Notes: generated by a model not told the origin, from the sequence alone. A stretch of DNA of 64,000 nt from Natronosalvus caseinilyticus (GCF_017357105.1 NZ_CP071596.1:868001-932000), one strand, 5' to 3'; shown: positions 1-64,000, numbered from the stretch's first letter. Made by a program: numbers and translations.

Positions 1-204
1 GCGTTGAACGCTTCGACCGGCCGCTCGTGGCGATCTCTTGTGGTCGTTCGTTCGCTCGAGTGCTTTCCCTGTCACCAGGCCTCGATCACGACACGCGGTC
101 TCGCTCGCAGAAGAGAGTCTCACCAGCATCTCACCTTCGGAAGGGTATGCCACGCCCTCTCACTCCCAGAAGAGGGAAATACCGGGCAACCCAACGTCCC
201 TACG

Positions 205-1299
205 ATGCTGCTGGTCCTCTGCGTCGACCTCGACGACGACCTCGGTCGGAAGACCGGATTCTCGACGCCCGTCATCGGCCGCGAAGACGTCGAGGAGGCG
301 GCCGTCGCCCTCGCGACCGCGGACCCGGAGGACTCCGACGTCAACGTCGTCTTCCAGGGGCTCCACATCTACGACGACCTCGACTCCCGCGACGAGAGCG
401 TCGAGGTCGCCGTCGTCACCGGCCTCGAGGGATCCGACGTCAAAGCCAACCGCAAGGTCGGCGACGAAGTCGACACCGTGCTGGCCAGTCTGACGACGGG
501 CGAGGACGTCACCGCGTTGCTCGTCACCGACGGCGCCCAGGACGAGTCGGTCGTCCCGATCATCCGCTCGCGGGTGCCCATCGACGGCGTCCGCCGGGTG
601 GTCGTCCGCCAGGCCCAGAATCTCGAGTCGATGTACTACACGATGAAGCAGGTGCTGGCCGACCCCGAGACCCGCGGGACGGTCCTGATCCCGATCGGGA
701 TCTTGCTCCTGGTGTACCCCCTGGCGCTCCTCGGCAGCCTGTTCAACCTGCCGGGGCTGATGCTGGGGGTAACCTCGGCGCTGCTCGGCCTGTATCTGAT
801 CTCGCGCGGCCTCGGCCTCGGCGAGCACCTCGACGAGACCGTCGAGCGACTCCGCCTCTCGCTGTACGCCGGGCGGATGACCCTCATCGCGTACGTCGTC
901 GCCGCCACGCTGATGGTGCTCGGGGGTGTCAGCGGCCTCGACACGATCGAGACCGTCCAGGACGAGACCGGCGGGAGCGTTCCGGTCGCGCTCGCGGCGT
1001 TCGTCTACGGCTCGATCCAGTGGATCGCCGCCGCCGGCATCACGACCAGTCTGGGCCAGATCACCGACGAGTACATCGCTGGTAGCCTCGAGTTGCGCTA
1101 CCTGAACGCCCCGTTCTACGTGATCGCGATGGCGATCGTCCTCCACGCGGTGAGCGCCTTCTTCCTCGACCGGGCCGGCATCCCGTATCTCGCGACGGCG
1201 TTGACGGGCGGGACGCTCCTGGGGATCGTGAGCACGCTCACGTTCGCCGTCGCGGAGTCGCGCCTGTCGGACGGCGCCCGTCGCGTCGAGGGTGCTTGA
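205..1299 (+). CDS. DUF373 family membrane protein
   Basis: The 364-residue product begins MLLVLCVDLDDDLGRKTG, the typical opening of the archaeal DUF373 family of predicted membrane proteins. The N-terminal ~150 residues are soluble, acidic and alpha/beta-like (runs such as DVNVVFQGLHIYDDL). From about residue 150 there are several hydrophobic segments (PIGILLLVYPLALLGSL, LIAYVVAATLMVLGG and others), giving about five or six membrane spans. The frame stays open up to base 4, but the upstream part is not family-like. The ATG at 205 has an A-rich TATA-like AAATAC about 27 bases before it, which suits a leaderless start. The biochemical role of DUF373 is unknown to me. Confidence 0.88.
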   Translation: MLLVLCVDLDDDLGRKTGFSTPVIGREDVEEAAVALATADPEDSDVNVVFQGLHIYDDLDSRDESVEVAVVTGLEGSDVKANRKVGDEVDTVLASLTTGEDVTALLVTDGAQDESVVPIIRSRVPIDGVRRVVVRQAQNLESMYYTMKQVLADPETRGTVLIPIGILLLVYPLALLGSLFNLPGLMLGVTSALLGLYLISRGLGLGEHLDETVERLRLSLYAGRMTLIAYVVAATLMVLGGVSGLDTIETVQDETGGSVPVALAAFVYGSIQWIAAAGITTSLGQITDEYIAGSLELRYLNAPFYVIAMAIVLHAVSAFFLDRAGIPYLATALTGGTLLGIVSTLTFAVAESRLSDGARRVEGA

Positions 1300-1416
1300 G
1301 ACGAGGGCGATTACTGGTGGTGCTTGAACGAAGACGGCCGTTTCCGGCGGTCAGACGCCCGCACGATTCCGTCGACGGAAACGCATCGACGGGCCGTATT
1401 GGTGGGTAACAGAGTA

Positions 1417-1422
1417 TTTATA
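1417..1422 (+). promoter_or_regulatory. TATA box of the PAS histidine kinase gene
   Basis: TTTATA lies 26 bases before the ATG at 1448. That spacing puts transcription start at or next to the ATG, so a leaderless mRNA is inferred. This favours ATG 1448 over the in-frame GTG at 1433. Confidence 0.6.
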
Positions 1423-1447
1423 CATCCAGTGAGTGGCAAACGGGTAT

Positions 1448-4381
1448 ATGGGTGAACGTCCGGAAAACGACGGGACTGCGTCTTCTCCACCCGGCGCAGA
1501 CGCCTCCTTCTCGGAACTCTATCGAACGCTCGTCGACGCCGTCCCCGGTGGGGTCTGTCAACTCGATGCGGACGGTCGCCTCGTCGCCGTCGACGACGCC
1601 CTCGTCGAACTGACGGGATACGATCGCGAGGAACTGGTGGGTGCACGCCCCTCCGCGTTCCTCGCGGACGACGACGCGGAACGATTGAAGGCCGAATTTC
1701 GATCGCGGTCGACGACCGACGCTTCGACGCTCGAGTTCGAACTCGCGATCCAGACCGCCTCCGGCGACTCGATTCCCTGTGAACTCCGACTCAACGTCGT
1801 GTCGGCGGGCGGCCCGTCTCGAGGGGCGGTCTGCGTCGTTCGCGACCAGTCCGACCGGAAGCGACGAGAAGCCGAATTGGAGAGCGTCCAGGACGCGTTC
1901 GAGTCGATGGCTTCGGTCCTCGACGAGGCCGACGTCGGCGTCTTCCTCCTCGATTCGGACTTCGAGATCGTGTGGGCCGACCGGACGATCGAGCGGTTCT
2001 TCGACCTCGAGCGGGAGGCCGTCGTCGGTCGCGACAAGCGCGACGTGCTCGAGGAGACGATCGCTGACCGGGTGGCCGATCCGGAGTCGTTCGTCGACGT
2101 CATCCGCTCGAGCTACGAGGACAACACCGCCGCCGAGCGATTCGAGTGTCGCCTCCAGTCGGTGGACGGAGCAGAGGAACGGTGGCTCGAGCACCGGAGC
2201 AATCCGATCACGGCCGGCCAGTATGCGGGCGGGCGAATCGAACTCTACTACGACGTCACGGATCGGAAGCGATCCGAGGTCGCGCTGTACGAACGTGAAG
2301 AGCAGTTGCGGACGCTGATCGAGGCGGTCGACGAGTACGCGATTTTCATGCTCGACACCGACGGGACGGTCGTCACGTGGAACACGGGTGCGCAGGCGAT
2401 CAAGGGCTACACCACCGACGACGTCGTCGGCGACCACTTCTCGACCTTTTATCCGGAGGAGGATGCCGCGGACGGGAAACCGGAGCGGCTGCTGGCGACG
2501 GCGCGCGAGGAGGGGCAGGTCGAAGACGAGGGGTGGCGCGTCCGGAAGGACGGCTCGCGGTTCTGGGCAAACGTCGTCATCACCGCGATCAGGGACGACG
2601 GCGACCTGGTCGGGTACGCGAAGGTCACGCGAGACATGACCGAGCGACGAGAGTACGAGGAGCAACTCCGCCGCGAGCGCGACCTGACCGAACAACTCTT
2701 GCGGACCTCGCCGATCGCGATCTCGGTCCGGGACGCCGAAGGCTCGCTCCTCCTGGCGAACCACCGCGCGAGAGAGCTGTTCGGACTCACGGAGCCGGAC
2801 CTCGCCGAGGGTTCCGAGAGCCTCGAGGAGTGGACGATTTCGCACGCTGACGGCACGTCGTTTTCGCCGTCGGATCGGCCCGCGGTTCGCGTCCTCGAAA
2901 CCGGCAATCAGGTTCTCGACCAAAAAGTCGTCGTCGAACGTCCTTCCGGTGACCGAATATGGCTCTCCGTGAGTGCCGCTCCCGTCTACGACGACGGCGG
3001 CGATCTCCAGCGAATCATCACTACGGCCGAGGACATCACCGGGGTCAAAGAACGCGAGCAACAACTCGAGTCCGAACTCGGGGAACTGCTCGGACGGGTC
3101 TCCGACGCGTTCTACGCGCTCGACGACGAGTATCGATTCACGCACGTCAACGAACGCGCCGAGGAACTGCTCCAGGCCAGCGAAGAGGAGCTACTCGGCG
3201 AGTCGCTCTGGGAGATGTTTCCGGAGGCGGCCGAGGTCGACGAGGTCTGGGACGCGTTTCACACGGCGATGGAGACCCAGGAGCAGACCAGTTACGAACT
3301 CTACTTCGAGCCGCTCGACTTCTGGGTAGAGGCGAACCTCTACCCCTCCGAAACCGGCGTCTCCGTCTACTTCAGGGACGTCACCGAGCGCATCGAGCGC
3401 GAACAGGAGCTGGCGGAATCCGAGCGACGCTACCGCACCCTCGCCGAGCACTTCCCGAACGGGGTCGTCATGTTGTTCGACGAGGACCTCCGGTGTACGC
3501 TCGCGGCGGGACAGGCGTTCGAGAGGCTCCCCCTGTCTGTAGATGGCATAGAGGGGCGGACACCGATGGAAGCGATCGGTGGCGAGGCCGGCGAGCTACT
3601 CGAGGAGACCTACGGCGACGCGCTCGAGGGTACCGAGCGATCGATCGAGATCGAGCACGCGAGTCGCCAGTGGGCGGTCCACGTCGTCCCGATCACCACC
3701 GTCGAGGGCGAGTCCGTCGCCGGGTTGTCGATGTTCCAGGACATCACCGAGCGAAACGAACGCATACAGAAGCTCGAGCAGTTCGCGAGCGTCGTCTCCC
3801 ACGGCCTGCGCAATCCGCTGGGTATCGCCCAGATCTACACCGACATGGCGCGACGGGAGGGGAACCCGGAGGACTTCGACCAGATCGAGCAGTCCCTCGA
3901 CCGCATGGAGACGATCATCGAGAACCTGTTGACCACCTCGCGCGAGGGCCGGACGGTCTCCGATCCGGACCCCGCTTCGCTCGCTGCGACCACGACGGCG
4001 GCCTGGCAGAACGTCGAGACGGGCGAGGCGACGCTCGAGATGGACAACGATCTCGGGCGGGTGCTCGTCGACGAGGACCAGCTCCACTCGCTCCTCGAGA
4101 ACCTGTTTCGAAACGCCGTGGAGTACGGTGGCGAGGCGGTCACGATTCGCGTCCGGTCGCTCGAGGACGAGCCCGGGTTCGCCGTCGAGGACACGGGGCC
4201 GGGAATCCCAGCAGAAAAACGGGACGAGGTGCTCCAGTACGGCTACACGTCGGGCAGTGGCACCGGCATCGGGCTCGCGGTCGTTCGCGACATCGCCCAG
4301 GCTCACGGCTGGGAGCTCTCGATCACGGAGGGCGAAGAGGGCGGTGCTCGCTTCGAGTTCCGTGGCCTCGAGACGGCCTAA
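1448..4381 (+). CDS. multi-PAS sensor histidine kinase
   Basis: A 977-residue cytoplasmic kinase with no membrane segment. I count six PAS-like domains at about residues 17-130, 145-265, 280-400, 405-535, 540-650 and 655-765, recognisable by repeats of the pattern LD.DG.....N and by C-terminal PAC endings of the DVTER/DITER type. The HisKA segment contains VSHGLRNPL with the phospho-acceptor His near residue 785. The HATPase_c domain follows, with N-box NLFRNAVEYG, G1 box DTGPGIP and G2 box GTGIGLAVV. It should autophosphorylate in response to soluble or redox/light signals bound by PAS domains, but I see no PAS cofactor signature that I can assign. No receiver-domain gene is adjacent, so it is an orphan kinase. 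It converges with the polyprenyl synthase gene 9 bases away. Confidence 0.93.
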   Translation: MGERPENDGTASSPPGADASFSELYRTLVDAVPGGVCQLDADGRLVAVDDALVELTGYDREELVGARPSAFLADDDAERLKAEFRSRSTTDASTLEFELAIQTASGDSIPCELRLNVVSAGGPSRGAVCVVRDQSDRKRREAELESVQDAFESMASVLDEADVGVFLLDSDFEIVWADRTIERFFDLEREAVVGRDKRDVLEETIADRVADPESFVDVIRSSYEDNTAAERFECRLQSVDGAEERWLEHRSNPITAGQYAGGRIELYYDVTDRKRSEVALYEREEQLRTLIEAVDEYAIFMLDTDGTVVTWNTGAQAIKGYTTDDVVGDHFSTFYPEEDAADGKPERLLATAREEGQVEDEGWRVRKDGSRFWANVVITAIRDDGDLVGYAKVTRDMTERREYEEQLRRERDLTEQLLRTSPIAISVRDAEGSLLLANHRARELFGLTEPDLAEGSESLEEWTISHADGTSFSPSDRPAVRVLETGNQVLDQKVVVERPSGDRIWLSVSAAPVYDDGGDLQRIITTAEDITGVKEREQQLESELGELLGRVSDAFYALDDEYRFTHVNERAEELLQASEEELLGESLWEMFPEAAEVDEVWDAFHTAMETQEQTSYELYFEPLDFWVEANLYPSETGVSVYFRDVTERIEREQELAESERRYRTLAEHFPNGVVMLFDEDLRCTLAAGQAFERLPLSVDGIEGRTPMEAIGGEAGELLEETYGDALEGTERSIEIEHASRQWAVHVVPITTVEGESVAGLSMFQDITERNERIQKLEQFASVVSHGLRNPLGIAQIYTDMARREGNPEDFDQIEQSLDRMETIIENLLTTSREGRTVSDPDPASLAATTTAAWQNVETGEATLEMDNDLGRVLVDEDQLHSLLENLFRNAVEYGGEAVTIRVRSLEDEPGFAVEDTGPGIPAEKRDEVLQYGYTSGSGTGIGLAVVRDIAQAHGWELSITEGEEGGARFEFRGLETA

Positions 4382-4390
4382 TGATCGGTG

Positions 4391-5233
4391 CTAGCGTTCT
4401 CGCTCGACGACGAACTCCGCCAGCTCGAGCAGGTAGTCTCGCGCTTCGGCGTTCGCGACGTCGACGGTCCCGAGGGCGTCGATGGCCCGGTCGGCCTCCG
4501 CTCGGGCCCGGCCGTTCGCCTCGGCCGGCGTCATGTCCGTAATCTGTACGAGTGATGGGCGCTCCATCACGGCGTCGTGTCCGGTCGGCTTGCCGAGCGA
4601 CTCGGGGTCGGCGACGGCGTCCAGAACGTCGTCGCGGATCTGGAAGGCGACGCCGACCCGTTCGGCGTACTCGCCGAGGGCCTCGACCGTGAACGTGTCC
4701 GCGTTGGCCGCGATGGCGCCGAGTTCGGCGGCCGCCCGGAACAGCGCCCCGGTCTTGCGCCGGGCAAGGGTCATGTACTCGGCTTCCGTCTCGGGTTTCG
4801 CCTCGAGTTCGGTCGCCTCGCCGACACCGAGTTCGACCATCGCCTCGGAGACGACCTGCATCGCGGCGGGGTCGCTCGAGAACAGCGCGAAGGCTTCCCC
4901 GAGGAGGCCGTCGCTGGTGATGATCGCGGGGCCGTACCCCAGCTCCGACCAGGCGCTGGTGGTGCCTCGCCGGAGGGCCGAGCGGTCGATGATGTCGTCG
5001 ACGACGAGCGACGCCGTGTGGACGAGTTCGATGCCGACGCCGAAGTCGACGGCGTCGTTCGCCGCTCCACCGACGGTTTCACAGGCGAGGACGGTCACCG
5101 TCGGGCGGACGCGTTTTCCCCCGGCGAGGGTCGCGTGACGGACGCCGTCGTTGAGCGCCTCCGGCTCGACGCCGTCGACGACCTCGATGAGTCGCTCCTC
5201 GAGGAGCGCTCGACGGTGCTCCAGCAGTTCCAT
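4391..5233 (-). CDS. polyprenyl diphosphate synthase (short-chain type)
   Basis: A 280-residue trans-prenyltransferase. The first aspartate-rich motif is in LVVDDIIDRS (DDxxD) and the second in FQIRDDVLDA (DDxxD). Between them, and before them in GGKRVRP, lie the usual diphosphate-binding basic residues. These enzymes condense isopentenyl diphosphate with an allylic diphosphate using Mg2+. In haloarchaea the products feed C20 (and C25) lipid chains and quinone side chains. The protein is shorter than the ~350-residue IdsA-type GGPP synthase, so it is probably a paralogue with unassigned chain length. The start is the ATG at 5233, giving MELLEHRRALLEERL. Confidence 0.9.
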   Translation of the reverse strand: MELLEHRRALLEERLIEVVDGVEPEALNDGVRHATLAGGKRVRPTVTVLACETVGGAANDAVDFGVGIELVHTASLVVDDIIDRSALRRGTTSAWSELGYGPAIITSDGLLGEAFALFSSDPAAMQVVSEAMVELGVGEATELEAKPETEAEYMTLARRKTGALFRAAAELGAIAANADTFTVEALGEYAERVGVAFQIRDDVLDAVADPESLGKPTGHDAVMERPSLVQITDMTPAEANGRARAEADRAIDALGTVDVANAEARDYLLELAEFVVERER

Positions 5234-5321
5234 TGAGGGGGCTTAGGACGGCCCTCAAAAGTAGGTGACGGTTGCTATCACCGTCGCGTAGTCGTCAACG
5301 CGCGTGTCGAACTGGGTCCCT

Positions 5322-5600
5322 TCACAGCGCGCGTCTGTAGCCACACGCCGGACAGTACAGCGCGTCCGAACGAACGAGGAGGTAGCTCCGCTCGCAACGA
5401 CCGCACGACCCGGCGATGGAGGCGCCCTGCTCTCGAGCCAGACCGCTCACGGTGCCCTCGAGCAATCGCTGGCGGCGCTCGGTCGCGTCGAGTCGAGCGA
5501 GCACGGCCTCGAGACGCTGGTCAGTTCGTCGCGCGGGGCTCCGTCCCGCCGGTTTCTGGCCGGGGACTCCGCGTCGAGTGTGGCGTTGTCTGGTGTCCAT
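5322..5600 (-). CDS. small zinc-ribbon protein
   Basis: A 92-residue protein starting MDTRQRHTRR. Its basic N-terminus is followed by a short helical stretch (QRLEAVLARLDATERRQRLLE) and a C-terminal four-cysteine knuckle with CGRC and CPAC separated by about 15 residues, then GYRRAL at the end. I do not recognise a named family; small zinc ribbons of this kind are common in haloarchaea. An in-frame extension upstream of 5600 is low-quality sequence, so the ATG at 5600 is preferred. Confidence 0.6.
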   Translation of the reverse strand: MDTRQRHTRRGVPGQKPAGRSPARRTDQRLEAVLARLDATERRQRLLEGTVSGLAREQGASIAGSCGRCERSYLLVRSDALYCPACGYRRAL

Positions 5601-6148
5601 ACGCGTATCTACGCGTCTCGAGGAGAAAAGCCCGTTTTCACGCCCGGTGCCACGTTCGCCGGCCGATTCCGGCTGACGGCCACAACGCTCAAGAGAGCCG
5701 TTTCCCATGGTTCGGGTGGCGACGGTGGCCAGCAACAGCAGAGGTGGTGGAACGGCCATGGACGTCGCCAGGGGGTACGTCCCTGCTCCGACGGTGCCAG
5801 ACTGTACCCGGGTTGCTGGATGTCACGAACAATTGACGTTTCTTCGTCGTTCGAGACGCCTTCTCGATGCGGTTCGACGTTCTCTTTGCACTCCGCGTTG
5901 CCGTGCTCCGGTGCTGCCGTGTCTGTCGCTATCGCGAGCACGTTACGACGACACTCGAGACTCGAGACTCGAGAGCGACGCCGACAACGATCGGTTACGC
6001 TGATTCCTCACGCGGGTAAGTGGCGGTTACACGCCGCTGGAGCGGCGGTCGGACGGATAGCCGACGCCGACGGCCATCGCGAGCGAGAGGTGCGAACGAT
6101 CCGAGGCCAGAAGGGTTATGACGGTAGTCACATATTACTACTCGATTC
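5601..6148. other. intergenic region, no gene seen
   Basis: About 550 bases between two divergent genes. Open frames exist on both strands, but their translations are proline/arginine-rich or lack any recognisable pattern and overlap one another. A run of three ACTCGAG units occurs around 5954-5973. A weak TATA-like TTATG lies about 30 bases before the TraB-like gene at 6149. I see no RNA gene or mobile element. Confidence 0.5.
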
Positions 6149-6922
6149 ATGACTGGCGACCCGTCGTTCGTCGACCGCTTCGACGATCCACGGATTACGA
6201 CGCAGTTCTGCCGCCGACTCTCTGGCGAGACGGACGTAACGCTCCTCGGCGTCGTTCACGACCACCCTGCAAGCATCGCCCGCGTCGAAACCGTCCTCGA
6301 GTATCTGGAGCCAGATACGCTGGCCCTGGAACTCCCGGGTACGGCCGTTCCGCTGTATCGAACCTACGCCCGCGACAGCGAGGGGACGCCCGCGCCCGAA
6401 TTCGGCGGCGAGATGGCGGCCGCGATTCGCGCCGCACCGGGAGCGGACGTCGTGGGCATCGACGCTCCCAACTGGTCGTTTCTCCGCCGCCTCTTCACTC
6501 GCTTGCTCGCCGACCGCGTCCCGGCGTCGACCGCTCGGCGGGTCCTCTCGAGTCTCGGCGGGGCGACGCGGACGGCGCTGACCTGTCGCGTCGCCGCCAC
6601 CGTCTCGAACGCGACGTCGGTGACCGTCGCCTGCGACGATCCGATCGAGTACGCCTGTACGGCGGACGATTCGCCCGCGACGCAGGCCGAACACGAGCGA
6701 CGCCACGTCTCCGGCGTCAGAACGCTCCTCCAGCTCCAGGGCGACGGGGCGGACGCGACGACGTACCGCGACGAGACGCGGGAATCGTGCATGATCGACC
6801 ACCTCGAGTCCCTCCGGGCGGAGGGGTCGGTCGTCGCCGTCGTCGGCGTCGATCACCTGGAGGCGCTCGAAACGGCGCTGGCGGGTGGGGACGGTGACGG
6901 TGACGATGGTTCACAGCGATGA
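6149..6922 (+). CDS. TraB/GumN-like protein
   Basis: A 257-residue soluble protein resembling the TraB (PF01963) fold. The N-terminal VTLLGVVHDHPASI matches the family's G.xH box, LALELP follows 30 residues later, and the C-terminal VVAVVGVDHLEALE matches the GxxH box near the end. TraB-like proteins are thought to be metal-dependent hydrolases/proteases, but the activity of haloarchaeal members is not established here. The gene stands alone, and the small zinc-ribbon gene downstream is convergent. Confidence 0.7.
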   Translation: MTGDPSFVDRFDDPRITTQFCRRLSGETDVTLLGVVHDHPASIARVETVLEYLEPDTLALELPGTAVPLYRTYARDSEGTPAPEFGGEMAAAIRAAPGADVVGIDAPNWSFLRRLFTRLLADRVPASTARRVLSSLGGATRTALTCRVAATVSNATSVTVACDDPIEYACTADDSPATQAEHERRHVSGVRTLLQLQGDGADATTYRDETRESCMIDHLESLRAEGSVVAVVGVDHLEALETALAGGDGDGDDGSQR

Positions 6923-7007
6923 CGACCCGCGCTGACGTGCCACCTACTGGCTCGGAAATGACGAACCCAACGACCCGACCTGCACCGAGAACACGGATTC
7001 GTCGCGG

Positions 7008-7319
7008 CTACCGTCTGAGCGGCGAGACGCACACCCGACAGTACGTGAACGTCGGCTCTCGTTCGTTCGGCGCGCCACAGTGCGGACAGGTCGTCGTCTC
7101 GCCGTCGACCTCGAGGTCGGCGTCGAGTGAGTCGGTGCCGTCGTGGTGAGTGCGGGCCCGATCCAATCGCGGCGACGACTGCAGGCCGGCGTGCTCGCCA
7201 TCGGTGACGGACGCGGGAAGGCTGGTCTCACCGTCGCGGCGCACGTACGCGTAGTAGAGCACCAGGTGGAGTAAGGCGAACAACAGCACGTACCCGACGA
7301 GCCAGACCCAGAGGCTCAT
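7008..7319 (-). CDS. membrane-anchored zinc-ribbon protein
   Basis: A 103-residue protein. Residues about 1-25 form one membrane segment (MSLWVWLVGYVLLFALLHLV), followed by a charged linker and a C-terminal zinc ribbon in which CPHCGAPN pairs with YCRVCVSPL. This layout is common in small haloarchaeal proteins (DUF7577-like; the family name is from memory). The ATG at 7319 was chosen because the seven residues encoded upstream of it precede the hydrophobic segment without adding a motif. Function unknown. Confidence 0.7.
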   Translation of the reverse strand: MSLWVWLVGYVLLFALLHLVLYYAYVRRDGETSLPASVTDGEHAGLQSSPRLDRARTHHDGTDSLDADLEVDGETTTCPHCGAPNEREPTFTYCRVCVSPLRR

Positions 7320-7400
7320 TAGTGTGCTATACGTTCTCAACCTACTTGGTTATTGCCCGTACTATCGCCGCTCGTGATAGTCCGGATTGGGAACGCGCCG

Positions 7401-8312
7401 TCAGTTCGTTCGGCGTCCGGGCGGCGTCAGGTCGCGCTGGAACTCGTCGAACTGCTCGAGGTCGTCGTCCAGATCGTACTCGATCTCGCGTTCGGCCTGT
7501 CGGTTCTCGCCGGCGTCCTCGAGCGGGGTCGCGACGTCCTCCCAGCCGGGTTTGATCTTGATGCTCTTTGCGGGCATACCGACGGCGATGTGGTGGGCCG
7601 GCACGTCGTTCTGGACGATGGCGCGGGCGCCGACGATGGCGTTCTCGCCGACTCTGTTCCCTGCACGCACCATCGAGTCGTAGGTCAGGCGGACGTCGTC
7701 CTCGATGACGGTGTGGAAGTTTCGGACCTCCGTCTGGTCGACGACGTCGTGGTCGTGGCTGTAGAGGTGTGCGCCATCGGAGATGGAGACCCGGTCACCG
7801 ATCGTGAGCCTGCCGCGGTCGTCGAGGTGGACGTTGTCATGGATGACCGTGTTGTCGCCGACCGTGATGTTGTGGCCGTACGTGAACGTGATCCCCTTGA
7901 AGAAGCGACAGTTCTCCCCACAGTCCTCGAAGAGGTGATCGGCGAGCATCCGCCTGAACCGGAGGGCGAACTCGACGTTGTCGGCGAGTGGCAGGCTGTC
8001 GAACTGTCGCCAGAGCCACTGGAGGTGTTTCGAGCGCTCGAACTTCGCTTCGTCCTTCTCTGCGTAGTACTCGCTCTCGAGGGTCGTGTTACAGGGGTCG
8101 TAACTCTGGAGCCTGACGAGTTCGGCCGGCGAGACGTCGCCACCGGCTTGCCAGCGTTCGTAGGCGTCCCGGTCCCCGGAGAGGTCGATCAGTACGTCCT
8201 CGACGACCGAACAGGTGCTCTCCTCGCTCGAGAGACGCTCGTCGACGCTCGTCACGAACTCCCGCATCCCCGCCTCCGCCTCGTCCGGCAGCGAGGCGTA
8301 CCGCTTGGTCAT
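7401..8312 (-). CDS. acyltransferase with left-handed beta-helix (hexapeptide repeats)
   Basis: A 303-residue protein. The C-terminal half (about residues 150-265) shows hexapeptide-repeat periodicity (ITVGDNTVIHDNV, LTIGDRVSISDG, NRVGENAIVGARAIV) and the terminal VGMPAKSIKIKP typical of the isoleucine-patch acetyltransferase superfamily. A likely catalytic or metal-binding histidine lies in SHDHDVV. The N-terminal ~140 residues are acidic and helical. The acyl substrate cannot be told from sequence. Two in-frame starts are possible, at 8339 and 8312. I chose 8312 (MTKRYASLPDE) because this reads like the conserved N-terminus of haloarchaeal relatives. Confidence 0.82.
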   Translation of the reverse strand: MTKRYASLPDEAEAGMREFVTSVDERLSSEESTCSVVEDVLIDLSGDRDAYERWQAGGDVSPAELVRLQSYDPCNTTLESEYYAEKDEAKFERSKHLQWLWRQFDSLPLADNVEFALRFRRMLADHLFEDCGENCRFFKGITFTYGHNITVGDNTVIHDNVHLDDRGRLTIGDRVSISDGAHLYSHDHDVVDQTEVRNFHTVIEDDVRLTYDSMVRAGNRVGENAIVGARAIVQNDVPAHHIAVGMPAKSIKIKPGWEDVATPLEDAGENRQAEREIEYDLDDDLEQFDEFQRDLTPPGRRTN

Positions 8313-8626
8313 GTGGCGATGTACTGTGGCGAAGGTCATAGACGTTCGGTTCTCGATTTTCGCTCCATCTCGAGAGCGTTCGGTATCGGAGTAGCCCGAC
8401 GTTACCGATCGGTGTATAGCCGAGGTTTCGCCGATAGCGATTCCCCGGGCTCGAGAATGGATTCTCACACTCGAGAACGAGGTTCTCTCGCTCGCGAATC
8501 AGTTTCTATCAGCCTCGACTGTCGGGACGCTCTTCGACGAAGGCATACTCGGCGATCATCTGAACGGTCCTCGAGCGCGGCGAGAAGACGGAAAGCGGCT
8601 GTCGTGACTCGGTGCCAGCGGACCGA

Positions 8627-9298
8627 TCAGAGCGACGTTCCGGCGACGAGCGGACGCGAGGGCGTGTCGAAGTCGGTGTCGACGATCCCGTCCTCGAGGT
8701 GGTCGTCGGCGTACATGACGCCCTTCTCGCCGACAGTGACCAACCCGGACGCCTCGAGGGCGGGCAGGTGCTGGTGGGTCAGGGTGATCCGCACGTCGGC
8801 TTCATCGGCCCCGGTCTCGGCGGCGACTTCCGAGGCGAGGACGGCGACGGAGAGCGGCTCGGACGCCTCATCGAGCACGGCGAGGGCGACTCGGCGCCGC
8901 TCGTTCGCGAGCGCCTCGAAGACGGCGTCCCAGTTCGTGTCGTTGCGCTCGGTCGTCTTTCGGATGGTCGCCCCGTCGAGGACGAGGTCGTCGGGTAGCG
9001 AGACGGCGTCCGCCTCGCGGTCCCAGGAGAGCAATCCGGCGTCCTCGAGCAGGGGCAACTCGACGTGAACGAGCGCCGTTCGGCGCTCCTCGTGCTCGTC
9101 CGTGGTGATCGACGCGACCGGTTTCCCACGCTCCTCGGCAGCGAGTTCACGGGCGACCTCGTCGACCGAGAGCCGGTCGATTCCGCCCTCGCGCCGTTCG
9201 CCGACGAACGCCAGAATACGCCGTCGCCGTCGGCTGGTAATGGCGTTAAACGTCGAATCAATCGACAGATTACGTGCCGCAGAGTCCGTCTGGCTCAT
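8627..9298 (-). CDS. tandem DUF7344-type winged-helix regulator
   Basis: A 223-residue protein with two similar winged-helix units. The first spans about residues 15-105, with FNAITSRRRRRILAFV and HVELPLLEDAGLLSWD. The second spans about 125-215, with VFEALANERRRVALAVLDE and HQHLPALEASGLVTVG. The repeated .LANERRR......L....P.LE..GL pattern is that of the haloarchaeal DUF7344 domain, inferred to bind DNA. It starts at ATG 9298 (MSQTDSAARN). It sits between an acyltransferase gene on the same strand and a divergent aldo/keto reductase. Whether it regulates either is unknown. Confidence 0.8.
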   Translation of the reverse strand: MSQTDSAARNLSIDSTFNAITSRRRRRILAFVGERREGGIDRLSVDEVARELAAEERGKPVASITTDEHEERRTALVHVELPLLEDAGLLSWDREADAVSLPDDLVLDGATIRKTTERNDTNWDAVFEALANERRRVALAVLDEASEPLSVAVLASEVAAETGADEADVRITLTHQHLPALEASGLVTVGEKGVMYADDHLEDGIVDTDFDTPSRPLVAGTSL

Positions 9299-9524
9299 AC
9301 AAACGCTGCTTACTACCATAGCCGGTTAAGCATCGTTCCAAAACAGATTGGTGGTCGGTCAACGGTCGTGAACGACTGCTATTGGTATACCGTTCAGCAC
9401 CCGGACTGGACGCATCGCTCTCGGGTTGGAACGACCGCCGGACGTTCCCCGCCGCGTCGACGGATTCGCGACGAACGAGCGGCGTTCCGCACGCCCTAAG
9501 TCCCCTCGCTCCCAAGCCCGAGAT

Positions 9525-10580
9525 ATGCAGTATCAGACGCTCGGAACCGCCGATGTCGAGGTCAGCGAAGTCGGCTTCGGTGCCTGGGTCGTCGGCACCG
9601 ACTGGTGGGGCGACCGCTCGGAAGCCGACGCGATCGAGATGATCGACCACGCCCTCGACCGGGGGATCACCTACTTCGACACGGGCGACGTCTACGGCCA
9701 CGGACGAAGCGAGGAACTCGTCGGGGAGGCCCTCGCGGACGTGCGCGAAGACGTCACCATCGCCACCAAAGTCGGCTACGACTTCTACAACAACCCACAG
9801 GCAGGCCACGGCGAGTTGCCCAAGGAGATGGACCCCGACTACCTCCGGGAGGCCGTCGAGCAGAGCCTCGAGCGACTCGACACCGACTACCTGGACGTCC
9901 TCCAGTTGCACAACGCGAACGTCGACGAAATCACCCCGGACGTCCTCGAGTTCCTCGACGAACTCGAGGAGGATGGGCTGATTCGCGCCCGCGGCCTCGC
10001 GCTGGGTCCCTCCATCGGCTGGCTGGCCGAGGGCGACCTCGCCATCGAGGCGGAGTTCGACTCCGTGCAACTGGTCTGGAACGTCTTAGAGCAGGAGGTC
10101 GGGAACCACTTCCTCGAGACCATCGACCGGACCGGTTCCTCGACGAGCCTGATTCCCCGCGTGCCTCACTCCTCGGGCATCCTGAACGAGCAAGTGACCC
10201 CGGAGACGGAACTCGACGCGGGCGATCACCGCGGCTTCCGCCCCGACGCCTGGTACGAGACGGGCTGGGAGAAACTCGAGGCCCTGCGCTTCCTGGAGCG
10301 CGACGGCGAGCGAACCATGGGCCAGGCCGCCATCGCCTGGCTCCTGAGCCACGAGTCGGTCGCCAGCGTCACGCCGACGTTCCGCACCGCGGCGGACATC
10401 GACGAGTGGACGGCCGCCAGCGACGTGCCGAAACTAAGCGACGAGGAACTGGCTCGCGTCGCCGACCTATACGAGAACGACTTCGGCATCGACCGCGAGG
10501 ACGGCATGGACTCGCTTCGGTCGTCGATCGACGGCGAGGACATCCGCTCGGCGGGTCTGGACAAACTGGCTGCTGACTGA
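9525..10580 (+). CDS. aldo/keto reductase
   Basis: A 351-residue NADPH-dependent oxidoreductase of the AKR superfamily. The TIM-barrel landmarks are present: GITYFDTGDVYGHGRSEELVGEAL carries the catalytic Asp and Tyr, TKVGYD the Lys, and DVLQLHN the His. The C-terminal AIAWLLSHESVASVTPTFRT matches the cofactor-binding end. It most resembles the YghZ/AKR12-14 type, though the substrate is not predictable. The start is ATG 9525 (MQYQTLGTADVEVSEVGFG), the usual AKR opening. Further in-frame codons upstream do not fit the family. Confidence 0.92.
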   Translation: MQYQTLGTADVEVSEVGFGAWVVGTDWWGDRSEADAIEMIDHALDRGITYFDTGDVYGHGRSEELVGEALADVREDVTIATKVGYDFYNNPQAGHGELPKEMDPDYLREAVEQSLERLDTDYLDVLQLHNANVDEITPDVLEFLDELEEDGLIRARGLALGPSIGWLAEGDLAIEAEFDSVQLVWNVLEQEVGNHFLETIDRTGSSTSLIPRVPHSSGILNEQVTPETELDAGDHRGFRPDAWYETGWEKLEALRFLERDGERTMGQAAIAWLLSHESVASVTPTFRTAADIDEWTAASDVPKLSDEELARVADLYENDFGIDREDGMDSLRSSIDGEDIRSAGLDKLAAD

Positions 10581-10705
10581 TCGCGCCCCGCCCTGAGAAG
10601 GACGGTGGCGCTCGAGTGGTGGCGGTCCTGATCTGACGAACTTCTTCGATTACGGACTACACACGAATACGAACATTCTCGTCGGTCGGCCCGAGAGTGA
10701 CGGCC

Positions 10706-11176
10706 ATGTCGTCGCCCGAAACCTCTCCCCCGGACGGACCGAAGGGAACGGACGAAATGGAACACGCGGTCAAACCGGTCGAACAAGCCCCCTCGAGCGA
10801 ACCGAACGCGCCGGAGACCCGTCCAGCCACGATGAATGGCCTCCTCGGCGGCCTCGTCGCCGTCTTCGCCTCTTTTCTCACGTTCTCGGTGCTCCTCGGC
10901 GGCATCGTCGCCGGCTACCTCGAGGGGGCCGACAGGGAAGACGGGATCATGGCCGGTCTGTATGCGGGTTTCGTCTACGCCGCGTTGATCGTCCTGCCGC
11001 TCGTGCTCGGGCTGGGGTCAGTCGTTGGCGTCGGCGAACTGGTCGGCGGACTCGAGTTCGTCGACGGTGGCCTGATCCTCTTCATGGTGTTTTACAGTAC
11101 GTTCGCCGGCGGGTTCGGCGGCTGGGTCGGCGCGTACCTGAACGCGGAGTTCGGCGACGTGTTCGGTCGTCTCTAG
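10706..11176 (+). CDS. DUF5518-like small membrane protein
   Basis: A 156-residue protein. The first ~45 residues are polar, proline-rich and probably disordered. Three or four hydrophobic segments follow, including MNGLLGGLVAVFASFL, GIMAGLYAGFVYAALIVLPL and GLILFMVFYSTFAG. The motif GGIVAGYLEG is typical of haloarchaeal DUF5518-like proteins. No enzymatic motif is visible. The ATG at 10706 was chosen over an in-frame GTG at 10697. Confidence 0.65.
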   Translation: MSSPETSPPDGPKGTDEMEHAVKPVEQAPSSEPNAPETRPATMNGLLGGLVAVFASFLTFSVLLGGIVAGYLEGADREDGIMAGLYAGFVYAALIVLPLVLGLGSVVGVGELVGGLEFVDGGLILFMVFYSTFAGGFGGWVGAYLNAEFGDVFGRL

Positions 11177-11374
11177 CGGAAACGGTTTGCTGACCGCTCG
11201 CCACGGGCGTCGCTCACGCCACTTCTTCTCGAGAGCCGTGTTCGACTCGACTTCGATTTCGACTCACGGACCAATATCCTGTATTCCGAACAGAGACGGC
11301 CCTCGCGTTCCAACTTTGCTACCGCCGTGAGAGAAAGAGCGTTCTGCTCCCCCAATTCCTCCGTCGCGACGCGA

Positions 11375-12991
11375 TCACCCTCTCCGCGGTGACTCGAGTT
11401 CGATGTCCGCAGCCTCGAGCAGATCGGCGACCTCCTCGCGTTTCTCCTGGTGGTCTCGCAAAAACTCCTTCATGAGGTGGGCAGCCTGCTCCTTGCAGTC
11501 GCCACAGAGGCGCTCACCGCCGACGCACTCGTCGTAGACCTGCTTCGCGAACTCGTCATCGTCACCGGCGAGCAAGTAGGCGTAGAGTTCGTAGACGGGA
11601 CACTCGTCGGCTCTACCGCCGAGCTCGCGCTGGAGTTCGGCCGTCTCGCGTCCGCCCGTGGTCGCCGCCTTCACCTTGTCGTAGCCGTCTTCGGGGTCGT
11701 CCAGCAGCGAGATGTGGCTGGCCGGAATCGAGGAGGACATCTTCCCGCCCGTGAGTCCGGTCATGAACCGGTGGTAGATGGACGACGGCGGCTGGAAGCC
11801 GTAGCCGTCGTGAGCGAGTTCGATCGTACGGGCGATTTCGGCGGCCTCGTCGTGATCGAGGTCGAAGGCGTCGACGTGTTCCTCGAAGACCCGTTTCTCG
11901 CCCTCGACGGTGTCGATCAGCGCCTCGAAGGCCTCGTCGGTCGCCCGGCGGTTCAGGAACCGCGTTCGGGGACGAAGGGGTTCCATGCCAGCGTTCTCGA
12001 GCTTCGAGATGGCGCGCTCGAGGACGTCGTCCGTGTCAGCCTCGAGTTCGAGTCCTGGGCCGACCTCGCTGTCGGCGGACGAGAGCCACTCGGCAGCCTC
12101 CACACACCGCGGCTGGTCGGCGTCGTCCGCGTACGACTCCCGGGCGTCGTAGGCCGCGCCGATAATCTCGAGTTCGTCCTCGGTCGCCTCGAAGCTCGCG
12201 TAGGCCGTCGTCACGCCGAAGTAGCGCATCCTGGAGGCCAGATCCCGGGCGAGCCTGACGTGGGGGTCCTGGTCGGGACCGACGGGAATCACCGTGGGCT
12301 TTGGCCCCTCGAGTTGGGGGTAGAGGATGTCGGCCATCTGCGTGACGACCGACTGCATGTGCGAGACGTCGGTCTCGCCGTCGAAGCCGTAGATGGCCCC
12401 GAGTTCGGAGAAGTTGGCCTCGATCCCCAGTTCGAACGCCAGGTCCTGCACCTCGCGCTCGGTCGACTGGCGGTAGATCGTTCCGTCCTCGAGGTCGAAC
12501 CCGAGCGCCAGCAGCGAGAGCAGGTAGTCTCGGGCGTGTTCGTCGATCTCGTCCCAGGTGAGCCCGCGCGCGGAGTGCGCCTCGAGGTCGGCGATCAACG
12601 CGTAGGCGTCCCCGCCCTGCTGTTGGTGCCAGATGATCTCGTCGAAGACGAGCTTGTGTCCGATGTGGGGGTCGCCGGTGGGCATGAACCCCGAGAGGAC
12701 GGCGAAGGGGTCGCCCTCGCGCATGGCCTCGAGCACCGGCCGGTAGTCGCGGTGACCGAAGATGACGCCCCGACGCATCAGGTAGTGAGGGTGGGGCAGG
12801 TCCGCGAGGAGTTCGTCGAACTCCTCGATGCCGAACTCCTCGAAGAGTTTGCGGTAGTCGGAGACGCTCGAAGAGCCCCAGGGGTCGAGGGCGACCTCGT
12901 CGGCGCCAGCGCCCCCTCCGTCAGTCAGCGGTTCCTCGGCGGCCTCGTCGGCCTCGGCGTCCTCGATGGTATCCGTGCCCGTCCCGGTCAT
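11375..12991 (-). CDS. trpS: tryptophan--tRNA ligase
   Basis: A 538-residue class I aminoacyl-tRNA synthetase that charges tRNA-Trp. The signature HIGH motif is in FMPTGDPHIGHK and the KMSKS motif is GGKMSSSIP, both in the archaeal/eukaryotic TrpRS form. An acidic low-complexity stretch of ~35 residues precedes the core. The C-terminus contains a short Cys cluster (CVGGERLCGDC). The ATG at 12991 was chosen because the in-frame sequence upstream is proline/arginine-rich and unrelated. It lies downstream of endA on the same strand, an arrangement I recall from other haloarchaea. Confidence 0.95.
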   Translation of the reverse strand: MTGTGTDTIEDAEADEAAEEPLTDGGGAGADEVALDPWGSSSVSDYRKLFEEFGIEEFDELLADLPHPHYLMRRGVIFGHRDYRPVLEAMREGDPFAVLSGFMPTGDPHIGHKLVFDEIIWHQQQGGDAYALIADLEAHSARGLTWDEIDEHARDYLLSLLALGFDLEDGTIYRQSTEREVQDLAFELGIEANFSELGAIYGFDGETDVSHMQSVVTQMADILYPQLEGPKPTVIPVGPDQDPHVRLARDLASRMRYFGVTTAYASFEATEDELEIIGAAYDARESYADDADQPRCVEAAEWLSSADSEVGPGLELEADTDDVLERAISKLENAGMEPLRPRTRFLNRRATDEAFEALIDTVEGEKRVFEEHVDAFDLDHDEAAEIARTIELAHDGYGFQPPSSIYHRFMTGLTGGKMSSSIPASHISLLDDPEDGYDKVKAATTGGRETAELQRELGGRADECPVYELYAYLLAGDDDEFAKQVYDECVGGERLCGDCKEQAAHLMKEFLRDHQEKREEVADLLEAADIELESPRRG

Positions 12992-13155
12992 TGTCCCGGA
13001 TTCGCCGCCCGGTGCGCAAAAACCTTCGCTTCCCCGGCGTCCGGGCCTCGAGCGTCGGTGCCATCGAGGCGGCAACCGCGTTGGTGGGAGATCGACCGCT
13101 GTAGCGGGTCTCGAAGCCGAAACCGAAACGAAAACCGAATTCCAATCAGGCTCGA

Positions 13156-14235
13156 TCAGGGGGTCAGCCGCTCGAGCGACCGCCACTCGACGTCGGCGTC
13201 AACGTCGCCGTCGGCGTCACCTCCCGGACCCACTTCGCCGACCAGCGCGAACACCATCGTCTTCCGGACGCCGTGAGCCAGCCGCACGTCGAGCGAGAGG
13301 TCTCGTGGCTCGAAGACGTGGTCGGCCGGTAGCACCCGGATCAGGAGTTCGGAGTGGCCGAGGTCGTCGACCGACTCGACGTTCGCATAGGTCCGGAAGT
13401 CCGCGCCGAACTTGTAGCCCGTCTTGGGAACGACGCCGGCCTCACGGAGCGCGGTGTAGACGGCCAGTCGCCGGTCGAATCGCTCGCCCTCGACGTCGCG
13501 ACCGCGCTCGAGCACCGCCGCCGGGTCGAGGTCGATCGCGCCCGCCGCCGCGAGGTGGGCCGCCTCGAGCAACGAACACTGCAGGGTCGGTCGGTCGTAC
13601 TCCCGGCCCTCGAGCGGCTGGCCGTAGAACGTCCGCTCGTAGAGCTCGTGTGGGGGGTTCCAGATGACGACGCGGTCGGCGAGCAGGTCGGCGTCCACGT
13701 CCTCGGGCAGGGCCGTCTCGCTCGTTCCCGAAATTTCGGGCCGGCCGACGTCGAAGTACGTGATCTCGCTCTCCTCGTCGACGACGGCGAGGGCGCCGCT
13801 CTCGAGGTCGCTCGCGGCTACGTCGGTTCGCTCGCCGACCACGCTCAGTGCGTACTCGATCTCCCCGTCTCCCGGCCCCTTCCCGCGGGGGAAGACGGCG
13901 AACTCGGCTCGAGGCGGGTCCGTCACCCACGGTTCGCGAGCGGGGGCGAGGTAGAACCCGCGCGAGCGGAGGTCGGCGTAGACGAGGAACCGAACGCCGA
14001 AGTCAGGTTCCGGTCCCGGTTCGCGGGCGAGGAACGAGCGAAACGACAGTCGCTCGTTGCCGTCGCGGACGGCCGCCAGGTCGCCCCGGTACAGCAAGTG
14101 GGCGGCCTCGACCGGCGCGAGGGAGATCTCGTTGCCCTCGAGTGGGTAGCCGTAGCCACGCGAGTCGTGAAACCGCTGGCGGGCGTCGTTGCCGACGCGG
14201 ACGACGTCGCCATCGAACCGTCCCTCGAGTTCCAT
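13156..14235 (-). CDS. endA: tRNA splicing endonuclease
   Basis: A 359-residue protein made of two endonuclease-like repeats, the form found in archaea where one polypeptide carries two tandem units. It cuts the bulge-helix-bulge at exon-intron junctions of pre-tRNA. The catalytic repeat is C-terminal. KTGYKFGADFRTY holds the conserved Tyr region, GHSELLIRVLP the His, and GVRKTMVFAL the Lys. The N-terminal repeat (NEISLAPVEAAHLLYRG, then DLRSRGFYLAPA) is degenerate. The start is ATG 14235 (MELEGRFDGD). The 3' end is followed by trpS 164 bases later. Confidence 0.92.
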   Translation of the reverse strand: MELEGRFDGDVVRVGNDARQRFHDSRGYGYPLEGNEISLAPVEAAHLLYRGDLAAVRDGNERLSFRSFLAREPGPEPDFGVRFLVYADLRSRGFYLAPAREPWVTDPPRAEFAVFPRGKGPGDGEIEYALSVVGERTDVAASDLESGALAVVDEESEITYFDVGRPEISGTSETALPEDVDADLLADRVVIWNPPHELYERTFYGQPLEGREYDRPTLQCSLLEAAHLAAAGAIDLDPAAVLERGRDVEGERFDRRLAVYTALREAGVVPKTGYKFGADFRTYANVESVDDLGHSELLIRVLPADHVFEPRDLSLDVRLAHGVRKTMVFALVGEVGPGGDADGDVDADVEWRSLERLTP

Positions 14236-14330
14236 ACCCGGAGGTGTCGGGCGGGCCACAAAGCCCCTGCGGATCCCGTCGTCGGTGCTGGTGGGTCACG
14301 TCGCCGGGCAGGCGTCTATGCGGCGAGTCG

Positions 14331-14964
14331 TCAGTGATCGGCCGTCACCGACCCCTCTTCGGCTGTCGCCTCGGACTCGAGCACCCCCGCTCGACCGCGG
14401 TCGCAGGTCGCGTCCAGGCAGCGAGTGCCGGTCATGGTGTCGAACGTGGGGAGGCCGCAGGCACACTCGCCGTCGACGACGCCCGTCGGGATGACGAACC
14501 CGGTGTCGCAGTCGGGGTAGTGCTCACAGCCAGCGATCAGGCCGCCGCGCCGGAGGATTAGCAGGTCGCCCTCGCAGTTCGGACAGTCCCACTCGCGGTC
14601 GAACGCCTCGCGGACGGCGTCGTCGAGCGATTCACAGCCACGGTCGAGACAGACGTGGAAGGCGAGGCCGCGTTCGACGCGCATGCGAGGGAGGCCACAC
14701 TCACAGCGGTCGTCGCGGAGGGTCGCATCCCGCGGGATGCCGTAGCGGTCGCCACAGCCGACGCAGTGGATGCTGTTCGACCGGACGAGGACGCCGGTAC
14801 AGTCGTCGTCTGGACACTCGCCCACGGGGGTACCGGCGCTCGAGGCCGGATAGGTGGCGAAGCCGTCCTCGACGTGGGCGGCGACCCGGAGCGTCTGGGT
14901 GTCCTTCTTCGCGACGAGGGTGAATCCGTCCCCGTCTCCATTCTCACCGTTCCTATTTTCGGCA
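14331..14964 (-). pseudogene. C-terminal part of split topoisomerase-type C4 zinc-finger protein
   Basis: The frame reads without interruption from the transposon edge near 14965 (ENRNGENGDGDGFTLVAKK) to the TGA/TAG at 14331. Within it are several four-cysteine units: CPDDDC/CVGCG, CECGLP/CLDRGC, CPNC/CEHYPDC and CACGLP/CLDATC. The GGLIAGCEHYPDC unit is like DNA topoisomerase C4 zinc fingers. A GTG at 14825 could restart translation and yield a 164-residue truncated product. The matching N-terminal half lies beyond the inserted element at 16940-17136. Intact relatives in haloarchaea are, from memory, about 240 residues with an N-terminal domain like that of NucS. Confidence 0.75.
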
Positions 14965-16692
14965 GTAAACAGCAGTCTGCTTGACGAATCGAGTGGTGCT
15001 GTGTGTCGCTGGGCTTGCCACTGAATGGTTACTGCTATCGTTTTTCGTCTCTGTCGGGGTGACAGCGGGCGCTATGAAGCACGACCCGCCACCAGCAGTC
15101 ACATCTTTCTCCGACTGTCCGAGATACGCCACGGGGGCGTCACCGAACGCGAGACGCGGGCCAGCGGAACGGCGTGCTGGCACGATTTCAGAATCTCCCG
15201 TATAGGAAGACGTGAACTCGTGGTCCAGTGTTGCCGTCTCGCCGAAGAACACGCGGGCCACGTTGACCGCACCAACGTAGTCGCGATCGGCTTGATGGCC
15301 GCATCGGGAGTTGTCACAGCGGAAGTGCCCGCCCCACCACACCTCGTGAAAGTGGTCGGGCGACTTCGTAGTGTGGCCGGTGGAGCCACATCGAGGACAC
15401 GAGCGGGACGTGTTACCCGGACGCACCCGCTTCACGTTCAGTCCGGCGATGTCGGCCCGATACTCGATTTTCGAGATAATCTCTCGACGCGCCCACGAGG
15501 AGAGTTCCCACGAGAGTTGACCTTCACCACGCGGTGGGCTAAGGCTCCGCAAGTCTTCGTGAACAATCGCGTCCACGTCGTACACGAGAGCGAGTGCGAG
15601 GACTTGGTTGGCTACGTCGTGGACGAGTTGCTCGCGCTTGTGACGAATCTTGGTGTTAACCCGCTCGTACTCTGCGTGGACTTGCTCGAATGAGTCCGTG
15701 TGGTCGTTCCCTTGCTGACGCAAATACGCAAGTTTGGCGTTGAGTTGGTTGCGTTCCCAAGCAAGGGCTTGCATCCGTTCTCGCTCCGTGTTCTGGATGA
15801 AATACGGTACAGAGAGTTGCTCCCCGGCCTCGTTGACGACGACGGTGGTGGCATCTTTTCGGAGGCCACCATCAATCGCCAAGGCGGTTTCTACGTCGTC
15901 GGATTTCTCTCGGGGTTCGACTTCGACGGGGAACGACAGTTCGTAGTACTCGTCATCGGTTTTGGTCTGTGTGGGGTGGAACGAAGGTGCGGAGAGACCG
16001 CCGTGTTCGAGCAATTCGTGGAACGCTTCGTACCCACCCGATTCGTGTTCCGTCCACGTCCAATCTCCCCGAGTTTCGGGTTCGAGTGTGTCGGGTGTTT
16101 TGAGTTCGACTGTGAGCGTCTGAGAAGATTCATCATACTCGTATTTCACGGCCTGTCCACTCGTCGGGCCATCGTCAGCAGAATATGGGAGAACGCCTTT
16201 CGAGTACGAGGGGCGGTCTTGCATCTCGAAATACGAGTCGGGGTATCGACCGTGGCGGTCGTAGTACGAGTTGAGTTGCCCGATAAGCAGGTCAACGTAC
16301 CCTGATTTGAGGTATTCCTCGGAGTCCCAGAGTTGTTCCTTGATTCGACGGGTGTCGATGCGTCGAATCTTGTGGTCGGGAAGAACCGGCTGGATGGACT
16401 GGAATGCGTTGCGTTTGTCGGCGTGGCTCCGTAGCGTCTCACCAACTTTCTGCATCACGCATCGCTTGTATCGACTTGGGAGATACAGGTCAACGCCTGC
16501 GAAGGCGTCATCCTCGTCGAAGTATTTCCACGCTTGGTAGGGGTGTTCGTCAATCCCGATGAGGTGGTCTGGCGTCCAGTATCGCTCGAGGAGCGTGTTG
16601 GCTACGCGGGTCGTAAGCGTATCTAATCGAGCGTGGCGCTCTCGCTCTTCGTTAGGGAGTCGTATCGGGAGTGAGAGATGTGTGGACGCCAT
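14953..16692 (-). CDS. tnpB: RNA-guided endonuclease TnpB
   Basis: A 579-residue TnpB of the IS605/IS1341 group. The RuvC-like acidic residues are all present: D274 in LAIDGG, E379 in VHEDL and D471 in DRDYVGAVN. The zinc finger has Cys432/Cys435 (CPRC) and Cys459/Cys464. TnpB uses an omega-RNA from the element's 3' end to cleave DNA next to a short motif, which favours retention of the element at its locus. The last ~88 residues lie in the likely omega-RNA region. The reading frame crosses the right-end hairpin, and its stop TAG at 14953-14955 lies in host DNA. The start is ATG 16692, six bases after the DUF2080 stop. Confidence 0.92.
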   Translation of the reverse strand: MASTHLSLPIRLPNEERERHARLDTLTTRVANTLLERYWTPDHLIGIDEHPYQAWKYFDEDDAFAGVDLYLPSRYKRCVMQKVGETLRSHADKRNAFQSIQPVLPDHKIRRIDTRRIKEQLWDSEEYLKSGYVDLLIGQLNSYYDRHGRYPDSYFEMQDRPSYSKGVLPYSADDGPTSGQAVKYEYDESSQTLTVELKTPDTLEPETRGDWTWTEHESGGYEAFHELLEHGGLSAPSFHPTQTKTDDEYYELSFPVEVEPREKSDDVETALAIDGGLRKDATTVVVNEAGEQLSVPYFIQNTERERMQALAWERNQLNAKLAYLRQQGNDHTDSFEQVHAEYERVNTKIRHKREQLVHDVANQVLALALVYDVDAIVHEDLRSLSPPRGEGQLSWELSSWARREIISKIEYRADIAGLNVKRVRPGNTSRSCPRCGSTGHTTKSPDHFHEVWWGGHFRCDNSRCGHQADRDYVGAVNVARVFFGETATLDHEFTSSYTGDSEIVPARRSAGPRLAFGDAPVAYLGQSEKDVTAGGGSCFIAPAVTPTETKNDSSNHSVASPATHSTTRFVKQTAVYCRK

Positions 16693-16940
16693 CTTGAGTC
16701 ACTCTTCGTCTTCGGGCTCGTGTTGTTCGAGGCGGATGATGGCGACTTTTTCACCAATCCAGTCTTTTGGGACGTGGACGTGTGCGCCGCCGCCAACGGG
16801 TTTCGCTTCTTTTTCGAGGGCTTCCCGACCCTCGAACGTGAACTCAGCCATATCCACTATATATACTCAGTATCTATTAAGCGTTTGGATTCGATTTGTG
16901 TTGAATGACTGCTGTTCACTGCTGATTTTTGTAGCAGTTA
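14965..16940 (-). mobile_element. IS200/IS605-type (IS1341-like) element with DUF2080 and tnpB
   Basis: An element of about 2 kb carrying a DUF2080 gene and tnpB but no tnpA transposase gene, inserted in the zinc-finger gene. No terminal inverted repeats or target duplication are seen, as expected for the family. Each end has a short subterminal hairpin: ACTGCT-9 nt-AGCAGT at 16918-16938 on the left and AGCAGTCTGCT at 14971-14981 on the right. The exact cleavage points are uncertain by about 10-15 bases. Base composition inside is less GC-rich than in neighbouring genes. Movement would need TnpA supplied in trans. Confidence 0.8.
16699..16851 (-). CDS. DUF2080 family transposase-associated protein
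   Basis: A 50-residue ORF starting MAEFTFEGREALEKEAKPVG and ending EQHEPEDEE. The central GGGAHVHVPKDWIGEKVAIIRL is the family hallmark. These small proteins are regularly found just upstream of tnpB in haloarchaeal IS1341-type elements. The fold looks like a SpoVT/AbrB-type DNA-binding strand swap, but the role is not established. It ends six bases before the tnpB start, so the two are probably co-transcribed. Confidence 0.85.
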   Translation of the reverse strand: MAEFTFEGREALEKEAKPVGGGAHVHVPKDWIGEKVAIIRLEQHEPEDEE

Positions 16941-17136
16941 CGCAACCCTCGCGGTCGCTCGAGACGCTATCGGCGCGGGTGAGCCAGGCGACGGGCTGGT
17001 AGCCGTCGACGTCGTGGACGAGGACGGTGTTGTCGGGCTTGACGATGGTCGTGACGCGGCCGCGGTACTCCTTGCGGTCGGTTCCGTCGGCGATCACAGT
17101 GCAGTCACCGGAGAGGACGCGAATGCTGTCGGGCAT
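16940..17136 (-). pseudogene. N-terminal part of the split zinc-finger/NucS-N-like gene
   Basis: Translation from ATG 17136 gives MPDSIRVLSGDCTVIADG, then TTIVKPDNTVLVHDVDGYQP and VAWLTRADSVSSDREG. This beta-rich domain resembles the N-terminal DNA-binding domain of archaeal NucS. The frame then runs into the transposon end and stops at 16867 after unrelated residues (CVTATKISSEQQ). The downstream half, GFTLVAKKDTQTLRVAAHV and the zinc fingers, lies at 14331-14964. The gene is therefore disrupted by the insertion, and a full-length product is not expected. Confidence 0.75.
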
Positions 17137-17158
17137 GACTGGTCTGGCCGCGTGATGG

Positions 17159-17166
17159 TATATAAA
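17159..17166 (-). promoter_or_regulatory. TATA box of the disrupted zinc-finger gene
   Basis: TTTATATA on the minus strand lies about 26 bases before the ATG at 17136, so a leaderless transcript is inferred. The promoter is intact, so the element's genes may be transcribed from it as well as from their own signals. Confidence 0.6.
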
Positions 17167-17340
17167 CTCTCGAGGCGGTGTGTTTCGGCACGTTTCCTCG
17201 ACGCTTACCGGGCCCCGATTCGCGCTCGTGTTTTGTGTTCGCGTTCGTATCCGTTCTACTCGCGTCTCCTATCACGTCCGGCTTCGCGTTCGATGTGAGC
17301 GAGACGAGACTTTTTGACCCCGGTCGTGATACCGGTTAGT

Positions 17341-17853
17341 ATGGGGGAGACGTACGAGGCGGACTGGCTCCACCTCGCCGACGGGGAAACCGTCGTCTGG
17401 GAGAGCCGGCCGCATCCGATCGACATGGGGTGGAAACTGCCGATGGGTCTCGGACTGATGCTCTTCGGGATCGTCGTCCTCGGCCTGTCGGCCGGGGCCG
17501 AGTACGGCCTCGCGAGGGTGATCGGACTGGGCGTCGGGGCCGTCGGTCTCGTCGTCGTCACTGCGACCTACCTCCGCTGGACGAGCACGCGCTACGTCCT
17601 CACCACGAGTCAACTGTACCGAAAACGTGGCATCCTCTCCCGGGACGTCACCCAGTTTCGCCTCGAGCGCGTCCAGAACACGACCCTCGAGCAGGGCGTC
17701 CTCGAGCGGTTGCTCGGGTACGGGCAGCTGACGGTCTACACGGCGGGCTCGGCCGACCCCGAACTCACGTTCACGCACGTACCGAACCCCGAGCGCGCGG
17801 CGGGCCGGTTGAGCGCCGAGCTCGAGGGCGATTCGGGTATTCAGCCGACGTGA
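17341..17853 (+). CDS. PH-domain (bPH2/DUF304-like) membrane protein
   Basis: A 170-residue protein. The N-terminal DGETVVWESRPHPID is the common opening of bacterial/archaeal bPH2 proteins. Two membrane helices follow at about residues 30-75 (MGLGLMLFGIVVLGLS, RVIGLGVGAVGLVVVTATYL). The PH-like domain starts at TSTRYVLTTSQLYRKRGILS and includes VTQFRLERVQNTTLEQGVLERLLGYGQLTVYTAG, the most conserved stretch of the family. Its function is unknown; related proteins are tied to membrane stress. The ATG at 17341 is preferred over upstream codons. Confidence 0.85.
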   Translation: MGETYEADWLHLADGETVVWESRPHPIDMGWKLPMGLGLMLFGIVVLGLSAGAEYGLARVIGLGVGAVGLVVVTATYLRWTSTRYVLTTSQLYRKRGILSRDVTQFRLERVQNTTLEQGVLERLLGYGQLTVYTAGSADPELTFTHVPNPERAAGRLSAELEGDSGIQPT

Positions 17854-17938
17854 GCAGGGTTCGGTACGAGACGCCTCGCGCCCCCGTCGCTGGCCGGGAC
17901 AGAAACGCCTTTCACCGGGCACACCCCGTGTCCGAGTG

Positions 17939-20344
17939 ATGGAGGTCGCCGAGGTTCTACCCGACTTTGCCGACGCCTTCGCGTTCGAGGCGTTCAACGA
18001 GATGCAACGCGAGGCCCTGCCCGCGTTACTCGAGCGCGAGGAGAACGTGGTCGCGAGCGCGCCGACGGCGTCGGGGAAGACGGCCCTGGCCGAACTCGCG
18101 ATCTGTAACGCACTGGCCGACGGTGGTACTGCCCTCTTTATCGCGCCGCTGCGAGCGCTGACAAACGAGAAGGAAGCCGACTGGGACCGCTTCGACTCGC
18201 TCGGCTACTCGGTGTACGTCGTCACGGGCGAGCGCGATCTGAATCCCCGCCGGGCGAAGCGCGCGGACATCCTCGTGATGACACCCGAGAAGCTCGATTC
18301 CGCGACTCGAAAACACGACTCGCCGCGGTACGACTTCGTGACGGACGTCGACGTCTGCGTGATCGACGAGGTCCACCTGCTCGACGCCGACCGGCGCGGC
18401 TCGGTTCTCGAGGTGACCGTCTCCCGCCTCCGTCGGCTCTGTGATCCTCGTGTCGTCGCGCTCTCGGCGACGATGCCGAACGTCGACGACGTGGCGGCCT
18501 GGCTCGACGCCCCGCCGGCGTGTACGTTCGAGTTCGGCGACGAGTACCGCCCGGTCGACCTCAAAACGGGCGTCAAGACCTACACCCACGGCGAGAACTC
18601 CTTCGCCGACAAGTACCGTCGCCTCTACCGGGCGCTCGACCTCGCCGAACCCCACCTTCGGGAGGACGGTCAGGCGCTGGTGTTCGTCGCCTCCCGCCAG
18701 GACACCGTCCAGGCGGCGAAGAAGGCCAGAGACGAGATCGGCGAGCGCGATATCCCGATGGGGGCTCGCGGCGACTACGACTTTCACACCGAAACCAAAC
18801 GCCTCGAGAACGATACCCTGCGAAACTCGGCGCTCGACGGCGTGGGCTTTCACCACGCGGGCCTCTCGAAGAACGACAAGGACCTGATCGAGGAGTGGTT
18901 CAAACAGGGCAAGATCGAACTCCTCTTTTCGACCTCGACGCTCGCCTGGGGGGTCAACCTTCCCGCTCGCTGCGTCGTCATCCGGGACACGAAGTACCAC
19001 GACCCGCTCGAGGGCGAGGTGGACATGAGTCCGCTCGACATCCTGCAGATGCTCGGGCGCGCGGGCCGACCCGGCTACGACGACGTCGGCTACGGCTGGG
19101 TCGTCTGCGACGGCGCCGAGGCGGACGACTACCGCCGACTCCTTCGAGAGGGGAAAGAGATCGAGTCCCGGCTGGCCGACAGCCTCCAGACCCACCTCAA
19201 CGCCGAAATTGCGATGGGCACCATCACCGACCTCGAGGACGTGATGGACTGGCTCGAGACCACCTTCTACTACGTCCGCGGCCAGTCGCGTCCGGAGTCA
19301 TACGACTTCCAGAACCTCCGTCGGCGGGTTCGAGACTGCCTCGAGGAGCTGGTCGAGCAGGGTTTCGTCGAGACTGGCGAGGACCTCTCGGTCGAGGCGA
19401 CGCCCCGCGGGGTGCTCGCCTCCACGTACTACCTGCGCCTCGAGACGGCCGCCGGCTTTGCGGCGCTGTGTGACCGGGCCGTGGGCGCCGGGGGAGACGA
19501 CGACACCGCCGCCACTAGCGCGTCGGCGCCGGGAACGACCCTCGAGGCCGACGACGTCCTCGAAGCCGTCGCCACGGCTGGCGAGTTCGACTCCGTCTCG
19601 GCCCGCCAGTCCGAGCGCGATGCGATCAACGCTGCGCTCGTCAGCCAGGAGAGCGGCGACCTCGACGCCGGTCAGCGCAAGGTACTCGCCATCCTGCGAA
19701 GCGCCGCCGACACCGGCAATACTCCACCGGACCTCCGGAGCGACGCCTGGGTGATTCGGCAGAACGCGCTCCGCCTGCTCGCCGCCTTGCGCGCGTTCCT
19801 CGACCGGTTCGCGACGCCCCACGACGCCAACCTCGCTCGCCGCCTCGAGGCACGGATCGAGAACGGCGTCACCGACAACGCGGTCGGCCTGACGGCCATC
19901 GACGGCGTCGCCGCCGGTCGGGCGAGCAAGCTCTCGACGGAGGGGCTCTCGACGCCCGGTGACGTCGTCGCGGCCGGCGTCTCGGGGCTCGTCGACGCGG
20001 GGCTGGGCGAGAGCATAGCCGAACGCGTCTACGAGGGCGCACAGACGCTCCCCGCGGTCGAACTCGAGTGGGGAGACTTTCCCGAGACCATCGGCGCAGG
20101 CGAGAACGCCGTCCAGGAGGTCCGGATTCGAAACGTGGGGGAACCGGCCAGGGCCGGCGTTCGCGTCACCGTTAACGGCGTCGAGATGACCAGCACCAGC
20201 ACGTACCTCCGTGATTCGGAGACCGTCCCCATTGGCGTCTTCGGCGCGAACGCGGACGAACTCGAGTACACCGTCAGCGTTGCCTTCCCCGACGAGCCGC
20301 TACGCCCGCTCGAGGAGCGGCGGACGGTCGAGGTTCGTCGGTAG
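17939..20344 (+). CDS. Ski2/Hel308-type DEAD/DEAH-box helicase
   Basis: An 801-residue superfamily 2 helicase. Seen motifs are the Q-motif-like FNEMQREALP, Walker A APTASGKTALAE, PLRALTNEK, DEVH box VIDEVHLLD, motif III ALSATMPN, FHHAGLSKNDK, TSTLAWGVNLPA and the QMLGRAGRPGYD motif VI. After the RecA cores come a winged-helix region and a helix-hairpin-helix-like part (LTAIDGVAAGRASKLSTEG). The C-terminal ~100 residues (EVRIRNVGEPARAGVRVTVNG) look beta-rich and Sec63/Ig-like. It may act in recombination, repair or RNA turnover; I cannot separate Hel308 proper from its haloarchaeal paralogue by eye. ATG 17939 was chosen over GTG 17936. Confidence 0.9.
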   Translation: MEVAEVLPDFADAFAFEAFNEMQREALPALLEREENVVASAPTASGKTALAELAICNALADGGTALFIAPLRALTNEKEADWDRFDSLGYSVYVVTGERDLNPRRAKRADILVMTPEKLDSATRKHDSPRYDFVTDVDVCVIDEVHLLDADRRGSVLEVTVSRLRRLCDPRVVALSATMPNVDDVAAWLDAPPACTFEFGDEYRPVDLKTGVKTYTHGENSFADKYRRLYRALDLAEPHLREDGQALVFVASRQDTVQAAKKARDEIGERDIPMGARGDYDFHTETKRLENDTLRNSALDGVGFHHAGLSKNDKDLIEEWFKQGKIELLFSTSTLAWGVNLPARCVVIRDTKYHDPLEGEVDMSPLDILQMLGRAGRPGYDDVGYGWVVCDGAEADDYRRLLREGKEIESRLADSLQTHLNAEIAMGTITDLEDVMDWLETTFYYVRGQSRPESYDFQNLRRRVRDCLEELVEQGFVETGEDLSVEATPRGVLASTYYLRLETAAGFAALCDRAVGAGGDDDTAATSASAPGTTLEADDVLEAVATAGEFDSVSARQSERDAINAALVSQESGDLDAGQRKVLAILRSAADTGNTPPDLRSDAWVIRQNALRLLAALRAFLDRFATPHDANLARRLEARIENGVTDNAVGLTAIDGVAAGRASKLSTEGLSTPGDVVAAGVSGLVDAGLGESIAERVYEGAQTLPAVELEWGDFPETIGAGENAVQEVRIRNVGEPARAGVRVTVNGVEMTSTSTYLRDSETVPIGVFGANADELEYTVSVAFPDEPLRPLEERRTVEVRR

Positions 20345-20509
20345 CGTCGGCTTCGAGGGCTGTCTGCGAACGGTTTTTGAGGCTCGGGGGTACTTCTCAT
20401 GTAGATAGTTCGAACGAGCGAGCGTAGTATGTTCTCCAGTAGACGTCGATACGAGCCATCTCCGTCGAAACATCTATATTAGCACATGATAATATTAGAG
20501 ATAGCTAAA

Positions 20510-20881
20510 ATGACTGCGCACCACTCGACGAACGAATCCACTCGGTCGAATCGAGACGCGAGTTGCTGTCCCGCGGCGGAACACGCCTTGACGGAACGGG
20601 AACTGGCCGCCGACGTCCGAACGCTGTCGGCGGCCGGGAGCGACACGCGGTACGAGGCGCTTCGGCTCATCGCCGACAGCGACGAGGACGTCTGCGTCTG
20701 CGAACTCGAGCCCGCCCTCGGCGTGAGCCAGGGTGCGGTCAGCCAGGCGCTCTCGCGACTGTATGCCGCCGGTCTCGTGACGCGGCGCAAGGACGGCCGG
20801 TGGCGGTACTACGACACGACGTCGCGAGCCGACAGACTGCTCGCGGTCCTCGACGAAACCCGGAGGCTCGAGGATGAGTGA
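20510..20881 (+). CDS. arsR: ArsR-family metalloregulator
   Basis: A 123-residue winged-helix repressor. The recognition region reads CVCELEPALGVSQGAVSQAL, followed by the wing RRKDGRWRYYD. The CVCEL cysteines sit in the position of the As(III)/Cd(II)-sensing ELCVCDL motif of ArsR/SmtB proteins. A CC pair near residue 20 may add a ligand. It overlaps the arsM start by 8 bases, so it most likely represses its own operon and releases DNA when arsenite binds. A CTATATT element lies about 33 bases before the ATG at 20510. Confidence 0.9.
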   Translation: MTAHHSTNESTRSNRDASCCPAAEHALTERELAADVRTLSAAGSDTRYEALRLIADSDEDVCVCELEPALGVSQGAVSQALSRLYAAGLVTRRKDGRWRYYDTTSRADRLLAVLDETRRLEDE

Positions 20882-21719
20882 AGATCGATCGGCCACGGAA
20901 ACGGGAAGCGACGGACTCAGCGCCGCCGAACAGCGAAAGGCGGTGCGAGCGCGGTACGCCGATATCGCCACCGATTCAGCAACTTGCTGTGGCGACACTG
21001 GCGAGTCGCCGTGTGGGAGCGACACCGACGATGCGGAGACGTACGACGACCGGTCGCGGTCGATGGGCTACGCCGAGGATGCCCTCGAGAGCGTCGCGTC
21101 GGGCGCGAACCTGGGACTCGGCTGTGGAAACCCGACCGCAATCGCGAGTCTGGAGTTGGGCGAGACCGTCCTCGATCTCGGCTCTGGTGCGGGCTTCGAC
21201 TGCTTCCTCGCCGGACAGGAAGTCGGGCCAGAGGGCCGCGTCGTCGGCGTCGACATGACGCCGGAGATGGTCGAGAAGGCTCGTGAGAACGCGCGAGAAA
21301 ACGACGCGACGAACGTAGAATTCCGCCTCGGCGAGATCGAGCACCTTCCGGTCGCCGACGGGTCCATCGACGTGATCATTTCGAACTGCGTCGTGAACCT
21401 CTCGCCGGACAAACCGCAGGTGTTCGCCGACGCGTTTCGCGCACTTCGACCAGGTGGACGCCTCGCCATCTCGGACGTGGTGACCACTGCTCCGCTTTCA
21501 GATCAGGTGCGAGCGGATCCGTCCTCGGTCGCCGCCTGCGTCGCGGGCGCGTCGTCGATCTCGGCCCTCGAGTCGATGCTTATCGAGGCAGGGTTCGAGA
21601 ACATCTCCATCGAACCGAAGGCGGACAGCGAGTCGTTCATTCGCGAGTGGGACGACGAGCGCGATCTGAGCGAGTACGTCGTCTCCGCGACCATCGAAGC
21701 ACGGAAGCCGGTCCGGTGA
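20874..21719 (+). CDS. arsM: arsenite S-adenosylmethionine methyltransferase
   Basis: A 281-residue class I methyltransferase that methylates As(III) with S-adenosylmethionine. The SAM-binding loop is VLDLGSGAGFDCFLAG, then GVDMTPEMVEKA. The cysteines expected to bind arsenite are visible: C84 in LGCGNP, C172 in SNCVVNLSPDK and C222 in AACVAGA, plus C38, C39 and C47 near the N-terminus. The DGSIDVIISNCVVNLSPDK and LRPGGRLAISDVV motifs are diagnostic. It is translationally coupled to arsR. No arsenite efflux pump or reductase gene is in the neighbourhood. Confidence 0.94.
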   Translation: MSEDRSATETGSDGLSAAEQRKAVRARYADIATDSATCCGDTGESPCGSDTDDAETYDDRSRSMGYAEDALESVASGANLGLGCGNPTAIASLELGETVLDLGSGAGFDCFLAGQEVGPEGRVVGVDMTPEMVEKARENARENDATNVEFRLGEIEHLPVADGSIDVIISNCVVNLSPDKPQVFADAFRALRPGGRLAISDVVTTAPLSDQVRADPSSVAACVAGASSISALESMLIEAGFENISIEPKADSESFIREWDDERDLSEYVVSATIEARKPVR

Positions 21720-21770
21720 GTCATCGGCCAGAGTCGACGCGACGAAATCGGAAACGAAGGCGACGGCGTC

Positions 21771-21947
21771 CTACGACTCCTCCTCGAGCCGGTCGTGTCG
21801 CTCGTCAATCTCGTCCAGGATGTCGAGCGTCTTGCGGATCGAGGCGCGAATCGCGTCGCTGCGGTTGACGAACTTTCCCTCGTCGCCGACGTGTTCGTCG
21901 AGGTCCTCGAGGAGTTCCTGGGGAATCTCGACGCTGATCTTCGGCAT
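21771..21947 (-). CDS. ribbon-helix-helix (CopG/NikR-like) regulator
   Basis: A 58-residue protein, MPKISVEIPQELLEDLDEH, followed by GKFVNRSDAIRASIRKTLDILDEIDER. The N-terminal beta strand and SDAIR helix are those of MetJ/Arc-type RHH DNA-binding proteins, which act as dimers. It starts at ATG 21947. A TTAATA element at about 21971-21976 lies ~26 bases upstream and suggests a leaderless transcript. The target is unknown. Confidence 0.82.
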   Translation of the reverse strand: MPKISVEIPQELLEDLDEHVGDEGKFVNRSDAIRASIRKTLDILDEIDERHDRLEEES

Positions 21948-22034
21948 GTGCCCCACTTTGGAGGCGGAGTTATTAAGCGGTTTGTGACGAATTGGCGGGC
22001 CAGAACGCTGGCGAGTGGTTGTCTGTGATAGGTG

Positions 22035-24371
22035 TCAGGCCGTCTCTCGCTCGGCATCGGGATCGGGTGCCGACGTCGAGCCACCGCCGCCGAAGAACCG
22101 CCCGCCGCCGGTGAGCACGTAGAGGACGGCCAGCCCCAGCATGTAAGTCACCGCGAGCGGGATCGCCATCAGGAACATCGTCAAGATCCCCTTCGGACTC
22201 GCGAACGCGGCGACGGTGAAGATACCGACGACGACCGGTCGCCAGCGCCGGAGCATCGTCCGATAGCTGACGATACCGCCGACGTGGAACAGCGCCATCG
22301 TGACGATGATGTTGAACAGGAACCCGATGCCGACGGTCGTGTAGATCACGAGCCAGAAGAAGCTCTTGATCCGGTAGGAGACCTCCATCCCGTTGGCGAG
22401 CGCGTCCGCAACGAGGTAGGAGATCACGGAGGGGGCGATCCAGAAGAACCCGAGGTAGGTCCCGGCGGCGAACCCGAGTGCGATCGTCCCGCCCCAGACG
22501 AGGAACACGCGTCGGTCGCCCCGGACCAGGCCGCGCTCCCTGGCTGGGGGCCAGGCGTAGTAGAGCAAGAGGGGAAGCACGGCCACGAAGCCCGCGATGA
22601 CGCTCACCTTCACGGCGAAGATCAGCACCTCGACGGGGTGGATCGCGACCACGAGGTCGGTCTGTTCGAGGAACGTCTGCAGATCCATGCCGCTCGGATC
22701 GACATCGCTCTCGACGGCGACCTCCTCGAGGACGGACTCGGGCATACGGCTCAGGAACAGTTCGAGGACGTCGCCGACGCCGCCCTGGTAGAGCCAGAAG
22801 AACGTTCCGGCCATGACGACCATGAACAGGCCGACCAGCCGGAACATCTTCGAGGTCAGGCTGTTGAGGATGAACGCGAAGTCGTACGCGTAGCCGCCGA
22901 TGTCCTCCTCGGTCGTCTCGTCTTCGGTGAACGGGTCGAGCATGCCGGCGGCCGTGCTCGAGAGGATGCCGCCGCTTTCGTCGGCGTCGCCGGTGTCGCC
23001 GCCTTCGGTTTCGGCGGATTCGCCGGGTGCCGTCGCTGACGCACTGGCGTCGGCGTCGGCGTCAGCGGCCGCGTTCAGCGAATCGTACCGGTCGAGGATC
23101 GCCTGCGCCTTCGCCTTGTCGTCGTCGTACATCGCCTCGCGGGCCTCCTCCATGGCCTCCTCCTCGGTCATCTTTAGGAAGACCTGTGGCGGCGCGCGCT
23201 CGATGGCGTCGGCGTCGAGTATCTGCAGATCGATCTCGGAGGGGTCCGTCGCGGTTCGAAGCGCGGATTCGCGGGGATAGATCGGCCGCTGGAGGACCAC
23301 GATCGTGTAGCCGATCAGCGCGACGAGCGCGACGCCGAGGCCGACGATCAGTCCCGCGACGATCGTTCCCGTGAGGCCGTGTTCGGCCGGCAGGGTCTCG
23401 AGGATCGTGCCGCCGCCGGGTCGAATCCAGGCGGGGAGGGCGGGGTAGACCTCCTCCTCGAGGTACTCGAACGCGCCGTAACTGATGGCGAGGCTCGAGA
23501 GGCCAGCGATCGTGAGAATGCCGAGGCCGAACTGGAGGACCCGGCGTTTGACGAGGCCGGTTCCGCTCTCGAGTTCGGCTTCGCCCTTCCGGCGGACGTT
23601 GGCGACGAGTTTCGCGAGGCCGAGGCTGAACACGTAGAGGATGACCATCGGTGCTGCCCACATGACGAGGGTGAACGGGTCGGGCGGTGAGAAGAGCGCG
23701 CCGAAGACCGTGATGGCGACGATGGCGTGGCGCCACTTGTCCCGGAACGTCTCGTAGGGGACGATTTCGGTGTACGAGAGGGCGCTCATGAACAGCGGGA
23801 GCTGGGCGGCCAGGCCGAACGACACCGTGAGGAGGGCGATGAATTCGGTGAATTCGGTAATCCCGAAACTGGGGTTGACGCCCATCGCGACGGCGTTCCC
23901 GGCGAGGAAGCCGAACGCGTAGGGGAAGAAGACCCCGTAGGCGTAGATCAGTCCGACGACGAAGAGGACGAGCGAGAGGAGGACGAAGGTGGCGAGGTAA
24001 GCTGCCGAAATCGGGACGGCGCTCTCGATGCCGCGTTCTCGAAGTTTGTCGCGCGAGAAGTAAAGCAGCGCCGGAATCGCGACGATGACGCCGACGATCA
24101 TGCCGATTTTCGCCTGGAGCAGTATCACCTCGAACGGCGTCCGCGTGATGACCGTCGCCTGGTCGGCGACGTTTGGCGCCATCTCGGCTTTCGCCGTCGC
24201 CTTGAGGAAGCCCCAGATGTACAGTCGGAGCGCGTAGAACGATCCGATGAAGCCGATCACGAAGATGATAAAGACCTTCTGGAGATTCGCCTGGGCACTC
24301 GAGAGCATCGCCCCGAGCGTGTCCCGTCCGGCGTTGATCGTCCGGACGGTGTCCTCGTCGATAGCGCTCAT
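22035..24371 (-). CDS. tatCt: Sec-independent translocase TatC, two-domain form
   Basis: A 778-residue membrane protein made of two TatC domains in tandem, the haloarchaea-specific TatCt. The first domain spans about residues 20-260 (FGITEFTEFIALLTVSFGLAAQLPLF, SPPDPFTLVMWAAPM). The second lies after a long acidic, alanine-rich linker (about 410-480) and ends FASPKGILTMFLMAIPLAVTYMLGL. I estimate 14 or so membrane helices. It belongs to the twin-arginine translocation system, through which haloarchaea export most of their folded secretory proteins. It is divergent from tatCo, and no tatA gene is in the window. Confidence 0.95.
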   Translation of the reverse strand: MSAIDEDTVRTINAGRDTLGAMLSSAQANLQKVFIIFVIGFIGSFYALRLYIWGFLKATAKAEMAPNVADQATVITRTPFEVILLQAKIGMIVGVIVAIPALLYFSRDKLRERGIESAVPISAAYLATFVLLSLVLFVVGLIYAYGVFFPYAFGFLAGNAVAMGVNPSFGITEFTEFIALLTVSFGLAAQLPLFMSALSYTEIVPYETFRDKWRHAIVAITVFGALFSPPDPFTLVMWAAPMVILYVFSLGLAKLVANVRRKGEAELESGTGLVKRRVLQFGLGILTIAGLSSLAISYGAFEYLEEEVYPALPAWIRPGGGTILETLPAEHGLTGTIVAGLIVGLGVALVALIGYTIVVLQRPIYPRESALRTATDPSEIDLQILDADAIERAPPQVFLKMTEEEAMEEAREAMYDDDKAKAQAILDRYDSLNAAADADADASASATAPGESAETEGGDTGDADESGGILSSTAAGMLDPFTEDETTEEDIGGYAYDFAFILNSLTSKMFRLVGLFMVVMAGTFFWLYQGGVGDVLELFLSRMPESVLEEVAVESDVDPSGMDLQTFLEQTDLVVAIHPVEVLIFAVKVSVIAGFVAVLPLLLYYAWPPARERGLVRGDRRVFLVWGGTIALGFAAGTYLGFFWIAPSVISYLVADALANGMEVSYRIKSFFWLVIYTTVGIGFLFNIIVTMALFHVGGIVSYRTMLRRWRPVVVGIFTVAAFASPKGILTMFLMAIPLAVTYMLGLAVLYVLTGGGRFFGGGGSTSAPDPDAERETA

Positions 24372-24390
24372 TCGGTGTCCCTGGGTAGCT

Positions 24391-24396
24391 TATATA
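24391..24396 (-). promoter_or_regulatory. TATA box of tatCt
   Basis: TATATA, read on the minus strand within GTATATAAGC, lies about 22-25 bases before the ATG at 24371 and predicts a leaderless or near-leaderless transcript. The spacer 24372-24640 between the two divergent tatC genes holds this and the tatCo promoter. I see nothing else in it. Confidence 0.6.
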
Positions 24397-24609
24397 CAGT
24401 TATCAACTTTTCGAGTCAACACTCGTGATGGACGTCCGTTTTCGGTCTCTCGGAGGCCGTTTTGGATCGATGGCCTTCGACCGAATTCGCTCCACTGAGG
24501 CCGGTACCGTGGGCCAGGCCGGCCGGGACGATGGCGACTGAAGAGTCGTTTCGGCGCCCGACTGTGTCACCTTCCTCGACTCTCAATCCCGTGGCGTAAG
24601 AAAAAGGCC

Positions 24610-24615
24610 TATAAC
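24610..24615 (+). promoter_or_regulatory. TATA box of tatCo
   Basis: TATAAC lies about 28 bases before ATG 24641. This supports the far-upstream start that includes the long acidic N-terminal extension of TatCo, and again suggests a leaderless mRNA. Confidence 0.55.
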
Positions 24616-24640
24616 CGGGCGTCTATCTATATCCCGATAG

Positions 24641-26131
24641 ATGTCGGACGAGTCGGATGCTGGGTCGGACACCGATGAGGCCGAGGAGCCGCGGGACTCG
24701 AGCGGCGAGGCCGCTACCGATTCCCGATCCGAAAACGACGTCGCCACGGCCACGAGTGACCACGATGGGGACGCGAACGCCGGTGAGGACACCACTGCCG
24801 ATGGCACCAGTGGTGACGATCCCTCCGGCGGTGCCGACGGGGAGGCCGACGAACCCTCGAGCGACGGCGACCCCGATACTCCGGACGCGGCTGACGACGA
24901 ACCGACCGGACTCACGGATCGTGAGAGGACGGATGACCGCGACGCGCCCAGCGGGTTCGAAGACGTTCCGCTCGACGAACGCCCACAACTCGGTCCAAAG
25001 GGGAGGGGCCGTTCGAGCGCCGAGGATTCGAGTACCGGTGGCGATGACGAGGCCGCGTACGAAGCCAAAACCGATACCGAATTCGAATTCGGCCCCAGTC
25101 TCGAATCGTCCGAAGAGGACGAGGAGTCTGAGGACGATGCTGACGTCGATGACGACGACCTCGACGGCGAAGACGAGGTCGACGATATCGAAGACGAAGA
25201 CGACCCCGCCGGCGTCGGCACCAATCCCGACCTCAGCCACCTCGAGGAACCCGCCCCCGAACCGCCGGGCGAGACCGACACCGACGCCGATGCGACCGCC
25301 AGCCCCGAGGCGAAGACCGACGGCCACGGCCACCACGACGGGGCGCGAGACCGCCAGGAGCCGAGCTATCCGGACCCCGACGACGACATCGGCGGCATCT
25401 CGACCCCGCCAGACGACGAGGAGATGCCCCTGGCCGACCACATCGAGGAGATGGTTCTCCGGCTGGCCGTCGTCTTCCTCGTGGGCGCGGCCGCGACGTC
25501 CATCGCCCTGCTGTGGTCTTCACAGGCCATCGGACTCATCTGGGAGAACGTCTTCCCCGGACCGGCCGCCGAGGTGCCGCCGCCGCACGTCTACGCCCCG
25601 CTCGAGCTCTGGCTGACCCGGATCAAGGTCGCCGCGCTGGCGGGGATCATGGCCGCGATTCCGATGCTCGTCTACCAGGGCTACCTGTTCATGCGCCCGG
25701 GGCTGTACCCCAACGAGCGCAAGTACTACCTCGCGGCGGTGCCGACCAGCGTCGTCCTCGCCGGGATCGGGATGTTCGTCTCGTTCATCGTCGTGTTACC
25801 GATCCTGTTCGAGTACTTCACGTTCTACTCGGAGGGGAGTGCGGACATCGCGTACGCCCTCGGCGAGACGTTCGGCCTCATAATCACGCTGACGGGCTTC
25901 CTCGCGATCGTCTTCCAGATCCCGCTGCTCGTCATTCTCGCGGTCCTGATGGGGGTGACGACCCGTCGGTGGCTGGCCGACAAACGGCTGTACTTCTGGG
26001 CGGCGTTCGCCGGCCTGTCGTTCATGTTCACGATCGACCCGACGCTGATGGCGCCGATCATCGTCGCGATCATCATGATCATCCTCTTCGAGGGGACCTT
26101 GCTCCTGCTCAAGTGGACCGGGCGGGAGTGA
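24641..26131 (+). CDS. tatCo: Sec-independent translocase TatC, single-domain form
   Basis: A 496-residue protein. Residues about 1-255 are an extremely acidic, Asp/Glu/Ser/Thr/Pro-rich, probably disordered region. The TatC core begins at MPLADHIEEMVLRLAVVF (about residue 261) and contains six membrane helices, with the family motifs FMRPGLYPNERKYYL and LIITLTGFLAIVFQIPLLV. It recognises twin-arginine signal peptides with TatA. The ATG 24641 start is supported by a TATA box ~28 bases upstream and by haloarchaeal codon use across the whole extension. Confidence 0.93.
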   Translation: MSDESDAGSDTDEAEEPRDSSGEAATDSRSENDVATATSDHDGDANAGEDTTADGTSGDDPSGGADGEADEPSSDGDPDTPDAADDEPTGLTDRERTDDRDAPSGFEDVPLDERPQLGPKGRGRSSAEDSSTGGDDEAAYEAKTDTEFEFGPSLESSEEDEESEDDADVDDDDLDGEDEVDDIEDEDDPAGVGTNPDLSHLEEPAPEPPGETDTDADATASPEAKTDGHGHHDGARDRQEPSYPDPDDDIGGISTPPDDEEMPLADHIEEMVLRLAVVFLVGAAATSIALLWSSQAIGLIWENVFPGPAAEVPPPHVYAPLELWLTRIKVAALAGIMAAIPMLVYQGYLFMRPGLYPNERKYYLAAVPTSVVLAGIGMFVSFIVVLPILFEYFTFYSEGSADIAYALGETFGLIITLTGFLAIVFQIPLLVILAVLMGVTTRRWLADKRLYFWAAFAGLSFMFTIDPTLMAPIIVAIIMIILFEGTLLLLKWTGRE

Positions 26132-26161
26132 TCAGAATCGCCACTTTTCACAAAACGCTCG

Positions 26162-27001
26162 TTACGCACCCTCGAGCAACTCACCGAACGCTCCTGACGG
26201 TTCGAGTCCTGCGTCCGCTCGAAGCGTCTCGACGCTAATTTGGCAGAACTCCGCTCGTCGGTGACACGGCAGACAGAGCGAGACGGCGTTCTCGAGGACG
26301 TGGGCATCGGCCCGTTCGACGCTGTCAGCCTCGGCGAACGCTCGAACCGGAATCAGATGGTGAACGTCCGGGTTGCGACCGAGTTCGCCCTTCGTCGTTC
26401 CGCAGTGGACGCACTGGTAGCCGTCGCGCTCGAGTGCCTGTCGTCTGATCGCTGCCCACCCTTTCCCGTAGGGGCCGGTGTCCCCACCCTTCCAGTTGGG
26501 GTGCCCTTCGCCGGTGAACGACTCCGAGAGCCAGCGTCTTCGGCAGTCTTCGCCACAGACGACGACGTCGCCGATCGCGCTCGGGTATCGTTCGATCGAG
26601 TCGGTGCAGACGGTGCACTCGACGGTCACTTTACCGCCTTGCCACTGTCCGTTAGCATTCCCCTCAACTGATGGGTGCTCGCGCCATTGTTCGCTTTCAA
26701 CGCACTGGGGACAGTACAAACCTGGCTTGTCGGACGGATAATACTCGAACGTAGACTCGCACAGCTCGCATTTCGCCTGTTCCTTTCCTCCTTTCCAGTT
26801 TGGGTTGTCGGACCCGGCGAAGGAAACGGATGCGTCGAGACACTCGTCTGAACAGTACTTCTTCTGATAGTCGGAGTAAAATCGGGATTCACAGCGATCA
26901 CAGGTTCGATTTGGAAGCCGTTCGCCGTGTACGGAACTGTGGTGAACGCCGAGTCCACGTCTCGTTTCGAATCGCCTGCCACACGTCGGACAGTCATGCA
27001 T
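26162..27001 (-). CDS. HNH endonuclease with multiple zinc knuckles
   Basis: A 279-residue protein. In order: an N-terminal C2H2 finger (CPTCGRRF to HHSSVH), three CxxC-type knuckles (CDRC/CSDEC, CELC/CPQC and CTVC/CGEDC), and a C-terminal HNH nuclease core (CVHCG, DVHHLIPV, NAVSLCLPCH). The motif N.NWKGGK or a close form occurs three times between the knuckles. It probably binds and cuts DNA as part of a mobile or defence function; it could also be a domesticated homing-type nuclease. Base composition is less GC-rich than its neighbours, and it lies next to a tRNA gene, both signs compatible with transfer. Confidence 0.85.
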   Translation of the reverse strand: MHDCPTCGRRFETRRGLGVHHSSVHGERLPNRTCDRCESRFYSDYQKKYCSDECLDASVSFAGSDNPNWKGGKEQAKCELCESTFEYYPSDKPGLYCPQCVESEQWREHPSVEGNANGQWQGGKVTVECTVCTDSIERYPSAIGDVVVCGEDCRRRWLSESFTGEGHPNWKGGDTGPYGKGWAAIRRQALERDGYQCVHCGTTKGELGRNPDVHHLIPVRAFAEADSVERADAHVLENAVSLCLPCHRRAEFCQISVETLRADAGLEPSGAFGELLEGA

Positions 27002-27024
27002 CGCTCACTCTGGCCCTGTTTTCC

Positions 27025-27032
27025 TATATAAA
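27025..27032 (-). promoter_or_regulatory. TATA box of the HNH nuclease gene
   Basis: TTTATATA on the minus strand lies 27 bases before the ATG at 27001, predicting a leaderless transcript. Confidence 0.6.
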
Positions 27033-27086
27033 TTAGCGGATAGCACCAGTCGTGACTACCTGAATTCTTGTAAATAATTTGATGTA

Positions 27087-27159
27087 GTCCGGGTGCGAAA
27101 ATTGAATCCGCCTCTCAGCCTCCACAAGGCTGAAGGATAACCACTACCCCAACCCGGAC
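27087..27159 (-). tRNA. tRNA-His (anticodon GTG)
   Basis: Read on the minus strand, the acceptor stem TCCGGGT pairs with ACCCGGA. The anticodon arm is CAGCC-TTGTGGA-GGCTG, giving anticodon GTG. The T arm contains GGATTCAATTTTC. A G precedes the acceptor stem and pairs with the C discriminator, the G-1:C73 pair that identifies histidine tRNA. CCA is not encoded and no intron is seen. A GTATTTGA element about 30 bases upstream may be the promoter. Confidence 0.9.
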
Positions 27160-27356
27160 ACGCTTGCAAGCGCTTCTAGCCCGGTCAACTTCAAATACGT
27201 TACGACTCTCGAGACACCGTGGGGATCTCTAGCGCGTTCGTACTTCGACAGTCGGTTAAATACTATATTATCTATAGCGTAATCGAATTTCCGTCTCTCC
27301 TTGCCGCGAACTATCCGAGCCGTTTTTGCCCGTGCCGCGAGTATCGACGGTAACGC

Positions 27357-27812
27357 GTGGCCATCACCGACAAGATCTACGTCAAGAACCACCGCCAGCT
27401 CAGCTCCCAGCTCGAGACGAACATCCCGAAGGGGGCGTTCAAGGGGGCGACACTGGACGTGCTCTTCCAGGGTCAGGGCCTCGAGAAACTCGACGACGCT
27501 ACCCGCGACCGGGTGCTCGACTTCGCGACGGACTTCCTGGACTGCGACTGCGACAACAATCCCTACTGCGGGTGTCCCGAGCGGAAGTTCGTCCGCTACC
27601 TGCTCGAGTTACGCGCTCAGGGGCTTGGTCCGGACGCCATCGTGGACGTGATGAGCGACGACTACATGGTCTACGCCTACTCCGGGGACGTTCTCTCGTT
27701 TCTCGACAGCGGCGTCCGTACGCTCGAGGCCGCTGAGGGACTGGCTCGAGTCGAAGGGGACGGCGAGGCCGAAGAAGAGATTCGACGCGTGAAGCGGGAG
27801 TTGTCGCGGTAA
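27357..27812 (+). CDS. stand-alone DUF5814 protein
   Basis: A 151-residue protein starting with GTG. The core contains the Cys cluster DCDCDNNPYCGCPERKF, which probably binds zinc, and the conserved LRAQGLGPDAIVDVMSDDY followed by GDVLSFLDSGVRTLEA. This matches the DUF5814 domain, which elsewhere I know as the C-terminal part of archaeal Ski2-type helicases. Here it is a separate small protein. An AT-rich TATA-like tract lies at about 27255-27273, so a 5' leader of roughly 60 bases is possible. Function unknown; a role with a helicase partner is an inference. Confidence 0.75.
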   Translation: MAITDKIYVKNHRQLSSQLETNIPKGAFKGATLDVLFQGQGLEKLDDATRDRVLDFATDFLDCDCDNNPYCGCPERKFVRYLLELRAQGLGPDAIVDVMSDDYMVYAYSGDVLSFLDSGVRTLEAAEGLARVEGDGEAEEEIRRVKRELSR

Positions 27813-27866
27813 CTGCACGAGCCCGTTCGACAGCTTCGACGCCGGCTTCGGTGCTCGTCCGACGAG

Positions 27867-28265
27867 CTATCGAACCGTCGGCGAGTCGCCCGAGTCGTCG
27901 AGGTCGTCCAGCAGGAGGACCTCGTCTTCCTCGTCCTCGAGGCGGTCCCGAAGGTCGGTGACGTAGGATTTGTGCTCTTCGAGCTGTTCTCGCAGGTGTT
28001 CGGCCTCGAGTTCGAGGCGTTCGTGCTCGCGGACGAAGCTCTTCGGAACCTCGACCGTGGGTGGGAACGACTGTTCGTTCTCACTTCGGGCCTCGAGTTC
28101 GTCCTCGGGAACGACGGCCACCTGCCCGTCGTGGTCGACCAGGAGGTCGACGTAGTCCCGGAAGACGGCGGACAACGAGATGTCGCGCTCCTCGGCGATC
28201 TCCTGGAGGGCCGCGAAGGCGTCCTCGTTCACCCGGAACGAGATGGTCTTGTTCTTGTTGCCCAT
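27867..28265 (-). CDS. ribbon-helix-helix protein with coiled coil
   Basis: A 132-residue protein. Residues 1-50 (MGNKNKTISFRVNEDAFAAL then RDISLSAVFRDYVDLLV) form a ribbon-helix-helix DNA-binding domain. Residues about 75-125 are a charged coiled coil (REHERLELEAEHLREQLEEHK...). It is probably a dimeric or higher-order DNA-binding protein. Nothing in sequence shows its target. The 214-base spacer upstream of it (28266-28479) holds no gene. Confidence 0.78.
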   Translation of the reverse strand: MGNKNKTISFRVNEDAFAALQEIAEERDISLSAVFRDYVDLLVDHDGQVAVVPEDELEARSENEQSFPPTVEVPKSFVREHERLELEAEHLREQLEEHKSYVTDLRDRLEDEEDEVLLLDDLDDSGDSPTVR

Positions 28266-28479
28266 GTCGGTATCGATGACCTATCGTCGCGCGAGGCACT
28301 TAACCGTTTGTCAGACGACCGGTTACGACACGTCATCGCCGCCGTCGGTTCGCTTCGTTGGCGATGGGGTGACGATTTCCAGCATGGGCTCTCCTCTCTC
28401 TTCGCTCGAATCGCTGCTAGCCGACGGATCGTCGTCCACAAAAAGGGAATACGACAGGGTGGTGCGATTCAGTCCCGAT

Positions 28480-29106
28480 TCAGGCCGAGGCCTCGAGGTC
28501 CTCGAGGCTCTCCAGGGCCTGGATGACGTCGCGGCGGTAGTTCTCGACGGGCGAGTCGTACTGCTCGCGGGCCATCTGGGCGTACTCGTTGGTGGGCACG
28601 GTGGATCCACTTTCGGGCGCCTCCTGCTCGGCTTCCCACGTCTGGAACGCCTCGACGCGGTCGAGGGTCCGTTCGGCGGTCTCGACGACCCAGCGGTCGC
28701 GGGTGGCTTCGTCGACGACCGCGATGGACTCGGGTCGGACGGAGACGTTCACGGTACCGTCGTCGGTCTCGTAGGTGCGTGGCTTGCCGACGATGGCCAC
28801 GTACGCCGGCGGCTCCGTGTCCCGGAGGACTGCGGCGGCCTCGGGCTGGTACTGGCCGGCGTAGACGAAGAACGTCCCCGTGGGATCGACGACGCGCCCG
28901 CGCCAGTACTCGCTCTCGTCGCCCACGTCCTCGGTCTCGGTGAGCGTGCCGACGAAGAACACGCGGTTGGCGCGGTCGCCGGTCGGCAGCAGGGCGTAGT
29001 TCGGGGCGCGTTCGTCGTCGGATTCCTTGAACGCGTACGTCGAGTCGTTGAATTCGGAGGCAAAGACGCGCTTGGCGACTTCGCGGGTGAGTTGCGTCTG
29101 AGACAT
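28480..29106 (-). CDS. rpap3: RPA-associated protein
   Basis: A 208-residue protein with an OB-fold core (ANRVFFVGTLTETEDVGDES, then TGTFFVYAGQYQPEAA) followed by a helical C-terminus. It is the haloarchaeal RPA-associated protein (COG3390 type) always paired with an RPA gene. In Haloferax volcanii RpaP3 works with Rpa3 in single-strand DNA binding, repair and replication. Its ATG directly abuts the TAA of the upstream rpa gene, so the two are translationally coupled. The size best matches RpaP3 rather than RpaP1. Confidence 0.88.
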   Translation of the reverse strand: MSQTQLTREVAKRVFASEFNDSTYAFKESDDERAPNYALLPTGDRANRVFFVGTLTETEDVGDESEYWRGRVVDPTGTFFVYAGQYQPEAAAVLRDTEPPAYVAIVGKPRTYETDDGTVNVSVRPESIAVVDEATRDRWVVETAERTLDRVEAFQTWEAEQEAPESGSTVPTNEYAQMAREQYDSPVENYRRDVIQALESLEDLEASA

Positions 29107-30036
29107 TTACATCGACCTCGCTTTGATCAGCAGTTCCTCGGCGTCGACCGGCCCGTCAAGCTCCTCGACCTCGTCGGCCAGCACGTAGCGGCCGAAGGTC
29201 GGGCCCTCGATGTGGTAGTAGGTGCCGACGACTCGCTCGCGGATCTCGTCGGCGACGACGGTCGTGTCGAGGGCGTCCATCGCCATGTCCTTGGCCTCCT
29301 CGAGGCTGATCCCCGTCAGCCCCTCGGTGGCCTCGGCGTCGAAGATGACCTCGTGGGCGTCGAGGCCGTCGTCGACGACTCCCTTGATGCGGAGGTCGAA
29401 GTCGCCCTCGACCTCGCCGTGGTCTGGACAGCGCCCGTTCTGGAGGACGTAGGTACAGTCCTCCTCGGGACAGCGCTTGATGAGGCCGCTGCCGCTCTGC
29501 ATGTCCACCAGCGCCCCCTCGATTTCGCTGGTGTCGTCGCCGACCTCGAGGTCCTCCTCGAGTTCCTCGACGACGGTCGTCGAATTGAGTTTTACCGAGT
29601 ACCGGCCCTGGTACTCGTCGGTGACGACGTTACGAAGGTCGTAGACGCCGCCCTCCTCGAGGCTCGGGAGGTCGGATTTGGCCCACTTGGTGAACTTGAT
29701 GGTGCCCGTCGGGTCGCCCAGGAGGCCGACCTGTGCGATGGAGTCGCTGCGGGGCTCCCAGAGTTCGATGACCTTGGCGGTGAGGTCGATCCACTCCTCG
29801 GGTTCGTCGACGTCCTCGATCTGGGCGCGCTCGCTGCCGCCGCTCGAGATGTCCTCGCGCTCGAGGCCGGCCTCGTCGAGGTAGTGCGTCGTCACGGATC
29901 GGCGAGCCTCGTCCATCGGGACTTTGTACTCGTCGACCAGCGTGGTGAGTCGCTTCTCGACGTCTTCGACCTCGAGGTCGATGTGGTCTGAAAACTGCGC
30001 GTGTATGTCTTCTGCGTGTTGGCGTACGTCGCTCAT
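29107..30036 (-). CDS. rpa3: replication protein A, single-stranded DNA-binding protein
   Basis: A 309-residue protein with an N-terminal helical region, two OB folds (about residues 70-165 and 170-290) and a zinc finger at CPEEDC..YVLQNGRCPDH. The size and architecture match haloarchaeal Rpa3. It coats single-stranded DNA during replication and repair. It is the first gene of a two-gene operon with rpap3. Its start is fixed by a Shine-Dalgarno sequence at 30046-30050. Confidence 0.9.
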   Translation of the reverse strand: MSDVRQHAEDIHAQFSDHIDLEVEDVEKRLTTLVDEYKVPMDEARRSVTTHYLDEAGLEREDISSGGSERAQIEDVDEPEEWIDLTAKVIELWEPRSDSIAQVGLLGDPTGTIKFTKWAKSDLPSLEEGGVYDLRNVVTDEYQGRYSVKLNSTTVVEELEEDLEVGDDTSEIEGALVDMQSGSGLIKRCPEEDCTYVLQNGRCPDHGEVEGDFDLRIKGVVDDGLDAHEVIFDAEATEGLTGISLEEAKDMAMDALDTTVVADEIRERVVGTYYHIEGPTFGRYVLADEVEELDGPVDAEELLIKARSM

Positions 30037-30045
30037 CGGATCACG

Positions 30046-30050
30046 CCTCC
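30046..30050 (-). promoter_or_regulatory. Shine-Dalgarno site and upstream TATA box of rpa3
   Basis: GGAGG on the minus strand lies nine bases before the ATG at 30036. A TTTAAATAC TATA element lies at about 30094-30102, giving a predicted 5' leader of about 35 bases. This is one of the few genes in the window with a clear leader and ribosome-binding site. Confidence 0.65.
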
Positions 30051-30241
30051 TCTTGTGTATCCATGGGAGGCATGCCGGTGTTCGTGCCCGATCGTATTTA
30101 AACTGCCGCTACCGGGGTGAAAGTGGTCCTCGAGCGTGTTCGATGCGTCGGTCGTCTTCGTCCCTTCCTCGATCGAGAAAGAGACTCGAGCAGCTGCTCT
30201 GGCCAACAGTATATGTGTCCGGCCCACGAACGCAACCCACA

Positions 30242-30553
30242 ATGGCAGATCGGCGTCGACTCGAGCGATTTCTGCGCTCGAAACTCGAGCAGGCGGGAAC
30301 CCAGTACGCGGAGGTTCGTCGGTCGGCGGACGGTCAGCTCGAGGAGGCACGGGAAGCGTATCGCGTGGCGCGAAACGCGCGGAGTCTCCCGACGGACGAC
30401 GCGGGACGGACGAAGATCGTCTGCCGCCGATTCGCGGAGAAACGAGCCGCGAAACTGGACGAGGAGTTCCGCCCGGCGTGTTACGAGGCGGACCACCCCG
30501 ACTGCGAGGGCTGCGTCGAGGACGTTCACGAGGGACGTATCGAGACCTGGTGA
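30242..30553 (+). CDS. small conserved haloarchaeal protein (DUF7091-like)
   Basis: A 103-residue basic/acidic helical protein beginning MADRRRLERFLRSKLEQA. A C-terminal cysteine pair occurs in HPDCEGCVEDVHEG, with one more Cys in FRPACYEADHPD, perhaps binding a metal. GTATATG at about 30209-30215 lies ~29 bases before the ATG, so it is leaderless. A T5 run just after the stop (around 30567) may terminate transcription. The family name is recalled, not verified. Function unknown. Confidence 0.7.
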   Translation: MADRRRLERFLRSKLEQAGTQYAEVRRSADGQLEEAREAYRVARNARSLPTDDAGRTKIVCRRFAEKRAAKLDEEFRPACYEADHPDCEGCVEDVHEGRIETW

Positions 30554-30586
30554 TCGGTGGGAGCGGGTTTTTCGGGATCGACGGTG

Positions 30587-31261
30587 CTACGACCGACGGT
30601 ACAGGTCGATGCCGACCGCCATTGCCCAGAGGTAACAGAGCGGGATCAGCAGCGTCGCGACGTCGAACAGCCAGTGGCCCTCGCTGCCGCCCCCGAGACC
30701 GGCCAGCGTCGAGAGGACCGCGGTCCCGACGGTGAGCGCGCCAACGGCGACCCCCGCCAGACTCAGTCCTCGGCGGGCCGCTCGCGTGCGGGCCAGCGCC
30801 CAGGCGAGGAGGGCGACCCCGCCGCCGATCAGGATCGCGTACATGAGGAGGTGGCCGGCACCGAAGGGTGTGATCACGGTCTCGAGGGCGAGATCGTACC
30901 CGTCCGCCTCGGCCGCTCGCAGGTCCACGTAGGCCCAGGTCACCCACTGGAGGCCGACGACGACACCGAGTCCGAGTGCCCCGATGGAAAGCGTCCCCGC
31001 GAGGCTCCGTCGCAGGCGGCCGTTCGACAGGACGAGTGCGATCGCACCGATCGCCAGAAGCGCGGCGGCGAGCGCCCACAGGCCGTGGGCGAGTATCCCG
31101 AACACTGGTGACTCCGACGGGGGCGGACTTGCCCAGATTACCATAACGCCGCCAGCGAGGAACGTGATCGCGGCTGCGACGAACGCGGCGCTATCGAGTG
31201 CACTCGTATTCGCTGGTTCTCGTTCGATCGTCCGTCCGGTCGTTGTGGCGTCGTTCGACAT
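30587..31261 (-). CDS. hypothetical multi-pass membrane protein
   Basis: A 224-residue protein with about seven hydrophobic segments (AAFVAAAITFLAGGVMVIWA, GLWALAAALLAIGAIALVL and others). The first ~20 residues are polar. There is no catalytic signature. ATG 31261 (MSNDATTTGR) was chosen because the sequence further upstream in frame belongs to the neighbouring gene on the same strand. I do not recognise a family. Confidence 0.7.
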   Translation of the reverse strand: MSNDATTTGRTIEREPANTSALDSAAFVAAAITFLAGGVMVIWASPPPSESPVFGILAHGLWALAAALLAIGAIALVLSNGRLRRSLAGTLSIGALGLGVVVGLQWVTWAYVDLRAAEADGYDLALETVITPFGAGHLLMYAILIGGGVALLAWALARTRAARRGLSLAGVAVGALTVGTAVLSTLAGLGGGSEGHWLFDVATLLIPLCYLWAMAVGIDLYRRS

Positions 31262-31286
31262 AGGGAGTGTACGACGACCAGCACCT

Positions 31287-31904
31287 TCAAACGCCGTCTT
31301 CCCTGGCGCGGGCTCGCTCGCCCTCGAGTCGCCCATACATCCACTCGCCCAGTCGCGGGAACGCGAGGGCGGCGAGGGCACTCGACCCGACGACCACGAC
31401 GAGCGAGATAGGCGGAAACCCGACCGCGTCCCCGACTGCGGGGCTCCCGAACGCAATCGTACCGAGCACGAGGTTGTAGTAGGCGATCCGGAGCCCGACG
31501 AGCCACGGCGTGAGCGAGAGCCAGCCTCGAACGTCCGTCCCGAGGGGGCGAACCCAGCCGCCGCGAACCCCGGCGGCGACCGCCGTCATCGTCAGCCAGG
31601 CGACGAGCATCGCGCTCGAGACGCCGTAGACGCGCGGATCGGGCGAGAGGAAGGCCAGGGTGATCGCCGGCAGTCCCAGCACGGCGAGTTCCGCGAAGAC
31701 GGTGGTCACGTCATGGAGGTAGCGCCGAACCGGCGGCTTCTCGGCTCGAGCCAGCGTGCCGTGGCCGTACCAGGTTCGGCGCTCGCTCGAGTAGGCAGGG
31801 CGGGTGGCCCGTCCGGGCGCCCGGTTCGGCTCCGATGGTCGATCGCTCGACGCCCGGTCGTGATCCGACGTCCGGCCCCGTCCGGGCTCTGACTCGCGCG
31901 TCAT
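31287..31904 (-). CDS. hypothetical membrane protein
   Basis: A 205-residue protein. About 50 disordered Arg/Ser/Pro-rich residues are followed by a conserved-looking YLHDVTTVFAELAVLGLPAI and four hydrophobic segments. It lies 25 bases upstream of the 224-residue membrane protein on the same strand, so they may form an operon. No family is recognised. Confidence 0.68.
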   Translation of the reverse strand: MTRESEPGRGRTSDHDRASSDRPSEPNRAPGRATRPAYSSERRTWYGHGTLARAEKPPVRRYLHDVTTVFAELAVLGLPAITLAFLSPDPRVYGVSSAMLVAWLTMTAVAAGVRGGWVRPLGTDVRGWLSLTPWLVGLRIAYYNLVLGTIAFGSPAVGDAVGFPPISLVVVVGSSALAALAFPRLGEWMYGRLEGERARAREDGV

Positions 31905-31996
31905 CGCTGGCGGCTACCACTTCGAGACACAAATGCTGGGAGGGGCGTCCGCACGAACTGCGACTGGTGTTCACGAGTCGCCTCCCGTGAGGCGCT

Positions 31997-32782
31997 CTAA
32001 CTCCGCAACAGCCCACCGTCGATGGGCACCTCGACCCCGGTGACGAAACTCGCGTGGGGGCTCGAGAGGAAGGCCACCACGGCTCCCAGCTCCTCCGGAT
32101 CGCCGATCCGGCCCATCGGGATGTCGTTGGCCATCGCCGCGAGGCCCGACTCGTAGTCCTCGTAGGTGCCGTTCTCGACGCGAGCCTCGATCAGTTCCTC
32201 GATGCGGGGCGTCTCGATAGTACCGGGGAGAACTGCGTTCGCCCGGATCTCGGGTGCGAACTCCCGCGAGACGGTCTTGACGAGGCCGATAACCGCTCGT
32301 CGGACTGCGTTCGAGAGCAGGAGGCCGTCGGCGACCTCCTGGACCGTCCGGGAGGTGATACAGACGATCGATCCCTCGTCGGACTCGAGCAGGTGGGGGT
32401 GGGCTTCCTCGATCGTCCAGACGACGCTCATCACCAGCAGGTCGTAGGCCTGGTACCACTCGCGCTCGCTCGTCTCGAGGAAGGTCGTGCTCGGGGGGCC
32501 GCCCGCGGAGGTGACGAGGTGGTCGATGCCACCGAAGGCCTCCGCAGTGGTCTCGACCAGGTCCGACACCTGATCGGGATCCGTGAGGTCGGTCTGCTTC
32601 GCCAGCACGTCGCCGTCTCCCTGCGAATCGACGTGCTCGCGAGCCGTCTCGAGTCGGTCCGCGTCGCGTCCGCAGATAGCGACGTCCGCGCCCTGGCGGG
32701 CGAGCACCGCCGCGCTCGCCAGGCCGAGGCCGCTCGAGGATGCCGTTACCAGTGCCGCATTGCCGTCGACGTCGAGGTCCAT
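31997..32782 (-). CDS. SDR-family oxidoreductase with non-canonical active site
   Basis: A 261-residue Rossmann-fold protein. The cofactor loop is TASSSGLG (residues 13-20) with CGRD after the second strand, typical of NADP-preferring SDRs. The NAG-like motif is TSAGG (91-95) and a catalytic-type Ser is at 144. The usual YxxxK is replaced: by alignment through the AVIGL segment, Tyr is Ser157 and Lys is Arg161. The C-terminal FVTGVEVPIDGGLL is standard. It belongs to the subgroup of beta-ketoacyl reductase-like SDRs lacking the Tyr. Activity as a normal dehydrogenase is doubtful. Confidence 0.88.
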   Translation of the reverse strand: MDLDVDGNAALVTASSSGLGLASAAVLARQGADVAICGRDADRLETAREHVDSQGDGDVLAKQTDLTDPDQVSDLVETTAEAFGGIDHLVTSAGGPPSTTFLETSEREWYQAYDLLVMSVVWTIEEAHPHLLESDEGSIVCITSRTVQEVADGLLLSNAVRRAVIGLVKTVSREFAPEIRANAVLPGTIETPRIEELIEARVENGTYEDYESGLAAMANDIPMGRIGDPEELGAVVAFLSSPHASFVTGVEVPIDGGLLRS

Positions 32783-33769
32783 GGGGCGACTACGCTCGCC
32801 GAGGACAAATCTCTCGGGGCCGTGGCAAGTCGGTCTGCAAGCAGACGGTCGGGTACGGACTCGGGTCGCTCACGACCGATCGTGATTCAATATCGGAGAA
32901 TACCTCTACTTACGCTTCAGATCGTTCATAATCGGGTTCTCTGTCCGGAAGAATAGGTCTAGTCTCTGCTCTGAGGGCCGATTATGAAGAGAGTCTAGGA
33001 GAGATTATACGATGGCGATTTCACTCGAGAGAGTGATTCAATTCACAATAGACGAGTACGGGGGCTCTCGAGGCAATCCGTGACCTTTCTCGTCTGTTTT
33101 GATGATTGCCGACACTGGTGGCCGAGCGGATTCGATTTCGTGATTGGGACTTACAGAGTGAATCCCGGTCTCCAAGCGTCAAACGCGCATAACCGGTTCG
33201 AAATGTCCTCTATAGCCCGATTTACTCTCAAACGCTGTCTCAATCTCTTCAGTACGTTCAGTAGTTTCCAGGACCTCAAAACCGATAGCAGGAATCCGAT
33301 TATGAACTTTTGAATCGTGTACTGGTCGGCCACACGTTCGACTCGAGTGGGAAAGTGAGTTCCCTACAGAGAAGGCTCTATATCGCCGAATTCAATTTCG
33401 TAGAATGGATCTGAGACGCTCTTCGTAGCGTTTCTCTTCCTAGTGACCGCTAACTCAGAAAACGCAAGACGGAAACCGATTATGACTTTTTGAGAGCGTG
33501 ATTTCCCCTCTTTTTGGGCTGCTCATATTCTTTCTCTTCGTCTTGCTCACGCCTGCCACTGCTTTTTGAAGCCATCTCGAGCGATAACCACCCAACTCCA
33601 GGATCTCTTCCTAGATTCGTCCATAGGCTACCTCTGTACATCTCTTCCGGACCATTACCGTGATTATGGGATGAACAGGCGCAAAAACTTCGCCGTTCAT
33701 AGTCGGTGAACAGGGCCGTCGCACGAGCATTGCCGTCGTGGGTCTCGAGTCGCTCGACGGCGCGCTCGC
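32783..33769. other. long AT-rich spacer with decayed coding sequence
   Basis: Nearly 1 kb without an intact gene and clearly poorer in GC than its surroundings, especially from 32880 to 33700. It holds a decayed protein fragment (33179-33415, listed separately) and several copies of CCGATTATGA or its complement (about 32926, 32978, 33297 and 33477). The two latter copies extend to CCGATTATGA-N-CTTTT(T)GA. Open frames at 33080-33313 (+) and 33480-33773 (-) have no recognisable protein pattern. I see no transposase or tRNA. Confidence 0.55.
33179..33415 (-). pseudogene. remnant of a protein-coding gene
   Basis: Read on the minus strand, FYEIEFGDIEPSL, a TAG stop, then GTHFPTRVERVADQYTIQKF in the same frame, and after a one-base frame change HNRIPAIGFEVLETTERT, EEIETAFESKSGYRGHF and EPVMRV with a stop at 33179-33181. 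The joined reading looks like natural acidic haloarchaeal protein, while the DNA has an in-frame stop and a frameshift. The family is not recognised. It is the C-terminal end of something otherwise lost. Confidence 0.45.
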
Positions 33770-34228
33770 TCAATCGGACTGGCGAACCCGGACCGATCCA
33801 TTGCTCGTGACTCCGACGACGAGGTCCGTCGCCACCCGTCGACCGGTCACCGCGTCGCCCGCGGCGTCCGAAACCACCTTCATCAGGTCCGGCGCGGTGT
33901 ACTCGACCTTGACGCCCGCCTCGTCGCAGGCCGCGTACACCGCCTCGGGGACGTCGTAGAGGTCCGTTCCCGCCTCGACCTGCACGCGAACCGGGGCTCG
34001 AAGCGCCTCGGCGAACGCGATGGTCTCGCGTGCGCGCTCGAGGTTGTCGCGGGCGCTCCCCTCCACCGAGGAGACGTTGGCGCGGGAGGTCCCGAGCGCG
34101 TCGGCGATCGACGCCTGAGAGAAGCCGCGCTCGCGGAGCGCCAGCACCTGGGCCTGGCGGTGGGTGAGGACGCTCGCCTCGGGGTCGAAGCCGACCTCCT
34201 CGAGGATTTCCTCGGCGTCCTCGATCAC
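33770..34228 (-). CDS. Tfx-family DNA-binding protein
   Basis: A 152-residue protein with an N-terminal helix-turn-helix (LTHRQAQVLALRERGFSQAS followed by IADALGTSRANVSSVEGSAR) characteristic of the archaeal Tfx family, first described as a regulator of molybdenum formylmethanofuran dehydrogenase in methanogens. The C-terminal domain (VQVEAGTDLYDVPEAVYAAC) is conserved in haloarchaeal members and may bind a small ligand. It starts with GTG at 34228. The target in this organism is unknown. Confidence 0.85.
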   Translation of the reverse strand: MIEDAEEILEEVGFDPEASVLTHRQAQVLALRERGFSQASIADALGTSRANVSSVEGSARDNLERARETIAFAEALRAPVRVQVEAGTDLYDVPEAVYAACDEAGVKVEYTAPDLMKVVSDAAGDAVTGRRVATDLVVGVTSNGSVRVRQSD

Positions 34229-34423
34229 GGTCGATACCCCCTCGACTCGACGGCGGCCGTCGCGGCCGTGATCGCGTCCATACCCGACCTAGGTGAGGGG
34301 ATCCCCAAAGCGTCTCCGGTCGTTGGGCGGTCTATGAGGTCCCGTCGCCGCTCTCGTCACCTCACGTTCCACCGCCGCACTCGCAACCTTCAACCTCCGT
34401 CTCCACCACGACTCGAGGTGAGG

Positions 34424-34957
34424 ATGAAACGCCCGCTCGGCTTCGACCCGTTCGCCACCCAGTCGCGACTCGCACACGCGTCGACCGTACTCGGCGGGAT
34501 CGCGGTCTGTCTCCTCGCGTACTTCGGGGCCGTCGCCGTCGTTTACGGCGACCTCTCGGTGCTCGCGCTCGAGTCGAATATCGACCCGCAACGGGTGGGT
34601 GGCGCGGTTGCGGGCGTCGCCGTCTGGACGTACTTCTCGCTCGCGTTCGTCCGCGGCTACGGCGGGCCGGTGTTGAACGTGCTCCCGTACCCGGTCGCCA
34701 TCGTCGTCCTCGCGCCGTATCCGGCGCGGTGGCTCCTGTTCGGCCCGGACGTCTCCGGCCTCCGATCGAGGTTCGTCGGTTTCTTCGTATTCGAGCCACT
34801 GATCACGACCGCGATCGCGGTTCTCCCGGGACTGGCCGCCTGCACCGTCGTCCTGACGGCCTGGGCGTCGCTGATCGGAGACGAGGCTCGGGAGCGGTGG
34901 GAACGGCGCCACCTCACGAGCGCGTTCTACGATGCGTTCGTGGACGTCGAGGAGTGA
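34424..34957 (+). CDS. hypothetical membrane protein
   Basis: A 177-residue protein, MKRPLGFDPFATQSRLAHAS, with about four membrane segments (VLGGIAVCLLAYFGAVAVVY, VWTYFSLAFVRGYGG, LITTAIAVLPGLAACTVVLTAWA and one around PYPVAIVVLAPYP) and a charged C-terminal tail. Family not recognised. The ATG at 34424 was chosen because the upstream frame overlaps the regulator gene and is not protein-like. Confidence 0.66.
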   Translation: MKRPLGFDPFATQSRLAHASTVLGGIAVCLLAYFGAVAVVYGDLSVLALESNIDPQRVGGAVAGVAVWTYFSLAFVRGYGGPVLNVLPYPVAIVVLAPYPARWLLFGPDVSGLRSRFVGFFVFEPLITTAIAVLPGLAACTVVLTAWASLIGDEARERWERRHLTSAFYDAFVDVEE

Positions 34958-35070
34958 GAGGGGAGGGAGAGGACGGTTCGACTCGAGACGAGCCTCGAGG
35001 AGGAAGTACGTTCGCGCCAAAGAAGTGAAAAGTCGCAGTTCAAGGAGACGGAGAACCGCCCCGTTCGGGC

Positions 35071-35412
35071 TCAGGGCCGCGTCGTCGCCCACACCGCCGT
35101 CAGCGCCAGCATCGTCGCCGGCAGGAGCGGGAGGATCAACAGCGCGAACCAGTAGTCCATGTCCGGCGGCGTCAGCAGGATGAGGCCGGGAGCGACGATG
35201 AACGCGAGGACGATCATCCCGACGAGTATCCAGCCGCGACGGCCGAACTCCCGGTCGCCCGCCTCGGGGTGGATCGGTCGCTCGAGCCAGGCGTCGTCGT
35301 TCGGCTCGTCTTCGGCGTCCGCGCTCGCCTTTCGGTCGTCCGCACTACGACGACCCTCCCGGTCGAACGCGTTCGGATCGTGGACGTAGCCGCCGTCGTC
35401 GCTCGAGGTCAC
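35071..35412 (-). CDS. small two-helix membrane protein
   Basis: A 113-residue protein. About 58 polar, acidic residues (with DPNAFDREGR) precede two closely spaced membrane segments, GWILVGMIVLAFIVAPGLIL and WFALLILPLLPATMLALTAV, separated by TPPDMDY. GTG start at 35412. The pattern recurs in small haloarchaeal proteins of unknown role. Confidence 0.68.
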   Translation of the reverse strand: MTSSDDGGYVHDPNAFDREGRRSADDRKASADAEDEPNDDAWLERPIHPEAGDREFGRRGWILVGMIVLAFIVAPGLILLTPPDMDYWFALLILPLLPATMLALTAVWATTRP

Positions 35413-35514
35413 GTGTGAGTGTTACGAGCGCATCTGCATAGCCCTCACGGTTCTCGTTCGTACGTCAGGGCCGGTCTCCGACTTTCTCGTCCGTCCACCA
35501 CGGCCCGTCTTCGA

Positions 35515-36558
35515 CTACTCGAGTTCGCTGTCCGGGCGGACGACAACCTTCCCGAACCCCTCGCGGTCCTCGAGGAGGGCATGGGCGCGGCCGGTCTCGC
35601 TCATCGGGAGCACCTCGCGGACGGCGGGCTCGAAGGTGTCGTCCCAGACGAGTTCCATCACGTCATCGACCTGGCCGGGGGTGGCCATCGTCGAGCCCAG
35701 GATCGTGAGCTGGTTCCAGAAGATGCGGGGGATGTCGGTTTCGGGATTCGGCCCGGCGGTGCCCCCGCACGTGACGAGGCGGCCACCCTTCGCGAGGCTC
35801 CGGATGGAGTCGCGCCAGGTGCCGGCGCCGATGTAGTCGACGACGACGTCGACGCCGCGCTTGCCGGTCTCGGCGCGCACCCAGTCGGCGAAGTTCTCCT
35901 CTTCGTAGTCGACGACGTGGTCGGCGCCGTGGGCCTCGGCGTATCGCAGTTTCTCCTCGCTACTACCCGTAGCGTATACCTCCGCGCCCGCGTGGGCGGC
36001 AATCTGGAGGGCAGCGTGGCCGACGCCGCCGCTGGCGCCCAGGACGAGTACGGACTCGCCCGCCGAGAGGTCCGCGCGGTCGATCAGCATGCGCCAGGCG
36101 GTCTGGAAGACGAGGGTGGTCGACCCCGCGGTCACCCAGTCGACGCCCTCGGGAACGGGGATCAGGTTGTCCTGGGGGACGGCAGCGTACTCGGCGTGGA
36201 CGCCGGGGACGTGCTCGCCGATGACGTGGTAGGAGACACAGAGCGGGTACTTCCCGCGGCGGCAGAACTCGCACTCGCCACAGGAGACGCCCGCGGAGAG
36301 GGCGACCCGGTCGCCCTCCTCGAATCGGGTGACCGCGTCGCCGGTGTCGACGACGACGCCCGCCGCGTCGCTGCCGGGGACGTGGGGCATCTCGAGGTCG
36401 AGTCCGGGAAGCCCGCGGCGGGTCCAGACGTCGAGGTGGTTGAGCGCGCCCGCCTTCACGTCGACGAGCACGTCCTCGGGGCCGACCTCGGGGTCGGGAA
36501 CCCTGGCGTACTCGATCACGTCGGTGTCTCCGTGGCCGGTGAAGGTGACAGCCTGCAT
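35515..36558 (-). CDS. zinc-dependent alcohol dehydrogenase / quinone reductase-like MDR protein
   Basis: A 347-residue medium-chain dehydrogenase. The GroES-like N-terminal domain contains GALNHLDVWTRRG, PHVPGSDAAGVV and the structural zinc cluster CGECEFCRRGKYPLC. The Rossmann loop is VLGASGGVGHAALQIAAHAG. The catalytic-zinc ligands are partly unlike classical ADH: Asn-His in LNHLDVW sits at the first position. It is thus closer to the quinone oxidoreductase branch with retained structural zinc. The substrate is unknown. The start is ATG 36558. Confidence 0.9.
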   Translation of the reverse strand: MQAVTFTGHGDTDVIEYARVPDPEVGPEDVLVDVKAGALNHLDVWTRRGLPGLDLEMPHVPGSDAAGVVVDTGDAVTRFEEGDRVALSAGVSCGECEFCRRGKYPLCVSYHVIGEHVPGVHAEYAAVPQDNLIPVPEGVDWVTAGSTTLVFQTAWRMLIDRADLSAGESVLVLGASGGVGHAALQIAAHAGAEVYATGSSEEKLRYAEAHGADHVVDYEEENFADWVRAETGKRGVDVVVDYIGAGTWRDSIRSLAKGGRLVTCGGTAGPNPETDIPRIFWNQLTILGSTMATPGQVDDVMELVWDDTFEPAVREVLPMSETGRAHALLEDREGFGKVVVRPDSELE

Positions 36559-36615
36559 ACCGGGCCCAACGCAGGAATCCGTGAAAAGTCGTTCGTCACC
36601 CGCCAGTGCTCGTTC

Positions 36616-37062
36616 TCAGTGGCTGTCGCCGGGACGGTGATTTCCCCGCTGCGAGACGAACAACGTCTCTCGAGGCAGCGACACTCGCTCGACGGGCACC
36701 AGCGGCGGGTCGCCGCCCAGCGTCGTGAACAGGAAGTCAGCGTCGACCGCGCGAGCGACCTCGAGCGCCGGCCGGTGCAGTTCCGGCGGGAGATTTAGCG
36801 CGTAGATGGCGTCGGGGTCGGCGTAGACCGCGAGGTCGGGATCGGTCACGTCGTCGATTACGAACTGCACTCCTTCGGGAGTCTCGCGCGGGTGAACGTC
36901 CGTCGCGACGACCGCACACCCGGCCTCGACGAGCGCCTCGGCGACCGCCGTGCGCCGTCCGATGCCGACCTCGAGCAGGCGCTCGTATGCCTGGAGTTCC
37001 CCCACGAGCGCGTCCCGATTCTGGGACCGGTCTTCGTCACGGTCCCGGTGAAAGCGTACCAC
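36616..37062 (-). CDS. UPF0146 family protein
   Basis: A 148-residue Rossmann-like protein. LLEVGIGRRTAVAEALVEAG, CAVVATDVHPRE and DAIYALNLPPELHRP match the archaeal UPF0146 family, which looks like a truncated SAM-binding fold. The product is unknown. GTG 37062 (MVRFHRDRDE...) was chosen because relatives begin about 15-20 residues before the LLEVGIGRRT motif. The gene is divergent from archaemetzincin with only 39 bases between the starts. Confidence 0.78.
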   Translation of the reverse strand: MVRFHRDRDEDRSQNRDALVGELQAYERLLEVGIGRRTAVAEALVEAGCAVVATDVHPRETPEGVQFVIDDVTDPDLAVYADPDAIYALNLPPELHRPALEVARAVDADFLFTTLGGDPPLVPVERVSLPRETLFVSQRGNHRPGDSH

Positions 37063-37101
37063 GGCGGGACGTTTATGCTGGGGGGCGCCATAGACGTTGC
37101 C

Positions 37102-37623
37102 ATGCTCGTCGACATCGTGCCGGTCGGGTCCGTTCCCGCGAACGTCAAGCGGGAGGCCTCCGCGGCGCTCCGGTCGGTCTACGACTGCGACGTCACGGTC
37201 AACGATGCCCAGTCGATCCCGAACGGTGCGTACGACTCCGGGCGCAACCAGTACTGCGCCGAGACGTTCATCCAGCTGGCCGAGCGCGTCGGCCGAGGCG
37301 ACAAGAACATCGCCGTCACCCCCCACGACCTCTTCTACCGCCGGCGAAACTACGTCTTCGGCCTCGCGTACCTCGACGGGAGCGGCAGCGTCGTCTCGAC
37401 CTATCGCCTGCAGACCTCGAGCGACGGCGGCTTCTCGAACAAGAGCGCGAGCGACATCTTCCAGGACCGTATCCGCAAGGAGATCGTCCACGAAATCGGC
37501 CACACCTACGGGCTCGAGCACTGCGACAACCAGCGCTGCGTGATGAACTTCTCGCCCACGGTCCGGGAGGTCGACATCAAGGAAGAACACCTCTGTGGGA
37601 GCTGTCAGCGGTTGATCGGTTAA
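37102..37623 (+). CDS. amzA: archaemetzincin zinc metalloprotease
   Basis: A 173-residue metzincin-type peptidase. The zinc site is H130-E131-xx-H134-xx-G-xx-H140-C141 (in VHEIGHTYGLEHC). A further cysteine set, C141, C146, C165 and C168, forms the second zinc site, and the Met-turn is in CVMNFS. All are features of archaemetzincin. Its substrate in archaea is unknown. TTTATG at 37071-37076 lies 29 bases before the ATG, giving a leaderless mRNA. Confidence 0.95.
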   Translation: MLVDIVPVGSVPANVKREASAALRSVYDCDVTVNDAQSIPNGAYDSGRNQYCAETFIQLAERVGRGDKNIAVTPHDLFYRRRNYVFGLAYLDGSGSVVSTYRLQTSSDGGFSNKSASDIFQDRIRKEIVHEIGHTYGLEHCDNQRCVMNFSPTVREVDIKEEHLCGSCQRLIG

Positions 37624-37772
37624 TCGATTGTTTGCTCAGAAGCCCGATAGCCTGGTTGCCCGATTACTTGGCCAATTCCCTCAAATACTGTTAACTTCGA
37701 ATTAAACAGCCTGTTTAGGGCCTATTTGTTGTATCAAGGTTGGATACGCCTAATACGCACGTGGGGAACTAG

Positions 37773-37780
37773 TTATATAA
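37773..37780 (+). promoter_or_regulatory. TATA box of the small membrane-protein pair
   Basis: TTATATAA lies about 29 bases before the ATG at 37805, predicting a leaderless bicistronic transcript. The surrounding spacer (37624-37804) is AT-rich and holds nothing else that I can identify. Confidence 0.6.
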
Positions 37781-37804
37781 ATCATTCCACAGAAACAACT
37801 AGTC

Positions 37805-38122
37805 ATGACTTTCAATTCGGTGAGCAAATTTTCCCGGACACGTACCCGCCACGCAATGTTCGGTGGCTGTTGTGTGCTCGCGTTCGTCCTCGGCATACTC
37901 GTCCAGTTCCTGTTGGTGTATCCCTTCCAGCACGGCCTCTTCCTCGGCCTCCCTGAGTGGGTACTCATGACAACCATTCCCGCATTCGTGTGTGCATCGC
38001 TGCTGGGATCGATCGCTGTCAGGTGGTTCGGCTGGCAGTCAGGGGCGCTCGTCTCGATTGTGGTATTCGTCGCATACGCACCACTGTACCGTTCGCTCGT
38101 TGCAATCTACACCATTGGATGA
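37805..38122 (+). CDS. small membrane protein, first of a coupled paralogous pair
   Basis: A 105-residue protein with three membrane segments (FGGCCVLAFVLGILVQFLLV, VLMTTIPAFVCASLLGSIAV and ALVSIVVFVAYAPLYRSLVA). It resembles the next gene product in order and motif: FG..C.L....G...Q near the N-terminus and a T..PA......A.RWF segment in the middle. Its TGA overlaps the next ATG (ATGATG at 38119-38124). Family not recognised. Confidence 0.66.
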   Translation: MTFNSVSKFSRTRTRHAMFGGCCVLAFVLGILVQFLLVYPFQHGLFLGLPEWVLMTTIPAFVCASLLGSIAVRWFGWQSGALVSIVVFVAYAPLYRSLVAIYTIG

Positions 38123-38514
38123 TGTCACCATCACCCTCTCTCACCCCAGACCGAAACGTGACCGGCCTCGAGTACCTGCAGTCGGTCGCCTACGCGAACC
38201 GATATCGGCTCGTATTCGGCGTGTACTGTCTACTCGGCCTCGTTGGCGGGGTCTTCTTGCAGGCGTTTGCGGCAGAAGCGCTCGTCGAACTCAGCTGGAA
38301 CGTGGAGCTCTCGAGTCGGTGGCATCTGCTGTGGCCGGTCTCGCTAACGATTCTGCCAGCACTGATCGTGACGATCGTACTCCGGCACGTCGCAACACGC
38401 TGGTTCACCCGGCATACTGTTCGCCTCGTGACAGCGATGTTGCTCCTCGGGTTCCTCGCGCTGTTCTGGCTCAACTCGAACCATCTGTATCCCTCGCAGT
38501 TCGTCCCGCTCTGA
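38119..38514 (+). CDS. small membrane protein, second of the pair
   Basis: A 131-residue protein with about four membrane segments (FGVYCLLGLVGGVFLQAFAA, LWPVSLTILPALIVTIVL and LVTAMLLLGFLALFWL). It shares the FG-C-L-G-Q and ILPA-RWF spacing with the preceding protein, pointing to tandem duplication. Two adjacent ATGs (38119 and 38122) are possible; both overlap the upstream stop, so translation is coupled. Function unknown. Confidence 0.66.
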   Translation: MMSPSPSLTPDRNVTGLEYLQSVAYANRYRLVFGVYCLLGLVGGVFLQAFAAEALVELSWNVELSSRWHLLWPVSLTILPALIVTIVLRHVATRWFTRHTVRLVTAMLLLGFLALFWLNSNHLYPSQFVPL

Positions 38515-38818
38515 GTATCGAACTGTCGTGTCTTCCATCGCGTTTCCGCTTTTCGGGTCACCAGCGTCAGATGATGGCTATCGAATGCGAGCGACGACCG
38601 ACGTCTTCCAGAGTCGCGTCCACGAGGATGGGCACGCTGACGAACTCGAGCAAGGTGACAACTATGGGTGCTGTCAGTGACCGATCGGCTAATTCCGTTT
38701 CGCTCGCGAGTGTGCCCTCAACGTAACCGGCAAATCCTCGGTACAACCAGTGACTCAGCACACCCACAGAGCAACAGCCGGGAACAGGCTTATCTTCCTC
38801 TCGACCGTACACTCACGC
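38515..38818. other. intergenic region
   Basis: About 300 bases. A minus-strand open frame at 38567-38812 encodes a partly hydrophobic stretch (LTAPIVVTLLEFVSVPILV) but has no promoter or start context and is not convincing. GGCTTATC at about 38787-38794 is the probable TATA element for the gene at 38819. Confidence 0.45.
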
Positions 38819-39070
38819 ATGGTGAAAGATAGACTCGTCCGTGCCATGAGCCGCGCACGTTACGCCGCGATGGGTGCCGCCGTCGGCGCCTTCCTGGGTG
38901 GACTACTGGGCAAACAGACCGCGAGCACCGGGGCCGCCCTCGGCGCGCTGGTCGGGGCGACCATCGGCGAACACCGCCCGACCGTCCAGTCGCGCTTCGA
39001 CGACCTGAAACCCGGCAGTGGGCCCACCGCTGGCGGACTGCGGTCTCGAGGCAACGACGTCGAGGAGTAA
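38819..39070 (+). CDS. small glycine-zipper protein
   Basis: An 83-residue protein. After a basic N-terminus (MVKDRLVRAMSRARY) comes a glycine-zipper stretch with small-residue spacing (GAAVGAFLGGLLGK and GAALGALVGATIGE), suggesting a membrane-inserting hairpin. The tail is polar. A TTATC element lies ~29 bases before the ATG. Function unknown. Confidence 0.7.
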   Translation: MVKDRLVRAMSRARYAAMGAAVGAFLGGLLGKQTASTGAALGALVGATIGEHRPTVQSRFDDLKPGSGPTAGGLRSRGNDVEE

Positions 39071-39121
39071 CGAATCGGACGGAAGAGAGACGGACGCACG
39101 GCCGAACACGAGAATACGACG

Positions 39122-39128
39122 TTTTTTT
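39122..39128 (+). terminator. T-rich terminator after the glycine-zipper gene
   Basis: Seven consecutive T residues lie about 50 bases after the stop at 39070. Archaeal RNA polymerase commonly terminates at such U-runs without a hairpin. No other T7 run occurs nearby. Confidence 0.45.
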
Positions 39129-39238
39129 GGACAGCCTCGCTCTCCAGTCGTTCATCCTCGAACCAGCGTGATCACGACTGCTGAGAGTCTCGATCTCGAG
39201 CGCGAAATTCGAATCGCGAAGAAATCGAACGGCGCCGA

Positions 39239-41053
39239 TCAGGGCGCGTAGTAGTACTCGCCCTCGCGCTTCTGTTGCCGGTCGAGCTGGGAGTCCGGCT
39301 TGTTGATCCGCGGGCGCGAGGTCCGCTCGTCCCGGCGGAACGTCACCTCGAGGTTCGCCAGGAACTCGTTCATGCCGCCGCGCATCGACTGGGGCGTCCC
39401 CGCGCGGCCGTGGACGGCCGGTTCGCCGTCGAAGACCATCAGGCGGTCGGCCAGCAGGTCGATCATGTAGATGTCGTGGTCGATGACCAGGACGGTGGCG
39501 TCCTGCTGTTCGGCGTAGCGCCGGATCGCCCGCGTGGCCTGAACTCGCTGTTCGACGTCGAGGTGGGCCGAGGGCTCGTCGAGCAGGTACAGATCCGCGG
39601 TATCGGAGAGGCAGGCCGCGATGGCAACTCGCTGGCGCTCCCCGCCCGAGAGGTCCGAGAGGCTCTGCTCCATGATCCGCTCGAGCTGGAGCGGACCCGC
39701 GATTTCGGTGTTCCAGTACGAGGAGCCGAACTGGTCGGTGATCGAAGCGAGGAACGCGTCGACGCGCATCGGCTGGTCGATGGTGACGTACTGTGGTTTG
39801 TACGAGATGTCGAGATCTAACTCGGCTTCACCTTCGTCGGGCTCGAGCGCACCGGTCAACAGCTTCGCGAAGGTCGACTTCCCGATGCCGTTCGGGCCGA
39901 CGACGCCGAGGACCTCGTTCTTCCGAATTTCGCCGCCCTCGACCTCGAGGGAGAACTCGCCGTCGCCGTAGGACTTGACGAGGTCGGGGTACTCGACGAG
40001 GGTGTCCCCGCGGGTGGCGCTTCGGGGGGCATGTTCCTCGAACTCGATCGGGTTCGGGCGAATCCGCATGTTCTCGTTCTCGAGGTAGCCCGCGAGGTAC
40101 TCGTTGATGCCGTTGCGGACCGACTTGGGCGTCGTGATGACACCGTAGGCGCCGGGCTCACCGTAGGCGACGTGGAGGGTGTCGGCGAGCAAGTCGAGGA
40201 CGGCGAGGTCGTGTTCGACCACGAGCATCGACTTCCCTTCCTCCTCCGCGAGTTCGCGGATCAGACGGGCCGCGGTGACCCGCTGGCCGATGTCGAGGTA
40301 GGGCGTGATCTCGTCGAGGAAATAGAAGTCGGTGTCGCGAGCGAGCGTCGCCGCGAGCGCCACGCGCTGGAGTTCGCCACCCGACAGATCGTCGATCGAC
40401 TGGTCCATCACTGGACCGATCGATAGCCGTTCGACCAGCGAGTCGAGGGCGTCGCGCTCGTTCGTCCGCTCGAGCAGTTCGCGAGTGTTTCCGTCGAACT
40501 GGTTCGGAATCTGGTCGACGTACTGGGGTTTTCGCGCCACCGAGAGGTCGCCGTCGCGGACGGCCTCGAGGTAGTCCTGGATCTCGGTGCCGCGGTAGGC
40601 CTCGAGCACGTCGTCCCAGCCCGGTGGCTCGTCGAAGCGCCCGAGATTTGGCTCGAGTTCGCCGGCCAGGATGCGAACGGCGGTGGTCTTCCCGATGCCG
40701 TTTGGTCCGAGGATGCCGGTTACCCTCCCCTCCTGTGGCGCCGGGAGGCCGTACAGCGAGAAGGCGTTCTCGCCGTAGCGGTGGGCAGGGTCGTCCTGGA
40801 GTTCCTGTGGCAGGTTGATGATCTCGATGGCGTCGAAGGGGCACTTCTCGACGCAGATGCCGCAGGTTTCGCCCAGACAGATCTCCTCGGAGATGCGAAT
40901 CTGTTCGGGTTGGCCCTCGTCGGCCTCTTCGCCACGGAGCGTGATGCACTCCTTGCCGGTGCGGTTGGGCGGGCAGTAGTTCTTGCACTCGTAGTTACAC
41001 CGGTCGGGCTGGCACCGATCGAGGTCGACGACGGCGATGCTGTCTTTGGCCAT
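39239..41053 (-). CDS. abce1: ribosome recycling ATPase ABCE1 (Rli1)
   Basis: A 604-residue twin-ATPase with two N-terminal iron-sulfur clusters. The cysteines are in RCQPDRCNYECKNYC and CLGETCGICVEKC, with CP following. The first ATPase has Walker A GPNGIGKTT, signature LSGGELQR and YFLDEITPYLD. The second has GPNGIGKST, LSGGERQR and YLLDEPSAHLD. It splits post-termination ribosomes with aRF1/aPelota and takes part in initiation. The length and all motifs are complete. It follows the EMC6-like gene with a 1-base gap, so they form an operon. Confidence 0.97.
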   Translation of the reverse strand: MAKDSIAVVDLDRCQPDRCNYECKNYCPPNRTGKECITLRGEEADEGQPEQIRISEEICLGETCGICVEKCPFDAIEIINLPQELQDDPAHRYGENAFSLYGLPAPQEGRVTGILGPNGIGKTTAVRILAGELEPNLGRFDEPPGWDDVLEAYRGTEIQDYLEAVRDGDLSVARKPQYVDQIPNQFDGNTRELLERTNERDALDSLVERLSIGPVMDQSIDDLSGGELQRVALAATLARDTDFYFLDEITPYLDIGQRVTAARLIRELAEEEGKSMLVVEHDLAVLDLLADTLHVAYGEPGAYGVITTPKSVRNGINEYLAGYLENENMRIRPNPIEFEEHAPRSATRGDTLVEYPDLVKSYGDGEFSLEVEGGEIRKNEVLGVVGPNGIGKSTFAKLLTGALEPDEGEAELDLDISYKPQYVTIDQPMRVDAFLASITDQFGSSYWNTEIAGPLQLERIMEQSLSDLSGGERQRVAIAACLSDTADLYLLDEPSAHLDVEQRVQATRAIRRYAEQQDATVLVIDHDIYMIDLLADRLMVFDGEPAVHGRAGTPQSMRGGMNEFLANLEVTFRRDERTSRPRINKPDSQLDRQQKREGEYYYAP

Positions 41054-41054
41054 G

Positions 41055-41378
41055 TTAGAAGCTCGCGCCGGTGCTCAGCATGATTCCCCAGGTGATGAAC
41101 CAGAACGAGAAGGTCATCAACCCGATGAACAGCACGTGTTTGGGTCCGAACTCCTCGCTATCGTAGAGGCCGGTCGCGGGCAGGGCGATGACCTGCAGGG
41201 CGATCAGCCCGAAGACGAGGAGGTAGGTGAGCGGTTCGGTCGCCGCGGCGTCGACGGCTTCCCCGGCGGTGAGGATCGAGGAGCCGATGGCGGCGCCAAC
41301 CCCGGCGAGACAGGCGAACGCTGTCACGCCGATCGAGCGAATGTGCTCGCGTCGATCGCTCATCGTTGCGGTTGACAT
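41055..41378 (-). CDS. EMC6-like membrane protein
   Basis: A 107-residue protein with three membrane segments (VTAFACLAGVGAAIGSSIL, LTYLLVFGLIALQVIALPAT and HVLFIGLMTFSFWFITWGIML). The EFGPKHVLFIGLMTFSFWFITW segment is like the archaeal EMC6 relatives, members of the Oxa1/EMC insertase assemblies. It is directly upstream of abce1. Coupling to a ribosome recycling factor fits a role near membrane translation, which is inference. The start is ATG 41378 (MSTATMSDR); ATG 41363 is an alternative. Confidence 0.8.
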   Translation of the reverse strand: MSTATMSDRREHIRSIGVTAFACLAGVGAAIGSSILTAGEAVDAAATEPLTYLLVFGLIALQVIALPATGLYDSEEFGPKHVLFIGLMTFSFWFITWGIMLSTGASF

Positions 41379-41511
41379 ACTACTGAGTCTGTGTCGGGCG
41401 TTCAAAAGCCGTTCGCATTGTCCGGGCGCTGTACCACGTGTAAGCGTTGAATCTCGGATAGCAATTTGCCACTCGAGATTTGTTGGCCTCGAGGATGAGT
41501 GCCCGCGTCGA

Positions 41512-42441
41512 TTATGGCCCACAGGCCGTCGAATCGTCGTCACAGGAGATTGTGACAGTTATGCTGTCGGATCCGCCTTTCTTGTCATGGAATGTCATCT
41601 CTATCTCCGCATTGTCCATCGAGACCTCCTCGCCGTTCTCGTCAACGAACGCGTCGATCGTCACGGTGGCGAGATCACCCGTTCCGAGGTCCACTCGCTT
41701 CCCCTTTCCGTTCCCGAACTCGACGTTCTGATCTCCGATCTCCCAGGGGCTGGCGGATGCCGTTTCTGTATTATCGGCCCCGCCATCGACAATCACCTCT
41801 CCAGCTTGATTCCCTTGCGAAATCTCGGTCGCCGACGTCGATGCCCTCGTAACCGAGACTTCCGTAATCTCGATTTTACCACCAGTATTATTGAGCGTAA
41901 ACTCGACGACGCCTCCCTGCACGGAATCGACGCTGGTGACCTCAAGCCCCGGCGGATCAGTGTTCCCGCCGCCGCGACAGTTCACGTCGATTTCCGCGCC
42001 TGTGGTTCGCTCCAAGTCGACAGTCACGCTGCTCGAGGCCGTCAGTTGCACGGTGAGCGTTCCCGGATCCTTGAGATTTGACGTTCCGCACGTTACGACG
42101 ACGGCGTAGTCACCGTTGGTGCCGTCGGTTTGGACATTCGCCTCGAGGCCCGTCTCTTGGCCGTTGAACTTGATGTCGTTGACAGTCACATCGTTAACGT
42201 CGAACAGTCCAGCGTTATCGTCGATGTAGAAGACTTCGCCCCGCTGATTATTCGATGGGACAACGTCTGCGCTCCCCGCAGCCGAGTTATCGATGACACC
42301 AAGTAACCCGTTCGGGTCTGTAGCTGTGCTCACGGAGACGCCGCGATCTGCGCTGATCGTCGTGAATCCGAAGACCGGTCCAGCCAGTAATACCGTGCCG
42401 ACGACCACGAGAACGACCGCGAGTTTTCCGATCCCGTTCAT
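41512..42441 (-). CDS. secreted DUF1102/TasA-like surface protein
   Basis: A 309-residue protein with a signal peptide at residues 1-25 (GKLAVVLVVVGTVLLAGPVF). The mature start GFTTISADRGVSVSTATDP followed by NGLLGV parallels GAFSTVEASRTVNVSTADDE followed by NALLRF of the DUF1102 protein encoded at 43304. The rest is beta-rich, Thr/Asp/Asn-rich and has four cysteines (VVVTCGTS, VNCRGG, ISCDDDSTACGP), probably disulfides. I infer a filament or surface-layer accessory protein. It lies 2 bases after the DUF7344 membrane regulator gene on the same strand. Confidence 0.78.
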   Translation of the reverse strand: MNGIGKLAVVLVVVGTVLLAGPVFGFTTISADRGVSVSTATDPNGLLGVIDNSAAGSADVVPSNNQRGEVFYIDDNAGLFDVNDVTVNDIKFNGQETGLEANVQTDGTNGDYAVVVTCGTSNLKDPGTLTVQLTASSSVTVDLERTTGAEIDVNCRGGGNTDPPGLEVTSVDSVQGGVVEFTLNNTGGKIEITEVSVTRASTSATEISQGNQAGEVIVDGGADNTETASASPWEIGDQNVEFGNGKGKRVDLGTGDLATVTIDAFVDENGEEVSMDNAEIEMTFHDKKGGSDSITVTISCDDDSTACGP

Positions 42442-42443
42442 GG

Positions 42444-43028
42444 CTATTGCGGGCGTTCCCCTTCACCCAGGCGGTTTTGTCGATTCTCCAGGACGTGCAC
42501 CACCGCCGACACGGCGAACAGCCCCACGACGGCCGTGGCCCATCCCAGTGTCGACACTGTCTCGACGGGAACGACCTCGAGCCAGAGCCCGACCATCACC
42601 GCGGCGGCGACCGCCGAGAGGCCGAGGTAGTAGACGCCCCAGGGGATCGAATCGCCGGGAACGATGTCCAGGTAGACCTCGAGTTGCTCGGCTTCCTCGG
42701 TAAGTTCGATCGCTCGAGCGTCGAACTCGACCATTCCCGCGCGCTCGAGCGCCAGAAGGTGCGTCTGCTGGAGCGACGTGTACACACGCTTGCGCTCAGT
42801 GGATGTGAGTCCTTGCACCTCCTTCTCGAGTTCCCAGGCGGCAACCTGTTCGGCCAGGGCTCCGAGTTCGACGGGTTCGTCGGTCTGCTTGAGGTGGTGG
42901 ATGGCGTACCGTCGACGGTGATTGCTCAGGAGGTCGAAAATTTCGCCTCGAGTGGGGCCGGCGGCATTCCTGTCGCTCTCGGCCGTCCCAGCGTCGTTCT
43001 CGCCTACCTGCTCGGTAATCGTCGCCAT
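42444..43028 (-). CDS. membrane-anchored DUF7344 winged-helix regulator
   Basis: A 194-residue protein. Residues about 28-115 form a winged helix (IFDLLSNHRRRYAIHHLKQT, then SLQQTHLLALERAGMVEFD) of the DUF7344 type. Two membrane helices follow at about 130-180 (GVYYLGLSAVAAAVMVGLWL, LGWATAVVGLFAVSAVVHVL). A DNA-binding domain tethered to the membrane next to surface-protein genes suggests it senses the envelope or filament state and regulates this locus. It is divergent from the DUF1102 operon and co-transcribed with the 41512 gene. Confidence 0.82.
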   Translation of the reverse strand: MATITEQVGENDAGTAESDRNAAGPTRGEIFDLLSNHRRRYAIHHLKQTDEPVELGALAEQVAAWELEKEVQGLTSTERKRVYTSLQQTHLLALERAGMVEFDARAIELTEEAEQLEVYLDIVPGDSIPWGVYYLGLSAVAAAVMVGLWLEVVPVETVSTLGWATAVVGLFAVSAVVHVLENRQNRLGEGERPQ

Positions 43029-43106
43029 TGGTCCCCCCGAAATCTATCTAGGATTACTGAACTATGCCTACATAACGTTTGTTGCCGTCGCGTGTAGATC
43101 TAACAC

Positions 43107-43129
43107 GAGTGTGTTTTTAACTCACACAC
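43107..43129. promoter_or_regulatory. perfect dyad around a TATA-like element in the divergent promoter
   Basis: AGTGTGT (43107-43113) and ACACACT (43123-43129) are exact inverted repeats separated by nine bases containing TTTTAA. The element sits in the 275-base spacer between the DUF7344 regulator gene and the DUF1102 operon. A factor bound here would cover the TATA-like element. Transcription from it to the right would give a ~160-base leader before 43304. Confidence 0.5.
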
Positions 43130-43232
43130 TTTCCCTCAGACGGCTGATTTCGGCCGATCAAGCCCGTCTTGAAGCCCCGATTGGTGGGCCAGAACTGCTT
43201 CTGGAGACCTAATACAAAGGGGGTAGCCTCGA

Positions 43233-43306
43233 GTGAAGGAGGTGATGATCACGTCGGTATCCGGTGCCTACGGTGCCGGCGCGGATCGAACGGAGACCAT
43301 ACAATG
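43233..43306 (+). CDS. candidate short leader ORF overlapping the DUF1102 start
   Basis: A GTG at 43233 or ATG at 43245 opens a frame ending MITSVSGAYGAGADRTETIQ, with its TGA sharing bases with the ATG at 43304 (ATGA). The sequence AAGGAGGTGATGATC at 43236-43250 is close to a full complement of the 16S rRNA 3' end. It is only two bases from ATG 43245, which is too close for a normal start, so it could instead serve re-initiation or be chance. Two other genes of the same operon show similar stop-start overlaps. Coding status is uncertain. Confidence 0.35.
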
Positions 43307-43858
43307 AGACTCAACAGACGCAACGTGCTTGTCGGACTGGGAACGATCGTAGCTGGCGGCGGCGGCGCACTCGCGACGGGTGCGTTTAGTACCGTTGAAG
43401 CGAGTCGTACTGTTAATGTCAGCACTGCTGACGACGAGAATGCACTCCTTCGATTTAAAGTAGATGAATCATATGGAGGAATTATTGATAACGGGGGTAA
43501 CGTAATGCAAATTGATCTTCAGGACCTGAATGAAAACGCTGTCACGTCATTTGATGACGTATTAACTATTGGGAACGCAGGGAGCAACGATGTAGAGATA
43601 ACTATCAATAATCATGGTACTGCCGAAGGCGTCGTTTTTTACACAGGTTCGTGGAACGGCTCGGATTCAATTTCGGCTTATGGTGATGATCATACAATAA
43701 TCGCCGGAGATACAGATCTTGCTGGTGCAACTAATTCGGAACTTCAGTTAGGGATCGCTATCAATACAAATAGCGACAACCCCGGCGATTGGGGCGGGGC
43801 CGTTTCCAATTTAGCCAGTGTAGATATCACGATTAAGGCAAATTCCGTGTCTGCTTAG
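43304..43858 (+). CDS. DUF1102 (TasA/bundling-pilin-like) secreted protein
   Basis: A 184-residue protein. The N-terminus MRLNRRNVLVGLGTIVAGGG has a twin arginine and a hydrophobic stretch ending ALATGA. The mature part begins FSTVEASRTVNVSTADDE and is a beta-sandwich-like domain with motifs VMQIDLQDLNENAVTSFDDV, LTIGNAGSNDVEITI and VVFYTGSW. This is the usual form of haloarchaeal DUF1102 proteins. From about 43430 on, codon use is unusually AT-rich for the window. I infer that it is the major subunit of an extracellular filament processed by the signal peptidase encoded downstream. Confidence 0.82.
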   Translation: MRLNRRNVLVGLGTIVAGGGGALATGAFSTVEASRTVNVSTADDENALLRFKVDESYGGIIDNGGNVMQIDLQDLNENAVTSFDDVLTIGNAGSNDVEITINNHGTAEGVVFYTGSWNGSDSISAYGDDHTIIAGDTDLAGATNSELQLGIAINTNSDNPGDWGGAVSNLASVDITIKANSVSA

Positions 43859-43895
43859 ATCCAGTCTCATTCAAAGGATATGTTTTCAGATTACG

Positions 43896-43911
43896 CCCGG
43901 TAGAAACCGGG
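43896..43911 (+). promoter_or_regulatory. stem-loop after the DUF1102 gene
   Basis: CCCGGT-AGAA-ACCGGG forms a perfect 6-bp stem with a four-base loop, 37 bases after the stop of the first DUF1102 gene and before the second at 43979. No T-run follows. It may stabilise or attenuate the transcript so that the first gene is expressed more strongly than the rest; this is inference. Confidence 0.4.
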
Positions 43912-43978
43912 AATTAGTGTGTGGCCGAATTCAGTGTTCAACCATCTCAAACACATCTGAAGATCTATTGTAATTATA

Positions 43979-45097
43979 ATGAAATATGCCTTCGTGATGG
44001 TTACGGCGCTCGCCCTCACCTTAGCCGTGCCGACAGCTGCAGTCACTCTCGAGGACGACACCTCCAACACAATTGTTCTCGAGGCCTCGAGTCCCTACGC
44101 CACCACCGAAAACGGCCAGCTCGAACTCGACTTCGAGCGACTCAATGCGGACGCGGTAACGACGGTCGACGAGGCCTTCACCGTACGCGCCATCGACGAG
44201 GACGTCGATCACATCTGGCTCTCGGGCACCGACGGCGTCACCTTCTACCGAAACGGCGACCCTGGAGACGAGATAACCGCGAAATCGCCGCTCGAACCAG
44301 CCACCGGCCAGTCGATTGCCGTCGGCGTCTCTATCGACACTCACCAGGCGGGGGAGGGAACGGAGTCGTTCACGATCCACGTGCGGTACGACGATGACGA
44401 GGACGACGAAACCGACCCCGACCCGCCGACGCTCGAGCGTGTCATCGTCTCGGACACCGAGGTAACCGTCGGCGAGACGATCACGGTCACGGGTATCTAC
44501 CGGGGCGGATCGCAGTCGATGGCGACGATGGTCGGGTTGACCGTCGATGACATCGTCGTCAGCCAGAAACGGGTGTTCGTCTTCGGCGGCGAGAACCGGT
44601 CCGTCTCCTTCGAGCGGACGATGGACGCCCCCGGCACGTACGAGGTCGGCATCGACGGCCGGACGCACACGGTGACGGTCACCAATCCCGAACCCGAACC
44701 GGGCGAATCGGTGCCGAATATGACGGTGACGGGGATCGACCTCGACCGGACCGAGGTCGCAATCGGGGAGTCAGTGTCGGTCACGGCGACCGTCGAGAAC
44801 ACGGGCAACGCGACGGGGGTACGAACCCTCGAGTTCGCCGTCGGCGGCTTCGTCGTCGAGACGGAGCGGGTCGAACTCGCACCCGGCGAGACGCGACAGG
44901 TCGAGTTCGAGCGATCGTTCGCCGACCCCGGCCGCTACGCGCTGGCGCTCGAGGGCGAGGCGGTGGGTACCGTCACGGTCATCGGACTGCCGGCGATTGC
45001 GGCGGTCACGGCCGCGCTTCCCTCACGGTCGACGGCGGCGCTCGCGCTCCCGATTGCCCTGGGCGTCGGGTTCGTCGTCCGGCGGCGGCGAACGTGA
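43979..45097 (+). CDS. DUF1102 protein with CARDB-like repeats and C-terminal anchor
   Basis: A 372-residue surface protein. The signal peptide is residues 1-20 (MKYAFVMVTALALTLAVPTA). A DUF1102-like domain occupies about 25-150 (ENGQLELDFERLNADAVTTV, EDVDHIWLSGTDGVTFYRN). Two Ig/CARDB-type beta domains follow at about 155-235 and 248-330 (VTVGETITVTGIY, VAIGESVSVTATVENTGNA). The C-terminal membrane helix is ALALPIALGVGFVV with RRRRT after it. It is probably an anchor or adaptor for the filament encoded next to it. Confidence 0.8.
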   Translation: MKYAFVMVTALALTLAVPTAAVTLEDDTSNTIVLEASSPYATTENGQLELDFERLNADAVTTVDEAFTVRAIDEDVDHIWLSGTDGVTFYRNGDPGDEITAKSPLEPATGQSIAVGVSIDTHQAGEGTESFTIHVRYDDDEDDETDPDPPTLERVIVSDTEVTVGETITVTGIYRGGSQSMATMVGLTVDDIVVSQKRVFVFGGENRSVSFERTMDAPGTYEVGIDGRTHTVTVTNPEPEPGESVPNMTVTGIDLDRTEVAIGESVSVTATVENTGNATGVRTLEFAVGGFVVETERVELAPGETRQVEFERSFADPGRYALALEGEAVGTVTVIGLPAIAAVTAALPSRSTAALALPIALGVGFVVRRRRT

Positions 45098-45098
45098 G

Positions 45099-45197
45099 AT
45101 GAGTACCGACCGGAGACGAGCAGTTAAGACGATTCGAATGCGAGACAGGGAAAACACGACCGTGCCAGGAGCGAACTCGAGGGAGCGACGACGATGA
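45099..45197 (+). CDS. candidate 32-residue ORF coupled to the signal peptidase gene
   Basis: ATG 45099 opens MSTDRRRAVKTIRMRDREN, ending GANSRERRR. It starts one base after the upstream stop, and its TGA overlaps the signal peptidase ATG (ATGA). The product is strongly basic, unlike normal haloarchaeal proteins, so it may function only in translational coupling, or it may bind nucleic acid. No family is known to me. Confidence 0.35.
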   Translation: MSTDRRRAVKTIRMRDRENTTVPGANSRERRR

Positions 45198-46363
45198 ACG
45201 GGGCGTCGATAGCGAAGCAGGTCGCGATGGGGCTGGTGGGCCTCGTCGTGGTACTGCTGGTTCTCGGCCAGGTGCTGGGCCAGCCGATCCTGCTCGGCTA
45301 CGTCGCGACGGGGAGCATGGGGCCGACGCTTGCCGCCGGGGATGGGTTCGTCGCGGTCCCCAGCGCGGTGACCGACGCGCCCGAACCCGGCGACGTCGTC
45401 GTCTTCGAGGCCGAGACGTTACACGGGGGCGGGCTCACCACCCATCGAATCGTCGCCGAGACCGACGAGGGGTACGTGACGCGGGGCGACGCCAACCCGT
45501 TCACCGACCAGGATGGGGGCGAGCCGCCGGTCACCGAGGGGAAGATCGTCGCCGAGGCCTGGCAGATCGGGGGGTCGGTCGTCCGGGTCCCGCACCTGGG
45601 AACCGTCATCATGAGCGTCCAGGGACTCGTCGGGGCCGTCTTCGGTCTCCTGGCGGCGCCGCTCGGAATCACGGCAGCTTTCGACGCCGAGGGGACCGGC
45701 GCCCTGCTGGTAGCCCTCGGGGTCGGCCTGCTTGGGGTCGGCTTGCTGCTCGAGCGCGTCGGCGTCGCCGAGCGGCGGACGGCGCGACGAACCAGCCGCG
45801 AGAACGTGATCGGGCTCTGGTCGGCGCTGTCGGCCGTCGTCGTCGTGCTCGCCCTCTTCGCGACGGCGGCGATGGTGATCCCGGCCGGTGGAACCGCCTA
45901 CGAACTCGTGAGCACCGACTCGCCGACCGACGACCCACAGATCGTCGCTCCCGGAGAGACGACGACGCTCACGCGAACGATCGACAACAGTGGCTACGTC
46001 CCGGTCGTCGTCGTGCTCGACGCGCCACACCCCGCCGTCGACGCCGAGCCGCGGGCGACGACGGTCGGTAGTCGCGACACGGCCGAGGTCGCGCTCTCGA
46101 TGACGGCGCCGGAGACGACGGGGAGTTACACCCGCGACGTCGTCGAGAGTCGGTACCTCCTCGTCTTGCCACCGACGCTGCTCGTCTGGCTCCACGACCT
46201 CCACCCGTTCGTGGCCATCGGTGCGGTCAACGTCGTGATCGTCGCCGTCGCCGTCGGTCTGGTGTTCGCCCTCTTCGGCACCGGCGACCTTCGGATACGG
46301 ACGCCCGGCTCGCATCTCCCGCTCTCGACGCGACTCGAGCGCCTGCTCGAGAAGTGGCTGTGA
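45194..46363 (+). CDS. type I signal peptidase (SipW-like, S26B)
   Basis: A 389-residue membrane peptidase. After an N-terminal helix (VGLVVVLLVLGQVLG) comes the catalytic Ser41 in ATGSMGPTL. His84 is in LTTHRIVAET, in place of the bacterial Lys as in archaeal and ER-type enzymes. The Asp of TRGDANP is Asp99. The C-terminal ~200 residues add several membrane helices and a beta domain (PGETTTLTRTIDNSGYVPVV). It removes signal peptides from exported proteins. Its place among DUF1102 genes suggests it is dedicated to them, as SipW is for TasA. Confidence 0.9.
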   Translation: MNGASIAKQVAMGLVGLVVVLLVLGQVLGQPILLGYVATGSMGPTLAAGDGFVAVPSAVTDAPEPGDVVVFEAETLHGGGLTTHRIVAETDEGYVTRGDANPFTDQDGGEPPVTEGKIVAEAWQIGGSVVRVPHLGTVIMSVQGLVGAVFGLLAAPLGITAAFDAEGTGALLVALGVGLLGVGLLLERVGVAERRTARRTSRENVIGLWSALSAVVVVLALFATAAMVIPAGGTAYELVSTDSPTDDPQIVAPGETTTLTRTIDNSGYVPVVVVLDAPHPAVDAEPRATTVGSRDTAEVALSMTAPETTGSYTRDVVESRYLLVLPPTLLVWLHDLHPFVAIGAVNVVIVAVAVGLVFALFGTGDLRIRTPGSHLPLSTRLERLLEKWL

Positions 46364-46415
46364 GCGCTATCATCCGCTCAGACCAACCGATCGACGGCCA
46401 CTACTGTTATAGTCG

Positions 46416-46565
46416 ATGAACGACGACCTATCGTATCGCGTGACTTTCCGCACCGTGTTAGATGGGGGGTTGGCCGACGGCGAGTCACAGCCAGCGGTGC
46501 GGCCAGACGGGATTGACGGGATTGACGGAATCGACGGAACCAACGAGAGAGAGGGGACACCGTGA
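46416..46565 (+). CDS. candidate 49-residue ORF coupled to the DUF5305 gene
   Basis: ATG 46416 encodes MNDDLSYRVTFRTVLDGGLA and a short tail containing GIDGIDGID before TNEREGTP. Its TGA overlaps the DUF5305 GTG (GTGA at 46562-46565). The acidic composition is normal for the host. The GID repeat arises from a GGGATTGAC-type 9-bp tandem at about 46510-46537. It is the most protein-like of the three short ORFs in this operon, but the family is not recognised. Confidence 0.5.
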   Translation: MNDDLSYRVTFRTVLDGGLADGESQPAVRPDGIDGIDGIDGTNEREGTP

Positions 46566-47722
46566 CGAACACGCCGCGACTCGACCTGCTGATCGCCAGA
46601 TCCGGCCGGCCGATCCTGATTGCGTTGCTCGTGATCGGCACGATCGCCTTGCTCGCGACCGGCTGGGTCGTCGCGAACCCGTCGACGACGACGACCACCC
46701 AGGAAGTCGATCATCAGACGGTCTCGACGCAGGTCGGTACGGAAGCCGTAGTCGTCCAGGACGGCCTCTGGGAGGCCGGCACCGTGCTCGAGGACAACCC
46801 TGCGTACGTGATAAACGCCTCACCGGAACTCGAGATCGTCGCCGAGACGGCGGTCCCGAGCGACGAGACGAGTCTCGAGCACGAGATCGTCCTCAGGTAC
46901 GCAGCCTCGCGCAACGACGAGGTGTTCTGGGAGTCAGAACGCGTGCTGGCGGCCGAGGAACCGACGATTACGGACGGGCAGGGCGTCACCAGAGCGTCGG
47001 TCGACGTCCGGGAGGTCCAGGACCGGCGTGAGGAACTCAGGACTCGCCTCGACGGGGTCGGTACGGTCGACATCTCGCTGATCATCCGTACGAGTTACGA
47101 TACGGGGACGCACGTCGGCGAACACGCCCCGTCAACCCCGTTCGTCGTCACCGAACGGAGCTACTACCTCGAGGACCATCCCGAAGAGTCGGACCCGAAC
47201 CCGGTCACCCAGACCGTCGAGACGACTGACCCACCTAGTTCCGCGCTGATCGGCACCCTCCTGATCCTCACGGTGGGGTCGTTCGGCGGGGCCGCGTTCG
47301 TCAACTCCCGCTCCGACGTCGATGTCGACCGGGCGCGCCAGGCGATTCACGAGAATCGCTACGCGGAGTGGATCTCACGGGGCTCGCTGCCGATGTGGAT
47401 CGGCGACGAACACGTCTCGCTCGACACGCTCGAGGACGTCGTCGACGTCGCCATCGACACGAACGAGCGCGTGATCCACGACCGGAGTCGCGGCCTGTTT
47501 GCGGTCGTCAGCGACGGCGTCGTCTATTACTACAGCGACCGCGGGCTCTGGGAAGAGACGGCGTGGCCGGACTTCGACCTCGAGGAGCGGCCGACTCCGG
47601 GCGACGTGATCTCGTCCGGTGACGGCGACGGACCGGCGACTCAAACGGGCGATAGCGGACCGAAGCCGCCGTTCGAGGACTTGCCGGACCCCGAGGACGA
47701 CGACGCCTGGAACAATTTGTAA
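46562..47722 (+). CDS. DUF5305 membrane protein
   Basis: A 386-residue protein starting with GTG. There is one membrane helix near the N-terminus (PILIALLVIGTIALLATGWV), then an extracytoplasmic beta-rich region with the DUF5305-type segment (NASPELEIVAET, DISLIIRTSYDTG, RSYYLEDHP). A second helix lies at about 226-245 (ALIGTLLILTVGSFGGAAFV). A cytoplasmic tail containing AEWISRGSLP and ERVIHDRSRGLFAVVSDGVVYYY completes it. DUF5305 proteins are usually encoded beside DUF1102 and signal peptidase genes, so a role in filament assembly or anchoring is likely. Confidence 0.85.
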   Translation: MTNTPRLDLLIARSGRPILIALLVIGTIALLATGWVVANPSTTTTTQEVDHQTVSTQVGTEAVVVQDGLWEAGTVLEDNPAYVINASPELEIVAETAVPSDETSLEHEIVLRYAASRNDEVFWESERVLAAEEPTITDGQGVTRASVDVREVQDRREELRTRLDGVGTVDISLIIRTSYDTGTHVGEHAPSTPFVVTERSYYLEDHPEESDPNPVTQTVETTDPPSSALIGTLLILTVGSFGGAAFVNSRSDVDVDRARQAIHENRYAEWISRGSLPMWIGDEHVSLDTLEDVVDVAIDTNERVIHDRSRGLFAVVSDGVVYYYSDRGLWEETAWPDFDLEERPTPGDVISSGDGDGPATQTGDSGPKPPFEDLPDPEDDDAWNNL

Positions 47723-47818
47723 TCGGTCGCGTACGCCTGTGATCTGTCGCGCACACGGGTGATCGGTCGCGCATATCTGTAATGTCACGCATATCTGTAC
47801 TCTGTCGCGTACTCTCGT
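47721..47818. repeat. 20-bp tandem repeat, five imperfect copies
   Basis: Units of 20 bases start at 47721, 47741, 47761, 47781 (18 bases) and 47799. They follow the pattern GATCGGTCGCGCATATCTGT, with variants such as AATCGGTCGCGTACGCCTGT and GATCTGTCGCGCACACGGGT. They begin two bases before the end of the DUF5305 stop codon. The unit has partial dyad symmetry around its centre. They could be a regulatory array, a terminator-like structure or an unstable satellite. Confidence 0.75.
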
Positions 47819-47970
47819 GTGTACTCGTTTATGTTCTCACCCGAGTCTGTCACGCCGGCTGACTGACCGGTCAAATTGTCGAGAAGTCCCGTTCCTCGAG
47901 GTTCTATGCCCAATATTCATAGATGTATTCGTGAATGAATCATCCGTTCTGTCATCCAGAAAGGCTCAAC

Positions 47971-47977
47971 TTTATAC
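47971..47977 (+). promoter_or_regulatory. TATA box of the winged-helix gene at 48002
   Basis: TTTATAC lies 28 bases before ATG 48002 and predicts a leaderless transcript. Between the repeat array and this box (47819-47970) I see nothing else. Confidence 0.6.
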
Positions 47978-48001
47978 TCCTGGAGCATTTCGATTCGTAA
48001 T

Positions 48002-48298
48002 ATGAGTGAGACTGACGGGGAGGACATCACGGATTTGCCACCGAGTGCGAAGCTGGTCTACAAAGTCCTCGAGTACGACGGTCCGTTGACCCAGAAACAG
48101 ATCGTCGAGGAGTCGATGCTGTCGGCGCGCACGGTCAGGTACGCCCTCGAGCGCCTCAGCGACATCGGCACCGTCGACGAGAACATCTACTTCGCGGACG
48201 CGCGCCAGAGCCTCTACCGGATTACGGAGCCCGAACCGGTCGCGGCCGACGGCGGGAGCGGCGAGCCGGCGAGCAAGGACGCCTGCTGTGCGGAGTGA
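48002..48298 (+). CDS. small winged-helix transcription regulator
   Basis: A 98-residue protein. SAKLVYKVLEYDGPLTQKQI and VEESMLSARTVRYALERLSD form a MarR/TrmB-like winged helix, with YRITEP ending the wing. The tail ends with KDACCAE, a CC pair that might bind a metal or be redox-active. It is a common type of haloarchaeal single-domain regulator; the target is unknown. Confidence 0.8.
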   Translation: MSETDGEDITDLPPSAKLVYKVLEYDGPLTQKQIVEESMLSARTVRYALERLSDIGTVDENIYFADARQSLYRITEPEPVAADGGSGEPASKDACCAE

Positions 48299-48347
48299 CC
48301 TGTCGCGAGTCGATAGAATATTCGTCCTCGAGTGACCGACTCGAGAC

Positions 48348-48755
48348 ATGGACAAGGAGACGCTGCCGGAGTGGGCGTGGCTGTTTTTCGGATTGATGGT
48401 TGCCGCGGTCGTCGCCAACCTGGCCAGCGAAGTGTTGCAAATCTCGACCGACTGGCGAATGGCCATCATCGTCACCGCGATGGCACCGGTTCTGGTCTAC
48501 GTGGGCGTCTGGTACGACTCGGACAGGCAGTACTACTGGGAGCAGTCACGAGCGAAGATCTTCGGCGACGTCGGCTTCCTGGTCGTGGGAACGGCCGTGG
48601 GCGCCGGCATCGCCATCGCGCTGACGATCGACCTGATCGGCTCGCAGTTCCTGCGGGACCTGCTCGCCATGCTCGTGGGCTTTCTCACCGGCTGGGCTCT
48701 CTTCTGGTGGCGTAACCCAGACCTCTACCGTCCCGACGACGCCAGCTCGAGGTAA
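48348..48755 (+). CDS. hypothetical membrane protein
   Basis: A 135-residue protein with four membrane segments (WLFFGLMVAAVVANLASEVL, MAIIVTAMAPVLVYVGVWY, VGFLVVGTAVGAGIAIALTI and LLAMLVGFLTGWALFWW). AGAATATT about 30 bases before the ATG may be its TATA element. It ends four bases before the IMPACT gene, so they may be co-transcribed. No family recognised. Confidence 0.7.
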   Translation: MDKETLPEWAWLFFGLMVAAVVANLASEVLQISTDWRMAIIVTAMAPVLVYVGVWYDSDRQYYWEQSRAKIFGDVGFLVVGTAVGAGIAIALTIDLIGSQFLRDLLAMLVGFLTGWALFWWRNPDLYRPDDASSR

Positions 48756-48758
48756 CGC

Positions 48759-49367
48759 ATGGACGCCGAGGCCTACCGAACCGTCGCCGAGGCCGCGACC
48801 GCGAGCTTCGTCGTCCGGGGCTCGGAGTTTCTCGGACACGCTCGCCCCGCCGACGACCTCGAGTCGGCCGAGGCGTTCCTCGAGAACGTACGCGAGGAGT
48901 ACGCCGACGCGACCCACAACGTCCCGGTCTACCGGGTCAGAGTCGACGCCGACGGGCGGCTCCGGGAGTACGCGAGCGACGACGGCGAGCCGAGCGGTTC
49001 CGCCGGCAAGCCCGCGCTGAACGTGCTCACCCAGCGCGACCTCGAGAACGTCGCGGTCGTCGTCACGCGCTACTACGGCGGGACGAACCTCGGCGTCGGC
49101 GGCCTGGTTCGGGCGTACTCCCGGGCGGTCAAGGAGGCGGTCGACGCCGCGGGCGTGATCGAGGAGCGGCCTCACGAACAGGTGTCGATCACCCTCGAGT
49201 ACGACGATTCGGGAACCGTTCGTGGCATCTTAGAGAGCGAGGGGCTCGAGTTCGAGGCCGAGTACGAAGCGGACGTGCGGTTCGAGGTTCGGGTCCCGAT
49301 CGCCGAGGCCGACGCTCTCCGTGACCGTATTCGCAGTGCGACGAGCGGGCGGGCGCGTCTCGAGTGA
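48759..49367 (+). CDS. IMPACT/YigZ family protein (UPF0029)
   Basis: A 202-residue protein with the UPF0029 domain at about residues 15-125: SEFLGHARPADDLESAEAF, HNVPVYRV, SDDGEPSGSAGKP and the most conserved VVVTRYYGGTNLGVGGLVRAY. A C-terminal ferredoxin-like domain follows. The bacterial homologue is YigZ and the eukaryotic one IMPACT, a regulator of GCN2. The role in archaea is not known. Confidence 0.92.
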   Translation: MDAEAYRTVAEAATASFVVRGSEFLGHARPADDLESAEAFLENVREEYADATHNVPVYRVRVDADGRLREYASDDGEPSGSAGKPALNVLTQRDLENVAVVVTRYYGGTNLGVGGLVRAYSRAVKEAVDAAGVIEERPHEQVSITLEYDDSGTVRGILESEGLEFEAEYEADVRFEVRVPIAEADALRDRIRSATSGRARLE

Positions 49368-49393
49368 GGCGTCTGGCGGCTGCCGACTGACGG

Positions 49394-50251
49394 TTATCGT
49401 TCCATGCGAAGCGCCTCGAGCGTCGCGGCGACCGATTCGGAATCGTCGATCGCGTCCCGACGACACCGGAGCGAGCGCCAGTCGCGTTCGATCACGAGTT
49501 CGTCGGCGGTGAGTTCGACCCCAGCTATCGCTGCCCACGGAAGCAGCCGTTTCGTGAGGCCGCGATCGACGACGAGGCCGGCCTCGTGGACGGCGAGGGT
49601 GGGCGTCGACACCGAATCGGCGTCGAAGAGCGAACTCGAGTAGCCGGCGAGGAGCCAGAACAGGCCGTAGGCGCCCCAGAGAACGGCGAAAGTGAGGTCG
49701 CCGGCGTACAACGAGCCGAGGCCGACGAGCAGGAAGCCGACACCGATGACCAGTTCCCGGCGGAGCACGCCGGCTTTGGCCCACGTCCAGGCGACGACGG
49801 GTTCGTCGCTCGTGACCGCGTCAACGTAGCGATTGGTGGCCATTGCGGCGACGAGGAGGCCCGCCAGCACGATCCCGATCGCGCCCACGATGGCGACTCC
49901 AGCGACGTTCGCTCCGACGTCGGTCACGAACGGCGCGAACGCCAGTCCGACGAACGGAAGGGCAGGAAGCGAACACGGCACGCTAGGCCAACGACGGCGA
50001 CCGAGCCGTTCGGCCAACCCGCGATATCGGCCGGCGAGCACGCCGCCGACGATCACGCCGACGGTGACCGTTCCGGGCGCGAGCGCGAGGACGGTCGTGC
50101 CGGTGACGCCGGCGAGGACGGCAGCTGTCGTCACCGCGGCGGTGAGCACTGCGGCGACGTACGCCCCGATTCCGAACCGAAAGCCGATGTCGGGAACCTC
50201 GAGGTCGGCTCGCTCGAGGCGGGGCTCGAACTGCTGTCGATCCGATAACAC
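49394..50251 (-). CDS. hypothetical membrane protein with PH-like C-terminal domain
   Basis: A 285-residue protein starting with GTG. About six membrane segments occupy residues 25-215 (YVAAVLTAAVTTAAVLAGVT, VAGVAIVGAIGIVLAGLLVA, AVLWGAYGLFWLLAGY). The C-terminal 70 residues (LAVHEAGLVVDRGLTKRLLP, WAAIAGVELTADELVIER) read like a PH/bPH-type beta domain. Family not firmly recognised. Confidence 0.68.
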   Translation of the reverse strand: MLSDRQQFEPRLERADLEVPDIGFRFGIGAYVAAVLTAAVTTAAVLAGVTGTTVLALAPGTVTVGVIVGGVLAGRYRGLAERLGRRRWPSVPCSLPALPFVGLAFAPFVTDVGANVAGVAIVGAIGIVLAGLLVAAMATNRYVDAVTSDEPVVAWTWAKAGVLRRELVIGVGFLLVGLGSLYAGDLTFAVLWGAYGLFWLLAGYSSSLFDADSVSTPTLAVHEAGLVVDRGLTKRLLPWAAIAGVELTADELVIERDWRSLRCRRDAIDDSESVAATLEALRMER

Positions 50252-50306
50252 GTCATTCGATTCTCCGCAGGGGGATATGAATGCAACGGCGGTCGACGGT
50301 CGGCGG

Positions 50307-53006
50307 TCAGGCGGTCTCCGCCGTCTCCGCCGCCTCCGTCGTCCGTCCGCGGGTTCGGTTTCGGGTCGAGAGCGCCACCAGCGTGACGAGGCCGATGAGT
50401 CGCAGGGAGGCGGTCAACTCGAAGATGGCGAGGTACGCCGGAATGCCGACCGCCTCGAGGGTGCCCTCGAGAACCAGGAGCGGGATCTCGGGGACCATCA
50501 GGAAGATGGAGGCGATGGCGTACAGCGCTCGCCTCACCCGGCCGACGTCGGTGTACTGGTAGCCGATGATCGTGACCCCGAGGGCGTAGACGCCGAGGAA
50601 CATCCCGAGGATGGGGATGACGACGTCGGGGACGAAGAAGCCGAGGTCGGCTACGTCGGCGGCGGTGAGGATCGTCCACTCGTCGCCGCGTTCTCGCAGG
50701 AGCAGAATGCCCGGCGAGAAGACGAACGCGAAGGGAACAAGGATCTTGTTGAGCGAGAGCAGGAAGGCGATTAGCGCCGTCCCGAGTTCGTCGGCCTTCG
50801 CGACGCCCGCACCGGCGAATGCGGCGACGGCGACCGGCGGCGTGACGTCGGCCATCAGGCCGAAATAGAGCACGAACAGGTGGGCAGCCAGCAGGGCAGT
50901 CCCTGCCTGTTCCATCGGCCCGCCGAGCATCGCGATCAGGATGATGTACATCGCCGTCGTCGGCATCCCCATTCCGAAGATGATCGAGGCGATGCCCGTC
51001 AGGACGAGCAAGATCAGCAGCGAGCCGCCGCTGACGGCGTCGATCAGCGCGGCCAGGTTCGGGCCGAGGCCGGAGACGCTGATGACACCCGGGATGACGC
51101 CCGCGGCCGCGACCGCGATCACGACCGTCGTCGCCGTTCGCGCCCCCGAGTCCATCGACTTGAGGACGAACGCACCGAACCGGTAGGCCCGGTTCCGGGC
51201 GAGTTGCGGTCGACGGATCTTCGACGCCGCCCGTTCCGCCGACTCGTCGACGGCATCGTCGAGCTCGAGCAGCGTCGGGACCGTTCTCGGCCTGGCGAGC
51301 ATGACGGCGGCGCTCACGAGGATCACGATGGTTCCCAGTCCGCTCGCCGCGGCGTACGCGGCCGTCTCGAGTCCCAGTCCCGTCCCGGCGGCCTCGAGCC
51401 CTGTCAACGCCAATGTGGCGTCGACGACGTTTCCGCCGACGGTGGCGTAGCTGAGCAGTTGCAGGGTGAAGATGGCGGCGATGGTGCCGACCAGGGGAAC
51501 GCGCGAGCGCTCGTCGTAGGCCGCGACGAACGCGATGAGGGCGATCACCGAGACGATGGTGAACCAGCCCGCACGGGGGATCGAGAAGCGGGCGATGATG
51601 AGGAAGTACAGCAGGAGAACGATGGGGACCAGGTAGAACCAGCCGGACCGAAAGCGCGAGCGGATCTCCGGCAGTTCGTCTCGAGGTAGCCCGCCGATGT
51701 TGTGCTGGACGGCCTCGAAGTGGACCATGACCCACATCCCGAAGAAGAAGGCGAGGGCGGGTAAGGTCGCGGCGATGATGACGGTGGCGTAGGGAATGCC
51801 GGTGTACTCGACGATGAGGAATGCCGCGGCGCCCATGACGGGCGGGAGAATCTGGCCACCCGAGGACGAGGAGGACTCGACGGCCCCGGAGAACTCGGGC
51901 GAGTAGCCCGACCGTTTCATCAGCGGAATCGTGAACGCACCCGTCGTCACGGTGTTGGCGATGGACGACCCCGAGAGCATCCCCATGAAGCCGCTCGAGA
52001 CGACGCTCGCCTTCGCTGGTCCACCCCGCCTGGTCCCGGTCAGCGCGTACGCGAGGTCGATGAACCACTTGCCGGCGCCGCTCATCTCGAGGAAGGCGCC
52101 GAAGAGGATGAAGATGTAGATGTACCGGACGCTCACGATGACGGGCGTGCTGAAGACGCCCGCCTGGACGGTGTACCACAGGTTGTAGACGATGTTCGCC
52201 CAGTTCTCGGGCTGGATGGCGAGGGGCCCGATGACGGAGTCTCGCGGAACGAGGTAGCCCCAGCGCGCGTAGACGATGAACGAGCCGACGAGGCTCATCA
52301 GGATGAAGCCGAGCGTGCGCCGGGTCGCCTCGAGCACGAGCAAGAGTCCGAGGACGCCCATCCAGAACGCGTAGGACGCCTCGTCGATGGGAATCCCGAG
52401 TGCCGCGATCCCGGCGACGACTGGCTCGAGGAACCAGAGCACGTCCCCGATACCCTGAGTTCCGTCGAACCGCCTGATGGCGATCGACTGGATCTCGTCG
52501 TAGTTGGTGACGGTGTAGTGTACGGGAAGCAACGAGAGGACGATCATGAGGCCGTCGAGCGGGGTTACCCGGTTCATCTGGGGGTCGATTGCGGCCCAGC
52601 GGACGAAATCGCCCGCCCGGGAGACCCCTCGAGTGACCGGGTGCTCGTCGCCGAATTGTCCTCTCGTGGCCGACTCGAGACGACCGAGTCGCCGGGCGAC
52701 GAATCCGTCGCCTCGACTGGCCGGGAAGAGCAAGAACGCGATCACCAGGGCGAACGTGACGTGGATCGCGCCGACTTGCAGGAGTTGCAGGGAGCCGATA
52801 TCGATCGTGCCGTAGAGCGGCAGGGTAATCTGGAAGATGTAGGATCTCGCGGCGATCCACATCTGGAAGGCCGAGAAGGTAATCCCGATCAGCGAGACGA
52901 GAACGGCGGCCCCGCCCTGGAGCGTCCGGCGTCGTTCGACCTCCTGGAGGATCTTTTCCTGTTCGGCATCGGACAATTCTTCCGACCCGCCGGTATCGAC
53001 GCTCAT
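50307..53006 (-). CDS. TRAP transporter fused permease (DctQM-type, TAXI system)
   Basis: An 899-residue protein with about 18-20 membrane helices that fuses the small and large permease subunits, as in TAXI-type TRAP systems. Large-subunit motifs are clear: GMLSGSSIANTVTTGAFTIP, SSGGQILPPVMGAAAFLIVE, SIIFGMGMPTTAMYIIL and ADVTPPVAVAAFAGAGVAKA. It imports a small organic acid or similar solute by Na+ or H+ gradient. It works with the periplasmic-type binding protein encoded at 53648 and is preceded by the DUF1850 gene, 10 bases upstream, in one operon. Confidence 0.94.
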   Translation of the reverse strand: MSVDTGGSEELSDAEQEKILQEVERRRTLQGGAAVLVSLIGITFSAFQMWIAARSYIFQITLPLYGTIDIGSLQLLQVGAIHVTFALVIAFLLFPASRGDGFVARRLGRLESATRGQFGDEHPVTRGVSRAGDFVRWAAIDPQMNRVTPLDGLMIVLSLLPVHYTVTNYDEIQSIAIRRFDGTQGIGDVLWFLEPVVAGIAALGIPIDEASYAFWMGVLGLLLVLEATRRTLGFILMSLVGSFIVYARWGYLVPRDSVIGPLAIQPENWANIVYNLWYTVQAGVFSTPVIVSVRYIYIFILFGAFLEMSGAGKWFIDLAYALTGTRRGGPAKASVVSSGFMGMLSGSSIANTVTTGAFTIPLMKRSGYSPEFSGAVESSSSSGGQILPPVMGAAAFLIVEYTGIPYATVIIAATLPALAFFFGMWVMVHFEAVQHNIGGLPRDELPEIRSRFRSGWFYLVPIVLLLYFLIIARFSIPRAGWFTIVSVIALIAFVAAYDERSRVPLVGTIAAIFTLQLLSYATVGGNVVDATLALTGLEAAGTGLGLETAAYAAASGLGTIVILVSAAVMLARPRTVPTLLELDDAVDESAERAASKIRRPQLARNRAYRFGAFVLKSMDSGARTATTVVIAVAAAGVIPGVISVSGLGPNLAALIDAVSGGSLLILLVLTGIASIIFGMGMPTTAMYIILIAMLGGPMEQAGTALLAAHLFVLYFGLMADVTPPVAVAAFAGAGVAKADELGTALIAFLLSLNKILVPFAFVFSPGILLLRERGDEWTILTAADVADLGFFVPDVVIPILGMFLGVYALGVTIIGYQYTDVGRVRRALYAIASIFLMVPEIPLLVLEGTLEAVGIPAYLAIFELTASLRLIGLVTLVALSTRNRTRGRTTEAAETAETA

Positions 53007-53016
53007 TGGTACGGTA

Positions 53017-53625
53017 TCAGTGGGAGAGGCCCATATTTATGTGGGTAACGACAGTACCGCTCGAGCGGTCCTCGTCGCCCAATAGTCTGTCCTGTGCCAC
53101 TTCTGCCGGCGCTGAAAACGCCAGCAGTCCCTCGAGCGCTCCCGGTTCGTCCTCGTCGACGACGATGACGACCGGCCCGTCCGACATCGCCACGAGGTCG
53201 TACCGATCCTCGCCGACGAGTAGTTCGTGACCGGCGATGGAGCCGGGGGCAACCCGCAGCTGACTGTACGTTGAGGTTCGCTCGACGACGAACCAGCCGT
53301 CGGTTAGTTCCATCGACTCGTCGGCAGGCAACCCCGCGCCGTGAGACTGGAATCGCATCTCCGTCATCCGCAACTGATCGCCGTCGACGGCGTAGACGTC
53401 CTCGACCGGCGTCTTCTCGACGCTGTGGGTGTACGCCAGCGTTACCCGCTCGCCGTTTTCGACCGGTCGCTCGAGGAGCGTCTCGCCCGAGTCGGCATCC
53501 TGGACGACGAGGGTTCGTTCGGGATCCGGATCGAGACTCGAGGCGGCCGCGACGCTCCCGACGACGAGGGCGACGACGACGACGATACCGACGAGCGTTC
53601 GGCGACGGCGGTGACCAGTGAACAC
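53017..53625 (-). CDS. DUF1850 protein of the TRAP operon
   Basis: A 202-residue protein with one N-terminal membrane helix (TLVGIVVVVALVVGSVAAAS) and an exported beta domain. VTLAYTHSVEKTPVEDVYAV and RFQSHGAGLPAD are the hallmark DUF1850 segments. DUF1850 genes are typically found between TAXI binding-protein and permease genes, as here. It may assist substrate capture. GTG start at 53625. Confidence 0.86.
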   Translation of the reverse strand: MFTGHRRRRTLVGIVVVVALVVGSVAAASSLDPDPERTLVVQDADSGETLLERPVENGERVTLAYTHSVEKTPVEDVYAVDGDQLRMTEMRFQSHGAGLPADESMELTDGWFVVERTSTYSQLRVAPGSIAGHELLVGEDRYDLVAMSDGPVVIVVDEDEPGALEGLLAFSAPAEVAQDRLLGDEDRSSGTVVTHINMGLSH

Positions 53626-53647
53626 GGTGAGAGGCGTCGTGGACGCG

Positions 53648-54748
53648 TTACTCGCCGAAGTACGCGGACGCGCCCGGATGGAGGTCGATCGGCATCCCGT
53701 CCTGGGCGGTGTCGGCGCTGATGAAGTCGGCCTTGATCGTAAAGGAGTCCGTATTGTCGAAGATGGCGGTCGTTACCTCCTCGACGATGCCCTCGTCGAC
53801 GCCTTCGTGAGTGGCTATCATCGCCTGGACCGAGACGGTCTCGGTGTCCTCGTCGACGCCGTCGTAGGTGCCACCGGGGATGGTGTCGTCGGCCATCCAC
53901 TCGGCGTCGCTCTTGACCTGTTCGCGCACGTCGCCGTCGACGGACACGAGCGAGATGTCGCTCGAGGAGGCGAGTTCCTCGACCGAGCCGACGGGCCACC
54001 CGCCGACGATGACGGCGGCGTCGACGTCGCCGTCACGGATCTGGTCGGTCGCCGTCGCGAAGTCGGTGTTCTGCTCGCTGAAGTCAGAGATGCCCGCCGA
54101 CTCGAGGATCTGGTTCGCGTTGACCTGCGTCCCACTGCCGGCGTCGCCGGTGTTGATCGTCGCCCCCTCGAGGTCCTCGACGGACTCGATGCCCGAGTCG
54201 GCCTGGGTGACGATGTGGATCGTTTCGGGGTAGAGCGTCGCGACCCCGCGAATGCTCTCGACGGGTTCGCCCTCGAAGTCCTCGATGCCGGTCCCGTTGA
54301 ACGCGAAGTAGGCGACGTCGTTCTGGATCAGCGCGAACTCGGCTTCCTCGCGGGCGAGGCTGCCGACGTTCTCGACGCTGGCGCCGGTCGACTGGACCTG
54401 GAGGCCGTGGGGCGTGTTCTCCTCGACGATGGACTTGACCTCGCCGGAGAGCGGGTAGTACGTGCCGCCGGTGCCGCCGGCGTGCCAGGAGAGGACTTCT
54501 CCGCCCTCGTCCGGTTCGGCCTCGCCGATTTCCTCTTCGTCGTCGCCGTTGCCATTGCCGTCTTCGGTTTCGTTATCGTCGCCGTTGCCGGTTTCGTTGC
54601 CGTTTCCGTTGCCGGTTTCGTTGCCGTTTCCGTTCCCATTGCCGTTTCCGGGATCCTCGGCGTCCTCGCCGATGCACCCGGCGATACCTGCAATTCCTGT
54701 TGCACCAGTCACTGCGATGAAGTCGCGTCGATTGAACTTTCGCGCCAT
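53648..54748 (-). CDS. TAXI-family TRAP solute-binding lipoprotein
   Basis: A 366-residue exported protein. The N-terminus has a Tat motif (NRRDFIAV) and a lipobox-like GIAGC with Cys near residue 25. A low-complexity linker of GN/GNET repeats (about residues 33-72) tethers the mature domain. The binding domain begins SWHAGGTGGTYYPLSGEV, the classic TAXI opening, and contains ESVEDLEGATINTGDAGSGT. It captures the solute for the fused permease and is the first gene of the three-gene operon. Confidence 0.93.
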   Translation of the reverse strand: MARKFNRRDFIAVTGATGIAGIAGCIGEDAEDPGNGNGNGNGNETGNGNGNETGNGDDNETEDGNGNGDDEEEIGEAEPDEGGEVLSWHAGGTGGTYYPLSGEVKSIVEENTPHGLQVQSTGASVENVGSLAREEAEFALIQNDVAYFAFNGTGIEDFEGEPVESIRGVATLYPETIHIVTQADSGIESVEDLEGATINTGDAGSGTQVNANQILESAGISDFSEQNTDFATATDQIRDGDVDAAVIVGGWPVGSVEELASSSDISLVSVDGDVREQVKSDAEWMADDTIPGGTYDGVDEDTETVSVQAMIATHEGVDEGIVEEVTTAIFDNTDSFTIKADFISADTAQDGMPIDLHPGASAYFGE

Positions 54749-54935
54749 GATGGCAGTCTATGCGTTTTCGGCTGATTACTATGCCGCGCATAACCGATTG
54801 CGTTCGCTGAAAATATGGACTTTTGGACACTCACGACGCGCTGAACGTCCGGTAATGGCCCTGTGACACGCGTCGTAGACGCCCACGGTTCCTTCGAACC
54901 GAAACGTATACTCTCGACCGCTCGGAGTGAGGACT

Positions 54936-57068
54936 ATGCACACGGTCGACCCCGCCGACTACCACGACATCGTCCAGGTAGCCGACCCCCAGCTCTCGCC
55001 CGACGGCGAGCGCGTCGCGTTCGTCCGGAAGATTCCGAAAGACGACGAGTCCTACGAGGCAACCGTCTACGTCGTTCCACTCGGCGGCGACGAGCCGACC
55101 CAGTTCACCGTCAGTGAGGGCGTCGACAGCCAGCCGCGCTGGAGCCCCGACGGGTCACATCTCGCGTTCGTCAGCACCCGAGGCGCCGACGACGACCGGC
55201 CACAGCTCTGGCTCCTCCCGACCGACGGCGGCGAGGCCCGGCAGATCACGAGCGTCGTCGGCGGCGTTGCCGGCCTCGAGTGGAGCCCCGATGGCTCTCG
55301 GGTTCTCTTCACCCAGGCATCGACGGCCGACGACCGCGCGGAGGGGCGCGATTTTGCCGTCGATCCGGACTACGAACCGGAGACGCCTGACCCGCGGGTG
55401 ATCGACCGACTCGTCTACCGGGCCCACCAGCGCTACGCGGACGGGCGGCGGAACCACATCTACACGCTCGAGGTCGAGTCGGCGCTCGAGCAAGGGTCAA
55501 TTACCGAGACCGCAGGCGACAACGACGCCCTCGAGCGACTCACCAACGGCGACGTCGACTACACGGGGGCGACCTGGGGCGACGACGAAACGGTCTACTA
55601 CGCCCGCAAGCTCGGCGAGGAACCCGACGACTCCATCGAGTCCGAAATCCTCGCACACGACCTCGAGACGGGCGAGGTCGAGCAGGTAACCGAAACGACC
55701 GGCTGGGCGACGATGCTCGCGGCGACGACCGACGGCCGGGTCGCCTACCCCTGGGTGCCGAAAGACGGGTTTACTCTCCGCCAGACCGAACTAAAGGTGT
55801 ACGACCGGACGGCCGGAACGGAGACGACCGTCACCGACTCGATCGACCGCACCCTGAGCTTCGACGGCGGAATCGAGTGGGAGCCCGACGAGGAGACCCT
55901 CTACTTCGCCACGCCGGACGAGGGCGCGAGCGCGCTCTGGTCGGCCCCCGGCGACGGGAGTGAGGATCCAACCACCGTCTACGGCGAGGGCGTCACTCTC
56001 GAGGGCTTCTCGGTAGGTGAAAACGCCATCGCCTCCGTCCAGAGCGAGTGGGACCACCCGGGGGACGTCTTCGCGTCCACGCGCGGGGGCAACGAGGTCA
56101 CTAGGCTGACCCGCGTCAACGCCGACTACCTCGAGGACCGGGCGGTTGCCCAACCCGAGGAACTGCGTTACGAGAGCGAGCAGGGTCCGGTGCAGGGGTG
56201 GCTCTTGACGCCGCCGGACTTCGACCCGGACGAAACGTACCCGCTCGTCGTCGAGATCCACGGCGGCCCCCACACCCGGTGGACCACCAGCGGGACGATG
56301 TGGCACGAGTTCCAGAGCCTCGCGGCCGCGGGCTACGCCGTCTTCTGGTGTAATCCTCGCGGATCGACCGGCTACGGCGAGGCCCACGCGGCCGCCATCG
56401 AGCGCGACTGGGGCGACGTGACGCTCACCGACGTGCTCGCGGGCGTCGACCTCGCCTGCGAGCGCGAGTACGTCGACGAAGACGAGCAGTACGTCACCGG
56501 CGGGAGCTTCGGCGGGTTCATGACCGCCTGGACGGTCGGACAGACCGACCGCTTCCGGGCCGCCGTCAGCCAGCGCGGCGTCTACGACTTCACCAGCTTC
56601 TACGGCTCGACGGACGCGTTCAAACTCGTCGAGGGCGACTACGGCATTACGCCCTGGGAGGACCCTGAGCACCTCTGGGCGCACTCCCCGGTCGCACACG
56701 TCCCGGACGTGACCACGCCGACGCTCCTGATCCACGCTGACCAGGACTACCGCACGCCCGCGAACACGGCCGAACTGTTCTACCTCGGCCTGAAGAAACA
56801 CGGCGTCGACACCCGAATGGTCCGCTATCCCCGCGAAGGCCACGAACTCTCTCGCTCGGGCGAACCGGCCCATGTCGTCGACCGCCTCGAGCGGATCGTC
56901 CGCTGGTTCGACGGCTACAGCGACTACACCGACGCGTCGCCAGCGCTCGAGCGCGGCCCGAACGAGGGGCTCACGGCGGGGAAAGAGGGCGAGACAAACG
57001 AGGGTGGGGACGATGCCAGTGAAGGCGACGACGCACCAACCGAGAACGACGAGGAGACGAGCGCCTGA
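54936..57068 (+). CDS. S9-family serine peptidase (acylaminoacyl/oligopeptidase type)
   Basis: A 710-residue protein. The N-terminal ~400 residues form a beta-propeller with WD40-like PD repeats (QPRWSPDGSHLAFVS, GLEWSPDGSRVLFT). The C-terminal alpha/beta hydrolase has the nucleophile Ser524 in GGSFGGFMT, Asp near residue 602-604 in HADQDYRTP and His636 in EGHELSR. A polar acidic tail follows. It probably degrades oligopeptides in the cytoplasm, as no signal peptide is present. GTATACT at ~54906-54912 lies 27 bases before ATG 54936, so it is leaderless. Confidence 0.95.
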   Translation: MHTVDPADYHDIVQVADPQLSPDGERVAFVRKIPKDDESYEATVYVVPLGGDEPTQFTVSEGVDSQPRWSPDGSHLAFVSTRGADDDRPQLWLLPTDGGEARQITSVVGGVAGLEWSPDGSRVLFTQASTADDRAEGRDFAVDPDYEPETPDPRVIDRLVYRAHQRYADGRRNHIYTLEVESALEQGSITETAGDNDALERLTNGDVDYTGATWGDDETVYYARKLGEEPDDSIESEILAHDLETGEVEQVTETTGWATMLAATTDGRVAYPWVPKDGFTLRQTELKVYDRTAGTETTVTDSIDRTLSFDGGIEWEPDEETLYFATPDEGASALWSAPGDGSEDPTTVYGEGVTLEGFSVGENAIASVQSEWDHPGDVFASTRGGNEVTRLTRVNADYLEDRAVAQPEELRYESEQGPVQGWLLTPPDFDPDETYPLVVEIHGGPHTRWTTSGTMWHEFQSLAAAGYAVFWCNPRGSTGYGEAHAAAIERDWGDVTLTDVLAGVDLACEREYVDEDEQYVTGGSFGGFMTAWTVGQTDRFRAAVSQRGVYDFTSFYGSTDAFKLVEGDYGITPWEDPEHLWAHSPVAHVPDVTTPTLLIHADQDYRTPANTAELFYLGLKKHGVDTRMVRYPREGHELSRSGEPAHVVDRLERIVRWFDGYSDYTDASPALERGPNEGLTAGKEGETNEGGDDASEGDDAPTENDEETSA

Positions 57069-57252
57069 CGCCGCATCGCCACGGATTTGTCGGTCTCGAG
57101 CCGTCTGTCACCGCCGCCACGGCGCTCTCGAGCCGTCTGTCACCGCTGTCGAGACTCCCTCGAGCCACCTGCCTCCTGCGTCACGGCACCTACTTCCGAC
57201 TACCGAGAGTACGCGAGTCGCTTAAGACGACGCGTTCCCTATCCGATATATC

Positions 57253-58257
57253 GTGTTCGTCGGTCACGCGCTCCTCGCGTTCGCCGTCGCGGCCCTCGTC
57301 GCCGAGTGGCGAGGTTGGGGGCCACGTCGCGCGCTGGCGATCGGGGTCGTCGCCGGCCTCTTCGCCGCGATCCCCGACGTCGACGTCGCCTACGCGCTCG
57401 TCGGCCTCGCCGAGTGGAACCTCGGCGACGGCGCCCTGGGCGCCTCGACCGCGTTCTGGGACGCCAGTCGAACCGTCCACCGCTCGGCCACCCACTCGCT
57501 GGTCGTCGGCGTCGTCGCCGCGCCTGCGTTCGGGTTGCTCGCGATTCGTCGCACGCGCTCGAGCTCCGGCTCCGTTCGTGCTTACCTCGCTCACACCGCC
57601 GCCGTCGGGTTACTCACCGCACTCGTGGTCGTTGCATTCGCCGCGTCCGGTCCGGTCGCGGCGTTCGTGATGGCTCTCTTCGCGATCACCGGCGCCGTCG
57701 TCGCGGTCGGAACTTCCCGGGCGACCACCTTCTCGCCGGCGATCGTCGCCCTCGCGGCGATCTGGGGCCTGTTCTCGCATCCGTGGGGCGACCTCGTCAC
57801 CGGCGAACCGCCCGAGTGGCTGTTCCCGTTCGCGGCCCCCGCTCTCGAGTCTCGCGTCCTCCTCCACCCGGACCCGACGCTGAACCTGCTCGGCGCGTTC
57901 GCGATCGAACTCGCCGTCATCTGGCTCGCCTTGCTAACCTACGCACGCCTGGCCGACCGGGACCCTCTCGCAGCGCTGGACCGTCGCGCCGCCGCCGGGG
58001 CCGCCTACGGGGTCGTCGCCCTGGTCAGTACGCCCCCGACGCTCGACATGTCCTACCACTTCGTCTTCTCGATCCTCGGCGCCGGACTCGTCTGTGGTGT
58101 CGTCCGGGAAGGGACCGTGCCGGGGGTTCACGGTCTGATCCCGCAGCGCTGGCGCACCTCGAGCGGCGTGTTCGATATCGTCCTCACGGCGCTGACCGGC
58201 GTGACCGTCGCGCTCCTCGCCTACGCCGCGGTGTACCTGTTGGCAGGATTTCCGTAA
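57253..58257 (+). CDS. YdjM-type membrane-bound metal-dependent hydrolase
   Basis: A 334-residue protein starting with GTG. The N-terminus MFVGHALLAFAVAAL, AAIPDVDVAYALVGL and TVHRSATHSLVVGVVAA carry the His/Asp set of the DUF457/YdjM family (metal ligands in GH, DVD and HRxxTHS). About eight membrane helices follow. The substrate is unknown. Confidence 0.85.
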   Translation: MFVGHALLAFAVAALVAEWRGWGPRRALAIGVVAGLFAAIPDVDVAYALVGLAEWNLGDGALGASTAFWDASRTVHRSATHSLVVGVVAAPAFGLLAIRRTRSSSGSVRAYLAHTAAVGLLTALVVVAFAASGPVAAFVMALFAITGAVVAVGTSRATTFSPAIVALAAIWGLFSHPWGDLVTGEPPEWLFPFAAPALESRVLLHPDPTLNLLGAFAIELAVIWLALLTYARLADRDPLAALDRRAAAGAAYGVVALVSTPPTLDMSYHFVFSILGAGLVCGVVREGTVPGVHGLIPQRWRTSSGVFDIVLTALTGVTVALLAYAAVYLLAGFP

Positions 58258-58350
58258 CGTCGAGCGTGTCCGGGGTACTCGGCCGGACAACCTCCGGCGC
58301 CCGCCCTGAGAGCCCTCCCCTTTTTAACGATTCCATCGGTATCAGTGACC

Positions 58351-58965
58351 GTGTCTCAAACGCGACTCGAGCAACTGATCGGCGACGATCGGACGAACGC
58401 CGTCGCCGGCTGGGCAATCGTGGTCGCCCTGGTGGGAATTGCCGTCGGCGGGCTGGCGACTCGCGAACTCCTGTGGGCGACGTTCGCGCTCGTCCTGGTC
58501 GGGCTCGCCGTCCTCCCGCCGATCGCATTCCGATCGCCGCTGGTCATGCTCCCCTGGGAGGTGCTGTTGCTCGCCGCGACCCCCGCACTCGGCATCGTGC
58601 TGGGGGCCGACCTCCTGACCGGCCACGTCGCCTCCTACCTCTCGGTGGCCGCGGTCGCGCTTGTGCTCGCCGTCGAACTCCAGACATTCACCGCTGTGCG
58701 GATGACTGCCTCCTTCGCCGTCGTCTTCGTCGTCGTCACGACGATGGCCGCCGCCGCTCTCTGGGCGGTGTTCCGCTGGGGGGTCGCCACCGTCTTCGGC
58801 ATTCCGTTCGAGGCCGACCACGACGCCGTCATGTGGGAGTTCGTATTCTCCGCGCTCGCCGGACTTGGCGCCGGAGTCGTCTTCGAACTGTACTTCAGAC
58901 GACTCGGCCGCATCGACCCACTCCCCGACCTCGAGGACCTCGTCCCGGGGGTGGACGATGATTGA
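58351..58965 (+). CDS. hypothetical membrane protein
   Basis: A 204-residue protein with about six hydrophobic segments (AVAGWAIVVALVGIAVGGLA, LLLAATPALGIVLGADLLTG, MTASFAVVFVVVTTMAAAAL and FSALAGLGAGVVFELYF). TTTTTAAC at 58320-58327 lies 27 bases before GTG 58351, so the start there (MSQTRLEQLIGDD) is preferred over GTG 58345. It overlaps the next membrane-protein gene by 8 bases. Confidence 0.72.
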   Translation: MSQTRLEQLIGDDRTNAVAGWAIVVALVGIAVGGLATRELLWATFALVLVGLAVLPPIAFRSPLVMLPWEVLLLAATPALGIVLGADLLTGHVASYLSVAAVALVLAVELQTFTAVRMTASFAVVFVVVTTMAAAALWAVFRWGVATVFGIPFEADHDAVMWEFVFSALAGLGAGVVFELYFRRLGRIDPLPDLEDLVPGVDDD

Positions 58966-59665
58966 TCTCGCCGCGTTCACACTCTCGACCGAGCGCCAGC
59001 GACAGCTCTCGTACCTGATGGAGCTGTCGCTGGTCGGTATGCTCTTCGTGGGCGTCGATCGCGGCAACGGCGGCATCGTCGTCAACACTGCGGTGGCCCT
59101 CGCCGTGACGCAACTCCCGCCGATCCTCGAGCGCGACTACGGTATTCCGATGGATCCACGGCTCACGTTGTGGATCACGACCGCCGTCTTCCTCCACGCC
59201 TTCGGCACCGTCGGCCTGCCAGGTGCCACGAGCACGCTCTACAGCCAGGTCTGGTGGTGGGACCACATGACCCACGCGCTCTCGGCGTCAGTCGTCGCCG
59301 CCGCGGGCTACGCCACCGTTCGTGCCCTCGACGAGCACGCCGAGGGCATCCACTTCCCCGGCCGGTTCATCGCGCTGTTCATCCTGCTGTTCGTCCTCGC
59401 GTTCGGCGTCCTCTGGGAGATCCTCGAGTTCGCCATCGCCCTCACTGCCGAGGCCCTGGGGCTGCCTCGCGTGCTCACCCAGTACGGCCTCGAGGACACG
59501 ATGCTCGACTTCGTCTTCAACTCGATCGGGGCGCTGGTCGTCGCCACCTGGGGTGGGGCCTACCTCGGAGACGTGAGCGGGGCGATTCGTGAGCGACTCG
59601 AGGCTCGATCAGCGGGGGGACTGGAGCACCTCGAGCGAGGGGAAACGGAAGAACAGAAGAAGTGA
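58958..59665 (+). CDS. YjdF/DUF2238-like membrane protein
   Basis: A 235-residue protein with about six membrane helices. WWWDHMTHALSASVVAAAGY and FGVLWEILEFAIAL resemble the D...H and G..WE..E motifs of the DUF2238 (YjdF) family; the acidic and His residues within membrane helices are conserved there. DTMLDFVFNSIGALV near the C-terminus is a further family-like motif. Translation is coupled to the preceding gene by an 8-base overlap. Role unknown. Confidence 0.72.
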   Translation: MIDLAAFTLSTERQRQLSYLMELSLVGMLFVGVDRGNGGIVVNTAVALAVTQLPPILERDYGIPMDPRLTLWITTAVFLHAFGTVGLPGATSTLYSQVWWWDHMTHALSASVVAAAGYATVRALDEHAEGIHFPGRFIALFILLFVLAFGVLWEILEFAIALTAEALGLPRVLTQYGLEDTMLDFVFNSIGALVVATWGGAYLGDVSGAIRERLEARSAGGLEHLERGETEEQKK

Positions 59666-59674
59666 GCGATGTCG

Positions 59675-59712
59675 ATTCGAGTCGATCAGTCGATCGGTCG
59701 ATCGGTCGATCA
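59675..59712. repeat. 8-bp tandem repeat between convergent genes
   Basis: The sequence is made of GTCGATCA/GTCGATCG units (about four and a half copies) between the stop of the YjdF-like gene and the stop of pcn. The TCGATCGA core is palindromic. It could form cruciforms or act as a bidirectional terminator, but it may be a simple slippage repeat. Confidence 0.6.
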
Positions 59713-60453
59713 GTCGCTCTGAATCCGCGGCGCCAGCATGTACGTGACCTGGCCCTGTCCCTCCGCAAAGCCGAAGTAACACTTGATGGGGAACTCCTCG
59801 CCGAGGTCCAGCGTGACCTCGGTGTCTCTCGGAATCGCCTTGTTCATGTCTTTGAGGTAATCCAGCGAGAACAGCGAGTGCGCCGGCCCGACCTGCAGGT
59901 CGATGAGGTCGTCCTGGGTCAACTCGAGGTGGACGTCGTCGGTGTCGCCCTCGGCGTTGACGTAGAAGAACTCCTCGGCGTCGTCGACGCCCAGCGCGAT
60001 GTGATCGGAGACCATGTCCGCCGCCTTGACCGATCGGTTGACGTCCTTGCCCTCGAGGACGACCCGGGCGGGCAGGTCCAGATCCGGAATGTCCGGCTCC
60101 TGGCGGATCGAGTCTGGGTCGATCAGCGCGAGGGTGTACTCCAGGCCGTCGATCTGGATGTGGAGTTTGCGAGTCTCTTCGTCGAGTTCGAGTTGGATCA
60201 ACTGGCCGGATTCCGCCATGCCGGCGATGTCCTCGAGTCGGGAGAGGTCGACGCCGATCAGGCCGCCATCGGCCTCGTAGGATTCGAACGCGGCCGCCTC
60301 GAGCGAGAGGTCGACCATGCCGACGTTGGCGGGGTCGACGGCCCGGATTGAGAGCCCCTCCTCCTCGAGGTGGATCTTGCACTCGTCGACCAGCACGCTT
60401 ACCGAATCGAGCGCGCTGGTGAGCGTTTCCGCGCTCACGATGGCCTTGAACAT
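59710..60453 (-). CDS. pcn: DNA polymerase sliding clamp PCNA
   Basis: A 247-residue clamp protein: [20 protein letters not shown], then the DNA-facing and subunit-interface regions ([19 protein letters not shown]) and the C-terminal [20 protein letters not shown]. It forms a homotrimer that tethers replication and repair enzymes. The single haloarchaeal PCNA is essential. The start is ATG 60453, as all PCNAs begin MFKA. A TTTTTGTAC element ~27 bases upstream indicates a leaderless transcript. Confidence 0.97.
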
Positions 60454-60852
60454 ATGGATCGGGCTACGGACGGTCGGTACAAAAAGGCACCCTTTGGCGC
60501 CGACTCCGTTCGCGTCCACCTCCTGGGTCCACGGCGTGTAAACGGTGACCGTGTTCCGGCGGACGACACCTCGAGTCGCCTGTCGATCTCGTCTTCACCG
60601 AGTTCACCGTCCTCGAAACAGAATTGATGGACTTCACGACCCGAGGGGTCCTTCTGCATTCTGCGTTCGAATGCCGATTCCTAACGCTCGGCCATCACGC
60701 TCCAGACCATTGGCGTCTACGTCACCGAGACCTTCGCCAATCCCCTCCAGTTTGCGGGCCGCCTGTGGGCCTCGAGAAACTGAGCACTGCGCTGGGTTGG
60801 ACCGACCGGAGGCACCCACACTTTTGTCGATAACCGATCCCCATTCGGATAG
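60454..60852. other. intergenic region upstream of pcn
   Basis: About 400 bases between divergent genes. A short minus-strand frame beginning at 60659 (MQKDPSGREVHQFCFEDGEL then [10 protein letters not shown]) has haloarchaeal-like composition for ~30 residues but then degenerates to arginine-rich sequence. It may be a remnant. CTTTTGTCG at about 60821-60829 is the likely TATA element for the gene at 60853. No RNA gene seen. Confidence 0.45.
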
Positions 60853-61491
60853 ATGACCGCCGATACGCACGCGAGCGGCGCCTCGAGCGACGACGTTTCG
60901 GACCCGGACATCGAGGACCTGCTTGACAAACTGGACGAATTGAAAGACGCTGCTGACGACCCCGGAGAGCGTCGACGAGTCGAAGAGACGATTCACCTCG
61001 TAAATCGAATGCCCGGGAGCCAGGCGTTCACGAAACGGATCACGAAGTACACGACGAAAGACATCGCGCAGGCGTTTGTGGGGTCCGTCATCTTCGCGCT
61101 CCCGCTACTCGTCGAGGACGGCGTCTTCGACATCGCGGAGTGGTTTCTGTCGGTCACCCTTGGCGGCGTTCCCGTGTTCTTCGTCGCCAATCTCGGCTTT
61201 CTCCTAGCGATGACCGCAGGGCTGCTCTACTACGCCGACTTCAGGCAGGTCGAGGTTCGAAAGCCGATCCTCGGCGTGATCCCGCGGCGCTACGCGGGGG
61301 TGCTCGTCGTGTCGCTACTGGCGTCCGTTGCAATGATGCTCATGTGGGGACAACTCACCGCGGATGAGCCGACGGCGATGGAGCAGGTGAGTCGCGTGAC
61401 GGTGGTCTGGACGGTCGCCGCGTTCGGCGCCGCGCTAGGCGACATCTTGCCGGGGGAATCGACGGACGAGGACATCAGCGACCGCCTTTGA
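60853..61491 (+). CDS. DUF2391-like integral membrane protein
   Basis: A 212-residue protein. Residues 1-60 are acidic and helical (DIEDLLDKLDELKDAADDPG and on), and five or six membrane helices follow (DIAQAFVGSVIFALPLLV, GGVPVFFVANLGFLLAMTAG, YAGVLVVSLLASVAMMLMWG). The order FVGSVIFALPLL-EDGV-Y.DFRQVEVRKP matches what I recall of the DUF2391 family. Role unknown. Confidence 0.72.
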   Translation: MTADTHASGASSDDVSDPDIEDLLDKLDELKDAADDPGERRRVEETIHLVNRMPGSQAFTKRITKYTTKDIAQAFVGSVIFALPLLVEDGVFDIAEWFLSVTLGGVPVFFVANLGFLLAMTAGLLYYADFRQVEVRKPILGVIPRRYAGVLVVSLLASVAMMLMWGQLTADEPTAMEQVSRVTVVWTVAAFGAALGDILPGESTDEDISDRL

Positions 61492-61595
61492 GCGGCGACG
61501 ACCGTGCGTCACATCGATCCGCTCACCCTCGCGCAAAAACCTGGACGAAAAAGCCGCGACTCGCTTCGCTCGCCGCGGGACAGTACCGGCGCCAG

Positions 61596-63497
61596 CTACG
61601 ACGGGACGACCGTAATCGGTTGCTTGCGATCGATCGCGTCCTCGAGGTCGTCGGCAATCGCACTCCCTCTCGAGACCTGGATTTCGCCGCCGCGACTCAC
61701 CGTCGCGGTGAAGAGGTACTCGCCGCCGGCCTGCACCTCGACGGTTTCGCCGTGGTTGCCGTCGACGGGAACGATGACGTGTCTCGAGGTGATCTCGGGG
61801 GTGACGATCTGGCCGGCCGGCTGTGCGTTGCCGCTGTTTCCGCCTGCGTTGCCGTGGCCGCCGCGGCCACTACCGCCACCGCCTCCACCACCGCTCGAGT
61901 CCGACCCGTAGTGGGGATTCTCGTCGTGCGTTCGCACGTCGATGTCGATCCCGAGCCGGTTCTCGACGTCGGTGATCCGCCCGCCGCCCTTGCCGATCAC
62001 CGTCGAGATATCGTCCTCCTCGACGTAGACGACGGCACGGTTCTGGCTCTTCAGCTGGACGTCGACGTAGCCACGGGCGATCGACCGGATCTCGCGTTCG
62101 ATCTCGGACTTGGCGATCCGATCGACGCCGCTCTCCGCAGTTTCGCCGCCGTCCTCGAGCGGAACCGTGACGACCTGCCGGTTGAACGTGTAGATCTCGT
62201 AGGCGGGTTTGCCCGTCTGGAAGTCCGTCACCTGAATCACGGGGCGAGCGAGGTCCTCCTCGGTGAGCCCCGCGGGGACCTTCACCTCCGTCTTGACGTC
62301 GTAGACGGTCGAAACTTCGCCGGCGTCGATGTAGACGACGGTGTCGACGACCTGCGGGATCATGCCGAGTTCGACGCGACCGACCAGTCGCTGGAGGGCG
62401 TCGATCGGACGAGTCGCGTGGACGACGCCGATCATGCCGACGCCGGCCAGGCGCATGTCCGCGAAGACCTCGAAGTCGTCGGTTTTGCGGACCTCGTCGT
62501 AGATTGTGTAGTCGGGCCGGACCATCAACAGGGCGTCGGCGGTCTTGTCCATCCGCCCACCGAGTTCGGTGTACTGGGTGATCTCGGGGCCGACCTGGAG
62601 GTCGCGGGGCTTCTCCATCGTCTTGACCGCGTAGTCGTGATCGTTCAGGTACCGGGCGACCGACTGGGCGAACGTCGACTTCCCGGCCCCGGGCGACCCG
62701 GAGATGAGGACGCCGCGCTGGCGCTCGAGCAGGCGCTCTTTCAATTCGTCGGCGTGTTCGTAGTCCTCGATGTCGGTCTGGACGATCGGTCTGACGGCGG
62801 TGATCTCGATGCCGTCGGAAAAAGGCGGCCGAGCGATGGCAATCCGGTAGTCCCGAAACTGGACGATCTTCATCCCCGGTTCCGAGAGCTCGATGAAGCC
62901 GCCGGTGGCCTCGCGGGCACCGTCGACGACCTCGCGGGCGTACTCGTCCATCGTGTCCTCGTCGAGGGGCTCGTCGGCGATCTCCTGGTAGTGCATGTCG
63001 CCGATCTCGCCGCGTTTGGCCTTCGGCCGCGTGTCCGTCTTGAGGTGGACGCTCATCGTCTGGTCGTCGAAGTACTCCTCGATGGCCAGGGTCCCCACTC
63101 GCCGCACTTCGGGGGAGAGGTAGTCCACCTCGAGGCCCTTCGCCTGGGCCACTTCGGCCTGGACGATGTCGCTCGTAACGAAGGTGGCCTCGAGGTCCTC
63201 GGCCAGGTCGCGGATGACGGCGTCGATTTCGCCCTCGGCGGCGTGACCGCGCTCGATGGCGGAGGGGCGCTCGCCGACGTACTCGAGGTCGATGCGGCCC
63301 TCGTCGGCGAACTCGGCGAGGCGTTTGAGCTCGCCCAGGCCGTCCCAGCCGCTGTCGAGGCCGTCGTTGGCCTGCGCCTCGAGTTCGGCGACGACGGCTT
63401 CCGGTACGGAGACCGTCGCTCCCTCGAACTGCCCGTCTTCGATCGCAGCGGAGACGCGGCCGTCGATGACCACGCTCGTGTCCGGCACGACATTCAT
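61596..63497 (-). CDS. PIN-ATPase-KH domain protein
   Basis: A 633-residue protein. The N-terminal PIN domain (VVPDTSVVIDGRVSAAIEDG, with acidic residues in the RNase site and FVTSDIVQAEVAQAKG) occupies about 1-140. A VirB11/PilT-like ATPase follows, with Walker A LISGSPGAGKST and YTIYDEVRKTDDFE. A KH-type RNA-binding domain (DDISTVIGKGGGRITDVENR) lies near 490. After a glycine-rich linker a TRAM-like beta domain ends the protein. It is widespread in archaea and probably processes RNA. ATG 63497 was chosen (MNVVPDTS); CTTATAC ~27 bases upstream makes it leaderless. Confidence 0.93.
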   Translation of the reverse strand: MNVVPDTSVVIDGRVSAAIEDGQFEGATVSVPEAVVAELEAQANDGLDSGWDGLGELKRLAEFADEGRIDLEYVGERPSAIERGHAAEGEIDAVIRDLAEDLEATFVTSDIVQAEVAQAKGLEVDYLSPEVRRVGTLAIEEYFDDQTMSVHLKTDTRPKAKRGEIGDMHYQEIADEPLDEDTMDEYAREVVDGAREATGGFIELSEPGMKIVQFRDYRIAIARPPFSDGIEITAVRPIVQTDIEDYEHADELKERLLERQRGVLISGSPGAGKSTFAQSVARYLNDHDYAVKTMEKPRDLQVGPEITQYTELGGRMDKTADALLMVRPDYTIYDEVRKTDDFEVFADMRLAGVGMIGVVHATRPIDALQRLVGRVELGMIPQVVDTVVYIDAGEVSTVYDVKTEVKVPAGLTEEDLARPVIQVTDFQTGKPAYEIYTFNRQVVTVPLEDGGETAESGVDRIAKSEIEREIRSIARGYVDVQLKSQNRAVVYVEEDDISTVIGKGGGRITDVENRLGIDIDVRTHDENPHYGSDSSGGGGGGGSGRGGHGNAGGNSGNAQPAGQIVTPEITSRHVIVPVDGNHGETVEVQAGGEYLFTATVSRGGEIQVSRGSAIADDLEDAIDRKQPITVVPS

Positions 63498-63699
63498 AAC
63501 GGTAATTGCTCGACGGAGGCGTATAAGCGTGTCCACCGGCGATACCAGGTGTACGGCTGCCGGACGGGTAAGTACGCGGAAATCATCCAGTCGCGAACAG
63601 TCAGCGAGACGGAACGCGTTAAGAGGCGGTCGCTCGACCCGTACCTGGCAGATTGTCGATTGGAACAGCTATTTATCATCCGTTGTGATTGCCACGACT

Positions 63700-64000
63700 G
63701 TGGCTACGATCGACCAGCAACCGGCGTCGCCGCTCGTCTTCGACCGGAGCGACGGCTGGCTCGTGACCGGCGCGACCGGCCTCCTGTTCGCGTGCTACCT
63801 GGGACTGGTCGTCGTCGCAAACGCGACCGACTCGGTCCATGCGTGGCACCTCGCCGCCGTCGCGGTCGTCCCCGGGGCAGTCCTCGGCTGTCGACTCGCC
63901 GTGGCCTCGTCCCGAGAGGCCGTCCGCCGTGGACTCGGTCTCGCCATCATTTTCGCCGCGGCCGCCGCCGTCCTCGTCGTCGTCTACCAGAGCCGCTCGC
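63700..64000 (+). CDS. membrane protein, cut off by the window end
   Basis: The frame is open from GTG 63700 (MATIDQQPASPLVFDRSDGW) to the last base with no stop. It encodes at least three hydrophobic segments (LVTGATGLLFACYLGLVVVA, AWHLAAVAVVPGAVLGC and LAIIFAAAAAVLVVVY). ATTTATC at 63671-63677 lies 26 bases before the GTG, so a leaderless start there is preferred to the in-frame GTG at 63685. Divergent from the PIN-ATPase-KH gene. Family not recognisable from this part. Confidence 0.65.
   Translation, partial: MATIDQQPASPLVFDRSDGWLVTGATGLLFACYLGLVVVANATDSVHAWHLAAVAVVPGAVLGCRLAVASSREAVRRGLGLAIIFAAAAAVLVVVYQSRS

Follow-up and report, generated by a model that had tools for sequence, protein, structure and literature searches.

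What do two divergent operons of Natronosalvus caseinilyticus build that combine secreted beta-sandwich proteins with a dedicated signal peptidase, and how would the two ends of such a structure be set apart? The initial annotation of this DNA proposed a TasA-like or bundling-pilus-like assembly system. The donor-strand filament in that proposal is well supported by the present analysis, because the pilin of the locus is homologous to a solved pilin encoded in a matching locus. The kinship with TasA did not hold to the same extent: among described systems, the haloarchaeal Tat-fimbria ('tafi'; Galeva et al. 2025, as cited in PMC12687288) stands closest. Read from its genes, the most likely product of the cluster is a thin filament at the cell surface, composed of donor-strand-linked pilins.

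Gene content and surroundings of the locus

The window analysed here is the whole stretch of 64,000 nucleotides, and a reading-frame map of its positions 41,512-47,722 gave two divergent operons whose gene content and placement, as annotated initially, were borne out by the reading frames and by domain searches. The minus-strand operon consists of the DUF7344 gene followed, after 2 bases, by the gene for the 41512 product, and the plus-strand operon contains four genes beginning with that of the pilin. Products are named below by their lowest coordinate.

41512-42441, minus strand: TafC-position protein, 309 aa, with a Sec-type signal, a donor segment and Ig-like domains
42444-43028, minus strand: DUF7344 winged-helix regulator at the TafB position (PF24035, E 9e-27)
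43157-43173, plus strand: palindrome aTCAAGcccgtCTTGAA, candidate operator, with one mismatch to TTCAAGN5CTTGAA
43211-43219, plus strand: AATACAAAG, candidate core promoter element, ~37-38 bases past the palindrome
43304-43858, plus strand: TafE-like pilin, 184 aa (NF052522 TafE, PDB 9p0a_C, AF2 model)
43979-45097, plus strand: TafF-position protein, 372 aa, with a pilin-domain profile match, CARDB domains and a transmembrane segment
45194-46363, plus strand: signal peptidase I of the archaeal/SipW (ER) type, 389 aa (TIGR02228, E 9e-13)
46562-47722, plus strand: DUF5305 membrane protein, 386 aa (PF17231, E 8e-48)

Genes for the pilin, the DUF7344 protein, the signal peptidase and the DUF5305 protein co-occur in 37-41 of 41 loci, TafA-bearing loci included (DUF7344 in 39/41, peptidase in 40/41 and DUF5305 in 37/41). 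On its flanks lie genes for an ABC ATPase (39239-41053), an EMC6 homologue, a small HTH protein and a membrane protein, and because these are common to about half of the related loci, the locus looks like a resident one rather than an island.

The type I signal peptidase claimed for the cluster was recovered, and four of its residues (Ser41, His84, Asp99 and Asp105) are invariant in 89 orthologues. A Ser-His-Asp arrangement is typical of ER/SipW-type signal peptidases, and the conserved residues fit this arrangement. The match to the SipW family itself (NF046067, E 3e-7) reaches 30 bits against an equivalog cut-off of 190 bits, so that the enzyme is to be regarded as related only. It has five hydrophobic stretches, and its extracytoplasmic domain is Ig-like and similar to the Ig repeats in the 43979 product (hhalign 87-90%). 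A pilin-like domain, which would have hinted at a chaperone, was considered for this ectodomain and for the DUF5305 protein and rejected (hhalign <1%). The DUF5305 protein is indeed a double-pass membrane protein, with one helix on either side of its ectodomain, and we infer that it serves as an assembly factor or accessory membrane factor. Hydrophobic segments at the C-terminus of the DUF7344 protein agree with the membrane-tethered winged-helix regulator described initially.

Relation to Tat-fimbriae, TasA and archaeal filaments

The taf naming reportedly originates with the work on Tat-fimbriae by Galeva et al. 2025 (iScience 28:111793). The TafA, TafC, TafE and TafF fimbrial families were taken from the NCBIfam release of June 2026. 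Against these, the 43304 product matched TafE (NF052522) with E 1.6e-27 and 96 bits, where the equivalog cut-off is 155 bits and the pilin of PDB entry 9p0a itself scores 78 bits. The 41512 product matched TafC weakly and at its N-terminus only (E 2e-4, 20.6 bits, cut-off 410 bits), and no product of the locus matched TafF (cut-off 420 bits). For TafA (NF052520, cut-off 190 bits), the best match in the genome was 42.5 bits, to the TafE-like gene. Since every one of these scores lies below its cut-off or is absent, the locus is best regarded as a divergent form of the taf kind. With TafA missing from the rest of the genome as well, 43304 is left as the sole pilin candidate of such kind, and the locus can be described as a relative of the taf cluster that has one pilin and lacks TafA.

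In a canonical, TafA-bearing cluster, TafE, TafA, TafC and TafF stand at equivalent positions together with DUF7344, peptidase and DUF5305 genes, the counterpart of the 43979 gene being TafF. The window shares with the Tat-fimbriae a Tat-exported pilin and the DUF7344, TafC-position, TafF-position, peptidase and DUF5305 genes, but it differs in having no TafA, a single TafE-like pilin, proteins below or without equivalog cut-offs, and a TafC-position protein whose signal is Sec-type rather than Tat. Haloarcula and Haloferax have a Tat signal in this protein, whereas the window and the majority of the single-pilin loci in its family have the Sec type, in a tally that is uncorrected for the kinship of the genomes and in which four entries were misparsed or unclassified.

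The closest experimental anchor is a locus in Natrinema gari, whose pilin is 100% identical to the PDB chain 9p0a_C, 'Pilin', across 213 aligned residues; the entry has three chains and is known here by molecule name and chain sequence. In that locus, a TafC-position gene and a DUF7344 gene diverge from the pilin gene, which is followed by a TafF-position gene, the peptidase gene and the DUF5305 gene. The window has the same gene order, and both loci have one pilin gene and a 41512-type protein with a Sec-type signal. The two pilins are 35% identical overall and diverge most in their C-terminal halves; the window pilin matches 9p0a_C with E 1e-16, and its family profile aligns with the 9p0a pilin over the full mature length (E 7e-27).

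NCBIfam names TafE a 'fimbrial adapter' rather than a main subunit, and canonical clusters also contain TafA, from which it could be argued that a filament is built whose main pilin is another protein, with 43304 serving as a TafE-type adapter or as a minor subunit and with 41512 and 43979 as ordinary minor pilins that lack the proposed polarity. We consider this unlikely, given the absence of TafA from the genome, the presence of a single pilin-type gene in 45 of 79 related loci, and the origin of the solved 9p0a 'Pilin' from a single-pilin locus. Because TafE-like relatives of the window pilin occur in 200 of 394 haloarchaeal genomes (65 of 86 genera) compared with 24 of 394 for TafA above its cut-off, the single-pilin form may be the more common one.

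The pilin itself carries a Tat (twin-arginine) signal peptide, MRLNRRNVLVGLGT, with the motif stretch NRRNVLVGLGT, and nearly all related pilins have such signals. This signal had gone unrecorded in the initial annotation. The twin arginines (R5 and R6), GAF, A33 and R35 are invariant in 34 homologues. From the predicted mature start, AFSTVEA, the protein opens with the donor-strand segment, which is followed by a beta-sandwich domain. A Pfam search with the window pilin gave no significant match, and DUF1102 was matched in 7 of 58 pilin homologues. A 20-aa frame that lies upstream and overlaps the start of the pilin gene (ATGA) was rejected as a leader with a regulatory role, since only the closest relative conserves it.

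An AF2 model of the mature pilin built with 58 homologues is nearly all-beta and of moderate confidence (pLDDT 71, pTM 0.65). When it was searched against 350,542 chains, the AbpA bundling pilin (7ueg) ranked first (E 0.025, TM ~0.38) and the Sulfolobus acidocaldarius thread (7pnb) second (E 0.037, TM ~0.38), both with non-significant E-values. That the first two ranks fell to archaeal donor-strand filaments is suggestive, although the scores alone are no proof. Of the two proteins named initially for structural comparison, AbpA took the first rank at its non-significant E-value, and TasA was absent from the 50 best matches, as was 9p0a.

The AbpA bundling pili of Pyrobaculum calidifontis are donor-strand complemented (PMC9715654), and AbpA, which had no match in sequence, is the structure ranked first for the modelled pilin. 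The S. acidocaldarius threads (Saci_0406) also use donor-strand complementation; their locus differs, and the accounts used here mention neither a Tat signal nor a dedicated peptidase. As for TasA, its family (TasA/M73, PF12389) had no match in the genome, while the B. subtilis control was positive. In TasA, the mature protein begins with the donor strand (residues 28-38), and fibres are impaired when this strand is deleted (PMC9674648). TapA, described as the anchoring/assembly protein of TasA, has a complete Ig domain and is donor-only, its AFHDI mimicking the AFNDI of TasA (PMC10151520). The window resembles the Bacillus TasA-TapA-SipW system in its SipW-like peptidase, its mature AF(N/S)-I/V pattern and a donor-only helper with a complete Ig domain. 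It differs in lacking PF12389, in the Tat export of its pilin and in its DUF5305 and DUF7344 proteins. Compared with TasA as described in PMC9674648 and PMC10151520, it has in addition a membrane-held pilin domain, on the 43979 product, which could accept the last strand.

Donor segment and pilin domain in the three secreted proteins

The initial annotation held that three secreted proteins share a mature N-terminal pattern. For the 43304 and 41512 products this is correct. The latter begins with a hydrophobic Sec-type signal that has no RR, and its mature N-terminus, FTTISADRGVSVSTATDPNGLL, is common with the pilin and is followed by Ig-like domains; the hhalign match between the two proteins (E 9e-9) is confined to residues 1-29. 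In their mature starts, AFSTV of the pilin and FTTIS of 41512 parallel AFNDI of TasA and AFHDI of TapA. In the AF2 model of 41512, the first Ig-like domain has a pLDDT of ~93, while residues 1-10 are of low confidence and no strand is formed in residues 1-20; such a strandless arm ahead of an Ig-like domain is, in the model, as expected by analogy of a TapA-like donor. A fold search with this model returned chiefly two-domain Ig-like adhesins at TM ~0.2, which we did not count as evidence of adhesion.

The 43979 product does not carry the shared pattern, which was found in 0 of 61 unique sequences of its orthologues. Its layout is a signal peptide, a pilin-type domain (residues ~25-140), two CARDB/Ig domains (CARDB, E 1e-8) and a C-terminal membrane anchor (TM 329-347). 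The Ig-like repeats and the anchor had thus been recognized correctly, whereas DUF1102, under which the protein was first classified, is a merely marginal match and was rejected as its identity. The family profile matches the pilin profile (hhalign, E 1.5e-13) from pilin position ~16 or 21 to the end, and the isolated pilin-type domain, compared with the pilin alongside controls, gave E 5e-16. Control domain pairs had probabilities of at most 6% and mostly below 1%; higher values came only from pairing the two Ig repeats with one another or with the ectodomain of the peptidase.

Separate profiles for the donor piece and the domain piece were searched over 8,923 reading frames with E up to 0.01. 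The donor piece was present in 185 of 206 pilins and in 40 of 114 members of the 41512 family and in no other frame searched (0 of 8,074 unlabelled ORFs). The domain piece was present in 167 of 206 pilins, 63 of 68 members of the 43979 family and 14 of 28 relatives of that family of other lengths, as well as in 1 of 114 members of the 41512 family and 15 of 8,074 unlabelled frames. Counted over unique sequences, 148 of 186 pilins have both modules; in the 43979 family, 59 of 61 have the domain only and none the strand; in the 41512 family, 45 of 101 have the strand only and one has the domain, the donor segment being below detection in 55 of 101. Sequence and analogy thus support a rule in which the three proteins would be donor-only (41512), both donor and acceptor (43304) and acceptor-only (43979).

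The same partition bears on the suggestion that the locus encodes a secreted TasA-like matrix or an S-layer-associated system, in which beta-sandwich proteins, soluble or anchored, would decorate the envelope or a biofilm matrix and form no ordered filaments. The anchored, Ig-rich 43979 product and the Ig-domain 41512 product would suit such a system, and the locus is known here from its genes; however, an orthologue identical to a solved pilin, the fimbrial family names and the division of the strand module argue against it, and we regard it as very improbable.

Proposed assembly, its control and its implications

Gene content, synteny, homology and the two-module partition are observed; from these we infer that 43304 polymerises by strand exchange and that the filament has a polarity with distinct roles for its components. 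Tat would export the 43304 pilin, and the 45194 peptidase would cleave it at ~G|AF, freeing an N-terminal strand, AFSTVEASRTV..., which would enter the beta-sandwich groove of the next pilin. The 43979 product, a strandless pilin domain on a membrane-held Ig stalk, would form the base, because it could only accept a strand; 'acceptor' is here a label for the homologous domain. The 41512 product, in which the strand is followed not by a pilin domain but by a complete Ig-like domain and C-terminal domains that vary, is proposed as a donor-only cap or adhesin: because it could only donate, it would start the filament or cap its far end, like B. subtilis TapA, and it may be an adhesin. The DUF7344 protein, probably acting at a palindrome in the divergent promoter region, would control the pilin operon, and the DUF5305 protein would be an accessory membrane factor. 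We give this full model, a donor-strand filament with a 43979 base, 43304 repeats, a 41512 cap, DUF7344 control and DUF5305 as accessory, a probability of roughly two in three.

The polarity could also be the reverse: 41512 would then be located at the cell surface, the site proposed for TapA, and 43979 would be attached otherwise, for example as an assembly platform holding pilins before release. The description of TapA as an anchoring/assembly protein speaks for this arrangement, as does the Sec-type hydrophobic N-terminus of 41512 in the lineage of the window. It is nonetheless a rather doubtful arrangement, considering that 43979-type proteins have a clear C-terminal membrane anchor both here and in related loci, and that the variable C-terminal domains of 41512 homologues (LamG, bactofilin-like) suit a distal adhesin. 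The orientation with 43979 at the base remains the preferred one.

The promoter region upstream of the pilin gene offers candidates for the control step. The palindrome and AATACAAAG occur as a pair in a single copy in the 4.2 Mb genome, in which the reversed control pattern had no match. Of 187 regions upstream of related pilin genes, 68 contain an exact copy of AATACAAAG, compared with 0 of 187 after shuffling; upstream of most other gene families of the cluster it was found 0-1 times (10/87 for the 43979 family). The palindrome lies upstream of 37 of the 187 related pilin genes and precedes AATACAAAG in 33 of the 68 cases, with a spacing that is always 37-38 or 58 bases. The palindrome may be the operator for the DUF7344 protein, and AATACAAAG a TATA-like core.

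In summary, the kind of system is already described, and the locus is a divergent taf variant that deserves attention for its proposed assembly rule and for how widely the single-pilin form is spread. More tentatively, and with slightly less than even confidence, we propose a widespread haloarchaeal pilus family in which polarity and ends are set by module subtraction, the cap has moved from Tat to Sec export in the single-pilin lineage, and the palindrome/AATACAAAG promoter is under a membrane-tethered DUF7344 protein. The strand rule would provide a simple account of how a filament is started, extended and anchored without an outer-membrane usher, and would link haloarchaeal pili to TasA biofilm fibres, while the promoter element may offer a handle on the timing of pilus production.

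C-terminal domains and export of the TafC-position protein

Among the 34 secreted homologues in alignment A3 of the TafC-position protein encoded at 41512-42441, nine match the bactofilin (polymer-forming cytoskeletal) profile, with a best E of 4e-24, and two carry a LamG match; L130, L169, and L177 are named only as examples of loci with long homologues. As judged from sequence, the bactofilin-profile matches represent a putative extracellular bactofilin-like β-solenoid on a pilus protein. The TafC-position orthologues of Haloarcula and Haloferax bear a Tat signal. In most single-pilin loci, that of the window included, the signal at this position is of the Sec type, although the pilin is still a Tat substrate.

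Reading frames next to the pilin gene and 41512

43245-43307: 20-codon frame, MITSVSGAYGAGADRTETIQ, preceded by a strong GGAGGTGA
41055-41543: EMC6-type gene, whose longest frame begins within the end of 41512

The 20-codon frame ends in an ATGA overlap with the pilin start codon and is kept in the closest relative, L095, with no conservation in relatives beyond it. The true start of the EMC6-type gene probably lies downstream of the longest-frame start.

Observations from related loci

In several related loci, the pilin genes lie beside a gene for a protein of 650-1250 aa whose N-terminus (DRGVSPIVGITLLFGMV...) is like that of a type IV pilin; none occurs in the window.

L078: 10808-13882
L084: 2202-5321
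L086: 1403-5152
L099: 10442-13723

Contig PULR01000059.1 (L138) is titled 'Mollicutes bacterium', yet its taf-type locus is haloarchaeal and encodes three Tat pilins; the assembly is probably mislabelled or contaminated.

Signal peptidase ectodomain

45875-46207: extracytoplasmic domain of the signal peptidase, resembling the CARDB/Ig stalk repeats of 43979

Because of this resemblance to the membrane-anchored TafF-position protein, there is a hint that the peptidase and the anchor protein may contact one common partner.
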